A stretch of 64,000 nt of DNA. Source: Longibaculum muris. GTDB lineage: Bacteria > Bacillota_I > Bacilli_A > Erysipelotrichales > Coprobacillaceae. The notes beneath the pieces are model-generated. The model was given only the letters and a program-made list of their open reading frames with translations. It had not been told where the DNA came from and did no database searches. The stretch spans positions 1 to 64,000 of the forward strand of contig NZ_SMCQ01000012.1 of the NCBI RefSeq assembly GCF_004343035.1, in the 5' to 3' direction. Shown in pieces: positions 1 to 64,000 of this stretch; within the stretch, counting starts at the first letter, position 1, and every line of letters begins with the position of its first letter. Both the position numbers and the translations under genes were made by a program.

Positions 1-46
1 TTAGTTTTCAATGTCCGTTTGCTGCCCTCTTGCCGAGTGCTCATCT

Positions 47-75
47 ATAATACCATCTCATCCCTCCCTTTGCAA
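47..75 (-). promoter_or_regulatory. Strong stable-RNA-type promoter pointing out of the window
   Basis: On the minus strand TTGCAA (75-70) and TATTAT (52-47) are separated by exactly 17 bp. Upstream, at about 76-115, is an A/T-run tract like an UP element. The transcribed part at 46-1 is more GC-rich than its surroundings and ends in TTGAAAACTAA, resembling leader/boxA-region sequence found before rRNA genes in Firmicutes. I infer an rRNA operon promoter, but the RNA genes lie outside the window. Confidence 0.7.
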
Positions 76-180
76 GTCTTTTTTTTACTTTTTTTAAAAA
101 ATTTTTATAATCCTTTTTTCGTTATTTGTTTAATGTTTTATTTTGTTTGATTATATCAATAAAATTTGAAATTCATCAAA

Positions 181-209
181 AAAAGTCTATTCAATTTGAA
201 TAAACTTTT
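181..209 (-). terminator. Intrinsic terminator after the ABC permease
   Basis: Minus-strand hairpin with near-complementary arms (AAAAGTTTATTC and GAATAGACTTTT, one G-U pair) followed by a T run. It overlaps the permease stop codon and isolates this operon from the strong promoter to the left. Confidence 0.7.
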
Positions 210-903
210 CTAATAAAAAATCAATAAACATTATCATAATAACCAACCAAATGGTCCAAGCAAAAACACTAACCATATCAAATTGGATCCTTGCAAAATT
301 AATAGCTCGACCAACTCCATAAGGCAGTCCTGCTAATATTTCAGCCATGACCGTTACTTTTACACCTAAACTTAACGAACTCTTTAAGCCAGATAGAACA
401 CTTGGTTGAATTAAAGGCAAATAAACCTTCAACATTTTATCCATAAATGATGGTTCATATAAAAGAATGACATCTCTTAAATCATGGTCAATATTTTTAA
501 ACCCCGATATAAAATTATGATACAGTAGCGGAAAAACAACTAAAAACAAAACTATATAAACAGTTTGTAAAGAGGAAGCCCACAATAAAACCAAAATCAC
601 AAAAGATATATTAGGGATTGCTTGTAAAATAGAAAGAATAGGTGAAACATATTCATCTACCACTTTATAACAATATCCTATGTATGCTAAAACAAATGCT
701 AAAACAACACTTATCAAAACAACAATCAGTACATGGGATAAAGTTATAAGTAAAGTCTGATAAAAATTCAAATCACCCAACATCTTTCCCATAGTTACAA
801 TCGTTTCACTTGGAAAAGGTAAAATAACATTGTTATGAATACCCCACGCTAGTAGTTGCCACAACAATAATATACAAATAATCAAACGAACTTTATGTTT
901 CAT
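187..903 (-). CDS. ABC transporter permease, SsuC/TauC-type
   Basis: This 238-aa inner-membrane permease has about six hydrophobic segments (residues 5-22, 52-85, 96-130 and 208-232 are clearest). The cytoplasmic coupling loop is near residues 150-175, with YEPSFMDKMLKVYLP in place of the usual EAA---G---I-LP motif. The type is the binding-protein-dependent import permease of the nitrate/sulfonate/taurine group. It starts at the stop codon of the substrate-binding lipoprotein gene, so the two are translationally coupled. No ATPase follows: a terminator overlaps its stop codon. The substrate cannot be told from sequence. Confidence 0.85.
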   Translation of the reverse strand: MKHKVRLIICILLLWQLLAWGIHNNVILPFPSETIVTMGKMLGDLNFYQTLLITLSHVLIVVLISVVLAFVLAYIGYCYKVVDEYVSPILSILQAIPNISFVILVLLWASSLQTVYIVLFLVVFPLLYHNFISGFKNIDHDLRDVILLYEPSFMDKMLKVYLPLIQPSVLSGLKSSLSLGVKVTVMAEILAGLPYGVGRAINFARIQFDMVSVFAWTIWLVIMIMFIDFLLEKFIQIE

Positions 904-1814
904 TATTTCACTAACATATCATCACTATATTCAATATGGAATGTTTTTAATATTGATTGAATATCATCTTTAACTGCAGTCGCTTCTTGATAATGAATAT
1001 TTTGATTCTTCCATGTTTTCGCTGCAATTGCTGCATTAGGAACACCAAATGTTTCTGCTCCAATTTTATTAACTAATTCTTCAATATTATTATCTTCTTT
1101 CACAGCTTCTTTATTAGTAAATTCATCTAATTTCACCAATAATTCTTTAACATCTTCTTTATTTTTAACAAAGATAGCTGCTTGCGGATATCCAGCTTGT
1201 TTAGAATTTGTCTGTTTTTGATAAAGCTCTTGTAAAGATGCAATATTCTTTATTGTCTTTCCATTTTGTTTTGCCTTAGCAATAGTTGCCGTTGCAGCTG
1301 GTTCAGCCATTAATGCATATTGTACTTTTCCTGCCAATACTTGTGCTTGCACATCACTCACAGCATTATAGTAAGTTACTTTCGCATTTTTCATCACATC
1401 ATTAGAATCTTTTACTAATTTAAAAATCATACCTGGAACAGCTTGTTCTCCAAATGCTGCTAATTCATTATTTTGAACACCTTCATTTTCAACAAGATAA
1501 AGATTTCCCCATGTCAAAACACCTGCTAATTTATAATCAGTTTTTCCCTTAGCTAATAATTGACAACCTAAATTAATGGGTGCAACAATAGCATCATATT
1601 CACTATCTGCTTTCATTAACTCACTGCTTACTAAGTCACTACCTTCAACAATATTAATCTTTCCATTCTTTGTCACATCTTCATAAACACCTACCAATGA
1701 TAAAGCAGGCGCTCCATTAGGTGTCAAAATTTTCATTTCATCTGCTGATTTTGATGTTGAGCATCCAGTAAGTATCACCCCTACCATCATCAACATTAAT
1801 AATATTTTCTTCAT
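903..1814 (-). CDS. ABC transporter substrate-binding lipoprotein
   Basis: A 303-aa protein with a lipoprotein signal peptide whose lipobox is LTGC (Cys18), so it should be tethered to the outer membrane face. The mature part looks like the periplasmic-binding-protein type II fold of the SsuA/THI5-like (NMT1) group that pairs with SsuC-type permeases: an early PNGAPALSL loop and a mid-protein segment with AEPAA. First gene of a two-gene operon with the permease; an AAGGAGGG-type ribosome site precedes the ATG. The ligand is unknown (aromatic sulfonate, pyrimidine or similar are possibilities for the family). Confidence 0.8.
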   Translation of the reverse strand: MKKILLMLMMVGVILTGCSTSKSADEMKILTPNGAPALSLVGVYEDVTKNGKINIVEGSDLVSSELMKADSEYDAIVAPINLGCQLLAKGKTDYKLAGVLTWGNLYLVENEGVQNNELAAFGEQAVPGMIFKLVKDSNDVMKNAKVTYYNAVSDVQAQVLAGKVQYALMAEPAATATIAKAKQNGKTIKNIASLQELYQKQTNSKQAGYPQAAIFVKNKEDVKELLVKLDEFTNKEAVKEDNNIEELVNKIGAETFGVPNAAIAAKTWKNQNIHYQEATAVKDDIQSILKTFHIEYSDDMLVK

Positions 1815-1909
1815 AAAATCCCTCCTTATTTACTTTTTATTATAATACTTTTTAACTTCAAATACTATCAAAACGCCTACAGATCAACAAAACGTCCTTT
1901 TTGTAAAAA

Positions 1910-1939
1910 AACAATTGATAAGAAATCTTATCAATTGTT
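1910..1939 (-). terminator. Intrinsic terminator after the first zinc-ribbon gene
   Basis: Arms AACAATTGATAAG (1910-1922) and CTTATCAATTGTT (1927-1939) form a 13-bp stem with a 4-base loop. On the minus strand it is followed by seven T. The stop codon of the upstream gene lies inside the stem. Confidence 0.85.
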
Positions 1940-2686
1940 ACAACTTATCGAACCATTAATATGATATGATACTTGACTGTCAACCAATTCATTTTCATCT
2001 ATACAAATATCTTTATTGCCTATTGTTATGCGTCCTTCATACATATGATCATCATTCTTTTTAAATACCTGATATGCTTGTTTAAGCAAATCATCAGCAT
2101 CATTAACTTGAATATATTCTGCTAACGAATGAATAATCTGGCTATCAGTTTGTAAATCTAATTTTTCATGAATACCTACATTTGTATAATAATCAAAACC
2201 TAATGTTTGACTTGTATTTTCTCCGTTTTTATCAAATCTATAACTTAAATAATAAGTAATTCCATCTTTTTCACCACTAACAACAAACGATATTAAATCA
2301 ATGTACTTCCTTCCAGCTAAGGCACTACTCTTTGTATAAACACAATCAAAATCTAAAATATCATCAAAATATTTCTTAACATTATCTCTTTTTTCTATAA
2401 CCTTTAAAAGAACTGGATCTTCATTATAACCATTATCTAACAATTCTTCAAAAGTATGTTTTTCAAAATCCATAAAACGATAGTGATCAACAAATGATGG
2501 TAGATAGTTCACCAACCCCACAATCATAACAATAAACAAGAAAATTCCTAATAACCATTTTTTACTTTTCTTTCGAGTTTGTTGTGTTGAATTTGTACCT
2601 CCATGCTGATCATTGATCTTCCACCCACAATTTGGACATTCCTGTACTCCTAATGGTAACCACGTCCCACAAACCTTGCACTTCAT
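1931..2686 (-). CDS. Zinc-ribbon membrane protein, paralog 1
   Basis: I do not recognise the function of this 251-aa protein. It starts with a zinc ribbon of two CxxC knuckles (MKCKVCGTWL and ECPNCGW, residues 3-20). A Lys/Ser-rich linker and one transmembrane helix (about 44-64) follow, then a roughly 185-residue domain predicted to lie outside the membrane. The topology puts the zinc ribbon in the cytoplasm. The outer domain resembles that of the next gene upstream (KYFDD/YFKYD segment; shared VHSLAxYIxV-type segment), so the two are tandem duplicates 15 bp apart in one operon. Confidence 0.6.
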   Translation of the reverse strand: MKCKVCGTWLPLGVQECPNCGWKINDQHGGTNSTQQTRKKSKKWLLGIFLFIVMIVGLVNYLPSFVDHYRFMDFEKHTFEELLDNGYNEDPVLLKVIEKRDNVKKYFDDILDFDCVYTKSSALAGRKYIDLISFVVSGEKDGITYYLSYRFDKNGENTSQTLGFDYYTNVGIHEKLDLQTDSQIIHSLAEYIQVNDADDLLKQAYQVFKKNDDHMYEGRITIGNKDICIDENELVDSQVSYHINGSISCNN

Positions 2687-2701
2687 TTTCTTTCCCCTCG
2701 C

Positions 2702-3505
2702 TTATTTTACTATTTCAACTGAACAATATGTTCGATAAGCTGCTGATTCTTCACTTTCTGCTTGTTCTGATAAATAAATTTTAGTATCCCCAACAAATTG
2801 ACTTGTTTCATAGATTTCCTGGTCACCCTTTTCTAGATTTTGACAAGCTCGTTTTAAGTTCTCATCAATATCACCTACACCTATATAATTTGCTAAAGAA
2901 TGCACAACACTATTATCAACTTGAAAATCTAATGTTTCCCTAATACTTTCATCTGTACGATTAATAAAGAACAATTCTTTACTGACAATTTCACCATCTT
3001 GATCATATTCATAACGCATTCCAAAATAAGTATCATCTTTATAACCAGATACTTCAAAAGATAAACCATTAACATCCTTACCATCTAAATAACTATTTTC
3101 TTGCACATTAGCTTCTACAAGTTGTAAATCATATTTAAAATAATTGAATGCCTCATCTTTTTCATTTATAACCTTGAGTAATACATCACTATCCCCATAA
3201 CCTTTATTCATCAATTCTTGAAAAGTATATTTTTGATAATCCTCAATATGATAACGAGAAATAAGTGCTGGAACAGCAATTGACCCAATAATCCCCATAA
3301 CAGCAATAATGAAAATAACATAAAACCACCTTGGATATCTATCTTTCTTATTCAATGATTGTTGAGATTTTTTCACTTGAATATGTTCATGGCTTTGTGA
3401 TGTCACATCAAAAGTATTTACATGACTATCTTTCCACTTATATCCACAATTTGGACATTCTTTTTCTCCAGGCATTATCCTTGTTCCACAAACATCACAT
3501 TTCAT
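2702..3505 (-). CDS. Zinc-ribbon membrane protein, paralog 2
   Basis: A 267-aa protein with the same plan as its downstream neighbour: N-terminal zinc ribbon (CDVCGTRI and ECPNCGYKW), charged linker, one transmembrane helix at about 61-83, then an extracytoplasmic domain of about 180 residues. Shared blocks with the neighbour include the region after the helix (DYQKYTFQELMNKGYGDSDV here, DFEKHTFEELLDNGYNEDPV there), LLKVI and HSLANYI. First gene of the pair; ribosome site GGGGATGAG before the ATG. Proteins of this plan are common in gut Firmicutes and usually annotated only as zinc-ribbon domain proteins; no function is assigned here. Confidence 0.6.
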   Translation of the reverse strand: MKCDVCGTRIMPGEKECPNCGYKWKDSHVNTFDVTSQSHEHIQVKKSQQSLNKKDRYPRWFYVIFIIAVMGIIGSIAVPALISRYHIEDYQKYTFQELMNKGYGDSDVLLKVINEKDEAFNYFKYDLQLVEANVQENSYLDGKDVNGLSFEVSGYKDDTYFGMRYEYDQDGEIVSKELFFINRTDESIRETLDFQVDNSVVHSLANYIGVGDIDENLKRACQNLEKGDQEIYETSQFVGDTKIYLSEQAESEESAAYRTYCSVEIVK

Positions 3506-3557
3506 TCTCTCATCCCCTTACTTTAAGTATACGGGATTTATTTATAAAATGAAAGAA

Positions 3558-4928
3558 TTACTCATCTATTTTCTTAGAAGTTAAAGAATATAAACTTGGT
3601 CCTTCAACCAGTTTTCCATAAGCATCATAAACCGATTGATGACATGGACATGTCCATGTTTGGTCTTTTTTACAAAATTCTACAACACATTTTAAATGCG
3701 GACAATAAGGAGACAGATAATGAAGTTCACCTTTTTTATCTTTATAAACAGCTGTTAATTTCCCATTAACTTTTGTAATCATCCCATCTTGTTTTTCCAA
3801 CAAAGCGATTGGTTCGTCTAAAAAACGATTAGTAATCATTCCACGCTTCGTATTTTTCCACATTTTATCTTTATACTTCATTGCAAAAGACATTGAAAAA
3901 TAATGACAACTATAAAGTTCTTCATAGGGATTGTCTTTTTCTAAAATCAAATCACTTATTAAATGAGCAGCAACTTGTGACAAAGTCATTCCCCATTTTT
4001 GAAAACCATATATAATAAATTCATTACTATAACGACTTAATCTGCCAATGTAAGGAATCCCGCGGAGTGGAATACTATCTTGGGCAAACCAATCTTTTGC
4101 ATCACGATGAATTTGTAAACTATCCTGTCTTTCTAATGGTCGATAACTCTTTGTTTGATCAATACATAAATAACTATCTTTTCCTTGATATTCATCAACA
4201 TAATCAATATATTCTTTTTGCTGAAACAATTTAAAAAAGTACAAACCTTTTCTTATAAAGGGATATCTTGTTGCATGAACAAGATAACGACATTGGATAC
4301 GTTTATTATTGACATTCAATACAAAAGAATCATCTTTTCTTTCAACATGTGTGACTTCACTATGTTCATAAAAAGTCACCCCTGCTTTTTCACAAATCTG
4401 TATAAGACTATATAAATATTTTAAAGGGTGAAAGATAGCCTGATGTTTTAAACCTAATGACTCTAAATGATTTTCATCTTTTAAAGTTTCTACTCTTAAT
4501 GATTGTAAGATTTCCCTTTCGGCTTGAATGATTTTGACATAGCCTGGATCATCCGTATATATATAAGCATTGTTTTCTTGAAAATCACAATCAATCTTTT
4601 CTTTTTGAATAATTGTTTTGATTTCATTTAATGCGCGTTCATTAGACTTATAATAAAGATAAGCTTGATGAACATCATAATGTTTTACCAAGTCAACATA
4701 AAGAGTATCATGCAAGGTAGAAATTTTTGCTGTGGTATGTCCACTCGTATGACTACCCATTTCATCTTTATCCAAGACAACGACCTGTTTACCACTATCT
4801 TTGAGTTGATAAGCTAATCCTACACCTGATAATCCACCACCAATAATCACAACATCTACAGTTAAATCATCATGTAATGTTTTTCCTATTCTTTTTTTAG
4901 AAGTTTTTTGCCAATAAGATTGATTCAT
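3558..4928 (-). CDS. FAD-dependent oxidoreductase with C-terminal Rieske domain, YhfW-like
   Basis: A 456-aa two-domain flavoprotein. An N-terminal dinucleotide-binding motif (VVIIGGGLSGVGLAYQL, near residue 26) heads a DAO-type FAD domain. The last 90 residues are a Rieske domain with the CPHLKC...CPCHQ ligands for a [2Fe-2S] cluster. This architecture matches the Bacillus YhfW type; the substrate is unknown. I start at ATG 4928, preceded by GGTGAT, rather than an upstream TTG. It lies about 70 bp downstream of the PTS/deacetylase operon on the same strand, so it may be read through from it. Confidence 0.8.
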   Translation of the reverse strand: MNQSYWQKTSKKRIGKTLHDDLTVDVVIIGGGLSGVGLAYQLKDSGKQVVVLDKDEMGSHTSGHTTAKISTLHDTLYVDLVKHYDVHQAYLYYKSNERALNEIKTIIQKEKIDCDFQENNAYIYTDDPGYVKIIQAEREILQSLRVETLKDENHLESLGLKHQAIFHPLKYLYSLIQICEKAGVTFYEHSEVTHVERKDDSFVLNVNNKRIQCRYLVHATRYPFIRKGLYFFKLFQQKEYIDYVDEYQGKDSYLCIDQTKSYRPLERQDSLQIHRDAKDWFAQDSIPLRGIPYIGRLSRYSNEFIIYGFQKWGMTLSQVAAHLISDLILEKDNPYEELYSCHYFSMSFAMKYKDKMWKNTKRGMITNRFLDEPIALLEKQDGMITKVNGKLTAVYKDKKGELHYLSPYCPHLKCVVEFCKKDQTWTCPCHQSVYDAYGKLVEGPSLYSLTSKKIDE

Positions 4929-4998
4929 ATTTATCACCAGCTTTATTATCGACAAAAAACAAGATTTTAAACCTCTTTATCATATAGAAAAGACATAA

Positions 4999-5763
4999 CT
5001 ATAAAGCTATGTCTTGATAATTTCTAAAATCTACCAGTTCAATCTGATGCTGAGCTAACCATTTTTTTAACCATTCACTGCATAAAAAATCACATTCCAT
5101 TGCTCGTACATGTGTAAATGATGAATGCGTCAAGATATAATGATCTAAATATCCTGGATGAAAAATAGCAACACAACAAGCATTTTCTTCTATATAATGA
5201 AGATTTTCTTCCATATATTGTTGAGGATTATAAAGTCCTTGTTCATCAGCTTTAAAAAATGGTAAACCAACAATCCCATTTTGCTTTTCCCATTCTTTAT
5301 CCAAAGCCGGATTACAGAAAAACAATCCATGACGTTTTGCAACATTCTCTAAAGCAATAAAGAAATTCTTAGAAAAAACAGCATGTCCTTCAAAATAATC
5401 CGGATTTCTCCCTGTTATTTCTTGAAATCTAAGAAGTTGTGCTTCGATTTCTATCTCACATTCTTGTATATTAATTGTATCCTTTTCTCTTGCTCGAATT
5501 TCTTTACTTGAACAAAATTCACCATTTGCTTGAACAAGTGAGGGAATGAGACGAGGATCACTTAGTGGTTTTCCCACACATATATTTGTATGTTGACCTA
5601 ATGCAATATCACAATCCTTAATTAATTCATAACCAAACTGAGCACTTTCCATATTAGGCATCAGTCCAACACTTGTAATCACTCCATCTTTAACTGCTTT
5701 TAATATTCCTAAACTTACAGCTTCACTAAAACCAAGATCATCTGCACGCATAATTAATTTCAT
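4999..5763 (-). CDS. chbG: YdjC/ChbG-type carbohydrate deacetylase
   Basis: A 254-aa member of the YdjC family, metal-dependent deacetylases of N-acetylated sugars such as chitobiose. The family start is plain: MRADDLGFSEAVSLGI, where the Asp pair belongs to the metal site, followed by GQHTNICVGKPLSD and a late HPGYLD motif with ligand His. Its ATG overlaps the stop codon of the EIIB gene (ATGA), so it is translationally coupled to the PTS operon. That context implies that the PTS imports an N-acetylated disaccharide that is deacetylated after phosphorylation, as in the chb system of enterobacteria. Confidence 0.85.
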   Translation of the reverse strand: MKLIMRADDLGFSEAVSLGILKAVKDGVITSVGLMPNMESAQFGYELIKDCDIALGQHTNICVGKPLSDPRLIPSLVQANGEFCSSKEIRAREKDTINIQECEIEIEAQLLRFQEITGRNPDYFEGHAVFSKNFFIALENVAKRHGLFFCNPALDKEWEKQNGIVGLPFFKADEQGLYNPQQYMEENLHYIEENACCVAIFHPGYLDHYILTHSSFTHVRAMECDFLCSEWLKKWLAQHQIELVDFRNYQDIAL

Positions 5764-6431
5764 ATTTTTTCATCTATCCTTTCTTTTAATTCTTTTTTCT
5801 TTTCTTCTAATTTTTGATCGTATATCTGATGTATATAATCTAACATCTTTCTTCCATCAAAACTGGCATATAAAGACATTGCTGGAACATCAACAATGGT
5901 AAATGGATTATGCAAGATTCTTTCAACATTCTTTTTTTCAAAACCAATTTGTGGTTCTAACAATACAATATGTGCCTCTTGATTATCAAAATCATCAATT
6001 GCTAAGGATTTGATTTGCCAATCTTTTTCATCACTTTGAAGCTTTTTCTTCATATCAAGGGCAATTAAATCTGACATAGCTCCCACACGACTATGCACCA
6101 AGACGACTTGAAAAGGATTTTCTTTGCTATACTTTTCTAATTCCTGTTGAGTCTTTCTTAATACACTTTCACCATCCATCTTTGTATAGTCAACACCATC
6201 AATAATCAAAAAGGGAATATTGAGTTCAAGACATTTATGAAGATATTCATCTTTCATATAAGCAATATGCGGTGCCAATAAAAAGATATCTGTTTCTAGC
6301 AACAATAAATGAGCGCTCAAAGTATCACTGCATCGAATATGATATTCATGATTAATATCAGCTTCTTGCATCTTACGAACCAGTAAACTCGTTGACATCC
6401 CAGCTCCACAAACCAATAAGATATTTTTCAT
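5760..6431 (-). CDS. PTS EIIB, lactose/cellobiose type, tandem-duplicated
   Basis: A 223-aa protein, about twice the usual EIIB length of about 100 residues. The first half is a normal cellobiose-type EIIB with the phosphocysteine loop LLVCGAGMSTS (Cys8). The second half restarts near residue 106 with VVLVHSRVGAMSDLIA, which aligns with the same loop but has His/Ser in place of Cys and two extra residues, so it is probably inactive for phosphotransfer. The C-terminus is a charged Lys/Glu helix. It overlaps the genes on both sides by 4 bp. Confidence 0.75.
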   Translation of the reverse strand: MKNILLVCGAGMSTSLLVRKMQEADINHEYHIRCSDTLSAHLLLLETDIFLLAPHIAYMKDEYLHKCLELNIPFLIIDGVDYTKMDGESVLRKTQQELEKYSKENPFQVVLVHSRVGAMSDLIALDMKKKLQSDEKDWQIKSLAIDDFDNQEAHIVLLEPQIGFEKKNVERILHNPFTIVDVPAMSLYASFDGRKMLDYIHQIYDQKLEEKKKELKERIDEKI

Positions 6432-8260
6432 TGTTTTTGCACCTTCTTCATTATTTCTTGTAGTTGTTCATAGGTTGGATTTTGAATTAATTCCCATTGT
6501 AATGTTTGTTGACTTAAAAATGTAGAAATAGCTTGATAGAAATGATCTAATTCTTTTATCATCTTATTTTCAATTGAAGATAATAAAATGATTCTAATAT
6601 GATGATTTTTCCATAATAATGGCTTTTTTAAAATTGTCACGGATACAAATGTTTGTGATGTGACAGGCCGATGAGAATGTGGAAAAGCAACAAAATCATT
6701 AAATTCTGTTGTTGCAAGTTGTTCTCTTTCTAATACCAATGATTCAAAGGAATCAGGCAATTGATAGTATTGATGGCATTGTTTGATGATTTGATGTATT
6801 GCTTCTTCTTTGCTTGAAAATTGCTGATCAGCAAAAAATAATTGTTTTGGAAAGTATTGCATAATTGGTATTTGATTTAACTGTTTCAATTGATGCGATA
6901 TTTTGAGTGTATCTTCATACCCCATTAAACTATGAATCATAAAGATAGGAATAGATATTTGTCTTGATAAAGGAACAGTTGTAAATATGCAATCATATGG
7001 CTCCATATTATGATTTTCTAATTCAAGTAACGAGCACACATCTAAGATATCAATATAATCCCTAAAATGTTCTTTAAAGAAATATTCTAAAAGCCTGGCA
7101 CTTCCTACTCCAGAAGAACAAACAAGTAAGATATTCTTTTTATATATATGATTCTTTTTTTGTTCTAAAGATAAATTAATATGTAAAGCAAAATAAGCAA
7201 TTTCATCATCAGGTAATTGACAATGATAATGTTTATTAATCAATTCACAACCTTTAACCGCTAATTCATAAGCGACTATTAACCTCTTTTTTATATCCAA
7301 CAATAATGGATTATCCATATACATTTGATATTGGATTCTTTTTAATAAAGGAATCATATGAAGTGATAAGGACACTTGTAGATTCAAATCTGTACTCAAT
7401 AAAATCCCCGAACTTTTTTCAATAACTTTTAAAAATTCATTAACGACATTGTATATTTCTTGATCAATATAGAGTTGTGAAGTTTGTTGACTATTCTTTC
7501 CACATAAGTGCATAGTCAAATAAGCAACTTCTCCTTCTTGATACTCCATATTTAAAATATGACTCATTAATATCATCATAGAACTTGCTAATAACCATTC
7601 TTTTTCCTCTTTAATTTCTTTCATCCAAGCTTCATCAATACTCACAAAATGATGTTTGCTTGTACGAATATAAGCAATATATAAATAATGAGAAATATTT
7701 TCAAGATTATCATCAGTTACTACAAAATCATAATTCGCGATACTTGATATCAATATTTTCTTAATCTGTTCAAAAATACTTTTATCTATTGGATAGTCTT
7801 GTAAATGCCCAATTGCCTTTCTTATATTTATTTCATTTCCATCCAACCTCATCCCATAATGAGCTTTTGTTTCTATCATAATGCCATGTTCTACAAAATA
7901 TTGTCTAAGTTTTTTTAATTCTTGTTTTAATTGGGTTCTTGATAAATAAAGTTCATCACATAAATCATCTATTTTTAAATAATTTTGATTATCTATAAAT
8001 CGGTTAAACAAATAAAGAAATCGTGATGTATCATCTTGATTACCTTGTAAATATGATAAAAATAATTCTGAATCTTCAATATGCAATTGATAACCAAAAC
8101 TTCCTGATTCAATTCTTGCTCCAATGATATTTTCATTGATATTTTTAATGATGGTGCGTACACTTCTTGTACTCATTTGAATACGACTGGCTAAGTCTTT
8201 ACCTGAGAGTGTTTCATGATTCATCAGTTCAATAAGTAAGTTTTTTTGATTTTTATCCAT
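6428..8260 (-). CDS. BglG-family PRD transcriptional regulator with EIIB and EIIA domains
   Basis: A 610-aa regulator of the LicR/ManR/MtlR type. Order seen: N-terminal HTH (residues 1-60, ASRIQMSTRSVRTIIKNI), a second HTH/Mga-like part (to about 140), two PRD domains with regulatory His (MSHILNMEYQEGEVAYLTMHL and DDEIAYFALHINLS), an EIIB-like domain with LLVCSSGVGSA, and a C-terminal EIIA-like domain with AFPHSHRP. Such proteins activate transcription of PTS operons according to phosphorylation by HPr and the EII proteins. It sits inside the operon between EIIC and EIIB and so probably controls it. Confidence 0.9.
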   Translation of the reverse strand: MDKNQKNLLIELMNHETLSGKDLASRIQMSTRSVRTIIKNINENIIGARIESGSFGYQLHIEDSELFLSYLQGNQDDTSRFLYLFNRFIDNQNYLKIDDLCDELYLSRTQLKQELKKLRQYFVEHGIMIETKAHYGMRLDGNEINIRKAIGHLQDYPIDKSIFEQIKKILISSIANYDFVVTDDNLENISHYLYIAYIRTSKHHFVSIDEAWMKEIKEEKEWLLASSMMILMSHILNMEYQEGEVAYLTMHLCGKNSQQTSQLYIDQEIYNVVNEFLKVIEKSSGILLSTDLNLQVSLSLHMIPLLKRIQYQMYMDNPLLLDIKKRLIVAYELAVKGCELINKHYHCQLPDDEIAYFALHINLSLEQKKNHIYKKNILLVCSSGVGSARLLEYFFKEHFRDYIDILDVCSLLELENHNMEPYDCIFTTVPLSRQISIPIFMIHSLMGYEDTLKISHQLKQLNQIPIMQYFPKQLFFADQQFSSKEEAIHQIIKQCHQYYQLPDSFESLVLEREQLATTEFNDFVAFPHSHRPVTSQTFVSVTILKKPLLWKNHHIRIILLSSIENKMIKELDHFYQAISTFLSQQTLQWELIQNPTYEQLQEIMKKVQKQ

Positions 8261-8326
8261 TACTGTGCACCTCCATCTTTATTTTATCATAATTACTTTG
8301 AAAAGGCTGGTTTTTCCAGCCTCATT

Positions 8327-9610
8327 TTATTCACTTATTCCTTCTTCTTGACAAGCCATATGATCTTGAACTCTAAAGAATGGATAATATATAATTGCTG
8401 TTAAAGCAATTAAGATAACTTCTAGAATAATTCCAGAAAGACCGGCAATCATCCAACCATCTAAAATTAGTGGCGTTCCAGTTGCTCCTAAAGCAATTCT
8501 TGGTAAAGAAACAAGTCCTAAATTCATTGCAAAATAAGTAATGATTGCTGTAATCTGAGGAACAAGTAAAAATGGAATTGCCATAACTGGATTTAAAATA
8601 ATTGGCATACCAAAGATAACTGGTTCATTAATATTACATATAGATGGTAAGATACATAATTTTCCTAACGATTTATATCGCTTGCTTTTTGAGAATAATA
8701 ACATATCCAGAGCTAAGCCCATCGTATTTCCTGCTCCACCTAACATCAAGAAATAAAGAAACCCGACTGTTACAATATTTTGCATTGGTTGCCCAGTTCC
8801 AAAAGCGGCTTGATTTTCAACCCCAGCTTGCATAAATAAAATCATCATAAATGGAATTGTGACTTGACCGCCATGAATCCCAAAGAACCAGAACACTTGA
8901 CAAATAAACAATAAAACCAAGAAAGTAATAACACTTCCAGATAAAGCTGATAATGGAGCCGCTAGCACACTATATAACCATTCACTAAATGTCGCACCTG
9001 TCAAAGCATTAAAGATCCCATTAATCACTAAGAAAATTCCGGTAATCACAAACCCTGGAATTAATGCACTAAAAGATTTAGCAACAGTTGGTGGAACTCC
9101 ATCTGGCATTTTAATAACCCAACCTTTTTTAGTTACAAAAGTATAAATAAATCCAACAAGTAACCCCACTAATAAAGCTGTGAATAAACCTTTAGAACCT
9201 AAATAATCAAATGAAAGAACTGTTGTTGGCACTTCATTAATCATGACTTCTGTTAAAGGTGTCATAATAAAGAAAGCTAATACTGATAATAAACCTGAAG
9301 GTATTGCATCATTATTCATTCCTTCGTTTCTGACATAGGCATATCCAGCTGCAAAAGCAACATATAATGCCATTAAATCGGTTGTAAATTTACCAACCAA
9401 AGCTAAGATTTTACCAATTCCGCTACTTTGTAAAAAAGCTTGATATCCACCAATTGATAAAGTACTTACTAATGAAAAAATAGCTCCAATAATAATTAAA
9501 GGCATAATCATATTAAAGGCTGTAGAGACAGCTTTTAATATACGATTGCCACCAACCTTTGTTGCGAGTGGTGCTAAAACATTTTCCATCTTATCCATAA
9601 ATTTCTGCAT
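8327..9610 (-). CDS. PTS EIIC, lactose/cellobiose family
   Basis: A 427-aa polytopic membrane permease of the Lac family of phosphotransferase systems. It begins with the family signature MDKMENVLAPLATKVGGNRILKAVSTAF and carries the conserved NINEPVIFGMPIILNP segment near residue 325, which forms part of the sugar site. It is the membrane channel that works with EIIA at 9667-9993 and EIIB at 5760-6431. The ATG is preceded by AAGGAGAGG. The sugar is likely a beta-linked or N-acetylated disaccharide, inferred from the deacetylase in the operon. Confidence 0.92.
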   Translation of the reverse strand: MQKFMDKMENVLAPLATKVGGNRILKAVSTAFNMIMPLIIIGAIFSLVSTLSIGGYQAFLQSSGIGKILALVGKFTTDLMALYVAFAAGYAYVRNEGMNNDAIPSGLLSVLAFFIMTPLTEVMINEVPTTVLSFDYLGSKGLFTALLVGLLVGFIYTFVTKKGWVIKMPDGVPPTVAKSFSALIPGFVITGIFLVINGIFNALTGATFSEWLYSVLAAPLSALSGSVITFLVLLFICQVFWFFGIHGGQVTIPFMMILFMQAGVENQAAFGTGQPMQNIVTVGFLYFLMLGGAGNTMGLALDMLLFSKSKRYKSLGKLCILPSICNINEPVIFGMPIILNPVMAIPFLLVPQITAIITYFAMNLGLVSLPRIALGATGTPLILDGWMIAGLSGIILEVILIALTAIIYYPFFRVQDHMACQEEGISE

Positions 9611-9666
9611 TCTTCCCTCTCCTTTCGATGCATTTCTACAATATCATTATATAATAGTTCAATTCA

Positions 9667-9993
9667 TTACAAAGACTGTTTATTTCCTCTAAGGGTAGGA
9701 AAAGTTTTATATAAATCAATAAATTCTTTCATCATTGACTTATATAATTGTAAGGACATTAACATATCTTCAGCATGAACTAGCAACAAGTCTAGTTCAC
9801 ATTCTTGATTCAACAATTTGGCATGTATTTGATGAGCCTTTAATAGGAGCTTATTTCCATTATCTAAACAGTATTGTGCTTGATGATAATTATCTTGCTT
9901 TACATACATAAAAGCTTGATGATAAAACTGTTGAGTCTGAGTTGTTAATTGTATAACTGATATTGTATCATTTGTCATTTCTTCTTTTTTCAT
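9667..9993 (-). CDS. PTS EIIA, lactose/cellobiose family
   Basis: A 108-aa cytoplasmic all-helical phosphocarrier. The phospho-accepting His is in LLVHAEDMLMS (residues 70-80), matching the family pattern LLVHAQDHLM. It takes the phosphate from HPr and passes it to the EIIB cysteine. First gene of the PTS operon, starting 46 bp after the phoR stop codon. The ribosome site is GTAGGAG. A TATAAT box lies in the short gap upstream, overlapping the tail of the phoR terminator, so the operon promoter may be embedded there. Confidence 0.9.
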   Translation of the reverse strand: MKKEEMTNDTISVIQLTTQTQQFYHQAFMYVKQDNYHQAQYCLDNGNKLLLKAHQIHAKLLNQECELDLLLVHAEDMLMSLQLYKSMMKEFIDLYKTFPTLRGNKQSL

Positions 9994-10028
9994 ATCATCA
10001 ACTCCTACAATCCCTATTATAAAAAATA

Positions 10029-10050
10029 AAGCGTCTTTTTAAAGACGCTT
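10029..10050 (-). terminator. Intrinsic terminator after phoR
   Basis: AAGCGTCTTT and AAAGACGCTT form a 10-bp stem; on the minus strand it runs into TATTTTTTA. The phoR stop codon is inside the hairpin. Confidence 0.85.
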
Positions 10051-11763
10051 ATATTTCCTATCCTTGCGGAAATGATTCATCACTTGTAATTGTTGTTGAG
10101 GTAAAATTATTTCAATTGTTGTTCCTTTATCAAGTTCACTCATTAAATGAATAGTTCCTTTATAATGCGAAACAATATGTTTCACAATAGCTAAACCAAG
10201 TCCTGTTCCCCCACGTTGTCTACTTCTTCCTTTATCCACCCGATAAAACCTTTCAAACACACGTGATTGATCTGCTAAAGGAATCCCTATACCACTATCC
10301 TTAACAACAATCTTCATTGCCTCACTCAGTTCTTCAATACGTACACTCACACTTCCATGATCTTTATTATACTTAATCGCATTTCCAATAACATTATTAA
10401 GCAAAGTATAAATTTGTTGATGATTCCCAATATAAGTCATATCATCAAAAGTAACATCCATATGAATATCATGTTTAGCAATCTCCACTTCATAACTATC
10501 CAGCACTTCCTCAACCAAACCTTTCATCTTTAAAGGAAGCATTTCAACCTCAATATCCATATTTTCAATTCTTGACAACATCAAAATATCATTAATCAAT
10601 CCAGACATACTATTCACTTCATCTTGAATCTTCTCTAACATTCTTTGTTTTTGACTTTCATCCTGAATTAATCCCTGTGCCAATAAATCACTATATCCTC
10701 TAATCGAAGTCATTGGTGTTTTCAATTCATGAGAAACATTAGAAAAAAATTCACTACGCATTTTTTCAGCTTTTTTTGCTGCGGTTATATCAACAAACAA
10801 AAGTGTCGTACCTAAATAAACACGTGAAATATAACAAGCATAAATACTATGATTAATTTTTATTTGTACTTCTTGTTTAGGAACATTATTTTCTAAAGCA
10901 TTAATGATTTCTGGATAATATAGATAATCCATAAACTGATCATAGGGTTTCATATCCCCTAAAATAGAAATAGCTCTAGCATTAATACTTAATATTTTAT
11001 AATTTTCATCTAATAAAACAAAACCTTCATTCATTTGTTTTAAGATTTCATCCATTTTAATACGTTCTAATTTCACTTCTCTCATCGACTTACGTAAACG
11101 ATGAGAAAGATTATGAATTGTATTAACAATAATATTAAACTCCTGATAATCATATTTCTTTAAATCAAAACGAAAATCTTTTGTCATATGATCTAAACTA
11201 TCACTAATTTCAATAATTGGTTTAGAAATAGTATAGGCTAACTTTCTTGATAAAAAGAAAGCAATCACAAAAGAGATCATTGCACTGATAGATAAAGCCG
11301 GTATTAACGAAGGCAAATAATCAATAAGACCATTATAAGGAATTGATAATCGTAAAACATAATCTTGATTATAATAGGCTACATATAACGTCTTTTCTCC
11401 TGTTGTTTCTGAACGTCTAATAGCATAACCTTCTTTATGTTTAAAAGCTTCTTGGACTTCCTGACGTTCAAAATGATTTTCTGAAATCGAACGTGATACT
11501 GTATCGGCAACGACATTTCCTTTTGTATCAATAATACTAATACGGGTTTGATCGGAATAAGCTAATGGATTAAGTTTATCAACTTGTTGTTCAAGGGATT
11601 GATTTTTATCAATTGCATAATCAATTAACTTCAACGAGTATAACATTTCTCTTTTGGTTGTATTCAACAAACCATTTGAAATAAGTGTTGCTGAAAGAAA
11701 ACAACTGCTTAAAAGAGCAATAATTAAAATAAATATAAAATAACGGAGGATTGACTTAGTCAT
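10039..11763 (-). CDS. phoR: PhoR-type phosphate sensor histidine kinase
   Basis: A 574-aa membrane kinase. Two transmembrane helices (about 8-28 and 155-175) flank an extracellular sensor part. A HAMP-like linker, a PAS domain (NEGFVLLDENYKILSIN), HisKA with the phospho-His in SNVSHELKTPMTSIRGY, and a HATPase domain with N box NAIKYN, DSGIGIP and GGTGLGLAIV follow. I start at ATG 11763, preceded by AAGGAGG; it overlaps the response-regulator stop. Last gene of the pst-pho operon; it should phosphorylate the PhoB-like regulator when phosphate is scarce. Confidence 0.93.
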   Translation of the reverse strand: MTKSILRYFIFILIIALLSSCFLSATLISNGLLNTTKREMLYSLKLIDYAIDKNQSLEQQVDKLNPLAYSDQTRISIIDTKGNVVADTVSRSISENHFERQEVQEAFKHKEGYAIRRSETTGEKTLYVAYYNQDYVLRLSIPYNGLIDYLPSLIPALSISAMISFVIAFFLSRKLAYTISKPIIEISDSLDHMTKDFRFDLKKYDYQEFNIIVNTIHNLSHRLRKSMREVKLERIKMDEILKQMNEGFVLLDENYKILSINARAISILGDMKPYDQFMDYLYYPEIINALENNVPKQEVQIKINHSIYACYISRVYLGTTLLFVDITAAKKAEKMRSEFFSNVSHELKTPMTSIRGYSDLLAQGLIQDESQKQRMLEKIQDEVNSMSGLINDILMLSRIENMDIEVEMLPLKMKGLVEEVLDSYEVEIAKHDIHMDVTFDDMTYIGNHQQIYTLLNNVIGNAIKYNKDHGSVSVRIEELSEAMKIVVKDSGIGIPLADQSRVFERFYRVDKGRSRQRGGTGLGLAIVKHIVSHYKGTIHLMSELDKGTTIEIILPQQQLQVMNHFRKDRKYKRL

Positions 11764-12442
11764 GTGAATCCTCCTTTTCAACAAATCGATAACCTACTGA
11801 TCGAATTGTTTTAATATATTTTTCTCCATCATCATCTAATTTCTTTCTTAATGATCTAATATGCACATCTAGCGCTCTAGACTCACCTATAAAATCATAA
11901 CCCCAGATATTATTCAATAATTCATCTCTTTCAACAACACGTTGTTTATTTTCTATTAAATATAACAACAATTGATATTCTTTATGTGTCAAATCCATAA
12001 TCTGATCAAAATGAGTCACAACATGTGTTGATTTATCAATTGTTAGACTTGGAGTTTTAATCTGTTTTGATTTTGGTTGTACCCTTCTTAATAATGTACG
12101 AACACGAGCACATAGTTCAAGAACGCCAAATGGTTTTGTCATATAATCATCGCTGCCACTATCTAAACCATGAATTTTATCAATTTCAGTATCTTTAGCA
12201 CTTAAAATTAAAATGGGAACTTGGGTATTTGTTTCTCTAATTTTCTTTACTGCTGTAATTCCATCCATTTGTGGTAACATAACATCAAAGATTGCAAGAT
12301 CTGGGGCAAATTCATGGAAAGCTGCAATCGCATCAATAGCATTATCAAACAAAATAACTTGATAACCATTGGATTCCAATGATAATTTCACAATTTCCTG
12401 AATATTTTCATCATCTTCTATGACAAATATACGCTCGTTCAT
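11756..12442 (-). CDS. phoB: PhoB/PhoP-type response regulator
   Basis: A 228-aa OmpR/PhoB-family regulator. The receiver domain has the acidic pair in EDDEN, the phospho-Asp in IFDVMLPQMDG, and the Lys in TKPFG. The C-terminal winged-helix DNA-binding domain ends with the usual VDVHIRSLRKKLD-like and IRSVGYRF motifs. Encoded between phoU and phoR; by context it binds the Pho-box-like repeats upstream of the two pstS genes. Confidence 0.93.
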   Translation of the reverse strand: MNERIFVIEDDENIQEIVKLSLESNGYQVILFDNAIDAIAAFHEFAPDLAIFDVMLPQMDGITAVKKIRETNTQVPILILSAKDTEIDKIHGLDSGSDDYMTKPFGVLELCARVRTLLRRVQPKSKQIKTPSLTIDKSTHVVTHFDQIMDLTHKEYQLLLYLIENKQRVVERDELLNNIWGYDFIGESRALDVHIRSLRKKLDDDGEKYIKTIRSVGYRFVEKEDSHD

Positions 12443-12453
12443 TTTTCTTCCTC

Positions 12454-13113
12454 CTAAATAAGTCGGTGTTGATTGACTGTTCCCGTCTGATTAAACTCTA
12501 ACCATTCACAAATATTAACAGCATGATCTCCTACTCTTTCTAAATACTTAGCAATCATAAGAAAATCAATACAATAATCCACCTTTTCACTATTTTCCTT
12601 TAAAATTTCAATAACCTCTTGTTTTACTTCTTCAAACAAACTATCAATCTCATCATCCATATCCTTAACCATTTGAGCCGTTGTTAAATCCTTTTTAATA
12701 AAAGCATCAATCGCTTCATGAACCATAATTTTTGCCTTCTTAGCCATAGTTGGAATATGTTCGACTGTACGATAAGCATGTTTCCCTTCAAAATGATAAA
12801 TAATTTCTGCAATATCAGCTGCCTGATCACCAATTCTTTCCAAATCAGTAACAATCTTTAAAGCTGAAGTCACATTTCTCAAATCACTAGCAATTGGCTG
12901 TTGGCGTAAAATTAAACTAAAAGCCCTAGATTCAATACTTCTTTCCATATCATTAATCAATCGATCATTTTCAATAATCTCTTTAGCCAAAGCTTTATCA
13001 TGATGTTTAAAAGCATCAATCATATTTTCTATAGAAACTTCAACCAAATGACCCATCTTTGTTAAATCAATATTTAACTTATCCAATTGCTCATCAAAAA
13101 CTCTACGCATCAT
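12454..13113 (-). CDS. phoU: PhoU phosphate-signalling protein
   Basis: A 219-aa all-helical protein made of two similar PhoU repeats, each with the metal-binding pattern E/DxxxD (VTDLERIGDQAADIAE in the first, AKYLERVGDHAVNICEW in the second). PhoU links Pst transporter activity to the PhoR kinase, damping signalling when phosphate is plentiful. Located between pstB and the response regulator, as in many Firmicutes. Confidence 0.95.
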   Translation of the reverse strand: MMRRVFDEQLDKLNIDLTKMGHLVEVSIENMIDAFKHHDKALAKEIIENDRLINDMERSIESRAFSLILRQQPIASDLRNVTSALKIVTDLERIGDQAADIAEIIYHFEGKHAYRTVEHIPTMAKKAKIMVHEAIDAFIKKDLTTAQMVKDMDDEIDSLFEEVKQEVIEILKENSEKVDYCIDFLMIAKYLERVGDHAVNICEWLEFNQTGTVNQHRLI

Positions 13114-13157
13114 AATACTACCTCCATTATATTTATTTTTTCATCAAAACACAACCA

Positions 13158-13910
13158 TTAACCAAAACGTCCAGTAATATAATCCTCAGTTCGCTTATCC
13201 TGAGGTAATGAGAAAATATCTTTTGTCTTACCATATTCCACCATTTCACCTACTAAGAAAAAAGCAGTATAATCAGCAATACGTGATGCTTGCTGCATAT
13301 TATGAGTGACTATGGCTATCGTATACTTGTTCTTTAATTCCATCAGCAATTCTTCAATTTTTAAAGTTGAAATGGGATCCAAGGCACTGGTTGGTTCATC
13401 CAACAAGATGACTTCTGGTTCAACTGCTAGACATCTAGCAATACATAGACGTTGTTGTTGTCCACCAGATAATCCTAATGCTGAAGAATGTAAACGATCC
13501 GCAACTTCATCATATAACGCTGCTGCTTTTAAGCTTTTTTCTACAATCACATCTAATTCTTTTTTATTTTTAATCCCATGTATTCTTGGTCCATAAGCAA
13601 CATTATCATAAATACTCATAGGAAAAGGATTAGGTTGTTGAAAAACCATTCCAACTTTCTTTCTTAAAATCGTTGTATCGACGCGACTATCATATATATT
13701 TTCATCATCTAATAAGATTTCACCTTCAATTTTTACATTATTTACATAATCATTCATACGATTTAAAGTCTTTAAGAATGTAGATTTACCACATCCTGAA
13801 GGACCAATAAAAGCTGTAATCTTATTTTCCATAATATCTAAACTCACATCTTTTAAGGCATGTTTTTCACCATAATAAAGATTTAAATTTCTTGCTTGTA
13901 TCTTTGCCAT
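13158..13910 (-). CDS. pstB: Phosphate ABC transporter ATPase PstB
   Basis: A 250-aa ABC ATPase. Walker A is [16 protein letters not shown], signature [16 protein letters not shown], Walker [14 protein letters not shown]-loop VTHNM. The segment [23 protein letters not shown] is specific for PstB. It energises phosphate import through PstC and PstA. Separated from pstA by only 3 bp. Confidence 0.97.
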
Positions 13911-13913
13911 AAT

Positions 13914-14777
13914 TTATCCTCTCTTATTCACATCAAATTGATTTGAAATCCATTTTGCTATAAAGTTCAACAACAAAATAATTAATATTAATATAAATGC
14001 AATAACAAATGCCTGTTCATAATGAGCCTTTGCCATCTCTAAATAAAGCTGAATTGTCAATGTCCCACCACTAGAGAAAAGATGTCCAAATAAACTTTTA
14101 GGCAACACGGATAAACTTCCAGCAGTAAATAGTAAAGCTGCCGACTCAGCTACAATTCGACCCATTGCTAAAATCACTCCCGTTAAAATACCCGGAATCG
14201 CACTTGGTAAAAGAACACTTCTAATCATATACCATTTCGTTGAGCCCATGCCTAAAGCCGCTTCTCGATAACTCTTAGGTACAGCTTGCAAAGCAACTTG
14301 TGCATTTCTTGAGATAATCGGTAAAATCATAATGGCAAGTGTTAAAGACCCTGTTAAAATTGAATATTCTAATTTCAATACACCACCAAAAAACAACATT
14401 CCAAATAAACCATAAATAATTGAAGGAATCCCAGCTAAAACCTCGGTTGTAAAGGAAATGATATTCACAAACTTTTTATTTGTTGCATATTCATTTAAAT
14501 AAATAGCGCCACCTATTCCAATTGGACAAGCAATCACTAAGGTTACAACAATGATATAAATAGTATTAATAATATTAGGTAAAATCCCTACAGTATTCTT
14601 TAAAATGCTTGTTGTTTGAATAAGATAATCAAACGAAAAATGTGGAATCCCTCGATAACAGATATATCCAATAATAACTACTAATAACGAAACCGAAATA
14701 AAAGTAGACAACTGAATCAAAACATGAACAACATTATCAATAACCCTACTTTTCTTTTCATAAATACTGTTATTCAT
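13914..14777 (-). CDS. pstA: Phosphate ABC transporter permease PstA
   Basis: A 287-aa permease with six hydrophobic helices and the PstA coupling motif (SYREAALGMGSTKWYMIRSVLLPSAIPGI). Start chosen at ATG 14777, preceded by AAGGGGTG, rather than the GTG three codons upstream. It overlaps the end of pstC by 8 bp, which indicates translational coupling. Confidence 0.95.
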   Translation of the reverse strand: MNNSIYEKKSRVIDNVVHVLIQLSTFISVSLLVVIIGYICYRGIPHFSFDYLIQTTSILKNTVGILPNIINTIYIIVVTLVIACPIGIGGAIYLNEYATNKKFVNIISFTTEVLAGIPSIIYGLFGMLFFGGVLKLEYSILTGSLTLAIMILPIISRNAQVALQAVPKSYREAALGMGSTKWYMIRSVLLPSAIPGILTGVILAMGRIVAESAALLFTAGSLSVLPKSLFGHLFSSGGTLTIQLYLEMAKAHYEQAFVIAFILILIILLLNFIAKWISNQFDVNKRG

Positions 14778-15702
14778 GTTGATCACCCCTTGTCAAAATA
14801 TAAGTCAATACTAAATTAATACAAATAATAAAGATAAACAAAATCAAACCAATCGTAAATAAAACTTCACGATGTAATCCAGATGCATAACTCATTTCAG
14901 TAACAATCGCCGTTGTTAAAAAACGAACAGAATGAAATGGTAAAGGTATATTTACTGAATTACCAGCCACTAATAATATTGCCATTGCTTCACCAATTGC
15001 ACGTCCAACACCTAAAACAATTGCTGACATAATCCCATTCTTAGCTGCTGGTAAAACGACTTTAAAAATAGTTTGAATTTGACTTGCCCCTAAAGCTAAA
15101 GAACTTTTTCGATAATCATCAGGGACTGTTTTTAAAGCTGTTTCACTAATATTAATTAATGTTGGTAAAATCATAATGGCTAAAACAAGAATAGCCGAGA
15201 TTAAATTAGAGCCCCCTGTAAATTGATGGGTTAAAGAATCTTTGAAGATAAACAACTCAAGTTGATACATGAGTGGATTGATAATGAGGATTCCTAAGAG
15301 TCCATACACAACAGAAGGAATACCTGCTAAGAGTTCAATCGCTGATTTTACAACCTTTCTCACTCTTTTTGAAGCAATTTCTGATAAATTAATAGCTGTT
15401 AATAAACCAATTGGAACCGCAATCCCTATAGCAAGAAATACTCCTAAAATAGATGTTAGTATAATATATAAAATTCCATACTCTGGATGTGTCGCGGTAG
15501 GCGCCCAAACCTGACCAAATAAAATATCTGTTAACCCAACTTTAAACAAAGCTGGTGTTCCTGAAATAAACATATATGCAGTAATAGATAACACTGCAAT
15601 AATTGAAACAATTGCACAACCTTTTAAAATAATTGCTGCTGCTTTTTCAACAGTTGATTTACTTTTATGATGAGCGAGAATTGATAACATACTTCTTTCC
15701 AT
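14770..15702 (-). CDS. pstC: Phosphate ABC transporter permease PstC
   Basis: A 310-aa membrane permease, partner of PstA. The coupling segment is DDYRKSSLALGASQIQTIFKVVLPAA; conserved ELLAGIPSVVYGLLG lies at about 140. A long N-terminal arm precedes the first helix. Starts 10 bp after the second pstS gene with an AAGGAGGAC ribosome site. Confidence 0.95.
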   Translation of the reverse strand: MERSMLSILAHHKSKSTVEKAAAIILKGCAIVSIIAVLSITAYMFISGTPALFKVGLTDILFGQVWAPTATHPEYGILYIILTSILGVFLAIGIAVPIGLLTAINLSEIASKRVRKVVKSAIELLAGIPSVVYGLLGILIINPLMYQLELFIFKDSLTHQFTGGSNLISAILVLAIMILPTLINISETALKTVPDDYRKSSLALGASQIQTIFKVVLPAAKNGIMSAIVLGVGRAIGEAMAILLVAGNSVNIPLPFHSVRFLTTAIVTEMSYASGLHREVLFTIGLILFIFIICINLVLTYILTRGDQHE

Positions 15703-15712
15703 AATGTCCTCC

Positions 15713-16534
15713 TTATTGTGGACTCATTAATCCTACTGATTGTATAATTTTTTGTCCTTTTGGACTTTGAAGATAATAAAAGACATCTTGAACTTCTTTT
15801 CTTTGTTTTTCAATTGGACCATAAGTTGCCATCACAAATGGTCTTTGTAATAAATACTTTCCTGATTGAATAGATTCCTGATTAACTTCTACATTATCAA
15901 TCGATAAAGCTTTAACACTTTCATCTAAGACATCTAAAGAAACATAACCAATTGCCCCTGAAATTGAACCAACCTTTGCCATAACTGGACCTGTTTCATT
16001 GTATTCATTCGCATATTGACATTGTTCTTCAATCTTAAGAAGTTCTTCAAATGCTACTCTTGTGCCCGAACCAGCTTCACGTCCAATAACTACAATCGGC
16101 TGATTATTACCACCAACTTCCTGCCAGTTTCTAATCTTCCCTTTATAAATATCAATCAATTGTTGATGAGTTAGATTATTGACAGGATTATCCTTACTTG
16201 TAATCACTGCAATTGCATCAATTGCGACTATATTTTCTACTAAGCCTTTTTTCTTTTCACTTGCTTTTAAAGCTCTTGATGAATTTCCAATATCTGCTCG
16301 ATGTTGAAGAACTGCTTCAATCCCTGAACTAGAACCAGTAAACTGTGGTTCTAATTGTAAAGATGGATATTCTTCACTTACACCTTCTCTTAATGCATTC
16401 ATCAGTTTTTCCATTGACGTTGAACCATCTAATGATACCTTATGATAAGGATCTTCTGCTTTTGCCTGACAGCCAAAAATGGTCGCACCAATCACAACAA
16501 GAAAAACTAAAGAAATAACTTTTATTTTATTCAC
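15713..16534 (-). CDS. pstS: Phosphate-binding lipoprotein PstS, second copy
   Basis: A 273-aa phosphate-binding protein with lipobox IFGC (Cys22). Phosphate-site segments are visible: DGSTSMEKLM, FTGSSSGIEAV, IGNSSRAL and GREAGSGTR. It is paralogous to the pstS immediately upstream. It has its own Pho-box-like promoter and is separated from the first copy by a terminator, so the pair can be expressed at different levels. This copy leads directly into pstC. Confidence 0.93.
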   Translation of the reverse strand: MNKIKVISLVFLVVIGATIFGCQAKAEDPYHKVSLDGSTSMEKLMNALREGVSEEYPSLQLEPQFTGSSSGIEAVLQHRADIGNSSRALKASEKKKGLVENIVAIDAIAVITSKDNPVNNLTHQQLIDIYKGKIRNWQEVGGNNQPIVVIGREAGSGTRVAFEELLKIEEQCQYANEYNETGPVMAKVGSISGAIGYVSLDVLDESVKALSIDNVEVNQESIQSGKYLLQRPFVMATYGPIEKQRKEVQDVFYYLQSPKGQKIIQSVGLMSPQ

Positions 16535-16571
16535 TTTATAATCACCTTACTTTTTCTTAACACAAGCATAG

Positions 16572-16624
16572 TTTATATTGTTTTATCTTTAACAAATATC
16601 AAAGACATGTATAAAATGTGTTAA
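16572..16624 (-). promoter_or_regulatory. Pho-box-like repeats and promoter before second pstS
   Basis: Four hexamers on the minus strand recur every 11 bp: TTAACA (16624-16619), TATACA (16613-16608), TTGATA (16602-16597) and TAAAGA (16591-16586). They are followed 8 bp later by a TATAAA -10 (16577-16572). Gram-positive Pho boxes are TT(A/C/T)ACA repeats with 5-bp spacing, which this fits, strongly for the first two and loosely for the last two. Confidence 0.65.
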
Positions 16625-16654
16625 GATTTTGTAAATAGTATACCCAAAAATAAA

Positions 16655-16674
16655 AGTCACGATAATTCGTGACT
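16655..16674 (-). terminator. Terminator between the two pstS genes
   Basis: AGTCACGA and TCGTGACT form an 8-bp stem with loop TAAT; on the minus strand it is followed by TTTTATTTTT. It overlaps the stop codon of the first pstS, so it should make that gene the most strongly expressed of the operon. Confidence 0.85.
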
Positions 16675-17524
16675 ACTTTTGTGGAATAATTAATTTAACT
16701 TGTTTAATAACTGCTTGTCCTTTTTCACTATTAATGAAATTAAATACAGCTTGTACTTGTTCACTTTGTTCTTCAATCTTTCCTTTTGTTGCCATAACAA
16801 ATGGTCTTTGTAATTGATAGCTGCCATCTAAAATTGTTGATTCACTTGCTGTTATACCATCTAACTGTAAAGTATTCACTTTATCCTTACTATCTTCAAC
16901 AATATCTAAAGAAACATAACCAATAGCTCCTTTAGTTTCTTGAACCTTAGCCACTACAGCACCTGTTTCATTTAATTCATTAGCATATTGACACTTATCT
17001 TTAATATCTAAAATTTCTTCAAATGCTCCTCTTGTTCCTGAAGCCGCTTCACGTCCAACGACAACAATCTTTTGATCAGCCCCACCAACTTCTTTCCAAT
17101 TCTTAATTTTACCAGTATAGATATCTGCTAATTGTTGTTTTGTTAAATTTTTTACAGTATTACTTTTTTCAGTAATCATTGCAATCCCATCTAATGCAAC
17201 TACATTTTCTTCAATTCCTTGAGCTTTTTCTTCATCAGTTAAAGCTCTTGAAGAATTACCAATATCCACTTTCCCAGAGGCAACCGCCTTGATTCCTGAA
17301 CCTGATCCAGTAAATTGTGGTTCTAATGATAATTCTGGATAATCTTCACGAATTGCTTCTTTTAAAGCATTCATCAGTTTTTCCATTGAAGTTGATCCTT
17401 CTAAAACAACTTTACCGCTGACATTTGCTTTTGTGCTTTCTCCCTGATTTGTTTCACTATTTCCACAACCAACTAAACTTAAACTCAATACACACGCTAA
17501 TAATAAAGTTCCTAATTTTTTCAT
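16673..17524 (-). CDS. pstS: Phosphate-binding lipoprotein PstS, first copy
   Basis: A 283-aa binding protein with lipobox LVGC (Cys20) and the phosphate-site blocks EGSTSMEKLM, FTGSGSGIKAV, IGNSSRAL and GREAASGTR. Very similar over the whole length to the second copy (CQYANELNETG, GAIGYVSLDIVEDSK, LQRPFVMATKG). First gene of the pst-pho gene set, preceded by a Pho-box-like promoter and followed at once by a terminator. Confidence 0.95.
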   Translation of the reverse strand: MKKLGTLLLACVLSLSLVGCGNSETNQGESTKANVSGKVVLEGSTSMEKLMNALKEAIREDYPELSLEPQFTGSGSGIKAVASGKVDIGNSSRALTDEEKAQGIEENVVALDGIAMITEKSNTVKNLTKQQLADIYTGKIKNWKEVGGADQKIVVVGREAASGTRGAFEEILDIKDKCQYANELNETGAVVAKVQETKGAIGYVSLDIVEDSKDKVNTLQLDGITASESTILDGSYQLQRPFVMATKGKIEEQSEQVQAVFNFINSEKGQAVIKQVKLIIPQK

Positions 17525-17596
17525 TATATCTTTCCTTCCTTGTCTTTCTTATTGACGAGTATAGTTTATATTTTTTTATTATTTTAAAATAGACAG

Positions 17597-17628
17597 ATTA
17601 TCTTGAGTTTAAGTTAATTTTTTGTTAA
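17597..17628 (-). promoter_or_regulatory. Pho-box-like repeats before first pstS
   Basis: TTAACA (17628-17623) and TTAACT (17617-17612) are spaced by exactly 5 bp on the minus strand, as in Gram-positive Pho boxes. A GATAAT -10 candidate follows at 17602-17597. A second -10 candidate, TATAAACTA near 17570-17561, is shared with the second pstS promoter, so the true start is uncertain. Confidence 0.6.
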
Positions 17629-17711
17629 ACAGATTTATCAATTTTGTAGTTCACTTTCGATAACTTTTCAAAAGAATAGGAGTATAATAGAAACAGAAAG
17701 AAGGAATGATT

Positions 17712-18053
17712 ATGTCACTATTTGTAAAAGTCTTTAGTTTTCTTATTCCGATTATCATGATTATTATGGGTATAAAAATGTGGTTTTTACCAGTTAGAAC
17801 AATCAATCCCCATCATGGTTATCATAGTCGAAAAAGCATGTTATCTCAGGATGCTTGGGACTATGCCCAAGCTTGTATGGGTAAAACATGGACATTAGTT
17901 GGAATAGCATTAATTTTTGTTACTATTTTTCTATTACCACGAATTGCTCTTTCTGATATCAACACCCTCATTACAATTTTAAGTATTCAAATTGTTTTCT
18001 TATTTCTACCAATGGCTTGGGTAGAAATAGCATTAGGTAGATTTGACCAATAG
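17712..18053 (+). CDS. SdpI-family membrane protein
   Basis: A 113-aa protein with three hydrophobic segments (about 3-25, 60-80 and 85-108). Between the first two is the SdpI-type cytosolic motif GYHSRKSMLSQDAWDYAQACMGKTW. SdpI of Bacillus gives immunity to the SdpC toxin, but short relatives like this one are widespread and mostly without known function. Two in-frame ATGs are close; I choose the second, seven bases after GAAGGA. No toxin gene is adjacent. Confidence 0.65.
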   Translation: MSLFVKVFSFLIPIIMIIMGIKMWFLPVRTINPHHGYHSRKSMLSQDAWDYAQACMGKTWTLVGIALIFVTIFLLPRIALSDINTLITILSIQIVFLFLPMAWVEIALGRFDQ

Positions 18054-18073
18054 GTATTGACAAAATACCTATT
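18049..18073 (+). terminator. Intrinsic terminator after the SdpI-like gene
   Basis: AATAGGTATT and AATACCTATT form a 10-bp stem with loop GACAA, followed by TTT. It contains the stop codon of the gene. Confidence 0.75.
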
Positions 18074-18102
18074 TTCATTATCTTTATAAATAGGAGGTCA
18101 TT

Positions 18103-18837
18103 ATGAAAGAAAACAAATATGATCAAGATTCATTTTTTCAAAAATATAGTCAGATGAGTCGTTCTCAACAAGGTTTAGAAGGAGCTGGAGAATGGCATGA
18201 ATTAGAAAAATTATTACCAGACTTTACTAATCAACGTGTACTTGATTTAGGCTGTGGTTATGGATGGCATTGCTGGTACGCTATGGAACATCTTGCTAAA
18301 AGTGTAATAGGTGTCGATATTTCACAAAAGATGTTAGATGTAGCTAAGCAAAAACATCATCATCCACATATTGCTTATCAAAATAGTGCTATGGAAGATT
18401 TAGATTATCAAGAAAATTCTTTTGATATTGTGATGAGTTCGTTAGCCTTTCATTATATAAATGATTTTCAAGGACTTGTTAAAAATATCTCTCATTGGTT
18501 AAGTCCAGGTGGTTATTTTGTTTTTTCTGTAGAACATCCTATCTTTACTGCACAAGGTTCACAAGATTGGTATTATGATGAAAATGGTCAAATTCTTCAT
18601 TTTCCAGTAGATAATTACTATTATGAGGGAAAAAGAGAAGCACACTTTTTAGGTGAATCAGTCATCAAATATCATCGTACTTTAACAACCTATCTGAATA
18701 CTTTATTAGAAAATGATTTTATCATTGAGAATGTTGTTGAACCAATGCCACCTGCTCATATGATGGATCTTCCCGGTATGAAAGATGAAATGAGAAGGCC
18801 TATGATGTTACTAATCAAAGCACAAAAGAAGCTATAA
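18103..18837 (+). CDS. SAM-dependent class I methyltransferase
   Basis: A 244-aa cytosolic methyltransferase. SAM-binding motif I is VLDLGCGYGWHCWYA (about 47-61), followed by the acidic residue of motif II in VIGVDIS and motif IV in FDIVMSSLAFHYI. The C-terminal half (SPGGYFVFSVEHPIFTAQG, later HRTLTTYLNTLL) is typical of Methyltransf_11/25 proteins. The substrate is not predictable. A strong AGGAGGT ribosome site is present. It stands alone between two terminators. Confidence 0.8.
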   Translation: MKENKYDQDSFFQKYSQMSRSQQGLEGAGEWHELEKLLPDFTNQRVLDLGCGYGWHCWYAMEHLAKSVIGVDISQKMLDVAKQKHHHPHIAYQNSAMEDLDYQENSFDIVMSSLAFHYINDFQGLVKNISHWLSPGGYFVFSVEHPIFTAQGSQDWYYDENGQILHFPVDNYYYEGKREAHFLGESVIKYHRTLTTYLNTLLENDFIIENVVEPMPPAHMMDLPGMKDEMRRPMMLLIKAQKKL

Positions 18838-18855
18838 CTTCATATAGCTTCTTTT
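18824..18855. terminator. Bidirectional terminator
   Basis: AAAAGAAGCTATA and TATAGCTTCTTTT form a 13-bp perfect stem with a 6-base loop, with A and T runs at both ends. It serves the methyltransferase gene (+) and the glycyl radical enzyme gene (-), which converge here. Confidence 0.9.
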
Positions 18856-18859
18856 CATT

Positions 18860-21271
18860 TTATAAAGTTTGTTCAGTTCTTTCAATAATATCATCTTGTG
18901 TTGCTTTTGATAAGACATTGAAGAATGCTGAATATCCTGCAACTCTAACAATCAAGTCACGATGGTTTTCTGGATGAAGCTGTGCATCAATCAATGTTTC
19001 GCGATCTACGACATTGTATTGAACATGATATCCATGTAATCGATTAAAGAATGTCTTAATCATCATTTCTAACTTCATCTTGTTTTCTTCAGTTGATAAC
19101 ATTTGTGGTGTCACTTTTTGATTCAATAATACTCCACCAGTAATCTCATGTGTTGGTAATTTTGATACTGTCTTAAAGACTGCTGTTGGTCCACTCTTAT
19201 CCATCGCATGGGCTGGTGAACATCCTTCAGCAAGTGGTGTACGTGCCTTTCTTCCATCAGGTGTTGCCATTGTTCCTAGACCTTGTCCAACATTTGCTGA
19301 GATGGATGATGTTCCTGCATAACGAATCCCACCAATTGGGCCTCTACCATAACGTGTATTTGGATATTTCTTCATTTCATCGATATAAGAGTTATAGGCT
19401 TCAACAACCAATTGATCAACATAGTCATCATCATTTCCATATTTAGGAACATCATGAATAAGCATAGATTGAATTCTTTGATTATCTTCACCTTCAAAGT
19501 CTGCAAGCATAGCATTCCATAATTGTTCTGGTGTAATTTTCTTTTCTTCATAAACAAGCTTTTTGATAGCTGCTAAACTATCTGCCATATTGGCAATCCC
19601 AATCTGTAATCCAGAAATGAAGTCATAGATTGCTCCACCTTCCTTAATTGTCTTTCCTCGTCCAATACAATCTTGAGTCAAGGCTGAACATAAGATATCC
19701 GGAATTTCACGCTCTCCAGCTATATCTACTGCATTTTCTACAATCACAGAAACTCTTGTCAATTCTCTGATTGCTTTATCCCAAGCGGCCTGTAATTCTT
19801 CAAAAGATTTCATATCTTTAAAATGTCCGCTGCCACTGACAAATCTCTTACCTGTCGTTAAATCAATACCATCATTCATAACACAAAGTAAGATTCTAGG
19901 GAAATTCAAGTATGACATTCCTGTACAACGATATCCCCATTTACCTGGTACTGCGGTTTCTACGCATCCAATAGCTGAATAATTATAAGCATCTTCTTCC
20001 TTAACACCTAAATCAATAAATGATGGTATGATAATTTCATCATTATTGAAAGCTGGCATTCCTGTTCCTAATTTCATAACTTCAATGGCTTCATCTAAGA
20101 ATTCTTGAGGTATTCCATTATAATATCTAACTGTCAAGTTTGGTTGAGGAAGTCTTGTTTGAGCAACTGATTTTAAGACAAGATATGATAATTTATTAAT
20201 TGCACATTTTTTATCTGGTGTTTGACCACCAATTGTTACATTTTGATACATTGGACTTCCTGCTGATGAATACGTATGAGCCTGTGAACGAACTTTATTG
20301 ATTGTTAAGGTCTTGATCCACAAGTTTGTTAATAATTCAACTGCTTCATCTTCAGTAATTATTCCAGCATCTAAATCATGTTGAAGATAAGGATAGATAT
20401 ATTGATCAAAACGTCCATATGATAATGAATGCCCATTTGATTCAATTTGTAAGATTAATTGAATAAACCATGTTGATTGAATGGCTTCTTGAAAAGTTTC
20501 AGCTGGTTCATAAGGAACCTTAGCACAAATTCTAGAAATCTCTAATAATTCTTCTTTTCTTTTCCCACTAGTCTCTTGAGCTTTTTTATATGCTAAACGA
20601 CTGAATCTATCCGCATATATCTTCACTGCTTCAATCACAATCAAGACAGCCTTATAAAACATATATTTATCAATACTTTCAGGTTTACATAAATCCAATT
20701 CTGCTTTTAATCTCTTGACTCTTTCCTCATATCCCTTTAAACCAGTTTGTAAAACAGTCTGATAATCGACTGCCAAATGAGCATCCCCAGAATTTAACTT
20801 ACCTTCCATTCCAAGTAATCCTGTAGACATAATATCTCTCACTTCATCAGGAAGCAAAGCATCACCTTTAGCTCTTAAATTATTATTTTCCCAAAATGGA
20901 GCAATTGAACGCAAAGCTTCCTTTGTTTCTTCAGTAATATAGAAAACATCTCCATCACGTTTTTCAAACTTATCCAATTCATCAATTACAAACTCTAATG
21001 TATACTCAGGAAATATTGGTGCATCTTTATTAGAAGATGCTTGATTTCCAACAATCAAAGTTTCATCTTCAATATAAATAGACATCTTCTCTAAAATATT
21101 TTTTAACATCAAAGCTCTTTTCATAACAGCTGGCTGATTTTGATGTTCTTTATAGGCTTCTGTAGCTAAGAGTGCTCGCTCAGCACAGATATATGGTTTC
21201 TTTTCTAAAACCTTCTCTCTAAATTCATTCATACGTGGTGTCAAATCTCCAAAATGCTCAACATTTTTCAT
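18860..21271 (-). CDS. Glycyl radical enzyme, YbiW-type
   Basis: An 803-aa glycyl radical enzyme. The thiyl-radical Cys436 and the dehydratase-type Glu438 are in SAIGCVETAVPGKWGYRCTG. The radical Gly779 is in RVAGYSAFF. It has only a single Cys at the active site, so it is not a true pyruvate formate-lyase. GNQASSNKDAPIFPEYT and the GKWGYRCTGMS block match E. coli YbiW as I remember it. I recall a report linking YbiW to 1,5-anhydroglucitol-6-phosphate breakdown, not checked here. Its activase is divergently encoded at 21453. Ribosome site AAGGAGGAAG. Confidence 0.88.
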   Translation of the reverse strand: MKNVEHFGDLTPRMNEFREKVLEKKPYICAERALLATEAYKEHQNQPAVMKRALMLKNILEKMSIYIEDETLIVGNQASSNKDAPIFPEYTLEFVIDELDKFEKRDGDVFYITEETKEALRSIAPFWENNNLRAKGDALLPDEVRDIMSTGLLGMEGKLNSGDAHLAVDYQTVLQTGLKGYEERVKRLKAELDLCKPESIDKYMFYKAVLIVIEAVKIYADRFSRLAYKKAQETSGKRKEELLEISRICAKVPYEPAETFQEAIQSTWFIQLILQIESNGHSLSYGRFDQYIYPYLQHDLDAGIITEDEAVELLTNLWIKTLTINKVRSQAHTYSSAGSPMYQNVTIGGQTPDKKCAINKLSYLVLKSVAQTRLPQPNLTVRYYNGIPQEFLDEAIEVMKLGTGMPAFNNDEIIIPSFIDLGVKEEDAYNYSAIGCVETAVPGKWGYRCTGMSYLNFPRILLCVMNDGIDLTTGKRFVSGSGHFKDMKSFEELQAAWDKAIRELTRVSVIVENAVDIAGEREIPDILCSALTQDCIGRGKTIKEGGAIYDFISGLQIGIANMADSLAAIKKLVYEEKKITPEQLWNAMLADFEGEDNQRIQSMLIHDVPKYGNDDDYVDQLVVEAYNSYIDEMKKYPNTRYGRGPIGGIRYAGTSSISANVGQGLGTMATPDGRKARTPLAEGCSPAHAMDKSGPTAVFKTVSKLPTHEITGGVLLNQKVTPQMLSTEENKMKLEMMIKTFFNRLHGYHVQYNVVDRETLIDAQLHPENHRDLIVRVAGYSAFFNVLSKATQDDIIERTEQTL

Positions 21272-21452
21272 TATGCTTCCTCCTTTATTTCATTTGAAAG
21301 TTATTTCTTTTTCATTTCCAATTATATCTTATCACAATAAAATATAAAGTCAATATTTATCCCATACAAAATATGTTATAGTTTCATTCGTAATATTTTA
21401 TTTACTTTTACATATTCACATGTTATGATAAAGATGCTAAAGGAGAGATCTT

Positions 21453-22349
21453 ATGTCAAAGGGAATGGTTTTTAATATTCAAAAATTTAGTATTCATGAT
21501 GGTCCAGGGATTCGCACAACTGTCTTTTTAAAAGGTTGTCCTTTAAGATGTCAATGGTGTTCTAATCCTGAATCGCAACTTGATCATATTCAAATTCTTT
21601 ATGACCAAGAAAAATGTGTCCATTGTCAAACTTGTGTTCACGTATGTCCTCATCATGCGATTAAACATCAAAACCAACGAATTATCATTCAACAAGATCA
21701 ATGTGTTGGTTGTTTATCATGTGTGCAAGCCTGTCCACAAAAAGCCTTAAGTCATGAAGGAGAATTAAAAGATACTGATGAAATTGTGAGAATTTGTTTG
21801 CAAGATCAAGATTTTTATGAAGAATCAGATGGTGGAGTAACGATTTCTGGTGGAGAAGGAATGAGTCAGCCTGCTTTTGTTAGGGAGTTAGTAGAAAAAC
21901 TGAAAGCTAAGAATATACATATGGCGATTGAAACAACTGGTTATATTGAGCCAGATATATTCCATGAATTAGCTCCTTTATTTGATTTGTTGTTATTTGA
22001 TGTTAAACATTATGATAGTCAACAACATTTTAAAGGAACTGCTGTCTATAATGAATTAATTATTTCAAATTTAAAATGGGCCATTGAACATCATATTGAA
22101 GTCCTACCAAGAATCCCAGTAATTCCTGATTTTAACGCATCACTTGATGATGCATTAGGTTTAGCAAAGCTTTTGGTATCTGTTGGAGCAAAACGTGTTC
22201 AACTTTTACCTTTTCATCAATTTGGTGAAAAGAAATATGAAATGTTAAATCGAGATTATACACTTAAAAATAAAAAAGCCCTTCATCCAGAGGATTTAAA
22301 GGACTATCAAAAAATATTTATTGATCAAGGTCTTGATTGTTTCTTCTAA
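21453..22349 (+). CDS. Glycyl radical enzyme activase (radical SAM)
   Basis: A 298-aa activase that installs the glycyl radical. The radical-SAM cluster motif is GCPLRCQWC (CxxxCxxC). An insert follows with two full ferredoxin cluster sets (CVHCQTCVHVCP and CVGCLSCVQACP). SAM-binding GGE is in ISGGEGMSQP and the later IETTGY block is normal. It is transcribed away from the YbiW-type enzyme with 181 bp between the starts, so both promoters share that gap. Start ATG after AAAGGAGAG. Confidence 0.93.
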   Translation: MSKGMVFNIQKFSIHDGPGIRTTVFLKGCPLRCQWCSNPESQLDHIQILYDQEKCVHCQTCVHVCPHHAIKHQNQRIIIQQDQCVGCLSCVQACPQKALSHEGELKDTDEIVRICLQDQDFYEESDGGVTISGGEGMSQPAFVRELVEKLKAKNIHMAIETTGYIEPDIFHELAPLFDLLLFDVKHYDSQQHFKGTAVYNELIISNLKWAIEHHIEVLPRIPVIPDFNASLDDALGLAKLLVSVGAKRVQLLPFHQFGEKKYEMLNRDYTLKNKKALHPEDLKDYQKIFIDQGLDCFF

Positions 22350-22369
22350 ACTAGGTATATGCCTAGTTT
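22348..22369. terminator. Bidirectional terminator
   Basis: AAACTAGG and CCTAGTTT pair around a 6-base loop and are followed by TTTT. It separates the activase (+) from the convergent HIT gene (-). Confidence 0.8.
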
Positions 22370-22370
22370 T

Positions 22371-22733
22371 TTAATAACTCATTTTTCCTGGGATAACCCC
22401 TCTAATACCACCTTTAGGTGAAGGTGTGTCTCCTATATAACGGGGAATAAGATGAATATGTAAATGCATAATAGATTGACCAGCTGCCATTTGACAATTC
22501 ATCCCAATGTTATAACCATCAGGATGATATTTTTCATCTAATAATTGCTTTGCTTCATCAAGTAACTTGAATAAATGAAGGCGTGTCTGCTCATCAGCCT
22601 CAAAAAAGTCAACAATATGTTTTTTAGGAATAATCAGCATATGTCCTAGACTCACTGGATAATCATCATAAATTGCATAACCATAATCATTTTCTAAAAT
22701 ATAATCATGTTTCTCACAAAACAAACAACTCAT
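22371..22733 (-). CDS. HIT-family nucleotide hydrolase
   Basis: A 120-aa histidine-triad protein with the catalytic motif HLHIHLIPRY near residue 92 and a zinc-type CxxC at the N-terminus (SCLFCEK). Such proteins hydrolyse or transfer nucleoside monophosphates from AMP-linked substrates. Its ATG overlaps the stop codon of the DeoR gene by 4 bp, so the two are translated as a pair. A role with the neighbouring glycyl radical system is only positional. Confidence 0.9.
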   Translation of the reverse strand: MSCLFCEKHDYILENDYGYAIYDDYPVSLGHMLIIPKKHIVDFFEADEQTRLHLFKLLDEAKQLLDEKYHPDGYNIGMNCQMAAGQSIMHLHIHLIPRYIGDTPSPKGGIRGVIPGKMSY

Positions 22734-23500
22734 AATGCTACCTTCTTAATCATTACATTTTGTTCTAATAAATATTGTTCACAACTACTTGGAATCCCAT
22801 CATCACTCACAACACAAGCTACATCTTTTGTTGGTAATAAATTAACATTACCAATATGATTGAATTTAGATGATTCTGTCACAACAATAACCTTAGCAGC
22901 CTGTTTAGCCATATCTCGCACTGTTTCACTACGCATATAATCATTACCCGTAAAACCAGAAGCTTCAGAAAAACCATCTGTACCAATGAAGAATTTATCT
23001 ACAAAGAATGTTTCTGCACATTTTCTTGTCATTGGTCCTACCATGACTTGAGATTCTTTTTGATATTCTCCTCCTAATAAAATAATCCGAATTGTTGGCA
23101 TTTTACGAACATAATCAGCAATAAATGCCGAGTTTGTAATTAAGGTCACATCTTTTCTTGTTTGTGCTATTTCTAACGCTAATAAAGCACAACAAGAGCC
23201 AGATTCAATCATCACTGTTTCTCCATTTTCAACTGATTCGCATGCAAGTTTAGCTATTTTTTGTTTTAAATCATAATGATATGCTAATCGATTATTAATA
23301 TCGTCACTTGAATTTAAAGTTGCAAAACCATGAGCACGGATGATTAATCCTTTTTGTTCTAGTAAATCTAAATCTTTTCGTATAGTTACTTGTGAAACTT
23401 GTAAAAGTTCTGAAAGTTTTGTTACTTCGACTTTATCATTTTCGGTTAATAATTCTAATATTTTTGTATGTCTTTCTGACATTTTTGCCATTTTCATCAC
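22730..23500 (-). CDS. DeoR-family transcriptional regulator
   Basis: A 256-aa repressor. The N-terminal HTH is VTKLSELLQVSQVTIRKDLDLLEQKGL and the C-terminal part is the DeoRC sugar-phosphate sensor domain (TLITNSAFIADYV, LLGGEYQKESQVMVGP, FIGTDGFSEASGFTG). The likely effector is a sugar phosphate. A TTTCAAATG block upstream of this gene (23532-23540) recurs in reverse upstream of the YbiW-type enzyme gene (21291-21299); this weakly suggests autoregulation and control of that enzyme. Confidence 0.88.
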   Translation of the reverse strand: MMKMAKMSERHTKILELLTENDKVEVTKLSELLQVSQVTIRKDLDLLEQKGLIIRAHGFATLNSSDDINNRLAYHYDLKQKIAKLACESVENGETVMIESGSCCALLALEIAQTRKDVTLITNSAFIADYVRKMPTIRIILLGGEYQKESQVMVGPMTRKCAETFFVDKFFIGTDGFSEASGFTGNDYMRSETVRDMAKQAAKVIVVTESSKFNHIGNVNLLPTKDVACVVSDDGIPSSCEQYLLEQNVMIKKVAL

Positions 23501-23582
23501 CCTTTTCTTTCTTTAGGGTAACATATAGATATTTCAAATGCAACTTTTTATTATTTCAAAAATGAATATATTTTATATAGAA

Positions 23583-23608
23583 AAAAAGTAATCCGAAGAT
23601 TACTTTTT
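23583..23608 (-). terminator. Terminator of the feo operon
   Basis: AAAAAGTAATC and GATTACTTTTT form an 11-bp stem with tetraloop CGAA (TTCG on the RNA), then a T run on the minus strand. It overlaps the stop codon of the small FeoB-associated gene. Confidence 0.9.
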
Positions 23609-23761
23609 ATGAGTATGGCACTTTCCAGCCATTGGACAGCCCCCACAACCACTGCTGCAAGTATGTCTTGTTTGAATCTGATGCTTAATAATCATTATCA
23701 CAATAATAAGAAGAATAACTGCAACGATAATCGTTGATAAGTTATTCAAAATCCAATTCAT
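23600..23761 (-). CDS. FeoB-associated Cys-rich membrane protein (53 aa)
   Basis: A small gene read directly from the sequence. The ATG at 23761 lies inside the end of feoB (20-bp overlap), and translation gives 53 residues. A single transmembrane helix (residues 9-25, STIIVAVILLIIVIMII) is followed by a Cys cluster CSSGCGGCPMAGKC and a His/Lys tail. This matches the FeoB-associated Cys-rich family found after feoB in Firmicutes; a role in iron handling at the pore is assumed, not shown. The operon terminator follows at once. Confidence 0.9.
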   Translation of the reverse strand: MNWILNNLSTIIVAVILLIIVIMIIKHQIQTRHTCSSGCGGCPMAGKCHTHKK

Positions 23762-25916
23762 CATAAGTTTCATCTTCTTTCATCTTTTTTGGATAAGGTC
23801 TAATTAATAAATAAATTAGTCCCAGCATTATAATCACCCCAATCAACATTTCAAATGTTATTGAAAGAGTTGTAATAAAGGTTATCAATTGATAAATCAA
23901 AAATGCCATAATATAAGCAAAAATCGTTTGATAACCAATCGCAAATATAAACCATTTTCGACTATTCATTTCTCTTTTTATCGCTCCCATAGCGGCAAAA
24001 CATGGGGCACATAAAAGATTAAAAACCAAAAAGGCATATGCTGAAGCGATGGTAAAGGTTGAAGCTAACATCGGCCAATATTCAACACCATTTTCTGCGA
24101 CTTCACCAAAACCATATAGAATACCTAAAGTACTTACAACATTTTCTTTTGCAACCAAGCCTGTGATAGTTGCGACAGCGCCTTGCCAATGTCCAAAACC
24201 AAGTGGCGTAAAAATCCAAGCTATCATTCTTCCTAACATCGCTAATAAACTGTTATTTAATTCACTTGCTTCAAGCATTCTCCATTGACCGTCAACAAAA
24301 CCAAAGTAACTTGTAAACCAGACAAAAATCGTTGACAACAAGATAATTGTTCCAGCTTTTTTTATAAATGATGAACCTCTTTCCCACACACTTCTCATTA
24401 TATTTCTTGCTGGTGGAATATGGTAAGCTGGTAATTCCATGACAAAAGGGGCAACTTCACCAGCAAACATTTTCGTTTTCTTTAAAATAATTCCCGACAT
24501 AACAATTGCTGCCATACCAATGAAATAAGCACTTGGAGCCACCCAACTTGCACCATTAAATAATGCTCCACTTATCAAAGCAATAATCGGTAACTTTGCT
24601 GAACAAGGAATAAATGTTGTTGTCATAATAGTCATTTTACGATCACGGCTACTTTCAATTGTACGTGTTGCCATAACTGCTGGAACTCCACATCCTGTTC
24701 CAATTAACATTGGAATAAATGACTTCCCAGAAAGCCCAAACTTTCTAAACAAACGATCCATGATAAATGCAACTCTTGCCATATAGCCACAACCTTCTAA
24801 AATAGCTAAGAAAAAGAATAACACCAGCATCTGTGGAACAAATCCTAAAACTGCTCCAACTCCTGCTACAATACCATCTACAATCAATCCTTCTAGCCAA
24901 CTTGCTACTCCTATCATTTGTAATGCTGAACGAATAAAATCTGGAATACTTGGAATCATGCTTCCAAACAATTCAAAACCTTCACCAAATATAGATTCAT
25001 TTACAAAATCGGTTGCCATAGTGCCTATTGTTGTTACTGAAATATAATAAACAAACCACATAATGAAAGCAAATATAGGTAATGCTAACCATCTATTCGT
25101 AACAATTTGATCTATTTTATCAGAAATAGATAATTGGTTTTGATTTTTTCTTTTATAACATTCATCAATAATAGAAGTAATATATTGATATCTTTCATTC
25201 GTTATTAAACTTTCACTATCATCATCTTCTTGTTTTTCAATGACTTGAATGAGATTTTCTATATCTATTTTTTGTGATAATTGAGCTTGTAATTTTTGAT
25301 CTCTTTCAAATAATTTAATCGCAAAAAATCTTCTTTGTGATAATACTATATCAGATGGTAACTGATTTTGGATATCTTCAATTGTTCTTTCAATATCATA
25401 AGAAAAATAATGTTGAATTGTGACTTCCTGATGAGCAACTTTCATGACTTCATCAACAATATCCTCAACTCCTTTTTCCTTTAATGCAGATATTTCAATA
25501 ACTGGACACCCTAATTTTTTTGATAATGCCTTTATATCAATATGATAACCATTCTTTTTAACTAAATCCATCATATTCACTGCAATGACTGTTGGAATCC
25601 CTAATTCCAACAACTGCGTTGTTAAATAAAGATTCCTTTCTAAATTCATACCATCAACTATATTTAAAATAACATCAATATGTTCATCCAATAAATAATT
25701 TCTTGCTACAACTTCTTCTAAAGTATAAGGTGACAAAGAATAAATTCCTGGTAAATCTGTTATTTTAATATCCTTATTTGTTTTTAAGTTTCCTTCTTTC
25801 TTTTCAACTGTGACTCCTGGCCAATTTCCAATATATTGATGAGAACCCGTCAATACATTAAACAATGTTGTTTTTCCACTATTAGGATTTCCTGCTAAAG
25901 CTATTGTTATTTTCAT
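23742..25916 (-). CDS. feoB: Ferrous iron transporter FeoB
   Basis: A 724-aa membrane GTPase for Fe(II) uptake. The N-terminal G domain has G1 GNPNSGKTTLF, G3 DLPGIYSL and G4 NMMD. A helical regulatory domain and a polytopic membrane part with the two Gate regions follow (the GTGCGVPAVMATRTI segment is characteristic, as is PCSAKLPI). Length is normal. Its start is preceded by AAGGAGGG and by a DtxR-like inverted repeat in the gap to feoA. Confidence 0.97.
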   Translation of the reverse strand: MKITIALAGNPNSGKTTLFNVLTGSHQYIGNWPGVTVEKKEGNLKTNKDIKITDLPGIYSLSPYTLEEVVARNYLLDEHIDVILNIVDGMNLERNLYLTTQLLELGIPTVIAVNMMDLVKKNGYHIDIKALSKKLGCPVIEISALKEKGVEDIVDEVMKVAHQEVTIQHYFSYDIERTIEDIQNQLPSDIVLSQRRFFAIKLFERDQKLQAQLSQKIDIENLIQVIEKQEDDDSESLITNERYQYITSIIDECYKRKNQNQLSISDKIDQIVTNRWLALPIFAFIMWFVYYISVTTIGTMATDFVNESIFGEGFELFGSMIPSIPDFIRSALQMIGVASWLEGLIVDGIVAGVGAVLGFVPQMLVLFFFLAILEGCGYMARVAFIMDRLFRKFGLSGKSFIPMLIGTGCGVPAVMATRTIESSRDRKMTIMTTTFIPCSAKLPIIALISGALFNGASWVAPSAYFIGMAAIVMSGIILKKTKMFAGEVAPFVMELPAYHIPPARNIMRSVWERGSSFIKKAGTIILLSTIFVWFTSYFGFVDGQWRMLEASELNNSLLAMLGRMIAWIFTPLGFGHWQGAVATITGLVAKENVVSTLGILYGFGEVAENGVEYWPMLASTFTIASAYAFLVFNLLCAPCFAAMGAIKREMNSRKWFIFAIGYQTIFAYIMAFLIYQLITFITTLSITFEMLIGVIIMLGLIYLLIRPYPKKMKEDETYDELDFE

Positions 25917-25929
25917 ATATACCCTCCTT

Positions 25930-25947
25930 AGTTAGTTTTGACTAACT
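25930..25947. promoter_or_regulatory. Metal-repressor-like operator between feoA and feoB
   Basis: AGTTAGT and ACTAACT are perfect inverted 7-mers separated by TTTG. The geometry GTTAG-N6-CTAAC is identical to the two operators before the first feoA gene. It resembles operators of DtxR/IdeR/MntR-family metal repressors. Confidence 0.65.
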
Positions 25948-25963
25948 TTAATATAAAATCATA

Positions 25964-26185
25964 TTATTGAACTTCAATCATTGCCGCATCAGCTTTTCTC
26001 AATGATAACTCATATCCACGAACATTGACCTCAATAGGATCCCCTAATGGAGCAACTTTACGCACAGTTAACTGAGTTCCTTTAGTTATTCCCATATCCA
26101 TAATTCTTCTCTTTGTTGCACCTTCACCATGCAATTTCACGACACTTACAACTTCTCCAACCTTGACTTCCTTTAATGTATACAT
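25964..26185 (-). CDS. feoA: FeoA domain protein, second copy
   Basis: A 73-aa SH3-like FeoA protein (VVKLHGEGATKRRIMDMGITKGTQLTVRKVAPLGDPIEVNVRGYELSLRK pattern, given here in parts only: GATKRRIMDMG and GDPIEVNV). It is thought to bind FeoB and support iron transport. Two bp separate it from the other feoA gene. Confidence 0.93.
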   Translation of the reverse strand: MYTLKEVKVGEVVSVVKLHGEGATKRRIMDMGITKGTQLTVRKVAPLGDPIEVNVRGYELSLRKADAAMIEVQ

Positions 26186-26187
26186 CT

Positions 26188-26406
26188 TTATGCACCCTCC
26201 ACCATAATTTTATGTGCCATCTCTTGACTAATTGCAACCCTTGATTCTTTTATATTAACAATGATATTTCCTTGATTATAAGAAACAATCGTCACCTGTG
26301 CACCTTCTACAAAACCTAGACTTTCAAGAAATTTCTTACTTTTTTCTTGACCCTTTACTTTTAATATCTTATGAACTTCTCCAATTCCTACAAATGTTAA
26401 TGGCAT
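26188..26406 (-). CDS. feoA: FeoA domain protein, first copy
   Basis: A 72-aa FeoA-type protein, more divergent than the second copy (KFLESLGFVEGAQVTIVSYNQG then IIVNIKESRVAISQEMA). First gene of the feo operon. Two FeoA proteins with separate genes are common in Firmicutes; they may form a hetero-oligomer at FeoB. The promoter just upstream carries two metal-repressor-like operators. Confidence 0.9.
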   Translation of the reverse strand: MPLTFVGIGEVHKILKVKGQEKSKKFLESLGFVEGAQVTIVSYNQGNIIVNIKESRVAISQEMAHKIMVEGA

Positions 26407-26420
26407 ATTTATCCTCCTTG

Positions 26421-26509
26421 GTTAGTTTAAACTAACTTTGCTATCAAATAATTGGTTAGACTTTGCTAACCTATGAACTAAATATAATCTTTTACTTTCT
26501 ATTTGTCAA
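26421..26509 (-). promoter_or_regulatory. feo operon promoter with two inverted-repeat operators
   Basis: The promoter is TTGACA (26509-26504), 17 bp, TATATT (26486-26481). Just downstream are GGTTAG-N6-CTAACC (26471-26454) and GTTAGT-N4-ACTAAC (26436-26421), both with the GTTAG-N6-CTAAC core. The first covers the start region, the second abuts the ribosome site. This is the arrangement expected for iron-dependent repression by a DtxR-type regulator, which is not encoded in the window. Confidence 0.75.
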
Positions 26510-26527
26510 GTTTTTTATCAAACAAAA

Positions 26528-26552
26528 GAACACAAGCATTAATCCTGTGTTC
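26528..26552 (-). terminator. Intrinsic terminator after the lipoprotein gene
   Basis: GAACACA and TGTGTTC pair around an 11-base loop; the minus strand continues TTTTGTTTG. Confidence 0.7.
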
Positions 26553-27501
26553 CCAAAATTTCAAAAGTATTTCCTTCTACAAACATATCAATTTTTCCTG
26601 TGTCTTTTAATAAATCATTTTTCACAGGCATAGCTAAATAAAGTGTCCTTGTTTCTAATGGTTCTATCTTTCCAGTTGTTGATATTGATTTATGATTATC
26701 ACTTTCAATAATGATTTGAGATTGAATTGTCTGTTGATTGATTGTATATATGCAATAGATGTATTCACTTGGATCAATAGTATGTTCACTAGTGTTTTTA
26801 AGCTCTATTTTTAAGGCAACAAATGTTTCATTATCATTATCTGTTGGATGATAGCTATAGAAGAATCCTTTATTTGATGGTTCTATTTTCTGTGTCTGTA
26901 AGATCTCATCTATTGTGATATGACTATCTTTTAAATTTAATGAATCTCCCACAGATTTTTGAGTTTGAATAACTTCTGGTTCTTGTAATGTCGAAAAATT
27001 GTATTGGACTTCTTCCTTATTTCTTATTTTTAATTTCAAATTAGCTTGTTCTTTGATATTTGATTCATTGATTTCACAATAGATATGAATATATCTTTCT
27101 TCATCTTCTTTAAGTGTATCAGTTTGACTTATTTGATTATACTTAAGATTTTCAATTGCTAGAGATGCTTTATATGATTGATGATTAATGACAAATGTTC
27201 CTTGATAAATATCTTTTAAGACATATTCTTTTTTGGATAAATTCTTTGTTTTTAATACAACATCAATGAATTGATTTTCATCTTGTTTTGGTTTTATTGA
27301 TCGATAAGTATTATTTTTATTGGTTGGTTCTATTTTATTTGTTACTGTACTTTTGACAATTTCATAACGTAATTGTTCATCAAATGTATATGACTTTGAT
27401 ATTTCTATTTCTGATACTTTTTCTGGTGTTGGAACTTCATCTCTAGGCTGACATCCTAATAAACAAAAACTAATAAGCAGTAATATTCCTAATTTCTTCA
27501 T
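26539..27501 (-). CDS. Lipoprotein with two DUF4352-like repeats
   Basis: A 320-aa lipoprotein (lipobox LLGC, Cys17). The mature protein contains two similar halves: KIEPTNKNNTYRS...ENQFIDVVLKTKNLS near residue 57-108, and KIEPSNKGFFYSY...NETFVALKIELKNTS near 206-240. Both look like the Ig-like beta-sandwich of DUF4352-type extracellular proteins, in which a strand ending in LKN(T/L)S is typical. Function is unknown; it is a single-gene unit, probably cell-surface. Confidence 0.6.
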   Translation of the reverse strand: MKKLGILLLISFCLLGCQPRDEVPTPEKVSEIEISKSYTFDEQLRYEIVKSTVTNKIEPTNKNNTYRSIKPKQDENQFIDVVLKTKNLSKKEYVLKDIYQGTFVINHQSYKASLAIENLKYNQISQTDTLKEDEERYIHIYCEINESNIKEQANLKLKIRNKEEVQYNFSTLQEPEVIQTQKSVGDSLNLKDSHITIDEILQTQKIEPSNKGFFYSYHPTDNDNETFVALKIELKNTSEHTIDPSEYIYCIYTINQQTIQSQIIIESDNHKSISTTGKIEPLETRTLYLAMPVKNDLLKDTGKIDMFVEGNTFEILGTQD

Positions 27502-27578
27502 ACATGTCCTTCTCCTCTTAGCTTTTATTTTATCATACTTTGTCGTAGAAACGAAATAATTCTTTTTCCAGTTAAAAA

Positions 27579-27604
27579 CCTTAAAATCAGATTTGATTTT
27601 AAGG
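27579..27604 (-). terminator. Intrinsic terminator after serA
   Basis: CCTTAAAATCA and TGATTTTAAGG form an 11-bp stem with loop GATT; TTTTTAA follows on the minus strand. Confidence 0.85.
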
Positions 27605-27614
27605 TCCTCATTTT

Positions 27615-28766
27615 TTATTCAATAACTCTAACTTTAATAACATTTTCTAATGCTTCAAAATCATTCATATCTACAACATCATTTGTTTCAATGATTGTAT
27701 AAGCATATTCTCCTTTGGCTTTATTAACCATGTTTTCAATGTTAATCTCACGATTAGCTAAAAGAGTGGCAAATTGTGCGAGCATGTTTGGTATGTTTTT
27801 ATGAATTAAACAAATACGATATTTTGTGGTACGTGGTTCGTTAATATATGGGAAGTTAACTGAGTTCACAATATTGCCACTTTCTAGATAATCTTTTATC
27901 TCTTTTACTGCCATGCGTGCACAGTTATCTTCTGATTCAGGAGTTGAAGCTCCTAAATGTGGCATGACAATCACATTTTCTTGATTAATAATATCTGGTG
28001 ATGCAAAATCTGTTACATATTTAGCAATCTTCCCCTCTTTGACTGCTGCTAAAACATCAGTTGAATTAACTAGATCCCCTCTAGCAAAATTCAAGATACG
28101 CACACCATCTTTCATCATATCAATACTTTCTTTATTGATAAGTCCTTTTGTTTCTTTAGTACTTGGTGCATGTAGTGTAATATAATCACATTCACTAAAG
28201 ATTGTTTCCATATTTTGAGCATTTTTAACCCATTTACTCATTCCCCAAGCAGCATTCACTGAAATATATGGATCAAATCCATAAACTTCCATCCCCAATT
28301 TAATCGCTGCATTAGCTACATGAACACCAATTGCACCTAAACCAATAATCCCTAATTTCTTACCTTCTAATTCTGGACCAACAAATTGACTTTTCCCCTT
28401 TTCAACCAATTTGCTAGCATCATCTTTCCCCTCTAAAGTTTTAACCCAATCAATTCCTTCAACAATTTTACGTGATGATAATAGAAGTCCACATAATACC
28501 AATTCTTTAACAGCATTTGCATTAGCCCCCGGTGTATTAAATACAACAATCCCCTCATTGCTGCATTGATCAATAGGAATATTATTAACTCCTGCTCCTG
28601 CTCTAGCAATAGCTTTTAAATTTTTATTAAATGTATAATCATGTAAGCTTGCTGAACGGACAAGAATCCCATCCTCATCATCAATATCTTCACCAACTTG
28701 ATATTGTTCCCCAAACAAATCAAGCCCCACTGGTGAAATTTTATTCATTAATTTAATTTTATTCAT
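27615..28766 (-). CDS. serA: D-3-phosphoglycerate dehydrogenase
   Basis: A 383-aa NAD-dependent dehydrogenase, first step of serine synthesis. The Rossmann motif is GKKLGIIGLGAIGVHVANAA (about 134-153); catalytic Arg, Glu and His positions fall in NFARGDLV, ASPD and MPHLGASTPESE. The C-terminal 65 residues form an ACT domain (ICLIHKNIPNMLAQFATLLA). This is the short form without the intervening ASB domain. It follows serC by 10 bp. Confidence 0.95.
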   Translation of the reverse strand: MNKIKLMNKISPVGLDLFGEQYQVGEDIDDEDGILVRSASLHDYTFNKNLKAIARAGAGVNNIPIDQCSNEGIVVFNTPGANANAVKELVLCGLLLSSRKIVEGIDWVKTLEGKDDASKLVEKGKSQFVGPELEGKKLGIIGLGAIGVHVANAAIKLGMEVYGFDPYISVNAAWGMSKWVKNAQNMETIFSECDYITLHAPSTKETKGLINKESIDMMKDGVRILNFARGDLVNSTDVLAAVKEGKIAKYVTDFASPDIINQENVIVMPHLGASTPESEDNCARMAVKEIKDYLESGNIVNSVNFPYINEPRTTKYRICLIHKNIPNMLAQFATLLANREINIENMVNKAKGEYAYTIIETNDVVDMNDFEALENVIKVRVIE

Positions 28767-28776
28767 ATATGGTCAC

Positions 28777-29862
28777 CTACTTATTTTCTTCTTCAAATTT
28801 TTTCATAAATGCTAATAATGTCTCTACCCCTTCTAATGACATAGCATTATAAATAGATGCACGGATTCCTCCAACAGAACGATGTCCTTTTAAATTAGAC
28901 ATTCCTGCCGCAATTGATTCTTTGACAAACTTAGCATCTAAGTCCTTATTTGGACATGTGAATGTCACATTCATTATTGAACGATTATCAGCATCACTAT
29001 GTGTTTGATAAAAATCTGTTTGATCTAAATAATCATACAATAATTGTGCTTTTTCTTGATTCTTCTTTTGCATAACTTCTAAACCACCTAAAGAATCAAT
29101 CCATTCAAGAACTAATCCTAAAACATAAATAGAAAATGTTGGTGGTGTATTGTACATAGAATCATTATCCGCAATCGTATTATATTCCATTAAAACAGGA
29201 ATATTCTCCTTATGATCTTGAATTAAATCTTCTCTTACAATAACAACGCCTAAACCAGCAATTCCCATATTCTTTTGTGCTCCAGCATAAATCATGCCAT
29301 AATCAGCAACACGAATTGGTTTAGATAAAATATTTGATGACATATCTGCAACGATTGGTACACCTTTTGTATCTGGTACATACTTCCATTCTGTTCCATA
29401 GATTGTGTTATTCGCACATAAATGAACATATGAAGCATCTTCTCTTAAATCTAATTCATCTTGTGTAGGAATATGTTTAAAGTTATTAACACTTCCATCA
29501 TATGCAATATGAATATCCCCAAATTTTTTTGCTTCTTGAGCAGCTTTCTTAGAAAACGCTCCAGTAATAATATAATCAGCTTTCCCATTCTTTAATAAAT
29601 TAAGTGGAATGGTAGAAAATTGCTGAGTTGCCCCTCCTTGAATAAATAAGATTTTATAGTTATCCGGTATATTTAAAACCTTTTTTAATAAAGCTTTCGT
29701 TTCATTAAATATTTCAAGATAGGACGATGATCTATGACTCATTTCCATTACGCTCATTCCACTATCTTTATAGTTCAACATTTGAGCCGCTACTTTTTCT
29801 AATACTGGTACAGGTAATGTTGATGGACCTGCAGAAAAATTGTAAACTCTTTTTTGTGTCAT
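28777..29862 (-). CDS. serC: Phosphoserine aminotransferase
   Basis: A 361-aa PLP enzyme that converts 3-phosphohydroxypyruvate to phosphoserine. It opens with the family start VYNFSAGPSTLPVPVLE; the PLP Lys is in IYAGAQKNMGIAGLGVVIV; the C-terminal SNLKGHRSVGGIRASIYNAM block is diagnostic. First gene of serCA. No serB is in the operon; a PHP-type phosphatase lies 1.8 kb away but there is no evidence linking it. Confidence 0.97.
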   Translation of the reverse strand: MTQKRVYNFSAGPSTLPVPVLEKVAAQMLNYKDSGMSVMEMSHRSSSYLEIFNETKALLKKVLNIPDNYKILFIQGGATQQFSTIPLNLLKNGKADYIITGAFSKKAAQEAKKFGDIHIAYDGSVNNFKHIPTQDELDLREDASYVHLCANNTIYGTEWKYVPDTKGVPIVADMSSNILSKPIRVADYGMIYAGAQKNMGIAGLGVVIVREDLIQDHKENIPVLMEYNTIADNDSMYNTPPTFSIYVLGLVLEWIDSLGGLEVMQKKNQEKAQLLYDYLDQTDFYQTHSDADNRSIMNVTFTCPNKDLDAKFVKESIAAGMSNLKGHRSVGGIRASIYNAMSLEGVETLLAFMKKFEEENK

Positions 29863-29894
29863 TGTTGACGTCCTCCTTTTTAAATGTTGTTGTC

Positions 29895-29923
29895 ATTATA
29901 TTTGATTTAAACAAATTTGTCCA
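29895..29923 (-). promoter_or_regulatory. serCA promoter
   Basis: TGGACA (29923-29918), 17 bp, TATAAT (29900-29895) on the minus strand, giving a leader of about 30 bases before the serC ribosome site. There is no room for a T-box or riboswitch. Confidence 0.75.
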
Positions 29924-30038
29924 GTAATATTATTAAAAATCATAAATTTTTTAATAATTTACTTTAAATTGTATACAATTTTGTTATATTTCTATAACTA
30001 TTCTTATTATATTTACTAATTTTATAAATAGAACAAAA

Positions 30039-30070
30039 AATAATCTATTGGCTTTATTCAATAGATTATT
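30039..30070 (-). terminator. Intrinsic terminator after the diguanylate cyclase gene
   Basis: AATAATCTATTG and CAATAGATTATT form a 12-bp stem; the minus strand then reads TTTTTTG. Confidence 0.85.
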
Positions 30071-30905
30071 CTTCATAGATATAAAATTTTTGTTTTAAAG
30101 TCTTTGCTTTATACATAGCCCAATCTGCCTTATTAAAAAATTCTTCATAAGTATCTTGACCATTATAACTAGCTATCCCAACACTAATAGAAAAAGGAAC
30201 TTTTTCATATTGATACATCACTTTATCAAATAACATATTAAGCTTTCTTATAATCTCATTATGTTGTGTATCTTTCATAAAAACCACAAACTCATCGCCA
30301 CCAATTCTTCCAATCACATCAGAATGAAAGACTTCATTGAGTTGACTAGCAAACCATTTTAATATTTGATCTCCTTGAAGATGTCCTAACTGATCATTTA
30401 ACTTCTTAAAACTATCAATATCTCCCATTAATAACGTTCCCTGCTTCAAGTTATCTATTTCATTTTTAATCATTTCTTCAACAGTTACCTTATTATAAAG
30501 ATATGTCAATCCATCTTTTCGAGATATTTCCAACAATTGATTTTCATATTTCTTTAAATCATTAATATGAATCAACAACCCCTCAATACGATAAAGATGC
30601 TTTCTTTTATAAATATATTGGTACTCTACTAAAAACCAATCATTATTTAATTTCAATTGTAAAGTATCACTTTGATTTTGATTTAATCCTAATAATATAT
30701 CCTTAAATATCAATTCATCTTTTTCTTTTAAATCATTCAAAAAAGAAGTATATGAACAACATGAAGAAGATACAATATAAAGTCTTTGATTTTTTACCAT
30801 ATATTGAAATACAGTTATATTTTTAAATCGTTTTAATGTATCTAAACTATTCAGTTTTAATTTTAATATCTTTAATTTACATTTTATTACTTGATATTTA
30901 TTCAT
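30066..30905 (-). CDS. Diguanylate cyclase (GGDEF protein)
   Basis: A 279-aa protein. The C-terminal GGDEF domain is complete: DGLTYLYNK start, MGDIDSFKKLND metal site, and the active loop GRIGGDEFVVFM, so it should make c-di-GMP. No RxxD inhibitory site is visible five residues before GGDEF. The N-terminal 115 residues look like a soluble PAS-type sensor (LKLNNDWFLVEYQYIYKRK, then LIHINDLKKYENQLLEISRKDG linker). No membrane helix is seen. Start at ATG 30905 with AGAGGAAG ahead. Its upstream region holds two recombinase-type dyads. Confidence 0.88.
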   Translation of the reverse strand: MNKYQVIKCKLKILKLKLNSLDTLKRFKNITVFQYMVKNQRLYIVSSSCCSYTSFLNDLKEKDELIFKDILLGLNQNQSDTLQLKLNNDWFLVEYQYIYKRKHLYRIEGLLIHINDLKKYENQLLEISRKDGLTYLYNKVTVEEMIKNEIDNLKQGTLLMGDIDSFKKLNDQLGHLQGDQILKWFASQLNEVFHSDVIGRIGGDEFVVFMKDTQHNEIIRKLNMLFDKVMYQYEKVPFSISVGIASYNGQDTYEEFFNKADWAMYKAKTLKQKFYIYEE

Positions 30906-30918
30906 AAAACTTCCTCTC

Positions 30919-30946
30919 TGTGACAGGTTGTAGACAATTTGGCACA
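30919..30946. promoter_or_regulatory. 28-bp dyad, candidate serine-recombinase site I
   Basis: Half-sites TGTGACAGGTTGT and ACAATTTGGCACA are imperfect inverted 13-mers (10 of 13 positions match) around a central AG. A 28-bp site with a 2-bp centre is the standard form of a serine recombinase crossover or binding site. It lies directly upstream of the GGDEF gene, covering its 5' leader. Confidence 0.5.
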
Positions 30947-30991
30947 AGGGGTATATACTGAAACTAAGAGAATATTGCGAGTATATCCCCT
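30947..30991. repeat. Inverted repeat between the two recombinase-type dyads
   Basis: AGGGGTATATACT (30947-30959) and AGTATATCCCCT (30980-30991) are inverted with one base inserted, 20 bases apart. There is no T run on the minus side to make it a terminator, so a regulator operator or promoter element is likelier. Confidence 0.45.
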
Positions 30992-31012
30992 ATTTTTCTT
31001 TTTATATTCATG

Positions 31013-31040
31013 TGTGACAAAAATTCTACAATTTGTGACA
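31013..31040. promoter_or_regulatory. 28-bp dyad, candidate serine-recombinase site II
   Basis: Half-sites TGTGACAAAAATT and ACAATTTGTGACA lie around a central CT (AG on the other strand). The right half matches that of the first dyad at 11 of 13 positions. The starts of the two dyads are 94 bp apart. A further 9-bp perfect inverted repeat (AATTTGTGA and TCACAAATT, 31030-31052) overlaps its right end and the stop codon of the recombinase gene. Confidence 0.5.
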
Positions 31041-31043
31041 ATC

Positions 31044-31655
31044 TCACAAATTTTTTTGATATTCTTTTTCCTTCACACGTCTTAAAAATGTTTGATATGA
31101 AATTCCTAATCGTTGGGCTGCCTTACGCGATGAAATGTCTCCCTTGGACCATAAATAAGCATAATGATCAAATTCATAGGACAACTGAATACGCTGTGGT
31201 CCAAAGTGAACACCTCTAGCTTTAGCTGCTGCAATCCCTTCAGCCTGCCTTTGATGAATAAATTCCCTTTCTGTTTGAGCAACATAGCTCAATAATTGTA
31301 AAACAATATCTGAAATCAATGTTCCTATTAAATCATGTTCTTTTCTTGTATCTAGTAAAGGCATATCTAAAACAACAATTCTAACATGTTTCTCTTTTGT
31401 TAGCATTCGCCACTGTTCAATAATTTCTTCATAATTTCTACCTAACCGATCAATACTCTTTATCACTAATGTATCGTTATTTTTCATCTTTTCTACAAGT
31501 TTTTGATACTTGGGTCTATTAAAATTCTTTCCTGATTGTTTTTCAACAATGATATGTGACTGACAAACACCAAAATTCAACATTGCTATAACTTGTCTTT
31601 CTTCATTTTGATCTTTACTAGAAACTCTCACATATCCATAAACTTCTTCTTTCAT
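31044..31655 (-). CDS. Stand-alone serine recombinase (resolvase/invertase family)
   Basis: A 203-aa small serine recombinase. The catalytic Ser12 lies in YGYVRVSSKDQ; the later KSIDRLGRNYEEI block has the active-site Asp/Arg; a long E-helix (LLSYVAQTEREFIHQRQAEGIAAAKARG) leads to a C-terminal HTH (SSRKAAQRLGISYQTFLRRV). Size and plan match Tn3-type resolvases and Hin/Gin/beta recombinases. No transposase or plasmid gene is nearby. Start at ATG 31655 after GGAGGTG. Its candidate sites sit at the 3' end of the gene, upstream of the GGDEF gene. Confidence 0.9.
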   Translation of the reverse strand: MKEEVYGYVRVSSKDQNEERQVIAMLNFGVCQSHIIVEKQSGKNFNRPKYQKLVEKMKNNDTLVIKSIDRLGRNYEEIIEQWRMLTKEKHVRIVVLDMPLLDTRKEHDLIGTLISDIVLQLLSYVAQTEREFIHQRQAEGIAAAKARGVHFGPQRIQLSYEFDHYAYLWSKGDISSRKAAQRLGISYQTFLRRVKEKEYQKNL

Positions 31656-31711
31656 ACTTTCACCTCCATCTTTATTGTAGGCAAAATGACAAAAAGACAA
31701 ACAAAAAAGCA

Positions 31712-32515
31712 TCAATCATCAAGACTGATACTTTCAATTCTTTGTACCGCTTCTTTTATATAACTTCCAACATCACTAGGCTGATGAGCATCTGAAGTCG
31801 TTATCAGTTGTACATGTGCCTTTTTAAACACCTTCAACAATTCATCAGATAGCCCCAAATCTTGATGATTGTATCGATAATAACAACCTACATTATTTTC
31901 AGCTTTCATATGGTGTTGATTTAATAATTGAGCTAATTTTTCATAAGTTGGTAATAAATCATATGTTGGATAAATATTAAACAATTTAATTGTATCTGGA
32001 TGTGCTAATTGAGTAAACAAATCTGATTCAACCAATTGAAAAACAAGTTCATAATATCTCTTATAAATATGATTAACATCATATTTATCCCACAACAATT
32101 CTTTTGAAAAACTCATATCATATAAAATTCCATCAATAGAATGAATAGCTCCTACAATAAAATCAAAATGATATTGTGATAATACTTTTCTTATATATTC
32201 TTCATGTTGAGGTACATAACAAACTTCTAAACCATATGTGACTTTAACAGGTAAATCCATCTTTTTGATATCTTCCATTAATTGAATAAAGTCACTGATA
32301 TGATCTTTGAATTTCATCTTTTTATTTTCCAACCATACTTTTTGAACTTCATATTGCTTTAATTCTTCATAAATGGGTTCAAATTCTATAAATCTGTGTG
32401 TATGATCAAGTATTTGAATCTCATCTAATCCCTTTTGCTTTGCTGCTTCTACAAAAGAAAGCACATATTCTTTTGTAAGTGGTCCATTTTCTAAATGCAT
32501 ATGACCATCTATCAT
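31712..32515 (-). CDS. PHP-domain phosphatase, histidinol-phosphatase-like
   Basis: A 267-aa PHP-family metal phosphoesterase. Ligands are visible in MIDGHMHLENG (HxH), ILDHTH, a mid GLEVCYVP Glu, VGAIHSI His, LAHPD and the late TTSDAHQP. This pattern fits HisJ/HisK-type histidinol-phosphatases, though no other his genes are here, so another phosphate ester is possible. Start at ATG 32515 after AAAGGGG. It lies 57 bp upstream of the recombinase on the same strand. Confidence 0.82.
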   Translation of the reverse strand: MIDGHMHLENGPLTKEYVLSFVEAAKQKGLDEIQILDHTHRFIEFEPIYEELKQYEVQKVWLENKKMKFKDHISDFIQLMEDIKKMDLPVKVTYGLEVCYVPQHEEYIRKVLSQYHFDFIVGAIHSIDGILYDMSFSKELLWDKYDVNHIYKRYYELVFQLVESDLFTQLAHPDTIKLFNIYPTYDLLPTYEKLAQLLNQHHMKAENNVGCYYRYNHQDLGLSDELLKVFKKAHVQLITTSDAHQPSDVGSYIKEAVQRIESISLDD

Positions 32516-32583
32516 ATTAATCATCCCCTTTTGCATAATTATATGAAATCATATTTATTTGTAAATAAATATGATAAGAAAAA

Positions 32584-32604
32584 GAACAGATTTGATATCT
32601 GTTC
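32584..32604 (-). terminator. Terminator of the MarR-ABC operon
   Basis: GAACAGAT and ATCTGTTC pair around a 5-base loop; TTTTTCTT follows on the minus strand. Confidence 0.8.
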
Positions 32605-32645
32605 AATTATTCATACATGAATGGTTTTTGTTATTATTTACAAGT

Positions 32646-34505
32646 TTAATCCAATTCAAATTGTCCTGTATACAATTGATAATAACGTCCTTTTTGGGCA
32701 ATCAATTCATCATGACTACCACGTTCAATAATTTCACCATGATCTAAGACCATGATTGCATTAGAATTTCTAACCGTTGATAATCTATGTGCAATCACAA
32801 AGACAGTACGATTTTCCATCAAGCGATCCATACCTTTTTCAATAAGTTTTTCTGTACGAGTATCTATTGAACTTGTTGCCTCATCTAAAATCAAGACTGG
32901 TGGATTAGCAATAGCCGCTCTAGCAATCGCTAAAAGTTGACGTTGTCCTTGTGACAAGTTAGCTCCATCCCCCGATAACATTGTATTATACCCATCTGGT
33001 AAACGTTTGATAAAACTATGAGCATTAGCCAATTTAGCTGCTTCAATAACTTCATCCATAGTTGCATTTAATTTCCCATAACGAATATTATCTGCAATTG
33101 TACCAGTAAATAAATGTGTATCCTGTAAAACTATAGATATTGATTTTCTTAAATCATCTTTTTTAATTAATTTAATATCAATCCCATCATAAGTAATACT
33201 TCCACTATGAATATCATAAAAACGATTAATCAAATTTGTAATAGTTGTTTTTCCTGCTCCCGTGCTTCCAACAAAAGCAATCTTTTGACCTGGTTTAGCA
33301 AATAAATTAATATCTTTTAAAATTGTGACATCTTCATTATAACCAAAAACAACATCATGGAAACGCACATCACCTTTTAACTGAACAAGTTCAATACTTC
33401 CATCATCACGAGGATGACGCCATGCCCAATGTCCTGTATATTCTTGACATTCACTAATTGTTCCATCATGATGAACTCTCACTCTTGCAAGTGTGACTTT
33501 TCCATCATCAATTTCTTCTTTTTCAGCCATCATTTCAAATATTCTTTCTGCCCCTGCCATCGCAGCTAATACAAAGTTTAATTGTTGGGTAAATTGATTT
33601 ACTGGCTGAGCTGTTTGTCTAACAAAAATCAAATATGAAGATAAACTTCCTAAATCCATCATTCCAGCAATTGTAAAGAAGCCACCAATACAAGCAACTA
33701 ATGCATAATTGAAATAAGAAATACTTACAACTGTTGGAATGGTTCTACCAGAATAAGTTAATGCTTCAGTAGAAGCATGTTGAAGAATTTCATTACGACG
33801 ATTAAATTCTTCAATATTCTTTTCTTCATGATTAAAGACTTTAACAACTTTTACTCCATCAACCATTTCTTCAATAAAACCATTTAAATTCCCCATAGCT
33901 GCTTGTTGATGTGAAAAGTAATATTTACTACGTTTACTTAGATATTGAATAACAAAATACATAATAATCATACAAAATAATACAATAAGTGACAATTGCC
34001 AACTTAAAACAAAGATCAATATTAAAGTTCCGACAATCATAATAAAGCTTTGAATTAAGTTATCAAAACAGTTATTAAAAGCGTCTTGAACTGTATCTAA
34101 GTCATTAGTAAAATGGCTCATTATTTCTCCATGTGTATGACTATCAAAATATTTAATAGGTAACTTTTGCATACGATCAAATAAATCTTGTCGCATTTCT
34201 TTAACAATCTTTTGTGATGTATGAATCATTAATTGCTTATAAATGGCTGTTGAGGTTGCTCCAATCGCATAAACAATACCCATAAAAATAATAAAATGCA
34301 CTAATCCTTGATAATCTCCAGGTAATATATACTTATTAACAACAGTACGAATTTGAAAAGTTCCCCAAAGATTAACTCCAGTACTCACAATAACCAATAA
34401 AGCAACTCCAAATAATGCATATTTATGATGTCCCATATATGTTCTAAAAGAAGCGAGAGTTTTTAACATATCTCTTGGTTTTGCATTTGTTATTTGTCTT
34501 GCCAT
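32646..34505 (-). CDS. ABC exporter half-transporter B (canonical Walker B, LSQGQ signature)
   Basis: A 619-aa ABC-B exporter subunit: six-helix membrane domain (1-320), then a nucleotide-binding domain with Walker A GSTGAGKTT, Walker B ILILDEATSSID with catalytic Glu, and H-loop IAHRLSTV. The signature is LSQGQ rather than LSGGQ. About 45 extra residues (TISECQEYTGHWAWRHPRDDG) lie just before the NBD, as in some heterodimeric exporters. Pairs with the next gene upstream to form one good and one degenerate ATP site. Likely a multidrug exporter. Confidence 0.9.
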   Translation of the reverse strand: MARQITNAKPRDMLKTLASFRTYMGHHKYALFGVALLVIVSTGVNLWGTFQIRTVVNKYILPGDYQGLVHFIIFMGIVYAIGATSTAIYKQLMIHTSQKIVKEMRQDLFDRMQKLPIKYFDSHTHGEIMSHFTNDLDTVQDAFNNCFDNLIQSFIMIVGTLILIFVLSWQLSLIVLFCMIIMYFVIQYLSKRSKYYFSHQQAAMGNLNGFIEEMVDGVKVVKVFNHEEKNIEEFNRRNEILQHASTEALTYSGRTIPTVVSISYFNYALVACIGGFFTIAGMMDLGSLSSYLIFVRQTAQPVNQFTQQLNFVLAAMAGAERIFEMMAEKEEIDDGKVTLARVRVHHDGTISECQEYTGHWAWRHPRDDGSIELVQLKGDVRFHDVVFGYNEDVTILKDINLFAKPGQKIAFVGSTGAGKTTITNLINRFYDIHSGSITYDGIDIKLIKKDDLRKSISIVLQDTHLFTGTIADNIRYGKLNATMDEVIEAAKLANAHSFIKRLPDGYNTMLSGDGANLSQGQRQLLAIARAAIANPPVLILDEATSSIDTRTEKLIEKGMDRLMENRTVFVIAHRLSTVRNSNAIMVLDHGEIIERGSHDELIAQKGRYYQLYTGQFELD

Positions 34506-36229
34506 TACAAACCAGCTCCTTCCATTTGAGAATAATAAATATCTTGATATATCTTATTATTCTTTAATAATTCTTCATGTGTTCCAATTGCTTCAATATG
34601 TCCATCATCTAAAATAACAATCTGATCAGCATGTTGTACAGATGAAACACGTTGTGCAATAATAATTTTTGTTGTTTCTTTAAGCGTTGCTAATCCTTCA
34701 CGAATACTTGCTTCTGTTGCTGTATCAACGGCACTTGTTGAATCATCAAGTATCAATACTTTAGGATGTTTCAATAATGCTCTAGCAATACACAAACGTT
34801 GTTTTTGTCCACCAGATACATTAACACCACCTTGTCCCATATCTGTTTCATAAGCTTTAGGAAACTGATTAATAAACTCATCAACACAAGCTACATGACA
34901 TGCCCACTTAATATCTTCATCACTCGCATGTTCATTTCCCCATAAAAGATTTTCTCTAATCGTACCACTAAATAAAGTATTCTTTTGTAAAACCATACCC
35001 ACACTATCTCTTAAATGCTCAATTGAATAATCTTTAACATTATGACCATCAATAAGCACTTCACCTTCACTTACATCATAAAGTCTTGGTATTAGCTGTA
35101 CTAAACTTGTTTTGGCAGAACCAGTTCCCCCTAAGATACCTAATGTTGATCCTGCTGGTATGTGTAACTGAATATCGGTTAAAACAAATTCATTAGCTTC
35201 TTCTTTATACTTAAAATATACATTTTTAAAATCAATGTTTCCTTGATGAACAATCAATTCTGTATTTTGTGGATCATGAATATCTGGAACTTCATCCAAG
35301 ACTTCAATAATACGTTCAACACTTGCAATTGATCTTGTCAACATCAAAAAGACTGCTGAAATCATCATCAATGAATTTAAGATTTGCATAACATAACTTA
35401 AAAATCCTGTTAATTCTCCAACTTTCATAGAACCTTTAAGAATCATTTGTCCCCCAAAGAAAATAATACAAATAATTGTTAAATACATAACATATTGAAA
35501 CAAAGGCATATTCCAAACGGAAGTACGAAAAGCATGTTCACTATTTTCCTTTAAGTTTTCATTAATCTTATTAAACTTATCTTCTTCATAACCTTCTCTT
35601 ACATAGGATTTAACAACTCTTATAGCATTTAAATTTTCTTGAACAACTGTATTCACTTTATCAATACTTGATTGCATCAAACGATAAAGAGGTCCAACTT
35701 TTCTTACAATAATGAATAATCCAACAGCTAATATTGGAATAACAATCAAAAATACCAATGCTAAATTTGCATTAATTGTAAAAGTAAAAAATAATGCCAT
35801 CAATAACATAAACGGAGATCTAACAAGTGGTCTAATTCCATTACTAATAGCTGTTTGTAAGACAGTCACATCACTTGTTAAACGAGTAATCAAAGATGAA
35901 GTTGAAAAATGATCAGTATTCGCAAACGAAAAATTCTGAACTTTTTGAAATTCATCTTTTCTAAGTTCTGCCCCAAAGCCTTGTCCAGCCGTTGCTGCAA
36001 AACGCGCATACATGATACCTAATATCAAAGCAATAACTGCACACCCAATCATCAATGCTCCTTGACTTATAATATAACTCTTATCACCACTAGCTACCCC
36101 CTTATCAATAATATCTGCCATTAAAGCAGGTATAACCAATTCAAAAACAGTTTCTCCAATTACACAAAGACAAGCTAAAATTAAATATTTTTTATATTTT
36201 TTAATATAAGGTAGTAAACGTTTTAGCAT
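34505..36229 (-). CDS. ABC exporter half-transporter A (degenerate ATP site)
   Basis: A 574-aa partner subunit. Membrane domain followed by an NBD with Walker A GGTGSAKTS, signature VSGGQKQR, Walker B ILDDSTSAVD with Asp where the catalytic Glu should be, and IAQRVSSV where the H-loop His is Gln. These are the marks of the non-hydrolysing half in LmrCD/BmrCD-type heterodimers. It overlaps its partner gene by one base and follows the MarR gene by 12 bp. Confidence 0.9.
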   Translation of the reverse strand: MLKRLLPYIKKYKKYLILACLCVIGETVFELVIPALMADIIDKGVASGDKSYIISQGALMIGCAVIALILGIMYARFAATAGQGFGAELRKDEFQKVQNFSFANTDHFSTSSLITRLTSDVTVLQTAISNGIRPLVRSPFMLLMALFFTFTINANLALVFLIVIPILAVGLFIIVRKVGPLYRLMQSSIDKVNTVVQENLNAIRVVKSYVREGYEEDKFNKINENLKENSEHAFRTSVWNMPLFQYVMYLTIICIIFFGGQMILKGSMKVGELTGFLSYVMQILNSLMMISAVFLMLTRSIASVERIIEVLDEVPDIHDPQNTELIVHQGNIDFKNVYFKYKEEANEFVLTDIQLHIPAGSTLGILGGTGSAKTSLVQLIPRLYDVSEGEVLIDGHNVKDYSIEHLRDSVGMVLQKNTLFSGTIRENLLWGNEHASDEDIKWACHVACVDEFINQFPKAYETDMGQGGVNVSGGQKQRLCIARALLKHPKVLILDDSTSAVDTATEASIREGLATLKETTKIIIAQRVSSVQHADQIVILDDGHIEAIGTHEELLKNNKIYQDIYYSQMEGAGL

Positions 36230-36241
36230 AATCTCATCCCC

Positions 36242-36670
36242 CTATCTTAATTCTTTCCCTGTTAGATTAATATACATCCTTGATAAATATTCTTTAAATT
36301 GTTCTCTTTCTTGTTCAGTAAAACCATCTAAAGAAATTTTTTCTATTTCCAGGCAATGTTCACTCCACTTTTCCAATGCCGATTCTCCTACAGGTGTCAA
36401 ACTTAATTGATATGCTCGTTTATTTTTTGGATTGACTTCTCTATAAATCATGCCTTTATCTTCTAAACTGTTAAGTATTTTACTCACTGTTGGTGGTTCT
36501 ACATCACATTCTATCGCAATATCCTTTAACTTACATTCGCTATGTGAAGAAATATAGCGTAATACTTTAGGTTGTCCTGGAGCCAAATCATATTCATTCA
36601 TATTTGCTCTAGTTTTATTTCTTTGTGCATGAAAAACCTTAAATAAAAGAATATATAATGGTGTTTTCAT
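36242..36670 (-). CDS. MarR-family regulator of the ABC exporter operon
   Basis: A 142-aa winged-helix protein (LKDIAIECDVEPPTVSKILNSLEDKGMIYREVNPKNKRAYQLSLT is the DNA-binding part; EPPTVSKIL is the recognition helix). First gene of the operon with the two exporter halves. A 29-bp inverted repeat overlapping its own -10 region is the likely operator, so it probably represses its own operon until a drug binds. Confidence 0.9.
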   Translation of the reverse strand: MKTPLYILLFKVFHAQRNKTRANMNEYDLAPGQPKVLRYISSHSECKLKDIAIECDVEPPTVSKILNSLEDKGMIYREVNPKNKRAYQLSLTPVGESALEKWSEHCLEIEKISLDGFTEQEREQFKEYLSRMYINLTGKELR

Positions 36671-36686
36671 CTCTTAGCCTCCTTTT

Positions 36687-36742
36687 GTTAGCTTGCTAAT
36701 TATTAGCATACTAACTATAATACTATATGTAAAAGTTGTCAA
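36687..36742 (-). promoter_or_regulatory. MarR-ABC promoter and operator
   Basis: Promoter TTGACA (36742-36737), 17 bp, TATAGT (36719-36714). The operator is GTTAGCTTGCTAAT (36687-36700) and ATTAGCATACTAAC (36702-36715), an inverted repeat matching at 12 of 14 positions that covers the end of the -10 box and the start site. Confidence 0.8.
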
Positions 36743-36776
36743 GAAAGTCACAAAAAGATCTTGTATGATGTTTCAT

Positions 36777-36805
36777 TTGCCTGTTAAAAATACGAGTGAT
36801 ATAAT
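36777..36805 (+). promoter_or_regulatory. Promoter of the G3E GTPase pair
   Basis: TTGCCT, 17 bp, TATAAT with an upstream TG (extended -10). No recognisable Zur operator is seen near it. Confidence 0.7.
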
Positions 36806-36829
36806 ATATCCGGAAAGAAGGTTGATACA

Positions 36830-37924
36830 ATGAGTAAAGTTGATATTATATCTGGTTTTTTAGGTGCTGGAAAAACAACACTAATTAAAAAATTAATTAA
36901 AGAAAGTTTAGGAAATGAAAAAGTTGTTTTAATTGAAAATGAATTTGGAGAAATTGGAATTGATGGTTCTTTTCTTAAAGATGCAGGTATTGAAATTACA
37001 GAAATGAACTCTGGATGTATTTGTTGTTCATTAGTCGGTGATTTTAGTCAAGCTTTAGAAAAAGTTGTGAATGATTATCATCCTGATCGTATTATCATTG
37101 AACCATCTGGAGTTGGAAAACTTTCTGATGTTATTAAGGCGGTACAAGATGTTCAAGATGAAGAATTACAATTAAATAGTTTTGTCACGGTTATTGATGC
37201 TAAGAAGTGTCGTATTTATACAACTAACTTTGGTGAATTCTTTAATAATCAAATTGAATATGCTTCTACAGTTATTTTAAGTCGTACTCAAGATGTTGAT
37301 CAAAATAAGATTCAACAAGCTATTGATATTATTAAAGGATTGAACACAAGTGCAAACATCATCACAACACCTTGGGATGAATTAACTGGTGAAACAATTA
37401 TGAACGCCATTGAAAATAAAGATTCTCTTAAAGATATTTTGTTAAAAGAAGCTGATATCTGTCCTGTTTGCGGTCATCATCATGAACATGACGAACATCA
37501 TCACCACGATGAACATTGTGAACACGAACACCACCATGACCATGAATGTAGTTGTGGACATGAACATCATGAACACCATCATCACGAACATGACCACGAA
37601 TGTGAATGTGGACATGACCATCACGATCATCACCATCATCATGCTGATGAAGTCTTTACAAGTATGGGTAAAGAAACAATCAAGACTTATACCAAAGAAC
37701 AATTAGAAGATATTTTAAAAACACTATCTTCTTCAAAAGAATTTGGAGATATCTTGCGTGCAAAAGGTATTTTACCTACACCTGATAAAACATGGCTGCA
37801 TTTTGATTTAGTTCCTGGTGAATATGAAGTGCGTGTTGGTCCTGCTGACTATACTGGTCGTATTTGTGTGATTGGTAAAGATTTATTAGAAAATAAAATT
37901 TGTGAATTGTTTGGAGTTGAATAA
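36830..37924 (+). CDS. G3E (CobW/YciC-type) GTPase with large His-rich zinc-binding region
   Basis: A 364-aa metallochaperone-type GTPase. Walker A is GFLGAGKTT, the metal-binding CxCC motif is SGCICCSL, and Walker B-like IIIEPSG follows. A region of about 65 residues at 212-275 (DNA 37461-37645) consists almost wholly of His with Asp, Glu and Cys, starting CPVCGHHHE and including four CGH-type units. The C-terminal 85 residues are a CobW C-domain. It probably binds many zinc or similar ions and delivers metal to a client. First of a two-gene operon. Confidence 0.9.
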   Translation: MSKVDIISGFLGAGKTTLIKKLIKESLGNEKVVLIENEFGEIGIDGSFLKDAGIEITEMNSGCICCSLVGDFSQALEKVVNDYHPDRIIIEPSGVGKLSDVIKAVQDVQDEELQLNSFVTVIDAKKCRIYTTNFGEFFNNQIEYASTVILSRTQDVDQNKIQQAIDIIKGLNTSANIITTPWDELTGETIMNAIENKDSLKDILLKEADICPVCGHHHEHDEHHHHDEHCEHEHHHDHECSCGHEHHEHHHHEHDHECECGHDHHDHHHHHADEVFTSMGKETIKTYTKEQLEDILKTLSSSKEFGDILRAKGILPTPDKTWLHFDLVPGEYEVRVGPADYTGRICVIGKDLLENKICELFGVE

Positions 37925-38865
37925 TGAAAACACGTATCTATTTATTTACTGGCTTTTTAGACAGTGGAAAAACATCATTTATCAATGATACAATCACAAC
38001 CACAGATTTTTGTGAAGGTGAAAAGTCTTTATTGATTGTCAGTGAGCAAGGTGAAGTTGAATATAATCAAGAAGAAATCGAAGCATGTAACTGTGATCTT
38101 GTTTATGTGAATAGTGAAGATGAATGGACATATGAATTCTTTGAAGAATTAAAAAACAAATACAATCCAACTCAAGTTTTAGTAGAACTCAATGGAATGT
38201 TTAATGTCAATCGTTTCTTAGCATGTAGTAAACCTGAAGGATGGGAAGTTGTTCAAGTTTTAACAACCATTAATGCACAAACATTTGGATTATATATTCA
38301 AAATATGCGTTCATTACTTTATCAACATGTTGTTCATACGGATTTATTAATATTTAATCGTATTGATGAAACTGTTAAAAAATCATTTTTAAGAAATAAT
38401 ATCAAAGCGATTAATTCAACTTGTCAAATCATCTATGAAAAAGCTGATGGAACCGTCAATACTATGGATGATGATGAATTACCATTTGATATTTCTAGTG
38501 ATGAATTAAATATTTTAGATCATGATTTTGGACTTTTCTGTATGGATGCTTTAGATCATCCAGATAAATATGCAGGGAAAACGGTGACTTTAAAAGGAAA
38601 ATTTATTGGTCGTGATAAACAGTTAGTTGATGGTTTTGTGATTGGACGTTTGGCTATGGTTTGTTGTGAAGAAGATACCTCTTTAATTGGTATGGTTTGT
38701 GAACACCCAGCAGCAAAACAGTTAATTCCAAATGAATGGATTCAAGTGAAAGGAAAAATAGAACTTGATTATGATCCTGATATTGGTGGAGAAGTTTGTA
38801 TATTAAAAGTGGAAGACTTAAAAGTCGTTCCACCTTTAGAAAATGAATATGTGACATTTGATTAG
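37924..38865 (+). CDS. CobW-like GTPase fused to a YcgQ/DUF1980-like domain
   Basis: A 313-aa protein. The N-terminal 180 residues resemble a G3E GTPase (Walker A TGFLDSGKTSF; VELNGMF at the Walker B position) but the CxCC motif is replaced by ACNCDLVYV. The C-terminal 110 residues (GKTVTLKGKFIGRD, FVIGRLAMVCCEED, GMVCEHP, WIQVKGKIE) look like the OB-type domain at the end of YcgQ/TIGR03943 proteins, which are tied to zinc-responsive operons in Bacillus. Its ATG overlaps the stop codon of the first GTPase. Confidence 0.7.
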   Translation: MKTRIYLFTGFLDSGKTSFINDTITTTDFCEGEKSLLIVSEQGEVEYNQEEIEACNCDLVYVNSEDEWTYEFFEELKNKYNPTQVLVELNGMFNVNRFLACSKPEGWEVVQVLTTINAQTFGLYIQNMRSLLYQHVVHTDLLIFNRIDETVKKSFLRNNIKAINSTCQIIYEKADGTVNTMDDDELPFDISSDELNILDHDFGLFCMDALDHPDKYAGKTVTLKGKFIGRDKQLVDGFVIGRLAMVCCEEDTSLIGMVCEHPAAKQLIPNEWIQVKGKIELDYDPDIGGEVCILKVEDLKVVPPLENEYVTFD

Positions 38866-38880
38866 AGGACACTGTCCTCT
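38864..38880. terminator. Bidirectional terminator
   Basis: AGAGGAC and GTCCTCT pair with a 3-base loop and are followed by a long T run. Serves the GTPase pair (+) and, less well, the MFS gene (-). Confidence 0.85.
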
Positions 38881-38884
38881 TTTT

Positions 38885-40051
38885 TTATTGTTCATACCTT
38901 TTTCTTATCACATATTGATAAATGATATAAATAAAGCATAATATAACAAATAAACAAAGATATGCCACCTTTAATCCAAACATATCTCCAATCAATCCCA
39001 TCAATGGAAAATAAACAATCATAACAATACTAAATCCCATTGACATAAGAGAAAGAAGGGTTGCTCGCATCTGGCTTTCTACTTTCTCATTTAAGAAAGT
39101 TGTTATAGCAATATATAAGATTGTCTCAAAAAAAGCCATAACACATATTGATAAGATAGAAAGTGGATAAAATGGTAAACCTATAGATGAAATCACAATT
39201 CCAATTGGTAATACCAACAATAATCTCTTTTGTGAATATCTTTTCATAATTTTATAAGTGATTACTCCCGCTATAATACCTGTTATATTTTCTAATGAAA
39301 GAAATATAGATATTGCTGAAATACTGACACCTAATTCTTTCCAATAATTTGTTAAATAGTAATAAGCTGTTGTTAGTGATGCTGAAAATAAGGCGGTACT
39401 TAATATCAAATAAAAGATTTGATGATCTTGTTTGATTAATTCACAACTCATAACAACTTGTTGTTTCATATCATGAAGGATATTGGTTTTGATATATCCT
39501 TTATTTTTAATTTCTTTCATCTGTAATAAAGCAAATATTGATAATATGATGATTAGGATAGATAATCCATAAGTCAATTGATAACTCAATCCTGCAATAA
39601 TACCACCAATAGTCGTCGATAACAACATCGCAACTTGAATAACCACTTCCCTTTTTCCTTGAATTTTAGCAAATTCATCTTGTTCATTATATTCAAGCAA
39701 CAAATCATAAACATAAGCACTATCAGTTCCAGATTCTAAGTTATATGACAAAGCTTGTAAAATAAACGATAAATAAATCATCCATTCTTGTCTTGCAAAA
39801 ATAAGTAAGATAATTGAAACAATCTCAACCATTCTTCCTAATAATCGACTTAAACGTCTCCCATATAAATCACTAATAATTCCTGTTGGCATTTCTCCAA
39901 GCATCGAAGTGATATGAAAGACACTTTCACAAATTCCAACATCAACCAACGAAAAACCTTTGATTACAAGAAATGTTGGCCAAAGTAAAGATGTTAATTT
40001 AAAGTTCAATAAAAACTCAAATATATAATTCAAATACAAATTCTTTTTCAT
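38885..40051 (-). CDS. MFS-family exporter
   Basis: A 388-aa major facilitator protein with about 12 hydrophobic helices and the loop-2 motif GIISDLYGRRLSRLLGR between helices 2 and 3. Substrate is unknown, but drug efflux is likely because the gene is preceded by a leader peptide and attenuator typical of ribosome-sensed antibiotic resistance genes. The start is ATG 40051, 10 bases after AAGGGG; an in-frame extension upstream overlaps the terminator and is rejected. Confidence 0.82.
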   Translation of the reverse strand: MKKNLYLNYIFEFLLNFKLTSLLWPTFLVIKGFSLVDVGICESVFHITSMLGEMPTGIISDLYGRRLSRLLGRMVEIVSIILLIFARQEWMIYLSFILQALSYNLESGTDSAYVYDLLLEYNEQDEFAKIQGKREVVIQVAMLLSTTIGGIIAGLSYQLTYGLSILIIILSIFALLQMKEIKNKGYIKTNILHDMKQQVVMSCELIKQDHQIFYLILSTALFSASLTTAYYYLTNYWKELGVSISAISIFLSLENITGIIAGVITYKIMKRYSQKRLLLVLPIGIVISSIGLPFYPLSILSICVMAFFETILYIAITTFLNEKVESQMRATLLSLMSMGFSIVMIVYFPLMGLIGDMFGLKVAYLCLFVILCFIYIIYQYVIRKRYEQ

Positions 40052-40093
40052 TATTATTAATCCCCTTTTCTTTTGTTTTTGGGGAACAAAAAA

Positions 40094-40140
40094 AGATTCC
40101 ATACAAATGGAACCTTCTATTTCATCATAAACATGGTTCC
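40094..40140 (-). promoter_or_regulatory. Transcription attenuator upstream of the MFS gene
   Basis: Terminator: AGGTTCCAT (40115-40107) pairs with ATGGAATCT (40102-40094), 9 bp with one G-U, followed by seven T. Antiterminator: GGAACC (40140-40135) can pair with GGTTCC (40114-40109) in the terminator's first arm. A third segment, CATGGT inside the leader ORF (near 40206-40201), can pair with ACCATG (40137-40132) and free the terminator. This is a three-way switch linked to leader translation. Confidence 0.7.
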
Positions 40141-40141
40141 C

Positions 40142-40249
40142 CTATTTTGGGCGCACTCGTCCCTTGTTTAGAAAACCATCAAAAAATGTTATAGTGTGAC
40201 ACCATGCATCATGATATAAAATTGTATTTCTTTGTTGATTGATAAACAT
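40142..40249 (-). CDS. Leader peptide of the MFS attenuator (35 aa)
   Basis: A 35-codon ORF with a near-perfect ribosome site (GGGAGGTG, 6 bases before ATG 40249). It begins MFINQQRNT and ends NKGRVRPK, followed by TAG two bases before the antiterminator arm. The strong site, position and overlap with pairing elements argue that its translation senses ribosome stalling. The basic C-terminal RVRPK run may matter for stalling. The likely inducer is a ribosome-targeting antibiotic, by inference. Confidence 0.7.
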   Translation of the reverse strand: MFINQQRNTILYHDAWCHTITFFDGFLNKGRVRPK

Positions 40250-40303
40250 GTGTCCCACCTCCCTATGTTTATAATACTACCATTGATAAAGTCTTGTGTA
40301 AAG

Positions 40304-40927
40304 TTATTTATCATTTTTAAATATATATTTTCTTATCAAGACAAAGATAATAAAACTCAAAAGCAATGAAAGAAAAGTTGGTAAATAAAACAACAAAATA
40401 CTGCTCATACTTCCATCAATCAATTGATGAAGTTTGTTATAAATCAATTGATAAGTCATTGTATATTCACTCATATAAAAAATTGGTATAAAACATAATA
40501 ACCATATATTTATACTAAAGAATTTTCTTTGATACTTTTGTTGATGTGTAGGTAAAGCAAATATTTCAAAGACAATTATACCTATAATTTGAATCAACAT
40601 CCCTACTAATAAACAAATCGAATTTTGATAATGTTTCCACAACATATATGCACTTAACAATCCTATAAAAACAATGCATGTAGAAATAACAATCATTAAA
40701 TCTATACGATTTTCCTTTGTATCATTTTCAATAGAATCTTTTAATAAATAATCTGTACTCACATGATAAATTTCACTTAACGCTAATATATTTGAAATAT
40801 CAGGAACACTTTCATTTAACTCCCATTTAGAAACTGATTGTCTTGAAACATTGAGTTGATCAGCTAATTCTTGTTGAGACAATCCACTTTGTTTTCTTAA
40901 CTTTAATAATTTTTCACTTAAATTCAT
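40304..40927 (-). CDS. XRE-family regulator with membrane domain
   Basis: A 207-aa protein. Residues 1-60 are a Cro/C1-type HTH (LRKQSGLSQQELADQLNVSRQSVSKWE), followed by a STDYLLKD segment. The rest holds four hydrophobic helices. HTH-plus-membrane proteins of this type are frequent in gut Firmicutes; role unknown. Start at ATG 40927 after AAGGAGG. Transcribed towards the MFS leader, but that has its own promoter. Confidence 0.8.
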   Translation of the reverse strand: MNLSEKLLKLRKQSGLSQQELADQLNVSRQSVSKWELNESVPDISNILALSEIYHVSTDYLLKDSIENDTKENRIDLMIVISTCIVFIGLLSAYMLWKHYQNSICLLVGMLIQIIGIIVFEIFALPTHQQKYQRKFFSINIWLLCFIPIFYMSEYTMTYQLIYNKLHQLIDGSMSSILLFYLPTFLSLLLSFIIFVLIRKYIFKNDK

Positions 40928-40946
40928 AACCCTACCTCCTTGCATC

Positions 40947-40955
40947 ATTATACCA
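40947..40955 (-). promoter_or_regulatory. Extended -10 of the XRE gene
   Basis: TGG-TATAAT on the minus strand, six bases before the AAGGAGG site, so the leader is very short. No good -35 is seen at 17 bp. Confidence 0.5.
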
Positions 40956-41063
40956 AAACCCATGATGGCTTGCTACATAGTCAACTTGGCAATGGCGCCC
41001 GTAAGAGTTGCAACTATAAAAAGAAGTCTATCAAACAATATTTTATTTTCTTTTTGCAAATTA
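40956..41063. other. GC-richer intergenic stretch of unknown role
   Basis: About 60 bases here (40965-41020) are clearly less A/T-rich than the surroundings and contain the palindromes AGTTGCAACT and GGCGCC. No ORF, terminator or known RNA motif is recognised. It is upstream of both the XRE gene and the antitoxin RNA promoter. Confidence 0.3.
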
Positions 41064-41092
41064 TTGACATTTATTATAAAACTATTTATAAT
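41064..41092 (+). promoter_or_regulatory. Promoter of the antitoxin RNA
   Basis: Perfect consensus: TTGACA, 17 bp, TATAAT. There is no ORF with a ribosome site downstream before the terminator at 41144, so it drives a small RNA. Confidence 0.85.
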
Positions 41093-41098
41093 GAGGAT

Positions 41099-41183
41099 GT
41101 AAAAGGTATTACCGATAGACGGTGTCCTAAGATTTAGGTGTTTAAAATAACCGCAATCCTTGGCTAGGGGCGGTTATTTTTTT
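41099..41183 (+). ncRNA. Candidate type I antitoxin RNA
   Basis: A predicted RNA of about 85 bases, from the consensus promoter to the T run at 41177-41183. It contains a small hairpin (CCTAA-GAT-TTAGG) and the terminator hairpin. Its 3' part is antisense to the last codons and 3' end of the toxin mRNA. Its 5' GGTATTACC...GGTGTCCT block repeats in inverted orientation at the 5' end of the toxin transcript. Confidence 0.65.
41144..41180. terminator. Shared bidirectional terminator of toxin and antitoxin RNAs
   Basis: AAAATAACCGC and GCGGTTATTTT form an 11-bp stem with a 15-base loop holding an inner CCT/AGG pairing. T runs at both ends allow termination of both convergent RNAs, so they overlap by the whole hairpin. 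Confidence 0.85.
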
Positions 41184-41266
41184 GACTTCTTGATAATCTC
41201 AAGAAATAATACAATGATAATATTAAGAATCATTAACATAATCGTTAAGGTTTCAAAATCACTCAT
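41174..41266 (-). CDS. Putative holin-like type I toxin (30 aa)
   Basis: A 30-codon ORF, ATG at 41266 preceded by GGGAGGTG (a near-perfect ribosome site). The peptide starts MSDFETLTIMLMILNIII, a single membrane helix, and ends in a basic KKSKK tail. This is the form of the holin-like toxins found in type I toxin-antitoxin loci of Firmicutes. The stop codon lies in the terminator hairpin shared with the antisense RNA. Confidence 0.75.
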   Translation of the reverse strand: MSDFETLTIMLMILNIIIVLFLEIIKKSKK

Positions 41267-41412
41267 TATATCACCTCCCGTTTTTATATTTCTTCTTAAG
41301 AAGATATCTATTGAAACGAGATGTCTCAGTCCCTCGATCATACTGACTCAGGACACCGCCTACCGTTATGGTAATACCATAGTTATTATATCATAAAATT
41401 AGCTTTAAGCAA
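41267..41412 (-). promoter_or_regulatory. Toxin promoter and structured 5' leader
   Basis: Extended -10 TGA-TATAAT (TATAAT at 41390-41385) with TTGCTT (41412-41407) at 16 bp. The leader of about 110 bases starts with GGTATTACC (41378-41370), then GGCGGTGTCCTGAG (41360-41347), and can fold through TCAGT/ACTGA pairings. Long leaders that delay translation are usual for type I toxins. Confidence 0.65.
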
Positions 41413-41425
41413 ATATTTTATTTGA

Positions 41426-42622
<1,197 letters not shown>

Positions 42623-42623
42623 T

Positions 42624-43649
42624 ATGAAATTAAGTGAATTTGATTATCATTTACCTGAAGAATTAATTGCGCAAACTCCCTTACAAAAGAGAGATACTTC
42701 TCGTTTAATGGTACTAGATAGAAAGAATCAAACAATTGAAGATAAACATTTCTATGATATCTTAGATTATTTACATGAAGGAGATATCTTGGTTAGAAAT
42801 AACACCAAGGTTATTCCTGCCAGACTTTATGGAACAAAAGAAGAAACAAATGGTCATGTTGAAGTCTTATTGTTAAAAGACTTAGGGAATGATGTATGGG
42901 AATGTTTAGTTGGTAATGCAAGGATAGTGAAAATGGATACTATCATTACTTTTGGAGATGGTTCTTTAAAAGCAAAATGTGTTCATATTGGTGAAGAAGG
43001 AATTCGTCATTTTCAAATGATTTATGATGGCATTTTCTATGAAATCTTAGATAAGCTTGGAACAATGCCTTTACCACCTTATATCAAAGAAAAACTAGAA
43101 GATCAAAATCGTTATCAAACAGTCTATGCCAAGATTGAAGGAAGTGCCGCTGCACCAACAGCTGGATTACACTTTACTGATGAAATCTTAGAAAAAGTCA
43201 AAGCAAAAGGGGTTAAAATATTAGATGTCACTTTACATGTTGGACTTGGTACTTTTAGACCGGTTAAAGTTGATGATGTTTTAGAACATCATATGCATAG
43301 TGAGTTTTATATGATTGATGAAGATGTTGCAAAACAATTAAATGAAGCCAAAGCGAATGGACAACGTATTATTAGTGTTGGAACAACTTCAACAAGAACA
43401 CTTGAAGCAAACTTCAAAAAATATGGAGAATTTAAAGCAACTCAAGAAAGCACTGATATCTTTATTTATCCAGGATATCAATTTGAAGCTATTGATGCTT
43501 TAATTACAAATTTCCATTTACCTAAATCAACACTTGTCATGTTAGTTAGTGCTTTTGCAAGTAAAGACTTTATTATGAAGGCTTATCATCATGCTGTGGA
43601 AGAAAAATATCGTTTCTTCTCATTTGGTGATGCGATGTTTATTCAATAA
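42624..43649 (+). CDS. queA: SAM:tRNA ribosyltransferase-isomerase QueA
   Basis: A 341-aa enzyme that adds the epoxycyclopentanediol from SAM to preQ1-tRNA, giving epoxyqueuosine. Family blocks: [19 protein letters not shown] at the start, [16 protein letters not shown] in the middle, and GTTSTRTLE. The ATG is one base past the tgt stop, with AAAGGG ahead in the tgt coding end, so it is coupled. Confidence 0.97.
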
Positions 43650-44278
43650 TGAAAATCAATTATGATTTAAAGCTTCAAGAAGAATTAAAAAAGATTGGTG
43701 ATACAAAACCATCTTTATTACTTCATGTTTGTTGTGGACCTTGTTCAAGTAATGTCATTAAAGAATTGTGTGAACATTTTCAAATTACCATTTATTATTC
43801 TAATTCTAATATCTATCCTAGTGATGAATATCAAAGAAGATTTCAAGAATTGCTTCATTTTATTGAAAGATTTAATCAGGATTTTCATCAAGATATTCAA
43901 GTCATAGAAGATCCTTATAACTTTAGTGAATGGTTAAGTCATATGTATCCACTCAAAGAACTTCCTGAAGGAAGTATAAGATGTCGTTTATGTTATAGTT
44001 TAAGAATGCGTAGAACATTTGATTATGCAAAAATCCATCATTATGATTATTGGACAACTGTATTAAGTGTTTCACCACATAAGAATAGTCAATGGATTAA
44101 TGAAATTGGAGATGCTTGGCAAAGTGATTCACCAAAATTTCTATATGCTGATTTTAAGAAAAACAATGGTTATTTAAAATCAACTCAAATGACCAAAGAA
44201 TATGAAATGTATCGACAAAATTATTGTGGTTGTATGTTTAGTTATGAAGAAATGTTAAAGCGAGAAAGTCAAAAATAA
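43649..44278 (+). CDS. queH: Epoxyqueuosine reductase QueH
   Basis: A 209-aa QueH-family (DUF208) reductase, the non-cobalamin alternative to QueG that makes queuosine from epoxyqueuosine. Metal-cluster Cys are in LLLHVCCGPCSS, CRLCYSLR and YCGCMFS. Its ATG overlaps the queA stop (TAATG). With tgt and queA this gives the last three steps. No queC/D/E/F lie in the window, so preQ1 or a precursor may be salvaged. Confidence 0.95.
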   Translation: MKINYDLKLQEELKKIGDTKPSLLLHVCCGPCSSNVIKELCEHFQITIYYSNSNIYPSDEYQRRFQELLHFIERFNQDFHQDIQVIEDPYNFSEWLSHMYPLKELPEGSIRCRLCYSLRMRRTFDYAKIHHYDYWTTVLSVSPHKNSQWINEIGDAWQSDSPKFLYADFKKNNGYLKSTQMTKEYEMYRQNYCGCMFSYEEMLKRESQK

Positions 44279-44290
44279 CTTTCTCGCTTT
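44257..44290. terminator. Bidirectional terminator
   Basis: AAAGCGAGAAAGT and ACTTTCTCGCTTT form a 13-bp stem with an 8-base loop and T run. It ends the queuosine operon (+) and the hydrogenase gene (-). Confidence 0.9.
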
Positions 44291-44292
44291 TT

Positions 44293-45666
44293 TTATTTTC
44301 CTAATTCTTTACTTTTATCTGTATAAGATGTATGTAACATTTCTTCTGCCAAATCACTCATTGGTTCTTGGTAGAACTCTGCATATAATTGTTTGATTTC
44401 TGGATTTTCATGACTCTTTCTTAATGTCATAGATTGGTCTCTATTATATAATCCAGCGATACGTTTTGCACGTAAAATGTCTCCTTGATATTTTGTATCT
44501 TTTGGTTGACCACCGCCACCAATACATCCACCTGGACAAGTCATCACTTCAATAAAGTGATATTGTTTATCACCGTTTTTCATTTTTTCAATAAATTCAC
44601 TTGCATTCTTTGTTCCAAAGATAACCGCAATATTCACAGTCATTCCATTAATTTCTACACTTGCTTCTTTGACATCATCTAGTCCTCTAACTGGAGTATA
44701 ATTCAACAAATCAGCCGGAGCATTTTGACCAGTCATAATTTCATAAGCAGTACGTAAAGCTGCTTCCATAACACCACCAGAATTACCAAAAATAACACCA
44801 GCACCACTGGCTTCGCCCATCAAAGGATCAAATGAAGAATCTTCTAATGAGGCAAAATCAATATTTTCTTCTTTTGCCCATTTTGCCAGTTCTCTTGTTG
44901 TGATGACATAATCCATATCACGCATACCTTCAATACCTAAGTATTTTCCTGCATCGCACATTTCTTCACGTCTGATTTCATATTTTTTAGCTGTACATGG
45001 TGTCACTGCAACATTTACAATCTTTGTTGGATCTAAGTTCATCTTTTTAGCAAAGTATGTTTTGACCGTTGGTCCTTGCATACCAATTGGACTCTTTGCA
45101 GTTGAAAGATTATCACGCATATCAGGATGATAGATTTCTAAATATTTCACCCAGGCTGGACAACAACTTGTAAACTGTGGTAATGGTTTTGTTTGTTTTG
45201 TTAATCTTCTAATCAATTCTGTTCCTTCTTCAAGAATTGTTAAATCAGCTGAGAAGTTAGTATCCAAAACATACTTTGCACCTAATTTTCTAAGAAGTGC
45301 CACCATTTTTCCTTCAACAAATGAGCCATCTGCCATCCCAAACTCCTCACCTAAAGCAATTCTTACTGATGGTGAAGTATTGAAAATAATAATTTTATCA
45401 GGATTTTTCATTTCTTCTTGAATCAATTGATATTCATATGTTTCATGAATACTTGAAACAGGACAAACATTAGCACATTGTCCACAGTTAATACAAACAG
45501 CTTTATCTCCTGTTTCTTCTAAAGTATATGTTCCATGAACACCAATATAATCTTGACAAATATTTTTACATTGACCACACTTAATACATTTTTCTTCATC
45601 TCTTTGAATTGATGGATTATCACATTCAATTGGTACACGTATATCCATTCCTAAATGCTTACTCAT
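44293..45666 (-). CDS. [FeFe]-hydrogenase, monomeric
   Basis: A 457-aa hydrogenase. Two [4Fe-4S] ferredoxin motifs (CIKCGQCKNIC, CINCGQCANVCP) precede the H-cluster domain with L1 FTSCCPAW, L2 TPCTAKKYE (Thr where group A enzymes have Met) and L3 EVMTCPGGCIGGGGQP. All cluster Cys are present, so it should be active once matured. The TPC form may place it in the group B clade, as I recall it. It likely disposes of reducing power from ferredoxin as H2. No hydE/F/G maturases are nearby. Confidence 0.92.
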   Translation of the reverse strand: MSKHLGMDIRVPIECDNPSIQRDEEKCIKCGQCKNICQDYIGVHGTYTLEETGDKAVCINCGQCANVCPVSSIHETYEYQLIQEEMKNPDKIIIFNTSPSVRIALGEEFGMADGSFVEGKMVALLRKLGAKYVLDTNFSADLTILEEGTELIRRLTKQTKPLPQFTSCCPAWVKYLEIYHPDMRDNLSTAKSPIGMQGPTVKTYFAKKMNLDPTKIVNVAVTPCTAKKYEIRREEMCDAGKYLGIEGMRDMDYVITTRELAKWAKEENIDFASLEDSSFDPLMGEASGAGVIFGNSGGVMEAALRTAYEIMTGQNAPADLLNYTPVRGLDDVKEASVEINGMTVNIAVIFGTKNASEFIEKMKNGDKQYHFIEVMTCPGGCIGGGGQPKDTKYQGDILRAKRIAGLYNRDQSMTLRKSHENPEIKQLYAEFYQEPMSDLAEEMLHTSYTDKSKELGK

Positions 45667-45684
45667 AATTATTCTCCTTTTTAT

Positions 45685-45729
45685 TAGTAATCGTTACTAT
45701 TATTATAGCATTATGTAAAATATTGTCAA
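45685..45729 (-). promoter_or_regulatory. Hydrogenase promoter with downstream 15-bp dyad
   Basis: TTGACA (45729-45724), 16 bp, TATAAT (45707-45702). Immediately downstream is TAGTAA-TCG-TTACTA (45685-45699), a perfect 6-bp-arm dyad over the start site. It does not match Rex or Fnr sites as I know them; a repressor operator is likely. Confidence 0.65.
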
Positions 45730-45736
45730 ATTAAAA

Positions 45737-45762
45737 AGAGAAACACCAATAAATGCTTCTCT
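45737..45762 (-). terminator. Terminator after the aminotransferase gene
   Basis: AGAGAAACA and TGCTTCTCT pair (9 bp, one G-U on the RNA); TTTTTAATTT follows on the minus strand. Confidence 0.75.
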
Positions 45763-46930
45763 AATCTCTAATTTTTTCAATAAATTCTTTTATTTTTTGT
45801 GTAGCAACTTTTAACTCATCAATACTATAAGCATAAGATACACGGACAAATCCTTCACCCGCTGATCCAAATGCTGTACCAGGTACACAAGCGACCTTTT
45901 GATCTTCTAATAGTTTTTCACAAAATTCATCAGAAGTTAGACCTGTAGATTTAATACAAGGAAAAACATAGAATGCTCCTTGTGGTTTGAATGTTTCAAG
46001 TCCCATATCATTAAATGTTTTTACTAAGAAATTTCTTCTTGCTTTATATGAATCACGCATTCTTTCTACTTCTTCTTGACAATGTCTTAATCCTTCAATA
46101 GCTCCATATTGAGCAGGTGATGGTGCAGACATAATAACATATTGATGAATTTTATTCATCGCTTTCGTTAAAATTGGATTTGCGAGAATATATCCTAAAC
46201 GCCATCCCGTCATAGCAAACGCCTTAGAAAAACCACTTACAACAATCACTTGATCTTTGATTTCATCAAATGCAGCAATTGAACAAAATTCTTCTTCATA
46301 ACTTAATTCAGCATAGATTTCATCTGATAAGACAATAATTCCTGATTCTTTAATAATTGGTACAATCTTAGCATAATCTTCTCTTGTCATAAATCCACCT
46401 GTTGGATTTGATGGATAGTTTAACAAGATTGCTTTTGTTCGAGGAGTAATTGCTGCTTTTAATAATTCTGGTGTTAACTTGAATTGATCTTCATGTCTTA
46501 ATTGAATAGAAACTGGTATTCCACCAGCTAATTCAACTCCTGGTGTATAAGCAACATACCCAGGATCTAAAACTATCATTTCTTCACCAGGATTTAGAAT
46601 TGCTCTAATCGCAATATCAATTCCCTCAGAACCACCTACGGTCACAATACAATTCTCTTTAGGATCATATGATACCCCAAAACGACGTTTATAATATTTG
46701 CATATTTCTTCTCTAAGTTCAATTAATCCTTGATTAGCAGTATAGAAAGTTCTCCCTTTTTCAATTGAATAGATAGCTGCTTCTCTAATTGACCAAGGTG
46801 TTGTAAAATCAGGTTCTCCAACTCCTAATGAAATAACATCATCCATTTGTGATGCCAAATCAAAAAACTTACGAATCCCACTTGGTTTAATTGTTTTTAC
46901 ACGTTCACTTAACATATCATCATAATTCAT
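45761..46930 (-). CDS. Class I/II aminotransferase (PatA/AspC-like)
   Basis: A 389-aa PLP enzyme of fold type I. The PLP Lys is in VSGFSKAFAMTGWRLGYI; other blocks are NYPSNPTGGFMTREDY and DEIYAEL. Most like the Bacillus PatA / alanine-aspartate group; the amino acid cannot be fixed from sequence. It overlaps the stop of the Lrp-type gene by one base, and this regulator-aminotransferase pair is a recurring arrangement in Firmicutes. Confidence 0.88.
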   Translation of the reverse strand: MNYDDMLSERVKTIKPSGIRKFFDLASQMDDVISLGVGEPDFTTPWSIREAAIYSIEKGRTFYTANQGLIELREEICKYYKRRFGVSYDPKENCIVTVGGSEGIDIAIRAILNPGEEMIVLDPGYVAYTPGVELAGGIPVSIQLRHEDQFKLTPELLKAAITPRTKAILLNYPSNPTGGFMTREDYAKIVPIIKESGIIVLSDEIYAELSYEEEFCSIAAFDEIKDQVIVVSGFSKAFAMTGWRLGYILANPILTKAMNKIHQYVIMSAPSPAQYGAIEGLRHCQEEVERMRDSYKARRNFLVKTFNDMGLETFKPQGAFYVFPCIKSTGLTSDEFCEKLLEDQKVACVPGTAFGSAGEGFVRVSYAYSIDELKVATQKIKEFIEKIRD

Positions 46931-47421
46931 TATGGAGTCACCACCAATCTATCATTTTGACCATCTTCATCCTCAATTAAGATAACTCCATCATTTTTAT
47001 ATTGTTTTAATACAAAATAAGTAGATGTTCCACTAACCCCATCTAAACAAGCTAACTTACTCGCAACAAAGTGTGCAACCTCTTGCATTGTTTTTCCTTT
47101 AACAATTGCTACAAATTCAAAACTACCACTTAATAAATACATTGTATCAATTTCATCATATTTATAAATACGACTTGCAATACGATCATATCCATATTCT
47201 CTTTCAGGACTTGCATTGATTTGAATCAATGCAGTTACCATTTCTGTATTTGTTAAATCCCAATTAATAATTGTATGATACCCACAAATAACCTTCTGTC
47301 TTTCTAAATCACTTAACTTTTCAATGACATCATCTTCAGTTTCATCTAAGGCGGCCGCTAGGTCAGTAATTTTCATCCTCGCATTTCTTTGTAACAAACT
47401 TAATAATAACTTATCTTCCAT
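46930..47421 (-). CDS. Lrp/AsnC-family regulator
   Basis: A 163-aa regulator: N-terminal HTH (LLSLLQRNARMKITDLAAALDETEDDVIEKLSDLERQKV, in short the usual start of the family) and a RAM ligand-binding domain. It should respond to an amino acid and control the adjoining aminotransferase gene. Start at ATG 47421 with GGAGGAAG ahead; the longer frame has no ribosome site. Confidence 0.88.
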   Translation of the reverse strand: MEDKLLLSLLQRNARMKITDLAAALDETEDDVIEKLSDLERQKVICGYHTIINWDLTNTEMVTALIQINASPEREYGYDRIASRIYKYDEIDTMYLLSGSFEFVAIVKGKTMQEVAHFVASKLACLDGVSGTSTYFVLKQYKNDGVILIEDEDGQNDRLVVTP

Positions 47422-47594
47422 AACGCTTCCTCCTTTTATATTATATTTATTGTAATACATTTTTATCCTTTAGAAAAGATTTATTTTATTTATCACAATA
47501 AACTATTCTTATAAATTATATAAAATTCATTTATCAATTATTAGTAAATACAATACGATTGTGCTAAAATAGATTTATGAAAGGGGTTTAAATT

Positions 47595-48629
47595 ATGAAA
47601 ACATTTTATGTATCAAGTTATGGAAAAAATGATGGTAAGGGTATTTATATTATGAAATTTGATGAACAGACTTTAGAAATGAAAAGAATTCAACAAATTG
47701 TAACACAAGACTACCCTTCATATATGATTATTGATGATCATGTTTTGTATGTCGCTTATAAAAATGCGAGTTCACACAGTGATGGTGGTGGATTAGGAAG
47801 TTTTTCTATCTATAATGATGAGTTGATTTTAAATAATAATTATAGTTCTAGCGGTCGTTCTTATACACATCTTTGCGTCGATGATCAACAACGCTATATA
47901 TTTGCTGCTAACTATCATGTTGGAGCAACCGCTTCTTATCAGTTAGAAAACAAAACAATTACCAAAAAGATTTGTGCTGTTCACCATAAAGGTCTCGGTC
48001 CTGATTTATTAAAGCGTCAAACTGGTCCTCATGCTCATTGTGTTGGTATTACCCCAGATAAACAATTTGTTTATTCAGTCGATTTAGGAGCCGATAAAGT
48101 CGTTATGTATCGTTATAATCAAGGCATTCTTTTAGAAGATTCTGACTATACTTTAAATGTTCTTCCTGGTTCTGGACCTCGTCATATGATTTTTTCTAAA
48201 GATGGACGTTTTGCCTATCTCGTTAATGAAATTGCTAATAATATTATGGTCTTTAAATATAATGAAGGACGTTTTAATTTGATACAAGCTATTCATTGTG
48301 TTCCTAGACATTTTAAAGGTTTTTCAAGTGCTTCTGCAATTCGTTTAACATCAAGTGGTGACCATTTGTTTGTTTCAAATCGTGGACATGATAGTATTGC
48401 TATGTATCGTGTTAATAAAGAAAGTGGAAAGATTTCATTATTATATATGGTTCATACGGGTAAAGGTCCTCGTGATTTTAATATTATTGATGATCAATAT
48501 TTGATTGTAGGTTGTCAAGATGATAATATTTTACAGGTTTTAACTTTTGATGAACCTAATGAAAAGTTATTATTGAGTGATTCTTCTATTGAATTACCTG
48601 CCCCTGTTTGTATTGCAGTGGAAAGATAA
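47595..48629 (+). CDS. Lactonase-fold beta-propeller protein (6-phosphogluconolactonase-like)
   Basis: A 344-aa seven-bladed propeller of the Pgl/YbhE type (PF10282). Repeated DKQFVYSVDLGADKVVMY, DGRFAYLVNEIANNIMVF and GDHLFVSNRGHDSIAMY blades are clear, with the family HCVGITPD and GSGPRHMIF motifs. Members hydrolyse 6-phosphogluconolactone, but no pentose-phosphate gene is adjacent. Single-gene unit with AAGGGG ribosome site. Confidence 0.85.
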   Translation: MKTFYVSSYGKNDGKGIYIMKFDEQTLEMKRIQQIVTQDYPSYMIIDDHVLYVAYKNASSHSDGGGLGSFSIYNDELILNNNYSSSGRSYTHLCVDDQQRYIFAANYHVGATASYQLENKTITKKICAVHHKGLGPDLLKRQTGPHAHCVGITPDKQFVYSVDLGADKVVMYRYNQGILLEDSDYTLNVLPGSGPRHMIFSKDGRFAYLVNEIANNIMVFKYNEGRFNLIQAIHCVPRHFKGFSSASAIRLTSSGDHLFVSNRGHDSIAMYRVNKESGKISLLYMVHTGKGPRDFNIIDDQYLIVGCQDDNILQVLTFDEPNEKLLLSDSSIELPAPVCIAVER

Positions 48630-48632
48630 GAA

Positions 48633-48660
48633 AAAATGACAATGTTCGCATTGTCATTTT
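48633..48660. terminator. Bidirectional terminator
   Basis: AAAATGACAATG and CATTGTCATTTT form a 12-bp stem capped by TTCG, between the lactonase gene (+) and the MerR gene (-). Confidence 0.9.
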
Positions 48661-49496
48661 ATTTTTCTCACAGGAAATTGAATCTCTGTTAACCATTCAT
48701 CCGGTGTTTCTTTATTCCATATTCCATCTATATAAGTTTCTCTTTGATATCCAACAATTTCATAACCACTTTCTTCAATAAAATGTATAATTGCACTATA
48801 TGCTTTAGGTAAAGTTTCATATGGTCCTTTATGTAATACACACGCTGCCATTTCCACCTCAGGTAAAACACTAAACTTTAATGTTTCTGTATCTTCTTTT
48901 AGTTCTGTAACAGCTTCACATATTTGCGCATCAATATCTGATTCACGATACTCACCATCATAATAAATTGTAAAGCAATATTCAGGAATTGCACATTCAC
49001 ATCCTTGTTGTTCCATTTCCATTCCCATCTTAGGCATTTTATCAAATAATTCTGGATAACCATTTAAATGCACACGCATAGATGCAATAATAACTTCCGG
49101 GATTGATTTAATAACAACATGATATTCATTTTGTAGTTCATCGCTTGTTAGATAACTTTCAATACTTGCTATTTTCTTTGTTATTTCAGCCATCTCTAAC
49201 ATGAGTTGACTTTTTTTCTTTTGCAATAGTTTTTCTTCTGAAGATCCTGCAATAACTTGTTTAATTTCTTCTAATGAGAACCCAATTTCTTTTAAAGCAA
49301 GAATTTGATGAAGAATGGGTAATTGATCTGAGATATAATAACGATAGCCATTGTTTTCATCTATATAATATGGTTTAAGTATCCCAATTTCATCATAGTG
49401 TCTTAATGTTTTAATGGTTACTTTATTCATTTGAGCAAAGATTCCAATTTTATATAACTTTTGTGGTTCTCTTTCACATTGATATTGATTTTCCAT
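48654..49496 (-). CDS. MerR-family regulator with GyrI-like effector domain
   Basis: A 280-aa regulator. The MerR DNA-binding domain is IGIFAQMNKVTIKTLRHYDEIGILKP, followed by a coiled linker and a C-terminal GyrI/BmrR-type ligand-binding domain (ACVLHKGPYETLPKAYSAIIHFIEESGYEIVG in outline). Such proteins sense lipophilic drugs. Last gene of the ABC exporter operon. Start ATG 49496 (alternative 49499) after GAGGTG. Confidence 0.88.
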   Translation of the reverse strand: MENQYQCEREPQKLYKIGIFAQMNKVTIKTLRHYDEIGILKPYYIDENNGYRYYISDQLPILHQILALKEIGFSLEEIKQVIAGSSEEKLLQKKKSQLMLEMAEITKKIASIESYLTSDELQNEYHVVIKSIPEVIIASMRVHLNGYPELFDKMPKMGMEMEQQGCECAIPEYCFTIYYDGEYRESDIDAQICEAVTELKEDTETLKFSVLPEVEMAACVLHKGPYETLPKAYSAIIHFIEESGYEIVGYQRETYIDGIWNKETPDEWLTEIQFPVRKIK

Positions 49497-49507
49497 CATT
49501 TTCACCT

Positions 49508-50248
49508 CTATTCCCATTGAAATGTCTTTAATGAAATTATACACCCAATAATTGCCATCACCAATAAATATATAATAGAGTAAATCATATCCTGATGATA
49601 AATTCCTAATGAGATATCTTTTAATAAAGAAATACCTTGAGTTAATGGTAAGACTTTAGCAAGATTTTGTATGAATTGAGGAAATATCTCAAAAGGAATT
49701 GTTGCCCCTGAAAGAAATAACATTGGAAAGTAAACAAATGTACAAACTACATTTGCAACTTTTAAATTTGGACAAAGACTGGCAATAATCATTCCTAAAC
49801 TATACATAGAAACAAGAATCAAACAGTAAGCTAGAATAAAATATAATATACTACCTTCCATTTGATAATGAAATATGACAATCGCACATATTGATACAAG
49901 CAGAGCTGATAAAATAGAAATAATTGCTCCAATACAAAATTGTACACATAGAATTAATTTTGGACTCATTGGTGTCACAAAGAAATGTTTTAATATCTTC
50001 TTATCTCGATAATTTGCAATTGTTAAGGGGATACCCATAAATGCTGTTGCACATATTCCTACTGTTATTAGTGATGCAAATGCACTTTGTAAAAAGGTAT
50101 AATTCTCTTGAGAAATTGTTTGTTGTTCAGCAATAAGCCCAATCATTAATAAGACTCCTACTGGCATACCTATTCCAAATATTAATCCATCTGGACAACG
50201 TAAACTTAATCTTTGTTCTATTTTTAGTAATGTCATAAATCGTTTCAT
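49508..50248 (-). CDS. ABC-2-type exporter permease
   Basis: A 246-aa membrane protein with six hydrophobic segments and the ABC-2 pattern (DKKILKHFFVTPMSPKLIL after helix 2; FLSGATIPFEIFPQFIQNLAKVLPLTQGISLLKD near the end). It overlaps the ATPase gene by 4 bp. Drug or lipid export is likely given the MerR partner. Confidence 0.88.
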   Translation of the reverse strand: MKRFMTLLKIEQRLSLRCPDGLIFGIGMPVGVLLMIGLIAEQQTISQENYTFLQSAFASLITVGICATAFMGIPLTIANYRDKKILKHFFVTPMSPKLILCVQFCIGAIISILSALLVSICAIVIFHYQMEGSILYFILAYCLILVSMYSLGMIIASLCPNLKVANVVCTFVYFPMLFLSGATIPFEIFPQFIQNLAKVLPLTQGISLLKDISLGIYHQDMIYSIIYLLVMAIIGCIISLKTFQWE

Positions 50249-50961
50249 TGTTTTTCCTCCATTAATGTTAAATACGCTTCTTCTAAATTTTGATAAGGTC
50301 CAGATTGCATAATATCATTAACTGTTCCTTCAATAACCTTTTTCCCTTGTTTTAACAATAAAATACGATCACATAAATACTGTGCTTCTTCCATATAATG
50401 TGTTGTTAAAACAATAGTCATTCCTTTTTCTTTTAAATTCTTTAATATATTCCATACCTCACGTCTAGCAACAACATCTAACCCCGTTGTTAATTCATCT
50501 AAAAAGATGATTTCAGGTTGAGGGATTAAAGCAATAACAAGTGATAATTTTTGTTTTTCTCCACCGGATAATTGATCAACATATTGATTTTTAAAAGTAT
50601 CTAATTGAAATTGGTGAAGTAACTGATGATAATCAGCTGGATTTTGATATAACGCTGCAATTTCTTCACATACCTCAATAACTTTAATGTTATCTTGATA
50701 ATAACTTACCTGTAACTGAACCCCTATTCTTTCAAAAAGTATTTTTCTTTCATTTCTTGCATTTTTACCAAAAATAAGTGCATATCCACAATCTGGTTGA
50801 TTTAAACCTAAAATACTTTCAATTGTGGTTGTTTTTCCTGCTCCATTATGACCTAAAATACCATAAACCTCTCCAACATTGACATCAAATGAAAGTTGAT
50901 CAACAACTTTTCTAGCCTCAAATATCTTTGTTAAATCTTTAACTTCTATACATTTATCCAT
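50245..50961 (-). CDS. ABC-2 exporter ATPase
   Basis: A 238-aa ATPase of the DrrA/CcmA type: Walker A GHNGAGKTT, signature LSGGEKQKLSLVIAL, Walker B IIFLDELTTGLD (Leu in place of the usual Pro after Glu), H-loop TTHYMEEA. First gene of the three-gene unit ATPase-permease-MerR. Confidence 0.92.
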   Translation of the reverse strand: MDKCIEVKDLTKIFEARKVVDQLSFDVNVGEVYGILGHNGAGKTTTIESILGLNQPDCGYALIFGKNARNERKILFERIGVQLQVSYYQDNIKVIEVCEEIAALYQNPADYHQLLHQFQLDTFKNQYVDQLSGGEKQKLSLVIALIPQPEIIFLDELTTGLDVVARREVWNILKNLKEKGMTIVLTTHYMEEAQYLCDRILLLKQGKKVIEGTVNDIMQSGPYQNLEEAYLTLMEEKQ

Positions 50962-51017
50962 GTTCTTTTCCTCCTAAATATAGCTTAAATGCTCCTGTAA
51001 GAGGACAGTCAAGAAAA

Positions 51018-51049
51018 AAGTGAAAAGTTTTTTATTCAACTTTTCACTT
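51018..51049 (-). terminator. Terminator of the thiamine operon
   Basis: AAGTGAAAAGTT and AACTTTTCACTT form a 12-bp stem with an 8-base loop; TTTTCTTGA follows on the minus strand. Confidence 0.85.
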
Positions 51050-51063
51050 ACTATAAAACCTAT

Positions 51064-51846
51064 TTATTTCATATTCCAGCAATGATTTAATGGTCCACTA
51101 CCATGACCTAAATCTAGATTATCCTTTAAAGCTCCAGTAATATATTCCTTTGCTTTTTTTACACTTGTGACTATATCATATCCTAATGCCAAATGACTAG
51201 CAATTGCACTCGATAAAGTACATCCACTACCATGGGTATTAGGATTATCAATGTGTTCACATTCTAACCATATCACTTCATCTGCATGATATAATAAATC
51301 ATCTGCACATTCTTCAAAATGACCACCTTTAATTAATATATATCCTAGATACCATTCACTTATTTCTTTTGCTGCTTTGAGCATATCAGCTTTGTTTTGA
51401 ATAGGATGATTAACAAGAACTTCGGCTTCTGGAATATTGGGTGTAATGATACTAGATAAAGGGATTAATTCTTGTTTTAAAGCTGTTAAAGCACTATCTT
51501 CTAATAAACGTGAGCCACTTGTTGATACCATGACTGGATCAACAACAATATTTTTAGCATCATATTTCTTTAATTGTTCTACAATTTTATGTATTAATTG
51601 AGTTTCAGATACCATTCCTATTTTAATCGCATCGGGATATATATCTTCAAAGACACAGGCAAACTGTTCTTCTAAGAATTGTGGAGTAACATTCATAATA
51701 TCTTTAACACCTAGTGTATTTTGAGCAACTAATGCTGTTATAATACTCATTCCATAAACTTTATGTGCTGTGAATGTCTTTAAATCTGCTTGAGCTCCTG
51801 CTCCACCCGTTGGGTCTGTTCCTGCAATTGTTAATACTGTTTTCAT
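51064..51846 (-). CDS. thiD: Hydroxymethylpyrimidine (phosphate) kinase ThiD
   Basis: A 260-aa ribokinase-fold enzyme that makes HMP-PP. Start TIAGTDPTGGAGAQADLKTF and the ATP-site NTHGSGCTLSSAIA are diagnostic, with DPVMVSTSG in the middle. I start at ATG 51846 after GGAGGT, inside the end of the HAD gene. Last gene of the operon. Confidence 0.95.
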   Translation of the reverse strand: MKTVLTIAGTDPTGGAGAQADLKTFTAHKVYGMSIITALVAQNTLGVKDIMNVTPQFLEEQFACVFEDIYPDAIKIGMVSETQLIHKIVEQLKKYDAKNIVVDPVMVSTSGSRLLEDSALTALKQELIPLSSIITPNIPEAEVLVNHPIQNKADMLKAAKEISEWYLGYILIKGGHFEECADDLLYHADEVIWLECEHIDNPNTHGSGCTLSSAIASHLALGYDIVTSVKKAKEYITGALKDNLDLGHGSGPLNHCWNMK

Positions 51847-51847
51847 C

Positions 51848-52486
51848 TTATACCTCCATCTCATCAAATGATATATAATTTTGATTGGCAATTTGACAGA
51901 TTTTTAACCAATCGTTATCATTATTTTTATCATATATAGCTTTTACATATAAACCAGCTTGTTTAGCTGATTGAATTGCATACAATGCATCTTCCACAAC
52001 AATACATTCATTAATTTTATAACCAATACCATCAATTAAATGTAAATAACTTTCAGGTTGATTTTTTGTATAACCATAATCATCACAAGAATAAATAGCT
52101 TGAAAATATTGATCAATCTTTAATCTTTTTAAGGCTAACTTCGCTAATAATAAATCACTTGCGGTAAAAATATACATTTTTATATGTTGTTTTAAACATT
52201 TTTCTAAAAATGTTTGAACACCTGGCTTAAGTAAAATATGGTACATATATTGGTCTTTTATTTGAGTACATACTCCTTCTTTAATTTCATCAATATTCTG
52301 CTTTAAACCAAAATGAACTTTCATATAATGAGCTGCTTCTTCAATTGTCATATTTGAAACCTGCTCATCTAAATCATTGCTGCCTTGTACATTGATCGTC
52401 TTTAGATACTTATTTCCAATATTATCCCAAGCATTCAAAGAATCTAATAAAGTTCCATCTAAATCAAATATATATACTTTTTTCAT
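51848..52486 (-). CDS. HAD-family hydrolase, thiamine operon
   Basis: A 212-aa HAD phosphatase: motif I IFDLDGTLLDS, motif II FTASD, Lys in motif III region and motif IV VVEDALYAI. Placed between thiE and thiD under the TPP riboswitch and overlapping thiE, so it may dephosphorylate a thiamine intermediate (thiamine phosphate or HMP-P), which is inference from position only. Confidence 0.85.
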   Translation of the reverse strand: MKKVYIFDLDGTLLDSLNAWDNIGNKYLKTINVQGSNDLDEQVSNMTIEEAAHYMKVHFGLKQNIDEIKEGVCTQIKDQYMYHILLKPGVQTFLEKCLKQHIKMYIFTASDLLLAKLALKRLKIDQYFQAIYSCDDYGYTKNQPESYLHLIDGIGYKINECIVVEDALYAIQSAKQAGLYVKAIYDKNNDNDWLKICQIANQNYISFDEMEV

Positions 52487-53127
52487 AACAAAAGTTCCTT
52501 TGTCCTTTCTTTAAGTTGCTTTGTTGCTTCGATAATATCTTCGGCAGCCATAATAGCACTCACAACTGCTATTCCATCAATACCACTACCTTTTAATTGT
52601 AGTAGATTTTCTTGATTTATTCCTCCAATCGCAACAATTGGAATATCAACATGTTGACAAATGTCTTGAAGTGTAGCCAAATCCACCTCAATTGCATCAT
52701 CTTTTGTTCCGGTAGGAAAAACAGCTCCGACACCTAAATAATCAGCACCTGCATTTTGAGCTGTTATTGCCTGTTCAACAGTTTGAACAGAAACGCCTAA
52801 TACTTTATCTGATCCAATCAACTTTCTTACATCCTGTGCCTGCATATCACTTTGACCAACATGAATCCCATCAGCATCTACTTCTAACATGACTTCAACA
52901 TTATCATTAATGATTAAAGGAATTTGATTTTGATTACATAATTCTTTCAATTCCTTTGCTTCTTGAACAAACAATTGATGATTTAAATGTTTTTCTCTTA
53001 ATTGAACACATGTTACACCACCATTTATTGCTGCCTCAACATCTTCATATAAACTATGAGCTTTTAACCAATGTCGATCAGTAACCAAATAAAGCTGCAT
53101 TGCTTTTTTTATTTTATCTTTCTTCAA
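52483..53127 (-). CDS. thiE: Thiamine phosphate synthase ThiE
   Basis: A 214-aa TIM-barrel enzyme joining HMP-PP and thiazole phosphate. Blocks: LYLVTD start, CVQLREKHL, LIINDNVEVM, DGIHVGQSDM, GVGAVFPTGTK, VAIGGI. Overlaps thiM by 14 bp and the HAD gene by 4 bp. Confidence 0.96.
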   Translation of the reverse strand: MKKDKIKKAMQLYLVTDRHWLKAHSLYEDVEAAINGGVTCVQLREKHLNHQLFVQEAKELKELCNQNQIPLIINDNVEVMLEVDADGIHVGQSDMQAQDVRKLIGSDKVLGVSVQTVEQAITAQNAGADYLGVGAVFPTGTKDDAIEVDLATLQDICQHVDIPIVAIGGINQENLLQLKGSGIDGIAVVSAIMAAEDIIEATKQLKERTKELLL

Positions 53128-53938
53128 TTTTTATTCCTCCATTTAATTTTTCAGCTGTCATAGTACTTAAAGCATCAATAAGATAAACTCTTAAACTTCC
53201 TGTTCCTGCATCTTGTTGTTGCACTTTTTGTTGGGCCAACTCTCCACTATACCCCATCAAAGCAACTGCACAACTCACGGTATCAAACATAGAATCTTGA
53301 TTCACTGCTACATAGGCTCCTAATATGGCACTTAACATACATCCAGTTCCAGTAATACGTGACATGTTAGGACAACCATTTCTTATAATAGTGGCATGGT
53401 TGGCATCAGCAATTATATCAATTGCTCCCGTAATGGCGATAATAGCACCTGTCCTTTGACTTAATTCTCTAGCAAAATCAATTGTTTCATCAAGATTTTC
53501 TTCATTAACAATATCGTTGATATCAGCATCAACACCCTTGGTTGTTCCAATACCTTGATAAACTGTTTTTATCTCAGAAATATTTCCTCGTATCACACTG
53601 AATTGTATTTTATTTAATAACCGAAATGTTGTCTCACTGCGAAATGAACTTGCTCCTGCTCCTACCGGATCTAAAATAACCGGATGATTCAAAGCATTGG
53701 CCTTCTGTCCTGCTTTTATCATAGCTTCTACAGTTCTTTCATTTAAAGTTCCAATATTAATCACTAAGGCTTGGCATATAGATGTAATATCTTCCACTTC
53801 TTTAATTTCATCAGCCATAATTGGACTTCCATGAACTGCTAATATAGCATTGGCACAATCATTCATTGTTACTGAATTGGTTATACAATGTACTAAAGGT
53901 TTTTGAATCTTTACATTATTCATTATTTTTTCAAACAT
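53114..53938 (-). CDS. thiM: Hydroxyethylthiazole kinase ThiM
   Basis: A 274-aa kinase that salvages the thiazole. Blocks: PLVHCITNSVTMNDCANAIL at the start, LDPVGAGASSFR, RGNISEI and the GTGCMLSAILGAY ATP site. First gene of the operon; GGAGG is 6 bases before the ATG. Together with thiE and thiD this is a salvage operon, without de novo thiC/thiG. Confidence 0.96.
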   Translation of the reverse strand: MFEKIMNNVKIQKPLVHCITNSVTMNDCANAILAVHGSPIMADEIKEVEDITSICQALVINIGTLNERTVEAMIKAGQKANALNHPVILDPVGAGASSFRSETTFRLLNKIQFSVIRGNISEIKTVYQGIGTTKGVDADINDIVNEENLDETIDFARELSQRTGAIIAITGAIDIIADANHATIIRNGCPNMSRITGTGCMLSAILGAYVAVNQDSMFDTVSCAVALMGYSGELAQQKVQQQDAGTGSLRVYLIDALSTMTAEKLNGGIKIEER

Positions 53939-53959
53939 ATTATTCCTCCATCAACAAAA

Positions 53960-53989
53960 AAGTGATATGCCACGTATGGTATATCACTT
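53960..53989 (-). terminator. Expression-platform terminator of the TPP riboswitch
   Basis: AAGTGATAT and ATATCACTT with inner CCA/TGG pairs form a long stem; TTTTTTG follows on the minus strand. It is upstream of the thiM ribosome site, so TPP binding should stop transcription. Confidence 0.85.
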
Positions 53990-54000
53990 CACAAAATCTA

Positions 54001-54086
54001 AGTTCCTATCCCTACGTTGGCATTACCCAAATCAGGTGCGGTCGAAGTTCACAACTTCCTCTCAGCCTATATATAAGCTCCCGTTC
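54001..54086 (-). ncRNA. TPP riboswitch (THI box)
   Basis: Minus-strand motifs in the right order: GGGAGC, CTGAGAGGAAG, GACCGCACCTGATTTGGGTA with the conserved CCTGATTTGGGTAATGCC core, and GTAGGGA. This is the conserved THI element. It controls the following thiM-thiE-HAD-thiD operon in cis. Confidence 0.95.
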
Positions 54087-54097
54087 TTGATATATTT

Positions 54098-54126
54098 ATT
54101 ATAATCTTTCCTAACAAACTCGTCAA
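54098..54126 (-). promoter_or_regulatory. Promoter of the thiamine operon
   Basis: TTGACG (54126-54121), 17 bp, TATAAT (54103-54098), about 10 bases before the riboswitch. Confidence 0.85.
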
Positions 54127-54149
54127 TGTCATTCAATACATAGATATCA

Positions 54150-54989
54150 TTATGATAATATCTTTTCAATATACTGTTGATGTTGAGATTCTGGTATATC
54201 TAGTAAATCCATTACCTCATCAATTGTATAACTATGCTTCGTGATTAACTTCTTTATAAATTCAATCGTTTTATTCATCTCTCCCTCAGCATATCCTTTA
54301 ATTTCACCATATTTTTCTCCTTCCATGTAACCTTCATCTCTTATCTTCTGCCAGATTTCACACATCTCTCTCTTTCCTCCTTCACTCTCTTTGTAATACC
54401 CTACCTGTTTCTTCAACACTTCATAATTCATACTCTCAACTTCTTTGCACATAAAGTCATGCATCAGTCTCCCTAGCTCAGTATCATCCTGTATTGATGC
54501 ATTCACATAGATGATTTCTGTTTCATCATCAAAGCTCTCTCCATTTTCAACAATCCTTCTTCTCACATGATAGATAGGTAGATCATATCCCAATACATCT
54601 TCTTCCGTTATAAATATAACAATTGTCTTTGGAATCTCTCTCCATTTCTCATTTGGAAAGCTTAGAAATGAATCAATCAGACTCTGATGATACCTTGCCC
54701 GCTTGGGATGGGCGCCTGCTTCATCTCTCTGTACTTCGATATTGATGTAATGACCCCTATTGTCTTTAACCAATACATCAATTGTCAGTGATCTGCCAAG
54801 GAGATTCTTAAGGTCATACTGGGAATCATTCTCAATGATTTCCACATGCTCATCAAGGATAATATCCAAGAGGAGCTGAATACAATCCTGATTCTTGAAG
54901 ATGATTCTCATAAAGTCATCATCGATCAGTCTAAGCGAGGCAATGAGATCATCATAGGACAAACTTTTTTCTAGAACACTTGTAGTCAT
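54150..54989 (-). CDS. Rpn-family PD-(D/E)XK nuclease / transposase-like protein
   Basis: A 279-aa protein of the recombination-promoting nuclease family. The nuclease core shows SLTIDVLVKDNRGHYINIEVQRDE (D...ExQ form of the PD-(D/E)XK motif) after a DDDFMRIIF start; the C-terminus has EGEKYGEIKGYAEGE repeats and a short helical tail. Start ATG 54989 after GAAGGTG. Base composition is visibly richer in G/C than the neighbours, suggesting acquisition. These genes are often multicopy in gut Firmicutes. Confidence 0.8.
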   Translation of the reverse strand: MTTSVLEKSLSYDDLIASLRLIDDDFMRIIFKNQDCIQLLLDIILDEHVEIIENDSQYDLKNLLGRSLTIDVLVKDNRGHYINIEVQRDEAGAHPKRARYHQSLIDSFLSFPNEKWREIPKTIVIFITEEDVLGYDLPIYHVRRRIVENGESFDDETEIIYVNASIQDDTELGRLMHDFMCKEVESMNYEVLKKQVGYYKESEGGKREMCEIWQKIRDEGYMEGEKYGEIKGYAEGEMNKTIEFIKKLITKHSYTIDEVMDLLDIPESQHQQYIEKILS

Positions 54990-55166
54990 AGAACACCTTC
55001 TTTCTAGGGAAGGATCTCTTATACAAAGATTATACAACAATATTTGCTTATAGTAAATAGATATAGAAAACACAAAAAGAGTCCTTAAGATCATATGTAC
55101 AAAAAAACCTTCCCTACTACTTATATACGCAAAAAAATTCAATTTTTCTTTTTATTTTTGAAAAAA

Positions 55167-55191
55167 AAGAAATAGAATTGTTCTATTTCTT
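55167..55191 (-). terminator. Terminator after the ParB/Noc gene
   Basis: AAGAAATAGAA and TTCTATTTCTT, 11-bp stem with 3-base loop, then a T run on the minus strand. Confidence 0.85.
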
Positions 55192-55950
55192 CATTCGAAT
55201 TGTATATATCACTTCATCTTCTAATTCTTGTGTATCAGCAATCACTTCTACACCCGCTTGTTCTACCATTTGAATTGCTTGTTGGATTGTATTCATCGCA
55301 ATTTTTAAGTTCTGAGAAATACTCTTTGTTTTTGCTTTTGGTTTTTTAGGTTCAATCTTACTCTTGATCTTCTGTTCAGTTTGTTCAACATTTAAACCTT
55401 TATCCATAATTTCTCTTAACATATTATTTTGTTTGGCTGTTGTATCAAGTTTTAACAAAGCTCTAGCATGACGTTCTGTAATATCTCTACGTCTTACTGC
55501 TTCTTGAACAGTCATTGGTAATTGTAATAGTCTTAATTTATTAGCAATTGTTGATTGTTTTTTACCAACTTTTTGAGCTAATTGTTCCTGAGTTAGATTT
55601 TGTGTATCTAATAATTGTTGATAAGCTAAAGCTTCTTCAATAGGAGATAAATTTTCTCTTTGAATATTTTCAACAATAGCTGCTGTAGCAGTCTGCTTTT
55701 CATCAAGCTCTTGAACAAGACAAGGAACTTCTTGTAAACCTGCTAATTTACATGCTCGAAATCTTCTTTCTCCTACAACAATTTGATATTTTCCTTGATA
55801 TGGTCTTACTACAATAGGTTGCAATAAACCATTTTGTTGAATAGAAACAGACAATTCCTGAATCTTTTCTTTTTCAAAATGTGTTCTTGGTTGTTTTTCA
55901 TTCGCTTCAAGCTTATTAATATCAATAAATTTATACATTGGTTCTTTCAC
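55183..55950 (-). CDS. noc: ParB/Noc-family DNA-binding protein
   Basis: A 255-aa CTP-switch type protein: ParB N-domain with QPRTHFEKEKIQEL, QNGLLQPIVVRP and GERRFRACKLAG, then an HTH (LTQEQLAQKVGKKQSTIANKLRLL) and a C-terminal dimer domain. No parA is adjacent and the nearest oriC-side genes are rsmG/mnmG, as for Bacillus noc, so nucleoid occlusion protein is favoured, with Spo0J/ParB the alternative. GTG 55950 with GAGGGAG at a good distance is preferred to ATG 55980, which lacks a ribosome site. Confidence 0.8.
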   Translation of the reverse strand: MKEPMYKFIDINKLEANEKQPRTHFEKEKIQELSVSIQQNGLLQPIVVRPYQGKYQIVVGERRFRACKLAGLQEVPCLVQELDEKQTATAAIVENIQRENLSPIEEALAYQQLLDTQNLTQEQLAQKVGKKQSTIANKLRLLQLPMTVQEAVRRRDITERHARALLKLDTTAKQNNMLREIMDKGLNVEQTEQKIKSKIEPKKPKAKTKSISQNLKIAMNTIQQAIQMVEQAGVEVIADTQELEDEVIYTIRMKK

Positions 55951-56036
55951 AAACTTCACTCCCTCTACAATACGTTTCATATTATAACATTTTTCCTATC
56001 AAAACAAAAGAATTGTTTCATTGTAGAAAAATAAAA

Positions 56037-56056
56037 AGAAGGAATAATCTCCTTCT
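56037..56056 (-). terminator. Terminator after the aldolase-like gene
   Basis: AGAAGGA and TCCTTCT, 7-bp stem, followed by TTTTATTTTT on the minus strand; ends the pflD operon. Confidence 0.8.
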
Positions 56057-56735
56057 ATAAATCACAGATTCCTGTTCCTTCTCCATACATTGCATACCAG
56101 TCACTATTGAAATCATCAACAGCTTTTTCAATACTTGGGTTTTTAAAGATTGTCTTTAATACATCTACTGGTGCTGTAATCGCATGTGCTCCATAATTCA
56201 ATGAATCTCTCACTTGTTGAACACCCTTAAAGCTTGCTGCTATAATCTTACAATCATAACCATCCATTGTAATACGAGAAGATAATTCATTAATTAATTC
56301 CATTGGATCACTTCCTAAGTTTCCAATTCTATTGACATATGGTGCAATATAATCTGCTCCTGCTGCTAAAGCCATATAAGCTTGCATTAAATCATAAACC
56401 GCAGTTGCAGTGACATGAACACCTTCACTCTTTAAGATTTTAATTGCTTTAACTCCCTCATAAGAAACTGGTACTTTAATATAAACTTGATCATCAATTT
56501 CTGCTAAAATACGATGAGCTTCTTTAACGATTGTTTCACAATCTTTAGAAATAACTTGGATATGTAAGCTTCTATCCATTCCAATAATACTTCTAATTTC
56601 ACGCATATGTTCAAAGAAGTTCTTTGGACTTGTTTTTTTAACAATTGATGGATTGCTTGTCACTCCTACAATTGGCATGTGATCTACTGCATCTTTAATT
56701 TCTTCTAAGTCTACTGTGTCAATAATAAATTCCAT
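56055..56735 (-). CDS. fsa: Fructose-6-phosphate aldolase / transaldolase-like protein
   Basis: A 226-aa small transaldolase-family protein of the FSA (MipB/TalC) type. Asp6 in MEFIIDT, the substrate loop GVTSNPSI, the Schiff-base Lys87 in YIKVPVSYEG, and ADYIAPYVNRI and AASFKGVQQV all match FSA. It follows the activase gene by 12 bp. E. coli fsaB lies beside pflD/pflC in the same way, so it probably cleaves the ketose product of the glycyl radical enzyme. Confidence 0.9.
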   Translation of the reverse strand: MEFIIDTVDLEEIKDAVDHMPIVGVTSNPSIVKKTSPKNFFEHMREIRSIIGMDRSLHIQVISKDCETIVKEAHRILAEIDDQVYIKVPVSYEGVKAIKILKSEGVHVTATAVYDLMQAYMALAAGADYIAPYVNRIGNLGSDPMELINELSSRITMDGYDCKIIAASFKGVQQVRDSLNYGAHAITAPVDVLKTIFKNPSIEKAVDDFNSDWYAMYGEGTGICDL

Positions 56736-56747
56736 TTTCCTTTTCTC

Positions 56748-57662
56748 CTATTCAATAATTAAATTTTTTAAACCTGTAGAATAAACAATGTCATAGAAAT
56801 GTTGCATTTCTTTCTTATTAAACATTTGATATTCTCCTAATCCATATTCTAAATCAACTAATGAATATTTTGATGAAGCCAATGGATTATAATTTAATAA
56901 TTCATATTTAACTTCACTATCTATATTCACTAAGAATTTAGCAATGGATATTATATTGTTATCAGTTGCACTCATTAAAGGAATCAATGGTGTTCTGATA
57001 ATAACCTTGTTTTTATGTTCACTTTCTAATATATATTGTATATGATTTTTTATCTTTAAGGAAGATACTCCTGTATATTCTTGATGTTTTTTCTCATCAA
57101 AGATTTTAAAATCAGCATAGATTAAATCTAAATAAGGTAAGGCTTGTTGTAACAAGTCTAATGATGTATATAAAGATGTTTCTATCGCAGTATGGATTCC
57201 TTCTTCTTTACATCTTTTGAGTATTTCAATTAAGAACGTTCCTTGCATAAAAGGTTCTCCACCTGAGAAAGTGACACCTCCACCATTTCTAAAGAAAACT
57301 TCATCTGCTTTAATTTTTTCAATAAGTTCTTCAATATCATATTCTTGACTATCATAACGAATGGCAGAAGCTGGACAGGCTTTTATCAAATTATCAAAAT
57401 CACCTTGGTATTCTAAATTGAAATAAGGTCGATTATTTTGATATGTCATTTGATCAGCTTTTGCAAATTGTTCACAACGACGACAATGGATACAACTATT
57501 TTCAAAATAAATTGGACGACGTTTAGATGAAAGTCCTTCCGGATTTTGACACCATTGACAACGCAAAGGACAACCTTTAAAGAAAACTGTTGTTCGTAAT
57601 CCATGACCATCATGAACAGCGAATCGTTTGATATCAAATACCAATGCTTTAGATATCTTCAT
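56748..57662 (-). CDS. pflC: Glycyl radical enzyme activase PflC-like
   Basis: A 304-aa radical SAM activase. Cluster motif KGCPLRCQWC; SAM motif FSGGEPFMQG. The ferredoxin insert is reduced: CIHCRRC followed by a single later ACPAS gives four Cys, enough for only one [4Fe-4S] cluster, while the other activase in this window has two. I start at ATG 57662, which overlaps the end of the pflD gene by 14 bp; upstream in-frame codons are inside pflD. Confidence 0.9.
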   Translation of the reverse strand: MKISKALVFDIKRFAVHDGHGLRTTVFFKGCPLRCQWCQNPEGLSSKRRPIYFENSCIHCRRCEQFAKADQMTYQNNRPYFNLEYQGDFDNLIKACPASAIRYDSQEYDIEELIEKIKADEVFFRNGGGVTFSGGEPFMQGTFLIEILKRCKEEGIHTAIETSLYTSLDLLQQALPYLDLIYADFKIFDEKKHQEYTGVSSLKIKNHIQYILESEHKNKVIIRTPLIPLMSATDNNIISIAKFLVNIDSEVKYELLNYNPLASSKYSLVDLEYGLGEYQMFNKKEMQHFYDIVYSTGLKNLIIE

Positions 57663-60003
57663 ATGCTGTTCTCGCAATGATTTCATCTTGAAGTTTTCCT
57701 GCCAATTCAACGAAATATGCTGTATATCCTGCTACACGAATTGTTAGTGAACGATGACGTTCTGGATGAGCTTTGGCATCTAATAAATCTTCTCGTCTAA
57801 CAACATTGAATTGAATATGAGGAACTTCTAAATCGACAAAAGCTCGTAAGAAGGATTCAAACTTGTTCATTCCTGCTTCTGTTTTAAAGAATTCTGGTAA
57901 GAATTTCATATTTAATAGTCCACCATTTGTCGTAAGTGAGTTATTCAATCTAGAGACTGATTTTAAGACAGCAGTTGGACCTGATAAATCACGTCCATAA
58001 ACTGGTGACATGCCTCCATCAGCTAAAGGTGTTAAAGCATTTCTTCCATCCGGTGAAGCTCCAACATTTTCTCCCATTGGTACATGGGCAGAAACAGTAT
58101 ACATACCTGTATGATAAGGACCTCCACGATAATTTGTATAATCTTTCATTCTTTCTCTAAAATACTCAGCCCATTTAGCTCCCATTTGATCAACCCAGGC
58201 AATATCATTTCCATACTTTGGTGCTTTATTCAACAACATTGTTTGTGTAATTTCATGACCTTTATAATCATCTTGTAAAGCAGTTAAAAGTTCCTGCCTT
58301 GAAATCATTTTTTCATCATATACAAGTTCTTTAATCGCAGACAAGGAATCAGCTAAGTTTGCAATTTGAATCATTTGTATTCCTGATAAATTATATTTAG
58401 CTCCTCCACGTGTCACATCGATTCCTTTCTCTAAACAATCATCAATGACAGTAGATAGGAATGCTGTAGGTAAACAATCTTGATGAGCTTTTTCAACAAC
58501 AATTTCTGCTTTCATCATTCTTTCAATAAAATGATTAATTTGTTGCTGGAAAGCTTTTTCTAAATCTTCAAATGTTTCATATGTTTCTAAGCTTCCTAAA
58601 TCTAAACCAATTTGTTCACCTGTTAGTAAACATTTTCCATGATTTAAAGTTAATTCAAGTGCCTTGTTGAAGTTAAACATTGCAGCATCACTCCAACCTA
58701 AGCTATTACCATGAGTTGTTAATTCAACACAACCGACAATTGCATAATTGAGCGCATCTTTTCTTTCAATACCTAAATCTTTCGTCATTGTTTTAACAAT
58801 CGCTTCATCATTAAAGAATTGTGGCATTCCACTTCCCTTAGCAACAACTTCTATAGCTGCCTGCATCAATTCATGAGAAGAATTTTTATTTAATCTCACT
58901 GATAAATTAGGTTGAGGTAAACCAAGATGATATTGAGCTTTTAAACAAAGTAGTGACAATTCATTATAAGTATCATTGCCAAATTCATCTAGTCCTCCTA
59001 AAGCAATATTAAAACCAATTGGGAATCCTGCAAAATATTTGGCACTATGTTGATTTCTTAAATAAACAATTTCATTAAATTTTAACCATAAACATTCTAA
59101 TAATTCTAAAGCATATTGATCATCAATCAATCCTTTTGCTTTATCTCTTTGATAATAAGGATATAAGTATTGATCCATTCTTCCTGGTGAGAAAGATGAT
59201 GCATTAGATTCCATATGCAATATCACAAATAAGAACCATAAAGATTGAATAGCTTCATGAAATGTCACAGGTGGTCTTTTTGATAAATTCAAACAATTAT
59301 TAGCTACAGTCTGTAATGATTTTTGAAGTGCTGGTTCAACGCTAGGAATCATTTCTTCAATATAATCATGATATCTTTTCATAAATGCACAAGCCCCTTC
59401 TAGAACAATGATTGTACATTCATAAAATTCTCTTTGACTCTCATCACATGTCTTTAACTTCTCTTTGGCTTTTTCCATTAATCCTTGAGGACCTAATCTT
59501 AACCAAAGTGCAGAATCCGGACAAATATGCCCTTGAGCATGATCTTTTTGATTAATCTTTACAACCTTAGCAATCGCATTAATTTCTTCACCATAATTTT
59601 GTTTAATCACATCTTCCATAGAATGACCTTGCCAATAAGGATAAATAGATTCCCTAAATTCCTTTATATCTTCATCTTTGACTAAAAATTGATCTTGAGG
59701 TCTAGTTGGAAGTGTCTCAAATTCTTGATTAATCCATGAACATCCACTTTCAGGAAAAACCACACCATAACGAACACCCTTTGTACGATTTCCTACAATC
59801 AATTCTTCTTTTTCTACACCAATTTCCATTTCTTCTAAAGCTGCACGTAATGATAAAGCTCTTTTTTTAGGAACTGATAAATCTTCATTTTCTTTGTAAA
59901 CACGGGTAATGATACGAGCTTGTTCAATTGATGCATAACGTGGATCAGATAACATCTTTTCTTTTAATAACTCAATTCTTTTTGTTTGATATAAATTATC
60001 CAT
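57649..60003 (-). CDS. pflD: Glycyl radical enzyme, PflD-type
   Basis: A 784-aa glycyl radical enzyme. Thiyl Cys425 and Glu427 lie in AIVGCVELTTHG; radical Gly759 lies in RVAGYTAYF. GNRTKGVRYGVVFPE and FAGFPIGFN resemble E. coli PflD as I recall it. With a lone active-site Cys and Glu it is a dehydratase/lyase type, not pyruvate formate-lyase. A link to anhydrosugar phosphate breakdown is suggested by the FSA-like partner. Encoded between its DeoR regulator and its activase. Confidence 0.9.
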   Translation of the reverse strand: MDNLYQTKRIELLKEKMLSDPRYASIEQARIITRVYKENEDLSVPKKRALSLRAALEEMEIGVEKEELIVGNRTKGVRYGVVFPESGCSWINQEFETLPTRPQDQFLVKDEDIKEFRESIYPYWQGHSMEDVIKQNYGEEINAIAKVVKINQKDHAQGHICPDSALWLRLGPQGLMEKAKEKLKTCDESQREFYECTIIVLEGACAFMKRYHDYIEEMIPSVEPALQKSLQTVANNCLNLSKRPPVTFHEAIQSLWFLFVILHMESNASSFSPGRMDQYLYPYYQRDKAKGLIDDQYALELLECLWLKFNEIVYLRNQHSAKYFAGFPIGFNIALGGLDEFGNDTYNELSLLCLKAQYHLGLPQPNLSVRLNKNSSHELMQAAIEVVAKGSGMPQFFNDEAIVKTMTKDLGIERKDALNYAIVGCVELTTHGNSLGWSDAAMFNFNKALELTLNHGKCLLTGEQIGLDLGSLETYETFEDLEKAFQQQINHFIERMMKAEIVVEKAHQDCLPTAFLSTVIDDCLEKGIDVTRGGAKYNLSGIQMIQIANLADSLSAIKELVYDEKMISRQELLTALQDDYKGHEITQTMLLNKAPKYGNDIAWVDQMGAKWAEYFRERMKDYTNYRGGPYHTGMYTVSAHVPMGENVGASPDGRNALTPLADGGMSPVYGRDLSGPTAVLKSVSRLNNSLTTNGGLLNMKFLPEFFKTEAGMNKFESFLRAFVDLEVPHIQFNVVRREDLLDAKAHPERHRSLTIRVAGYTAYFVELAGKLQDEIIARTAYEDI

Positions 60004-60012
60004 AAGTTCCTC

Positions 60013-60783
60013 CTATCTAATAATCAATCCATATTCTTCTAATATTTCTTTTCTTTTGTTTGACAACTCTTTAGAAACAATGAGACCACTAATATCATTT
60101 AAAGAAGCAAAAATATAATTACCATCTTCTTTTAACTTTCTTTCCTCACATAAAAGATAACTCTTTTGACTTTGTTCAATCACACTTTTTTTCATCATAC
60201 CATCATCAATATGATAAGTAGAAAGTTTCCCATTAACTGTATCAACCCCAACAACACCTAAAAAAGATTTATCAATCTTAAATAATTTTACCATTTCTAA
60301 CGCTAAGGTTCCCCAAAAACCATCACCTTCTTGATTTAATTGTCCACCAATAAATATCATTGCAATATGTTGACAATGATTAAGGATATTAAGTACATCA
60401 ATCATATTCGTAATCACTGTAACTTGTAACGTGGATTCTCTTAACAATTTAGCAATTTCAAGACTTGTCAAAGAAACATCTAAAAAGATCGTATCTTGAT
60501 TTTCAATCAATTCAAAAGCCTTTTTACCTATTACAATTCTTTCATCATTAGGAGTTTTCTTACGATCTTCACTATTATACAAATGCGGATTTAAACGAAC
60601 ACTCACTGCTCCTCCATAAGCTTTTTTCAATAATCCTTTTTTCTCTAACAAAGCCAAATCTTTACGAATACAATCTTCTGTCACTTCAAACTTTAAGCTT
60701 AAATCTTTGACTCGAACACTGCCTTCTGCATTGACTTGAGAAACAATACTTTCTTGACGTTCTTGCGCAAACACAATCATCAC
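60013..60783 (-). CDS. DeoR-family regulator of the pflD operon
   Basis: A 256-aa DeoR protein: HTH VRVKDLSLKFEVTEDCIRKDLALLEKKGLL in outline, then the DeoRC domain (TVITNMIDVLNIL, FIGGQLNQEGDGFWG, SFLGVVGVDTVNG). It likely senses a sugar phosphate. First gene of the operon, 9 bp before pflD. The promoter upstream is bracketed by a perfect inverted 15-bp repeat pair, the likely operators. Confidence 0.88.
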   Translation of the reverse strand: MMIVFAQERQESIVSQVNAEGSVRVKDLSLKFEVTEDCIRKDLALLEKKGLLKKAYGGAVSVRLNPHLYNSEDRKKTPNDERIVIGKKAFELIENQDTIFLDVSLTSLEIAKLLRESTLQVTVITNMIDVLNILNHCQHIAMIFIGGQLNQEGDGFWGTLALEMVKLFKIDKSFLGVVGVDTVNGKLSTYHIDDGMMKKSVIEQSQKSYLLCEERKLKEDGNYIFASLNDISGLIVSKELSNKRKEILEEYGLIIR

Positions 60784-60800
60784 TCCTTTCGTATTATTTA

Positions 60801-60879
60801 TTATTGTTTATTATTACTTCATCTTTATTATAAGTCATTATCCTTAAAAATCAAGACTTATTTCAATAATAAACAATAA
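60801..60879 (-). promoter_or_regulatory. pflD operon promoter flanked by inverted 15-bp operators
   Basis: Promoter TTGATT (60854-60849), 16 bp, TATAAT (60832-60827). TTATTGTTTATTATT at 60801-60815 (+) recurs exactly as its reverse complement at 60865-60879, so one copy lies upstream of the -35 and one downstream of the start. Centres are 64 bp apart, about six helical turns, suited to repressor looping. Confidence 0.7.
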
Positions 60880-60904
60880 AAAGATGAGATTATTTCCCAT
60901 CTTT
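60880..60904 (-). terminator. Terminator after the LytTR gene
   Basis: AAAGATG and CATCTTT pair around an 11-base loop; TTTATTG follows on the minus strand. Its T run merges into the upstream DeoR-type operator. Confidence 0.65.
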
Positions 60905-61519
60905 CTTATACTTTCTACCAATTGGTAGAACACAATCATGTAATAATACAATTTCATTAGATTTTGTTTCTTTAATCATCAATTTATTGACAATATAACT
61001 CTTATGAATCTGTATAAATTGATTTCTATTTAAGAGATTTATAACATGATTAAGTTGATCTCTAACTTTATATTCTCCACTCTTAGTATGAATGATAAGA
61101 TAATGTCCATAAGATTCTATATAAATAATTTGACTACTTTTTATTTGAATATAAGAATATCCCATTTTAAATGTTAATATTTGTTCAATATTTGCATAAA
61201 CATCTAAAATTAATTCAATCACACGTTGTAAATCTTCTGTCAAATGTTGTTTTCTTATAAAAGACAATGGATATTGTCCTAATGCAAGAAAAGCATAGTC
61301 TGATTTATCAATAATAAATATGCATGTATGTTGAGGACATTGTTTGTTTTTAAAATCAATGAAATCTTTTTCTTCTTTTATTTCTTTAAATATAATGATT
61401 GGTTTTTGAATATGTTGATAAGTTGTTTGTTTAAATTGAATAAAAGCTTGTTGTAAATGAGATTCAATACATTCTTTGATTTGTTGATCTTGAATATCAA
61501 TAATTATATTAATGTTCAT
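60890..61519 (-). CDS. LytTR-family DNA-binding protein
   Basis: A 209-aa protein. Residues 110-205 are a LytTR domain (YIQIKSSQIIYIESYGHYLIIHTKSGEYKV in outline; FIQIHKSYIVN and LPIGRKYK). The N-terminal 105 residues have receiver-like hydrophobic strands but no phospho-Asp motif or TKP-type Lys, so it is not a standard response regulator. Its ATG overlaps the membrane-protein gene by 11 bp, so the two act together, probably with the membrane protein as the sensor. Confidence 0.8.
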   Translation of the reverse strand: MNINIIIDIQDQQIKECIESHLQQAFIQFKQTTYQHIQKPIIIFKEIKEEKDFIDFKNKQCPQHTCIFIIDKSDYAFLALGQYPLSFIRKQHLTEDLQRVIELILDVYANIEQILTFKMGYSYIQIKSSQIIYIESYGHYLIIHTKSGEYKVRDQLNHVINLLNRNQFIQIHKSYIVNKLMIKETKSNEIVLLHDCVLPIGRKYKKDGK

Positions 61520-62144
61520 GTTTATTCACCATTTCAACATATTCAGCAAATCTCATTGTCTGATCTTTTAATGCTTCAATTAAATGATAAGGGTCACAAA
61601 CAACAACCCCTTGTTTCATGATAAACTCTATACCCGCTAAACAATTCTCCTTTTTAAAATAAAGATTATCTGGTTGGATACTCACTAATGAACCATCTTT
61701 TAAAGTTATATTAAAGATTATAGAATGTCCTTTCTGATTCCATAACATGTAAACATTGCTATAGGATAAAGTTATTTCTTTTATATTGTCTAATGGAATC
61801 TGAATATCATAGACTTGTTCACGCTGTAAGATATTTCTTATCACCTGCTGGTATTTAGCTAGTAACCCTTGTGAACTACAATATTTAAAATAATGCTCAT
61901 CAACAACAATAAATTGCCTATCTCCATAAGTAGCAGATGCAATTATAATAATTATTGTAAACATACTTAATATAAATATCCTAACATCGTTTCTAATTGA
62001 TGCATTATCTTTTAAAAACGGAAAAGACACAATCTGATTAATCATCATAACTGCAAAAAAATAAATACCTGGAATACTCAAAATAGCTTCAATCATAATC
62101 CTTTTTCTACTAACCAACCGTCCTATCATGACTTCTTTTTTCAT
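61509..62144 (-). CDS. Membrane protein paired with LytTR regulator
   Basis: A 211-aa protein of unknown family. Two N-terminal transmembrane helices (about 17-40 and 52-72) are followed by a cytosolic domain of about 135 residues with beta-rich character (DIQIPLDNIKEITLSYSNVYMLW), reminiscent of bacterial PH-like domains; this is a guess. Start at ATG 62144 after GGGGTG; the GTG three codons earlier is the ribosome site itself. It is probably the partner of the overlapping LytTR gene, in the way small membrane proteins inhibit LytTR regulators. Confidence 0.65.
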   Translation of the reverse strand: MKKEVMIGRLVSRKRIMIEAILSIPGIYFFAVMMINQIVSFPFLKDNASIRNDVRIFILSMFTIIIIIASATYGDRQFIVVDEHYFKYCSSQGLLAKYQQVIRNILQREQVYDIQIPLDNIKEITLSYSNVYMLWNQKGHSIIFNITLKDGSLVSIQPDNLYFKKENCLAGIEFIMKQGVVVCDPYHLIEALKDQTMRFAEYVEMVNKHEH

Positions 62145-62237
62145 TTTATTCACCCCTTACAATGACATTATAGCTTATCTTCAACAAATAAAAACCCCTT
62201 TGTCCTAAGTCACCTTTTCATATCCTCAACAACAAAA

Positions 62238-62259
62238 ATAGACGAGTTTTCTCGTCTAT
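62238..62259 (-). terminator. Terminator after rsmG
   Basis: ATAGACGAG and CTCGTCTAT form a 9-bp stem with loop TTTT; TTTTTG follows on the minus strand. Confidence 0.85.
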
Positions 62260-62960
62260 AATGGTTTCTTTTTGATTTTTCCAAATGGTCTTGGATAAGT
62301 CTTAGGTGTATTTTTAACTTTATGAATAAAGATATTAGAACGATGATCATTCTCATCAGTCAATGTAAAATCAACTTCCTTCATAACCTTTCCACCTAAT
62401 TTTTCAATTCCATTTTTAGCTTCACTTAATTCTTCTTTAGCTTTTAAACCTTTCAATGTAATGAAATCACCATCTAATTTAACCAATGGTAAACATAATT
62501 CATCTAAAATATTTAATCTTGCGACTGCTCTTGCAGTAACAATATCAAATGATTCACGATGGTCAATAGCGTATTCTTCAGCTCGTGCACTAATTGCCTT
62601 GACATTGTTAAGTTCTAAAACTTTTATTAAATGATTTAAAAATGTAATACGTTTTGTAAGTGAATCAACGATTGTTATTTTTAAATCCGGATAAACAATC
62701 TTTAATGGGATAGAAGGAAAACCAGCACCAGCTCCGATATCACATAGAGATTGGTTATTTAAGATATAATCAAAGGAAATTGTTAATGAATCATAGAAAT
62801 GTTTTAAATAAACATCTTCTTTATTGGTAATTGCTGTGAGATTCATTTTTTCATTCCATTCAATTAATGTTTCATAATATAATTCAAATTGTTTTAATTG
62901 TTTATTTGATAATTGTATACCTTTATCTGCTAAGGCTTTTAAGAATTGTTCTTGATTCAT
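62256..62960 (-). CDS. rsmG: 16S rRNA (guanine-527-N7) methyltransferase RsmG
   Basis: A 234-aa GidB-family methyltransferase. SAM motif LCDIGAGAGFPSIPLKI and the family blocks NLTAIT, HFYDSL and VTARAVARL are present. It follows mnmG by 9 bp, the classic oriC-proximal pair. Confidence 0.97.
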   Translation of the reverse strand: MNQEQFLKALADKGIQLSNKQLKQFELYYETLIEWNEKMNLTAITNKEDVYLKHFYDSLTISFDYILNNQSLCDIGAGAGFPSIPLKIVYPDLKITIVDSLTKRITFLNHLIKVLELNNVKAISARAEEYAIDHRESFDIVTARAVARLNILDELCLPLVKLDGDFITLKGLKAKEELSEAKNGIEKLGGKVMKEVDFTLTDENDHRSNIFIHKVKNTPKTYPRPFGKIKKKPL

Positions 62961-62969
62961 ATATACCTC

Positions 62970-64000
62970 TTAATAATGTTGTTTTAAGTAAATAAGTAAG
63001 ACCGAAATATCCGCTGGATTAATTCCTGAAATACGCGATGCTTGAGCTATTGTTATAGGTTTAATTTGAGATAATTTTTGTTTTGCTTCTAATGATAAGT
63101 TTAAGACATCATCATAATTAATATCACTTGGAATTTGTTTTTCTTCCATTTTCTTAACTTTTTCTACTTGTCTTTGTGCCTTATCAATATATCCTTTATA
63201 TTTAATTAAAATTGTAACACGTTTTTCTTCTTCTGGAGTTAAAGTTGTTTCACCAATAAATGGTTTTAATTTTTGATAATCCATTTCTGGTCTTTGTAAT
63301 AAAGCTTTTGCACTAATTCCTTCACTTAAGCGAGAAGAACCTAATGCTTCTAAAACATCATTAACCTCACTCTTTGGGGTAAAACGAATACTTTCTAAAC
63401 GTTCAATCTCATCATGAATATGATCCATTTTATCCAAATAAGCTTGATAAACTTCATCACTGACAAGATGTGCATCATGTCCATATGTTCTTAAACGCTC
63501 ATCAGCATTATCATGACGCAATAATAAACGATATTCTGCACGTGATGTCAACATACGATAAGGTTCTTTGGTTCCTTTAGTTACCAAATCATCAATCATA
63601 ACACCAATATAAGCTTCATTACGTTTTAAAACTAATGGATCCTCATTATCTAATTTCTTAGTTGCATTAATTCCAGCAATCAATCCCTGTGCAGCAGCTT
63701 CTTCATAACCACTTGTGCCATTGATTTGACCGGCTGTAAACAAATTCTTAATTACCTTTGTTTCTAATGATGGCCATAATTGTAATGGATCAATTGCATC
63801 ATATTCAATTGCATAAGCATATTTTAAAATAACACAATCTTCTAATCCAGGAATTGTACGAATCATTTTTTCTTGGATATCATGTGGCATTGAAGTTGAA
63901 AATCCTTGAACATAGATAGTATTCATTTCTTTTGATTCTGGTTCTAAGAAGATTTGATGTTGTGGTTTATCAGAAAATTTAACAATCTTATCTTCGATAG
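62970..64000 (-). CDS. mnmG: tRNA uridine-5-carboxymethylaminomethyl modification enzyme MnmG, 5'-truncated by window edge
   Basis: The C-terminal part of the MnmG (GidA) FAD enzyme; the reading frame stays open to the window edge, so the start is outside. Visible blocks: the GFSTSMPHDIQEKM motif, FTAGQINGTSGYEEAAAQGLIAGINA in outline, TSRAEYRLLLRHDNAD, and the C-terminal ISGINPADISVLLIYL helical domain that binds MnmE and tRNA. About 340 residues are present of roughly 620 expected. With MnmE it makes cmnm5U34 in tRNA. Confidence 0.97.
   Translation of the reverse strand, partial: IEDKIVKFSDKPQHQIFLEPESKEMNTIYVQGFSTSMPHDIQEKMIRTIPGLEDCVILKYAYAIEYDAIDPLQLWPSLETKVIKNLFTAGQINGTSGYEEAAAQGLIAGINATKKLDNEDPLVLKRNEAYIGVMIDDLVTKGTKEPYRMLTSRAEYRLLLRHDNADERLRTYGHDAHLVSDEVYQAYLDKMDHIHDEIERLESIRFTPKSEVNDVLEALGSSRLSEGISAKALLQRPEMDYQKLKPFIGETTLTPEEEKRVTILIKYKGYIDKAQRQVEKVKKMEEKQIPSDINYDDVLNLSLEAKQKLSQIKPITIAQASRISGINPADISVLLIYLKQHY

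Follow-up and report, generated by a model that had tools for sequence, protein, structure and literature searches.

The major facilitator superfamily (MFS) gene at 38885 to 40051 on the minus strand of the Longibaculum muris window (the whole 64-kb stretch of DNA that was analyzed) is probably controlled by a two-layer, ribosome-mediated attenuator acting on both transcription and translation, a reading to which we assign a probability of roughly 80%. Our computations show that the parts of this switch are conserved, that its alternative helices covary, and that one block of the leader, block 2, is conserved independently of its reading frame. The original prediction of a leader-peptide attenuator for this gene is well supported by orthologues that keep the leader, by homologous leaders before ABC-F genes, and by the covariation of the alternative helices. 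That prediction included neither the translational layer, nor the two conserved leader blocks, nor the homologous leaders elsewhere.

Locus architecture and leader family

All features of the locus lie on the minus strand. A consensus scan places a candidate leader promoter (TTTACA-17-TAGTAT; 9/12) at 40274 to 40302, a quality at which chance matches are common. The 35-codon leader ORF MFINQQRNTILYHDAWCHTITFFDGFLNKGRVRPK (40142 to 40249) has homologues retrieved by the leader HMM, and its SD sequence, AGGGAGGTGG, lies at 40255 to 40264; both the ORF and its strong SD were found where they had been predicted. Block 1, the proposed arrest peptide (codons 13 to 23, HDAWCHTITFF; 40181 to 40213), was delimited by in-frame conservation and an occlusion scan. 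It is followed by strand 1′ (GAUGGUUUUCU; 40170 to 40180), assigned by folding and partner swap with R2 (n = 14) as the 5′ arm of the anti-antiterminator hairpin, by block 2 (GGGACGAGTGCGCCC; 40149 to 40163), and by strand R2 (GGGGAACCAUG; 40132 to 40142), located at or just after the leader stop codon and able to pair with 1′, region 3, or arm3. Region 3 (GGTTCC; 40109 to 40114), the antiterminator partner of the GGAACC in R2 (40140 to 40135), lies in the 5′ arm of an intrinsic terminator with a 12-bp stem, a 4-nt loop, and seven T (40088 to 40118). The terminator and both of these hexamers sit where the original prediction had put them. Arm3 (GTTCCCC; 40081 to 40087), 3′ of the T run, can pair with either the SD of the MFS gene (off) or the GGGGAAC of R2 (on), as assigned by partner swap. 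The ribosome-binding site region of the gene, AAAAGGGGATT, is at 40059 to 40069, and the best placement of the gene start is 40051. The 240-nt leader folds more stably than 199 of 200 shuffled sequences (z = -2.9).

The 388-amino-acid product belongs to the MFS family (Pfam MFS_1, 2.4e-34), as had been predicted, whereas the accompanying label of exporter derives from the family only: the match to TIGR00900, “H+ Antiporter protein,” scores 49.6 bits, which is below the cut-off. We infer that the protein exports drugs. The gene directly upstream of the leader (40304 to 40963, minus strand) encodes an XRE-type HTH protein whose C-terminal half is hydrophobic, and a comparable hydrophobic C-terminal end is found upstream of the leader in both MFS-type relatives.

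Within its family, only two further genomes encode a close orthologue of the MFS protein, one with 78% identity and the other, Candidatus Stoquefichus massiliensis AP9, with 73%. The leader is present at both, as MYTDLQYHIVQFHDAWRRTETSNFGFSNKGRVRPK and MYIQILDHTIQLHDAWRRTETSKLGFSDKGRVRPK; a 39%-identical homologue, L004, is without it. A profile of the three MFS leaders retrieved a fourth, MGYCIDKKTCEHNTIKTFDAFCRTITFTTLSINAGQVRPN, which precedes an ABC-F gene from a different family within the order, and a profile that included the fourth retrieved more from the 316 genomes of the order, again before ABC-F genes, with E values down to 1e-13. The leader HMM matches two MFS and seven ABC-F loci (E values of 5e-23 to 2e-10). 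Peptide queries and a scan for the DNA block GGGACRAGTGCGYC both led to a second ABC-F group of four loci, in which the leader of L075 was reached by the scan alone. In total, the family comprises 14 leaders in 14 genomes, 3 before MFS genes and 11 before ABC-F genes. Each of the 14 loci conserves a putative leader ORF (35 to 43 codons) with a predicted SD upstream of the gene, strong in the homologous leaders as well, and each has an intrinsic terminator at the equivalent position between leader ORF and gene. It is extremely improbable that the site is a plain intergenic terminator beside a chance short ORF, free of leader-peptide control: common as terminator-like sites and 35-codon ORFs are in AT-rich DNA, here 14 loci, one per genome, share a conserved leader, a fixed architecture, and covarying alternative helices.

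A leader sequence model run against a phylum sample of 392 genomes gave four strong matches, all in Erysipelotrichales, after which the score dropped from 72 to 21 bits. Weak matches to the leader or model in other families (L023, L024, L026, L041 to L043, L052, L054 to L056, L060, L061, L084 to L086, L088, and L094) lie in unrelated DNA and were set down to chance, and the pattern matches L063, L069, L074, L076, and L077 were judged likewise. Rfam gave no match at the gathering score in the leader or its homologues and no leader family at an E value of ≤1. No related locus was confirmed among genome contigs searched with the MFS protein or among viral contigs searched with the leader alignment, and searches of plasmids and phages with the leader DNA or peptide gave chance matches or none. 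The leader peptide appears in no paper of the searched library. As far as these searches show, the leader family is undescribed and its class of mechanism is known.

Two of the ABC-F proteins could be typed near full length. Their best NCBIfam is “ribosomal protection-like ABC-F,” with scores of 348 and 333 bits on partial sequences against a cut-off of 380, and neither protein reached the cut-off of any named resistance family.

Alternative helices of the leader RNA

To evaluate coevolution of the predicted helices, we set the energy of each strand's duplex with its own partner against the energies of its duplexes with partners from the other leaders (n = 14). Own pairing was far better than swapped pairing for 1′ with R2 (the anti-antiterminator; -13.9 versus -8.4 kcal/mol), R2 with arm3 (the read-through helix; -14.8 versus -7.9 kcal/mol), arm3 with SD (the hairpin hiding the SD of the gene; -11.0 versus -7.9 kcal/mol), and the pre-terminator with the terminator strand (the antiterminator; -11.8 versus -8.2 kcal/mol), each at P < 0.001, a value that somewhat overstates independence because the leader sequences are related. 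A set of 10 representatives agrees, with a permutation P of < 0.001 for all four helices. These differences indicate that the four alternative helices have coevolved. The swap thus recovers mutually exclusive anti-antiterminator and antiterminator helices (P < 0.001), and the coevolution of arm3 with SD and of R2 with arm3 reveals both an SD-hiding hairpin and a leader strand that opens it in the read-through RNA. The sister leaders L078 and L079 carry a compensatory A-U to G-C change in R2:arm3.

The corresponding pairings in the window are AUGGUUUUC with GGGGAACCAU, GGAACC with GGUUCC, GGGGAAC with GUUCCCC, and UUCCCC with the SD GGGGA. The first of these amends the original prediction, which had named CATGGT (40206 to 40201) with ACCATG (40137 to 40132). 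Both of those strands exist and their pairing competes in the window, but none of the 11 ABC-F leaders has an equivalent, and the pairing that is both predicted and conserved is that of AUGGUUUUC, in codons 24 to 28.

Individual antiterminator helices are no stronger than those of shuffled sequences in several leaders. Block 1 with block 2 gained no own-partner advantage in the swap, and the pair shows no covariation because both blocks are invariant; a pseudoknot between them is possible. RNAalifold, run on a MAFFT alignment, returned only block 1:block 2 pairs, with no two-sided covariation, and it misses the other helices because the alignment is out of structural register for them. Equilibrium folding up to the T run does not make the switch visible, since the terminator is favored in most leaders even with a stalled ribosome, and the decision must therefore fall during transcription, kinetically, as in known attenuators. 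When the helices are scored at the decision point instead, the switch becomes visible.

Under the mechanism that we propose, a ribosome in drug-free cells would complete the leader ORF, and 1′ would pair with R2 after the stop codon. With 1′:R2 formed, the terminator would fold and transcription would stop, while any RNA read through without drug would have the SD of the gene masked by the arm3:SD hairpin. A ribosome-targeting drug would, we infer, halt the ribosome where the block 1 motif DA[FW]xRTxT ends, and the halted ribosome would cover 1′. R2 would then be free to pair with the 5′ arm of the terminator, giving antitermination, and would afterwards pair with arm3 and release the SD of the gene. 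Block 2, located 35 to 37 nt 3′ of the block 1 GTC, would act as an RNA polymerase (RNAP) pause at which the polymerase waits for the leading ribosome.

Two conserved blocks and the proposed stall site

The DNA of block 2, GGGACRAGTGCGYC, is present in all 14 leaders, one of them with a single change. It reads G-[RQ]-V-R in 10 leaders, GTSAS in 3, and RDECV in 1, because the spacer from the GTC of block 1 to the GGG is 37, 35, or 36 nt long. Where block 2 is read as G-[RQ]-V-R, its GGA and GTG codons show no silent variation apart from one GTC, and the one recurrent difference, CGA or CAA, alters the amino acid, placing Q for R in 4 of the 10. This frame-independent conservation, together with the fixed silent positions, speaks for a function of block 2 at the RNA or DNA level. 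If silent recoding of block 2 (GGGACGAGTGCG) were to alter regulation, it would support such a role. The near-identical leaders of L045 and L047, whose genomes are related, form a natural variant pair for the RVR motif: in block 2, one has CGA and the other CAA (GRVRPI versus GQVRPI).

The original prediction singled out the C-terminal NKGRVRPK, but a role of this stretch as the drug sensor is not supported: it is kept as DNA or RNA and not as peptide. The GRVRPK end is probably not the sensor, because its DNA is kept in 14 leaders but four of them use other frames. The same frame-shifted homologues make it rather unlikely that the leader senses macrolides or ketolides in the manner of mef(A)/erm(D), with the drug-bound ribosome arrested within R-V-R-P-K, a +X+ motif close to the C-terminal end of the leader peptide. 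RVR and RPK do fit the Arg/Lys-X-Arg/Lys motif reported for MefAL and ErmDL (PMC10314930; MTASMRLR, PMC4335068), the three MFS leaders share GRVRPK unchanged, and a stall at V32 would still free part of the antiterminator. However, with the stretch out of frame in four leaders and Q for R in 4 of the 10 in-frame ones, RVR is not kept as a peptide, its silent positions vary no more than the rest, and a stall past V32 would cover R2 and weaken the antiterminator. A conserved Arg/Lys-X-Arg/Lys at the arrest site, of the MefAL/ErmDL type, is found in only part of the family.

Block 1 differs from block 2 in its frame. Its motif, DA[FW]xRTxT (D14 to T21 in the window), is in frame in 14 of 14 leaders, with single substitutions in some, and the ABC-F leaders share further conserved residues (RTITF). 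Silent variation in the later codons of block 1 points to selection on the peptide, while GCTTTTTGTCGTAC hardly varies in the ABC-F leaders; both the peptide and the nucleotide level may count here. We assessed the stall position with an occlusion scan, masking a 31-nt ribosome footprint in an RNA that ends before the 3′ arm of the terminator. With the P site at the second T of RTxT or at neighboring codons, the anti-antiterminator pairs are lost in almost all leaders and antiterminator pairs increase in most. In the window, stalls at T19 through G30 leave a strong antiterminator, those at R31 and V32 a less strong one, and those from R33 onward, where the ribosome covers R2, a weak one. Stalling where block 1 ends thus fits the whole family, while stalling at RVR would fit only the window and some other leaders.

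The RNA logic requires merely a halted ribosome, and an amino-acid or general translation-stress attenuator, in which any slow ribosome at block 1 (for example, through a shortage of charged tRNA) triggers the gene, would also satisfy it. The repeated Thr codons of block 1 are consistent with this alternative, and the E. coli topAI uORF is reported to sense several classes of ribosome-targeting drug (PMC12121999). We nevertheless consider it unlikely, as block 1 has no run of a single amino acid, its motif is mixed and strongly conserved, and the targets are ribosomal-protection-like ABC-F and MFS genes rather than biosynthesis genes.

The published consensus for elemental RNAP pauses includes, among other positions, G-11, T-3, and G-2. 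Block 2 fits the elemental-pause consensus of G-10, Y-1, and G+1 (PMC12288461), and from this match, noticed post hoc, we hypothesize that it is an RNAP pause, with a predicted paused 3′ end at 40153. In 13 of the 14 leaders, block 2 is the sole site with the pattern GGn6TGYG, which has 11 occurrences in the 64-kb window when both strands are counted; the leader of L044 has only the minimal G-10 Y-1 G+1 version. The predicted 3′ end of the paused RNA lies 36 nt from the T21 codon, a distance that would roughly correspond to the front of the ribosome plus the exit channel of the polymerase.

We tentatively suggest, as a possibility that goes beyond the attenuator itself, that DA[FW]xRTxT represents a new family of drug-dependent arrest peptides, coupled to an RNAP pause at a fixed distance that is selected regardless of frame, and exchangeable between genes for two unrelated strategies of resistance, MFS efflux and ABC-F ribosome protection. 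If right, gut Erysipelotrichales would possess an undescribed sensor family for ribosome-targeting antibiotics, linking genes for an MFS pump and for several ABC-F proteins, candidates for resistance that name-based annotation leaves unflagged. The 14 natural variants could then serve to measure the spacing between arrest site and polymerase pause, and ribosome-polymerase timing in resistance-gene attenuators would become directly testable.

Known attenuators and other features of the window

Three features set the present family apart from the attenuators of vmlR and tlrB: a long leader carrying a new conserved motif, the occurrence of this leader ahead of MFS as well as ABC-F genes, and a block conserved whatever its reading frame. 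The tlrB gene of B. subtilis encodes a 23S rRNA methyltransferase, a different kind of resistance gene. It combines a pause with transcription attenuation and translation attenuation (reviewed in PMC12288461), as is proposed for the window, and its pause is NusG dependent. The layout of the B. subtilis ABC-F gene vmlR, with the uORF MIN, has been established experimentally and resembles that of the window in its uORF within the anti-antiterminator, its terminator and antiterminator, and its SD-hiding hairpin opened by read-through pairing (PMC9226507), the two being likened by layout; RNAP pauses in the vmlR leader, as is hypothesized here for block 2. In contrast, the vmlR uORF has 3 codons and an initiation stall, compared with 35 to 43 codons and a conserved internal motif here, and its pause is of the NusG TTNTTT kind, whereas block 2 fits the elemental-pause consensus.

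The mef(E)/mef(A) leader (MTASMRLR; PMC4335068) similarly controls a macrolide-type MFS exporter gene by leader-peptide transcription attenuation, but its peptide has 8 codons and an RLR end, while the present leader is long and its RVR end is not a peptide feature shared by the whole family. Ribosome-mediated transcription attenuation also governs the ARE ABC-F gene msrD, whose leader differs in being a 6-codon peptide (MYLIFM) arrested at its stop codon (PMC10314930).

Elsewhere in the window, a sigma-70 promoter (TTGACA-17-TATAAT, 12/12) at 41064 to 41092 on the plus strand precedes a possible short terminated RNA. This RNA may be antisense to a small hydrophobic ORF at 41174 to 41341 on the minus strand that ends in MSDFETLTIMLMILNIIIVLFLEIIKKSKK and for which Pfam gives only a sub-threshold DUF2929 match, and the region from 41064 to 41341 looks like a type I toxin-antitoxin pair. 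Two adjacent ORFs at 36830 to 38865, the first with a long His-rich stretch, were named as CobW/G3E-type GTPases from their motifs only. A TPP riboswitch at 53992 to 54094 on the minus strand scores slightly over the Rfam gathering score.
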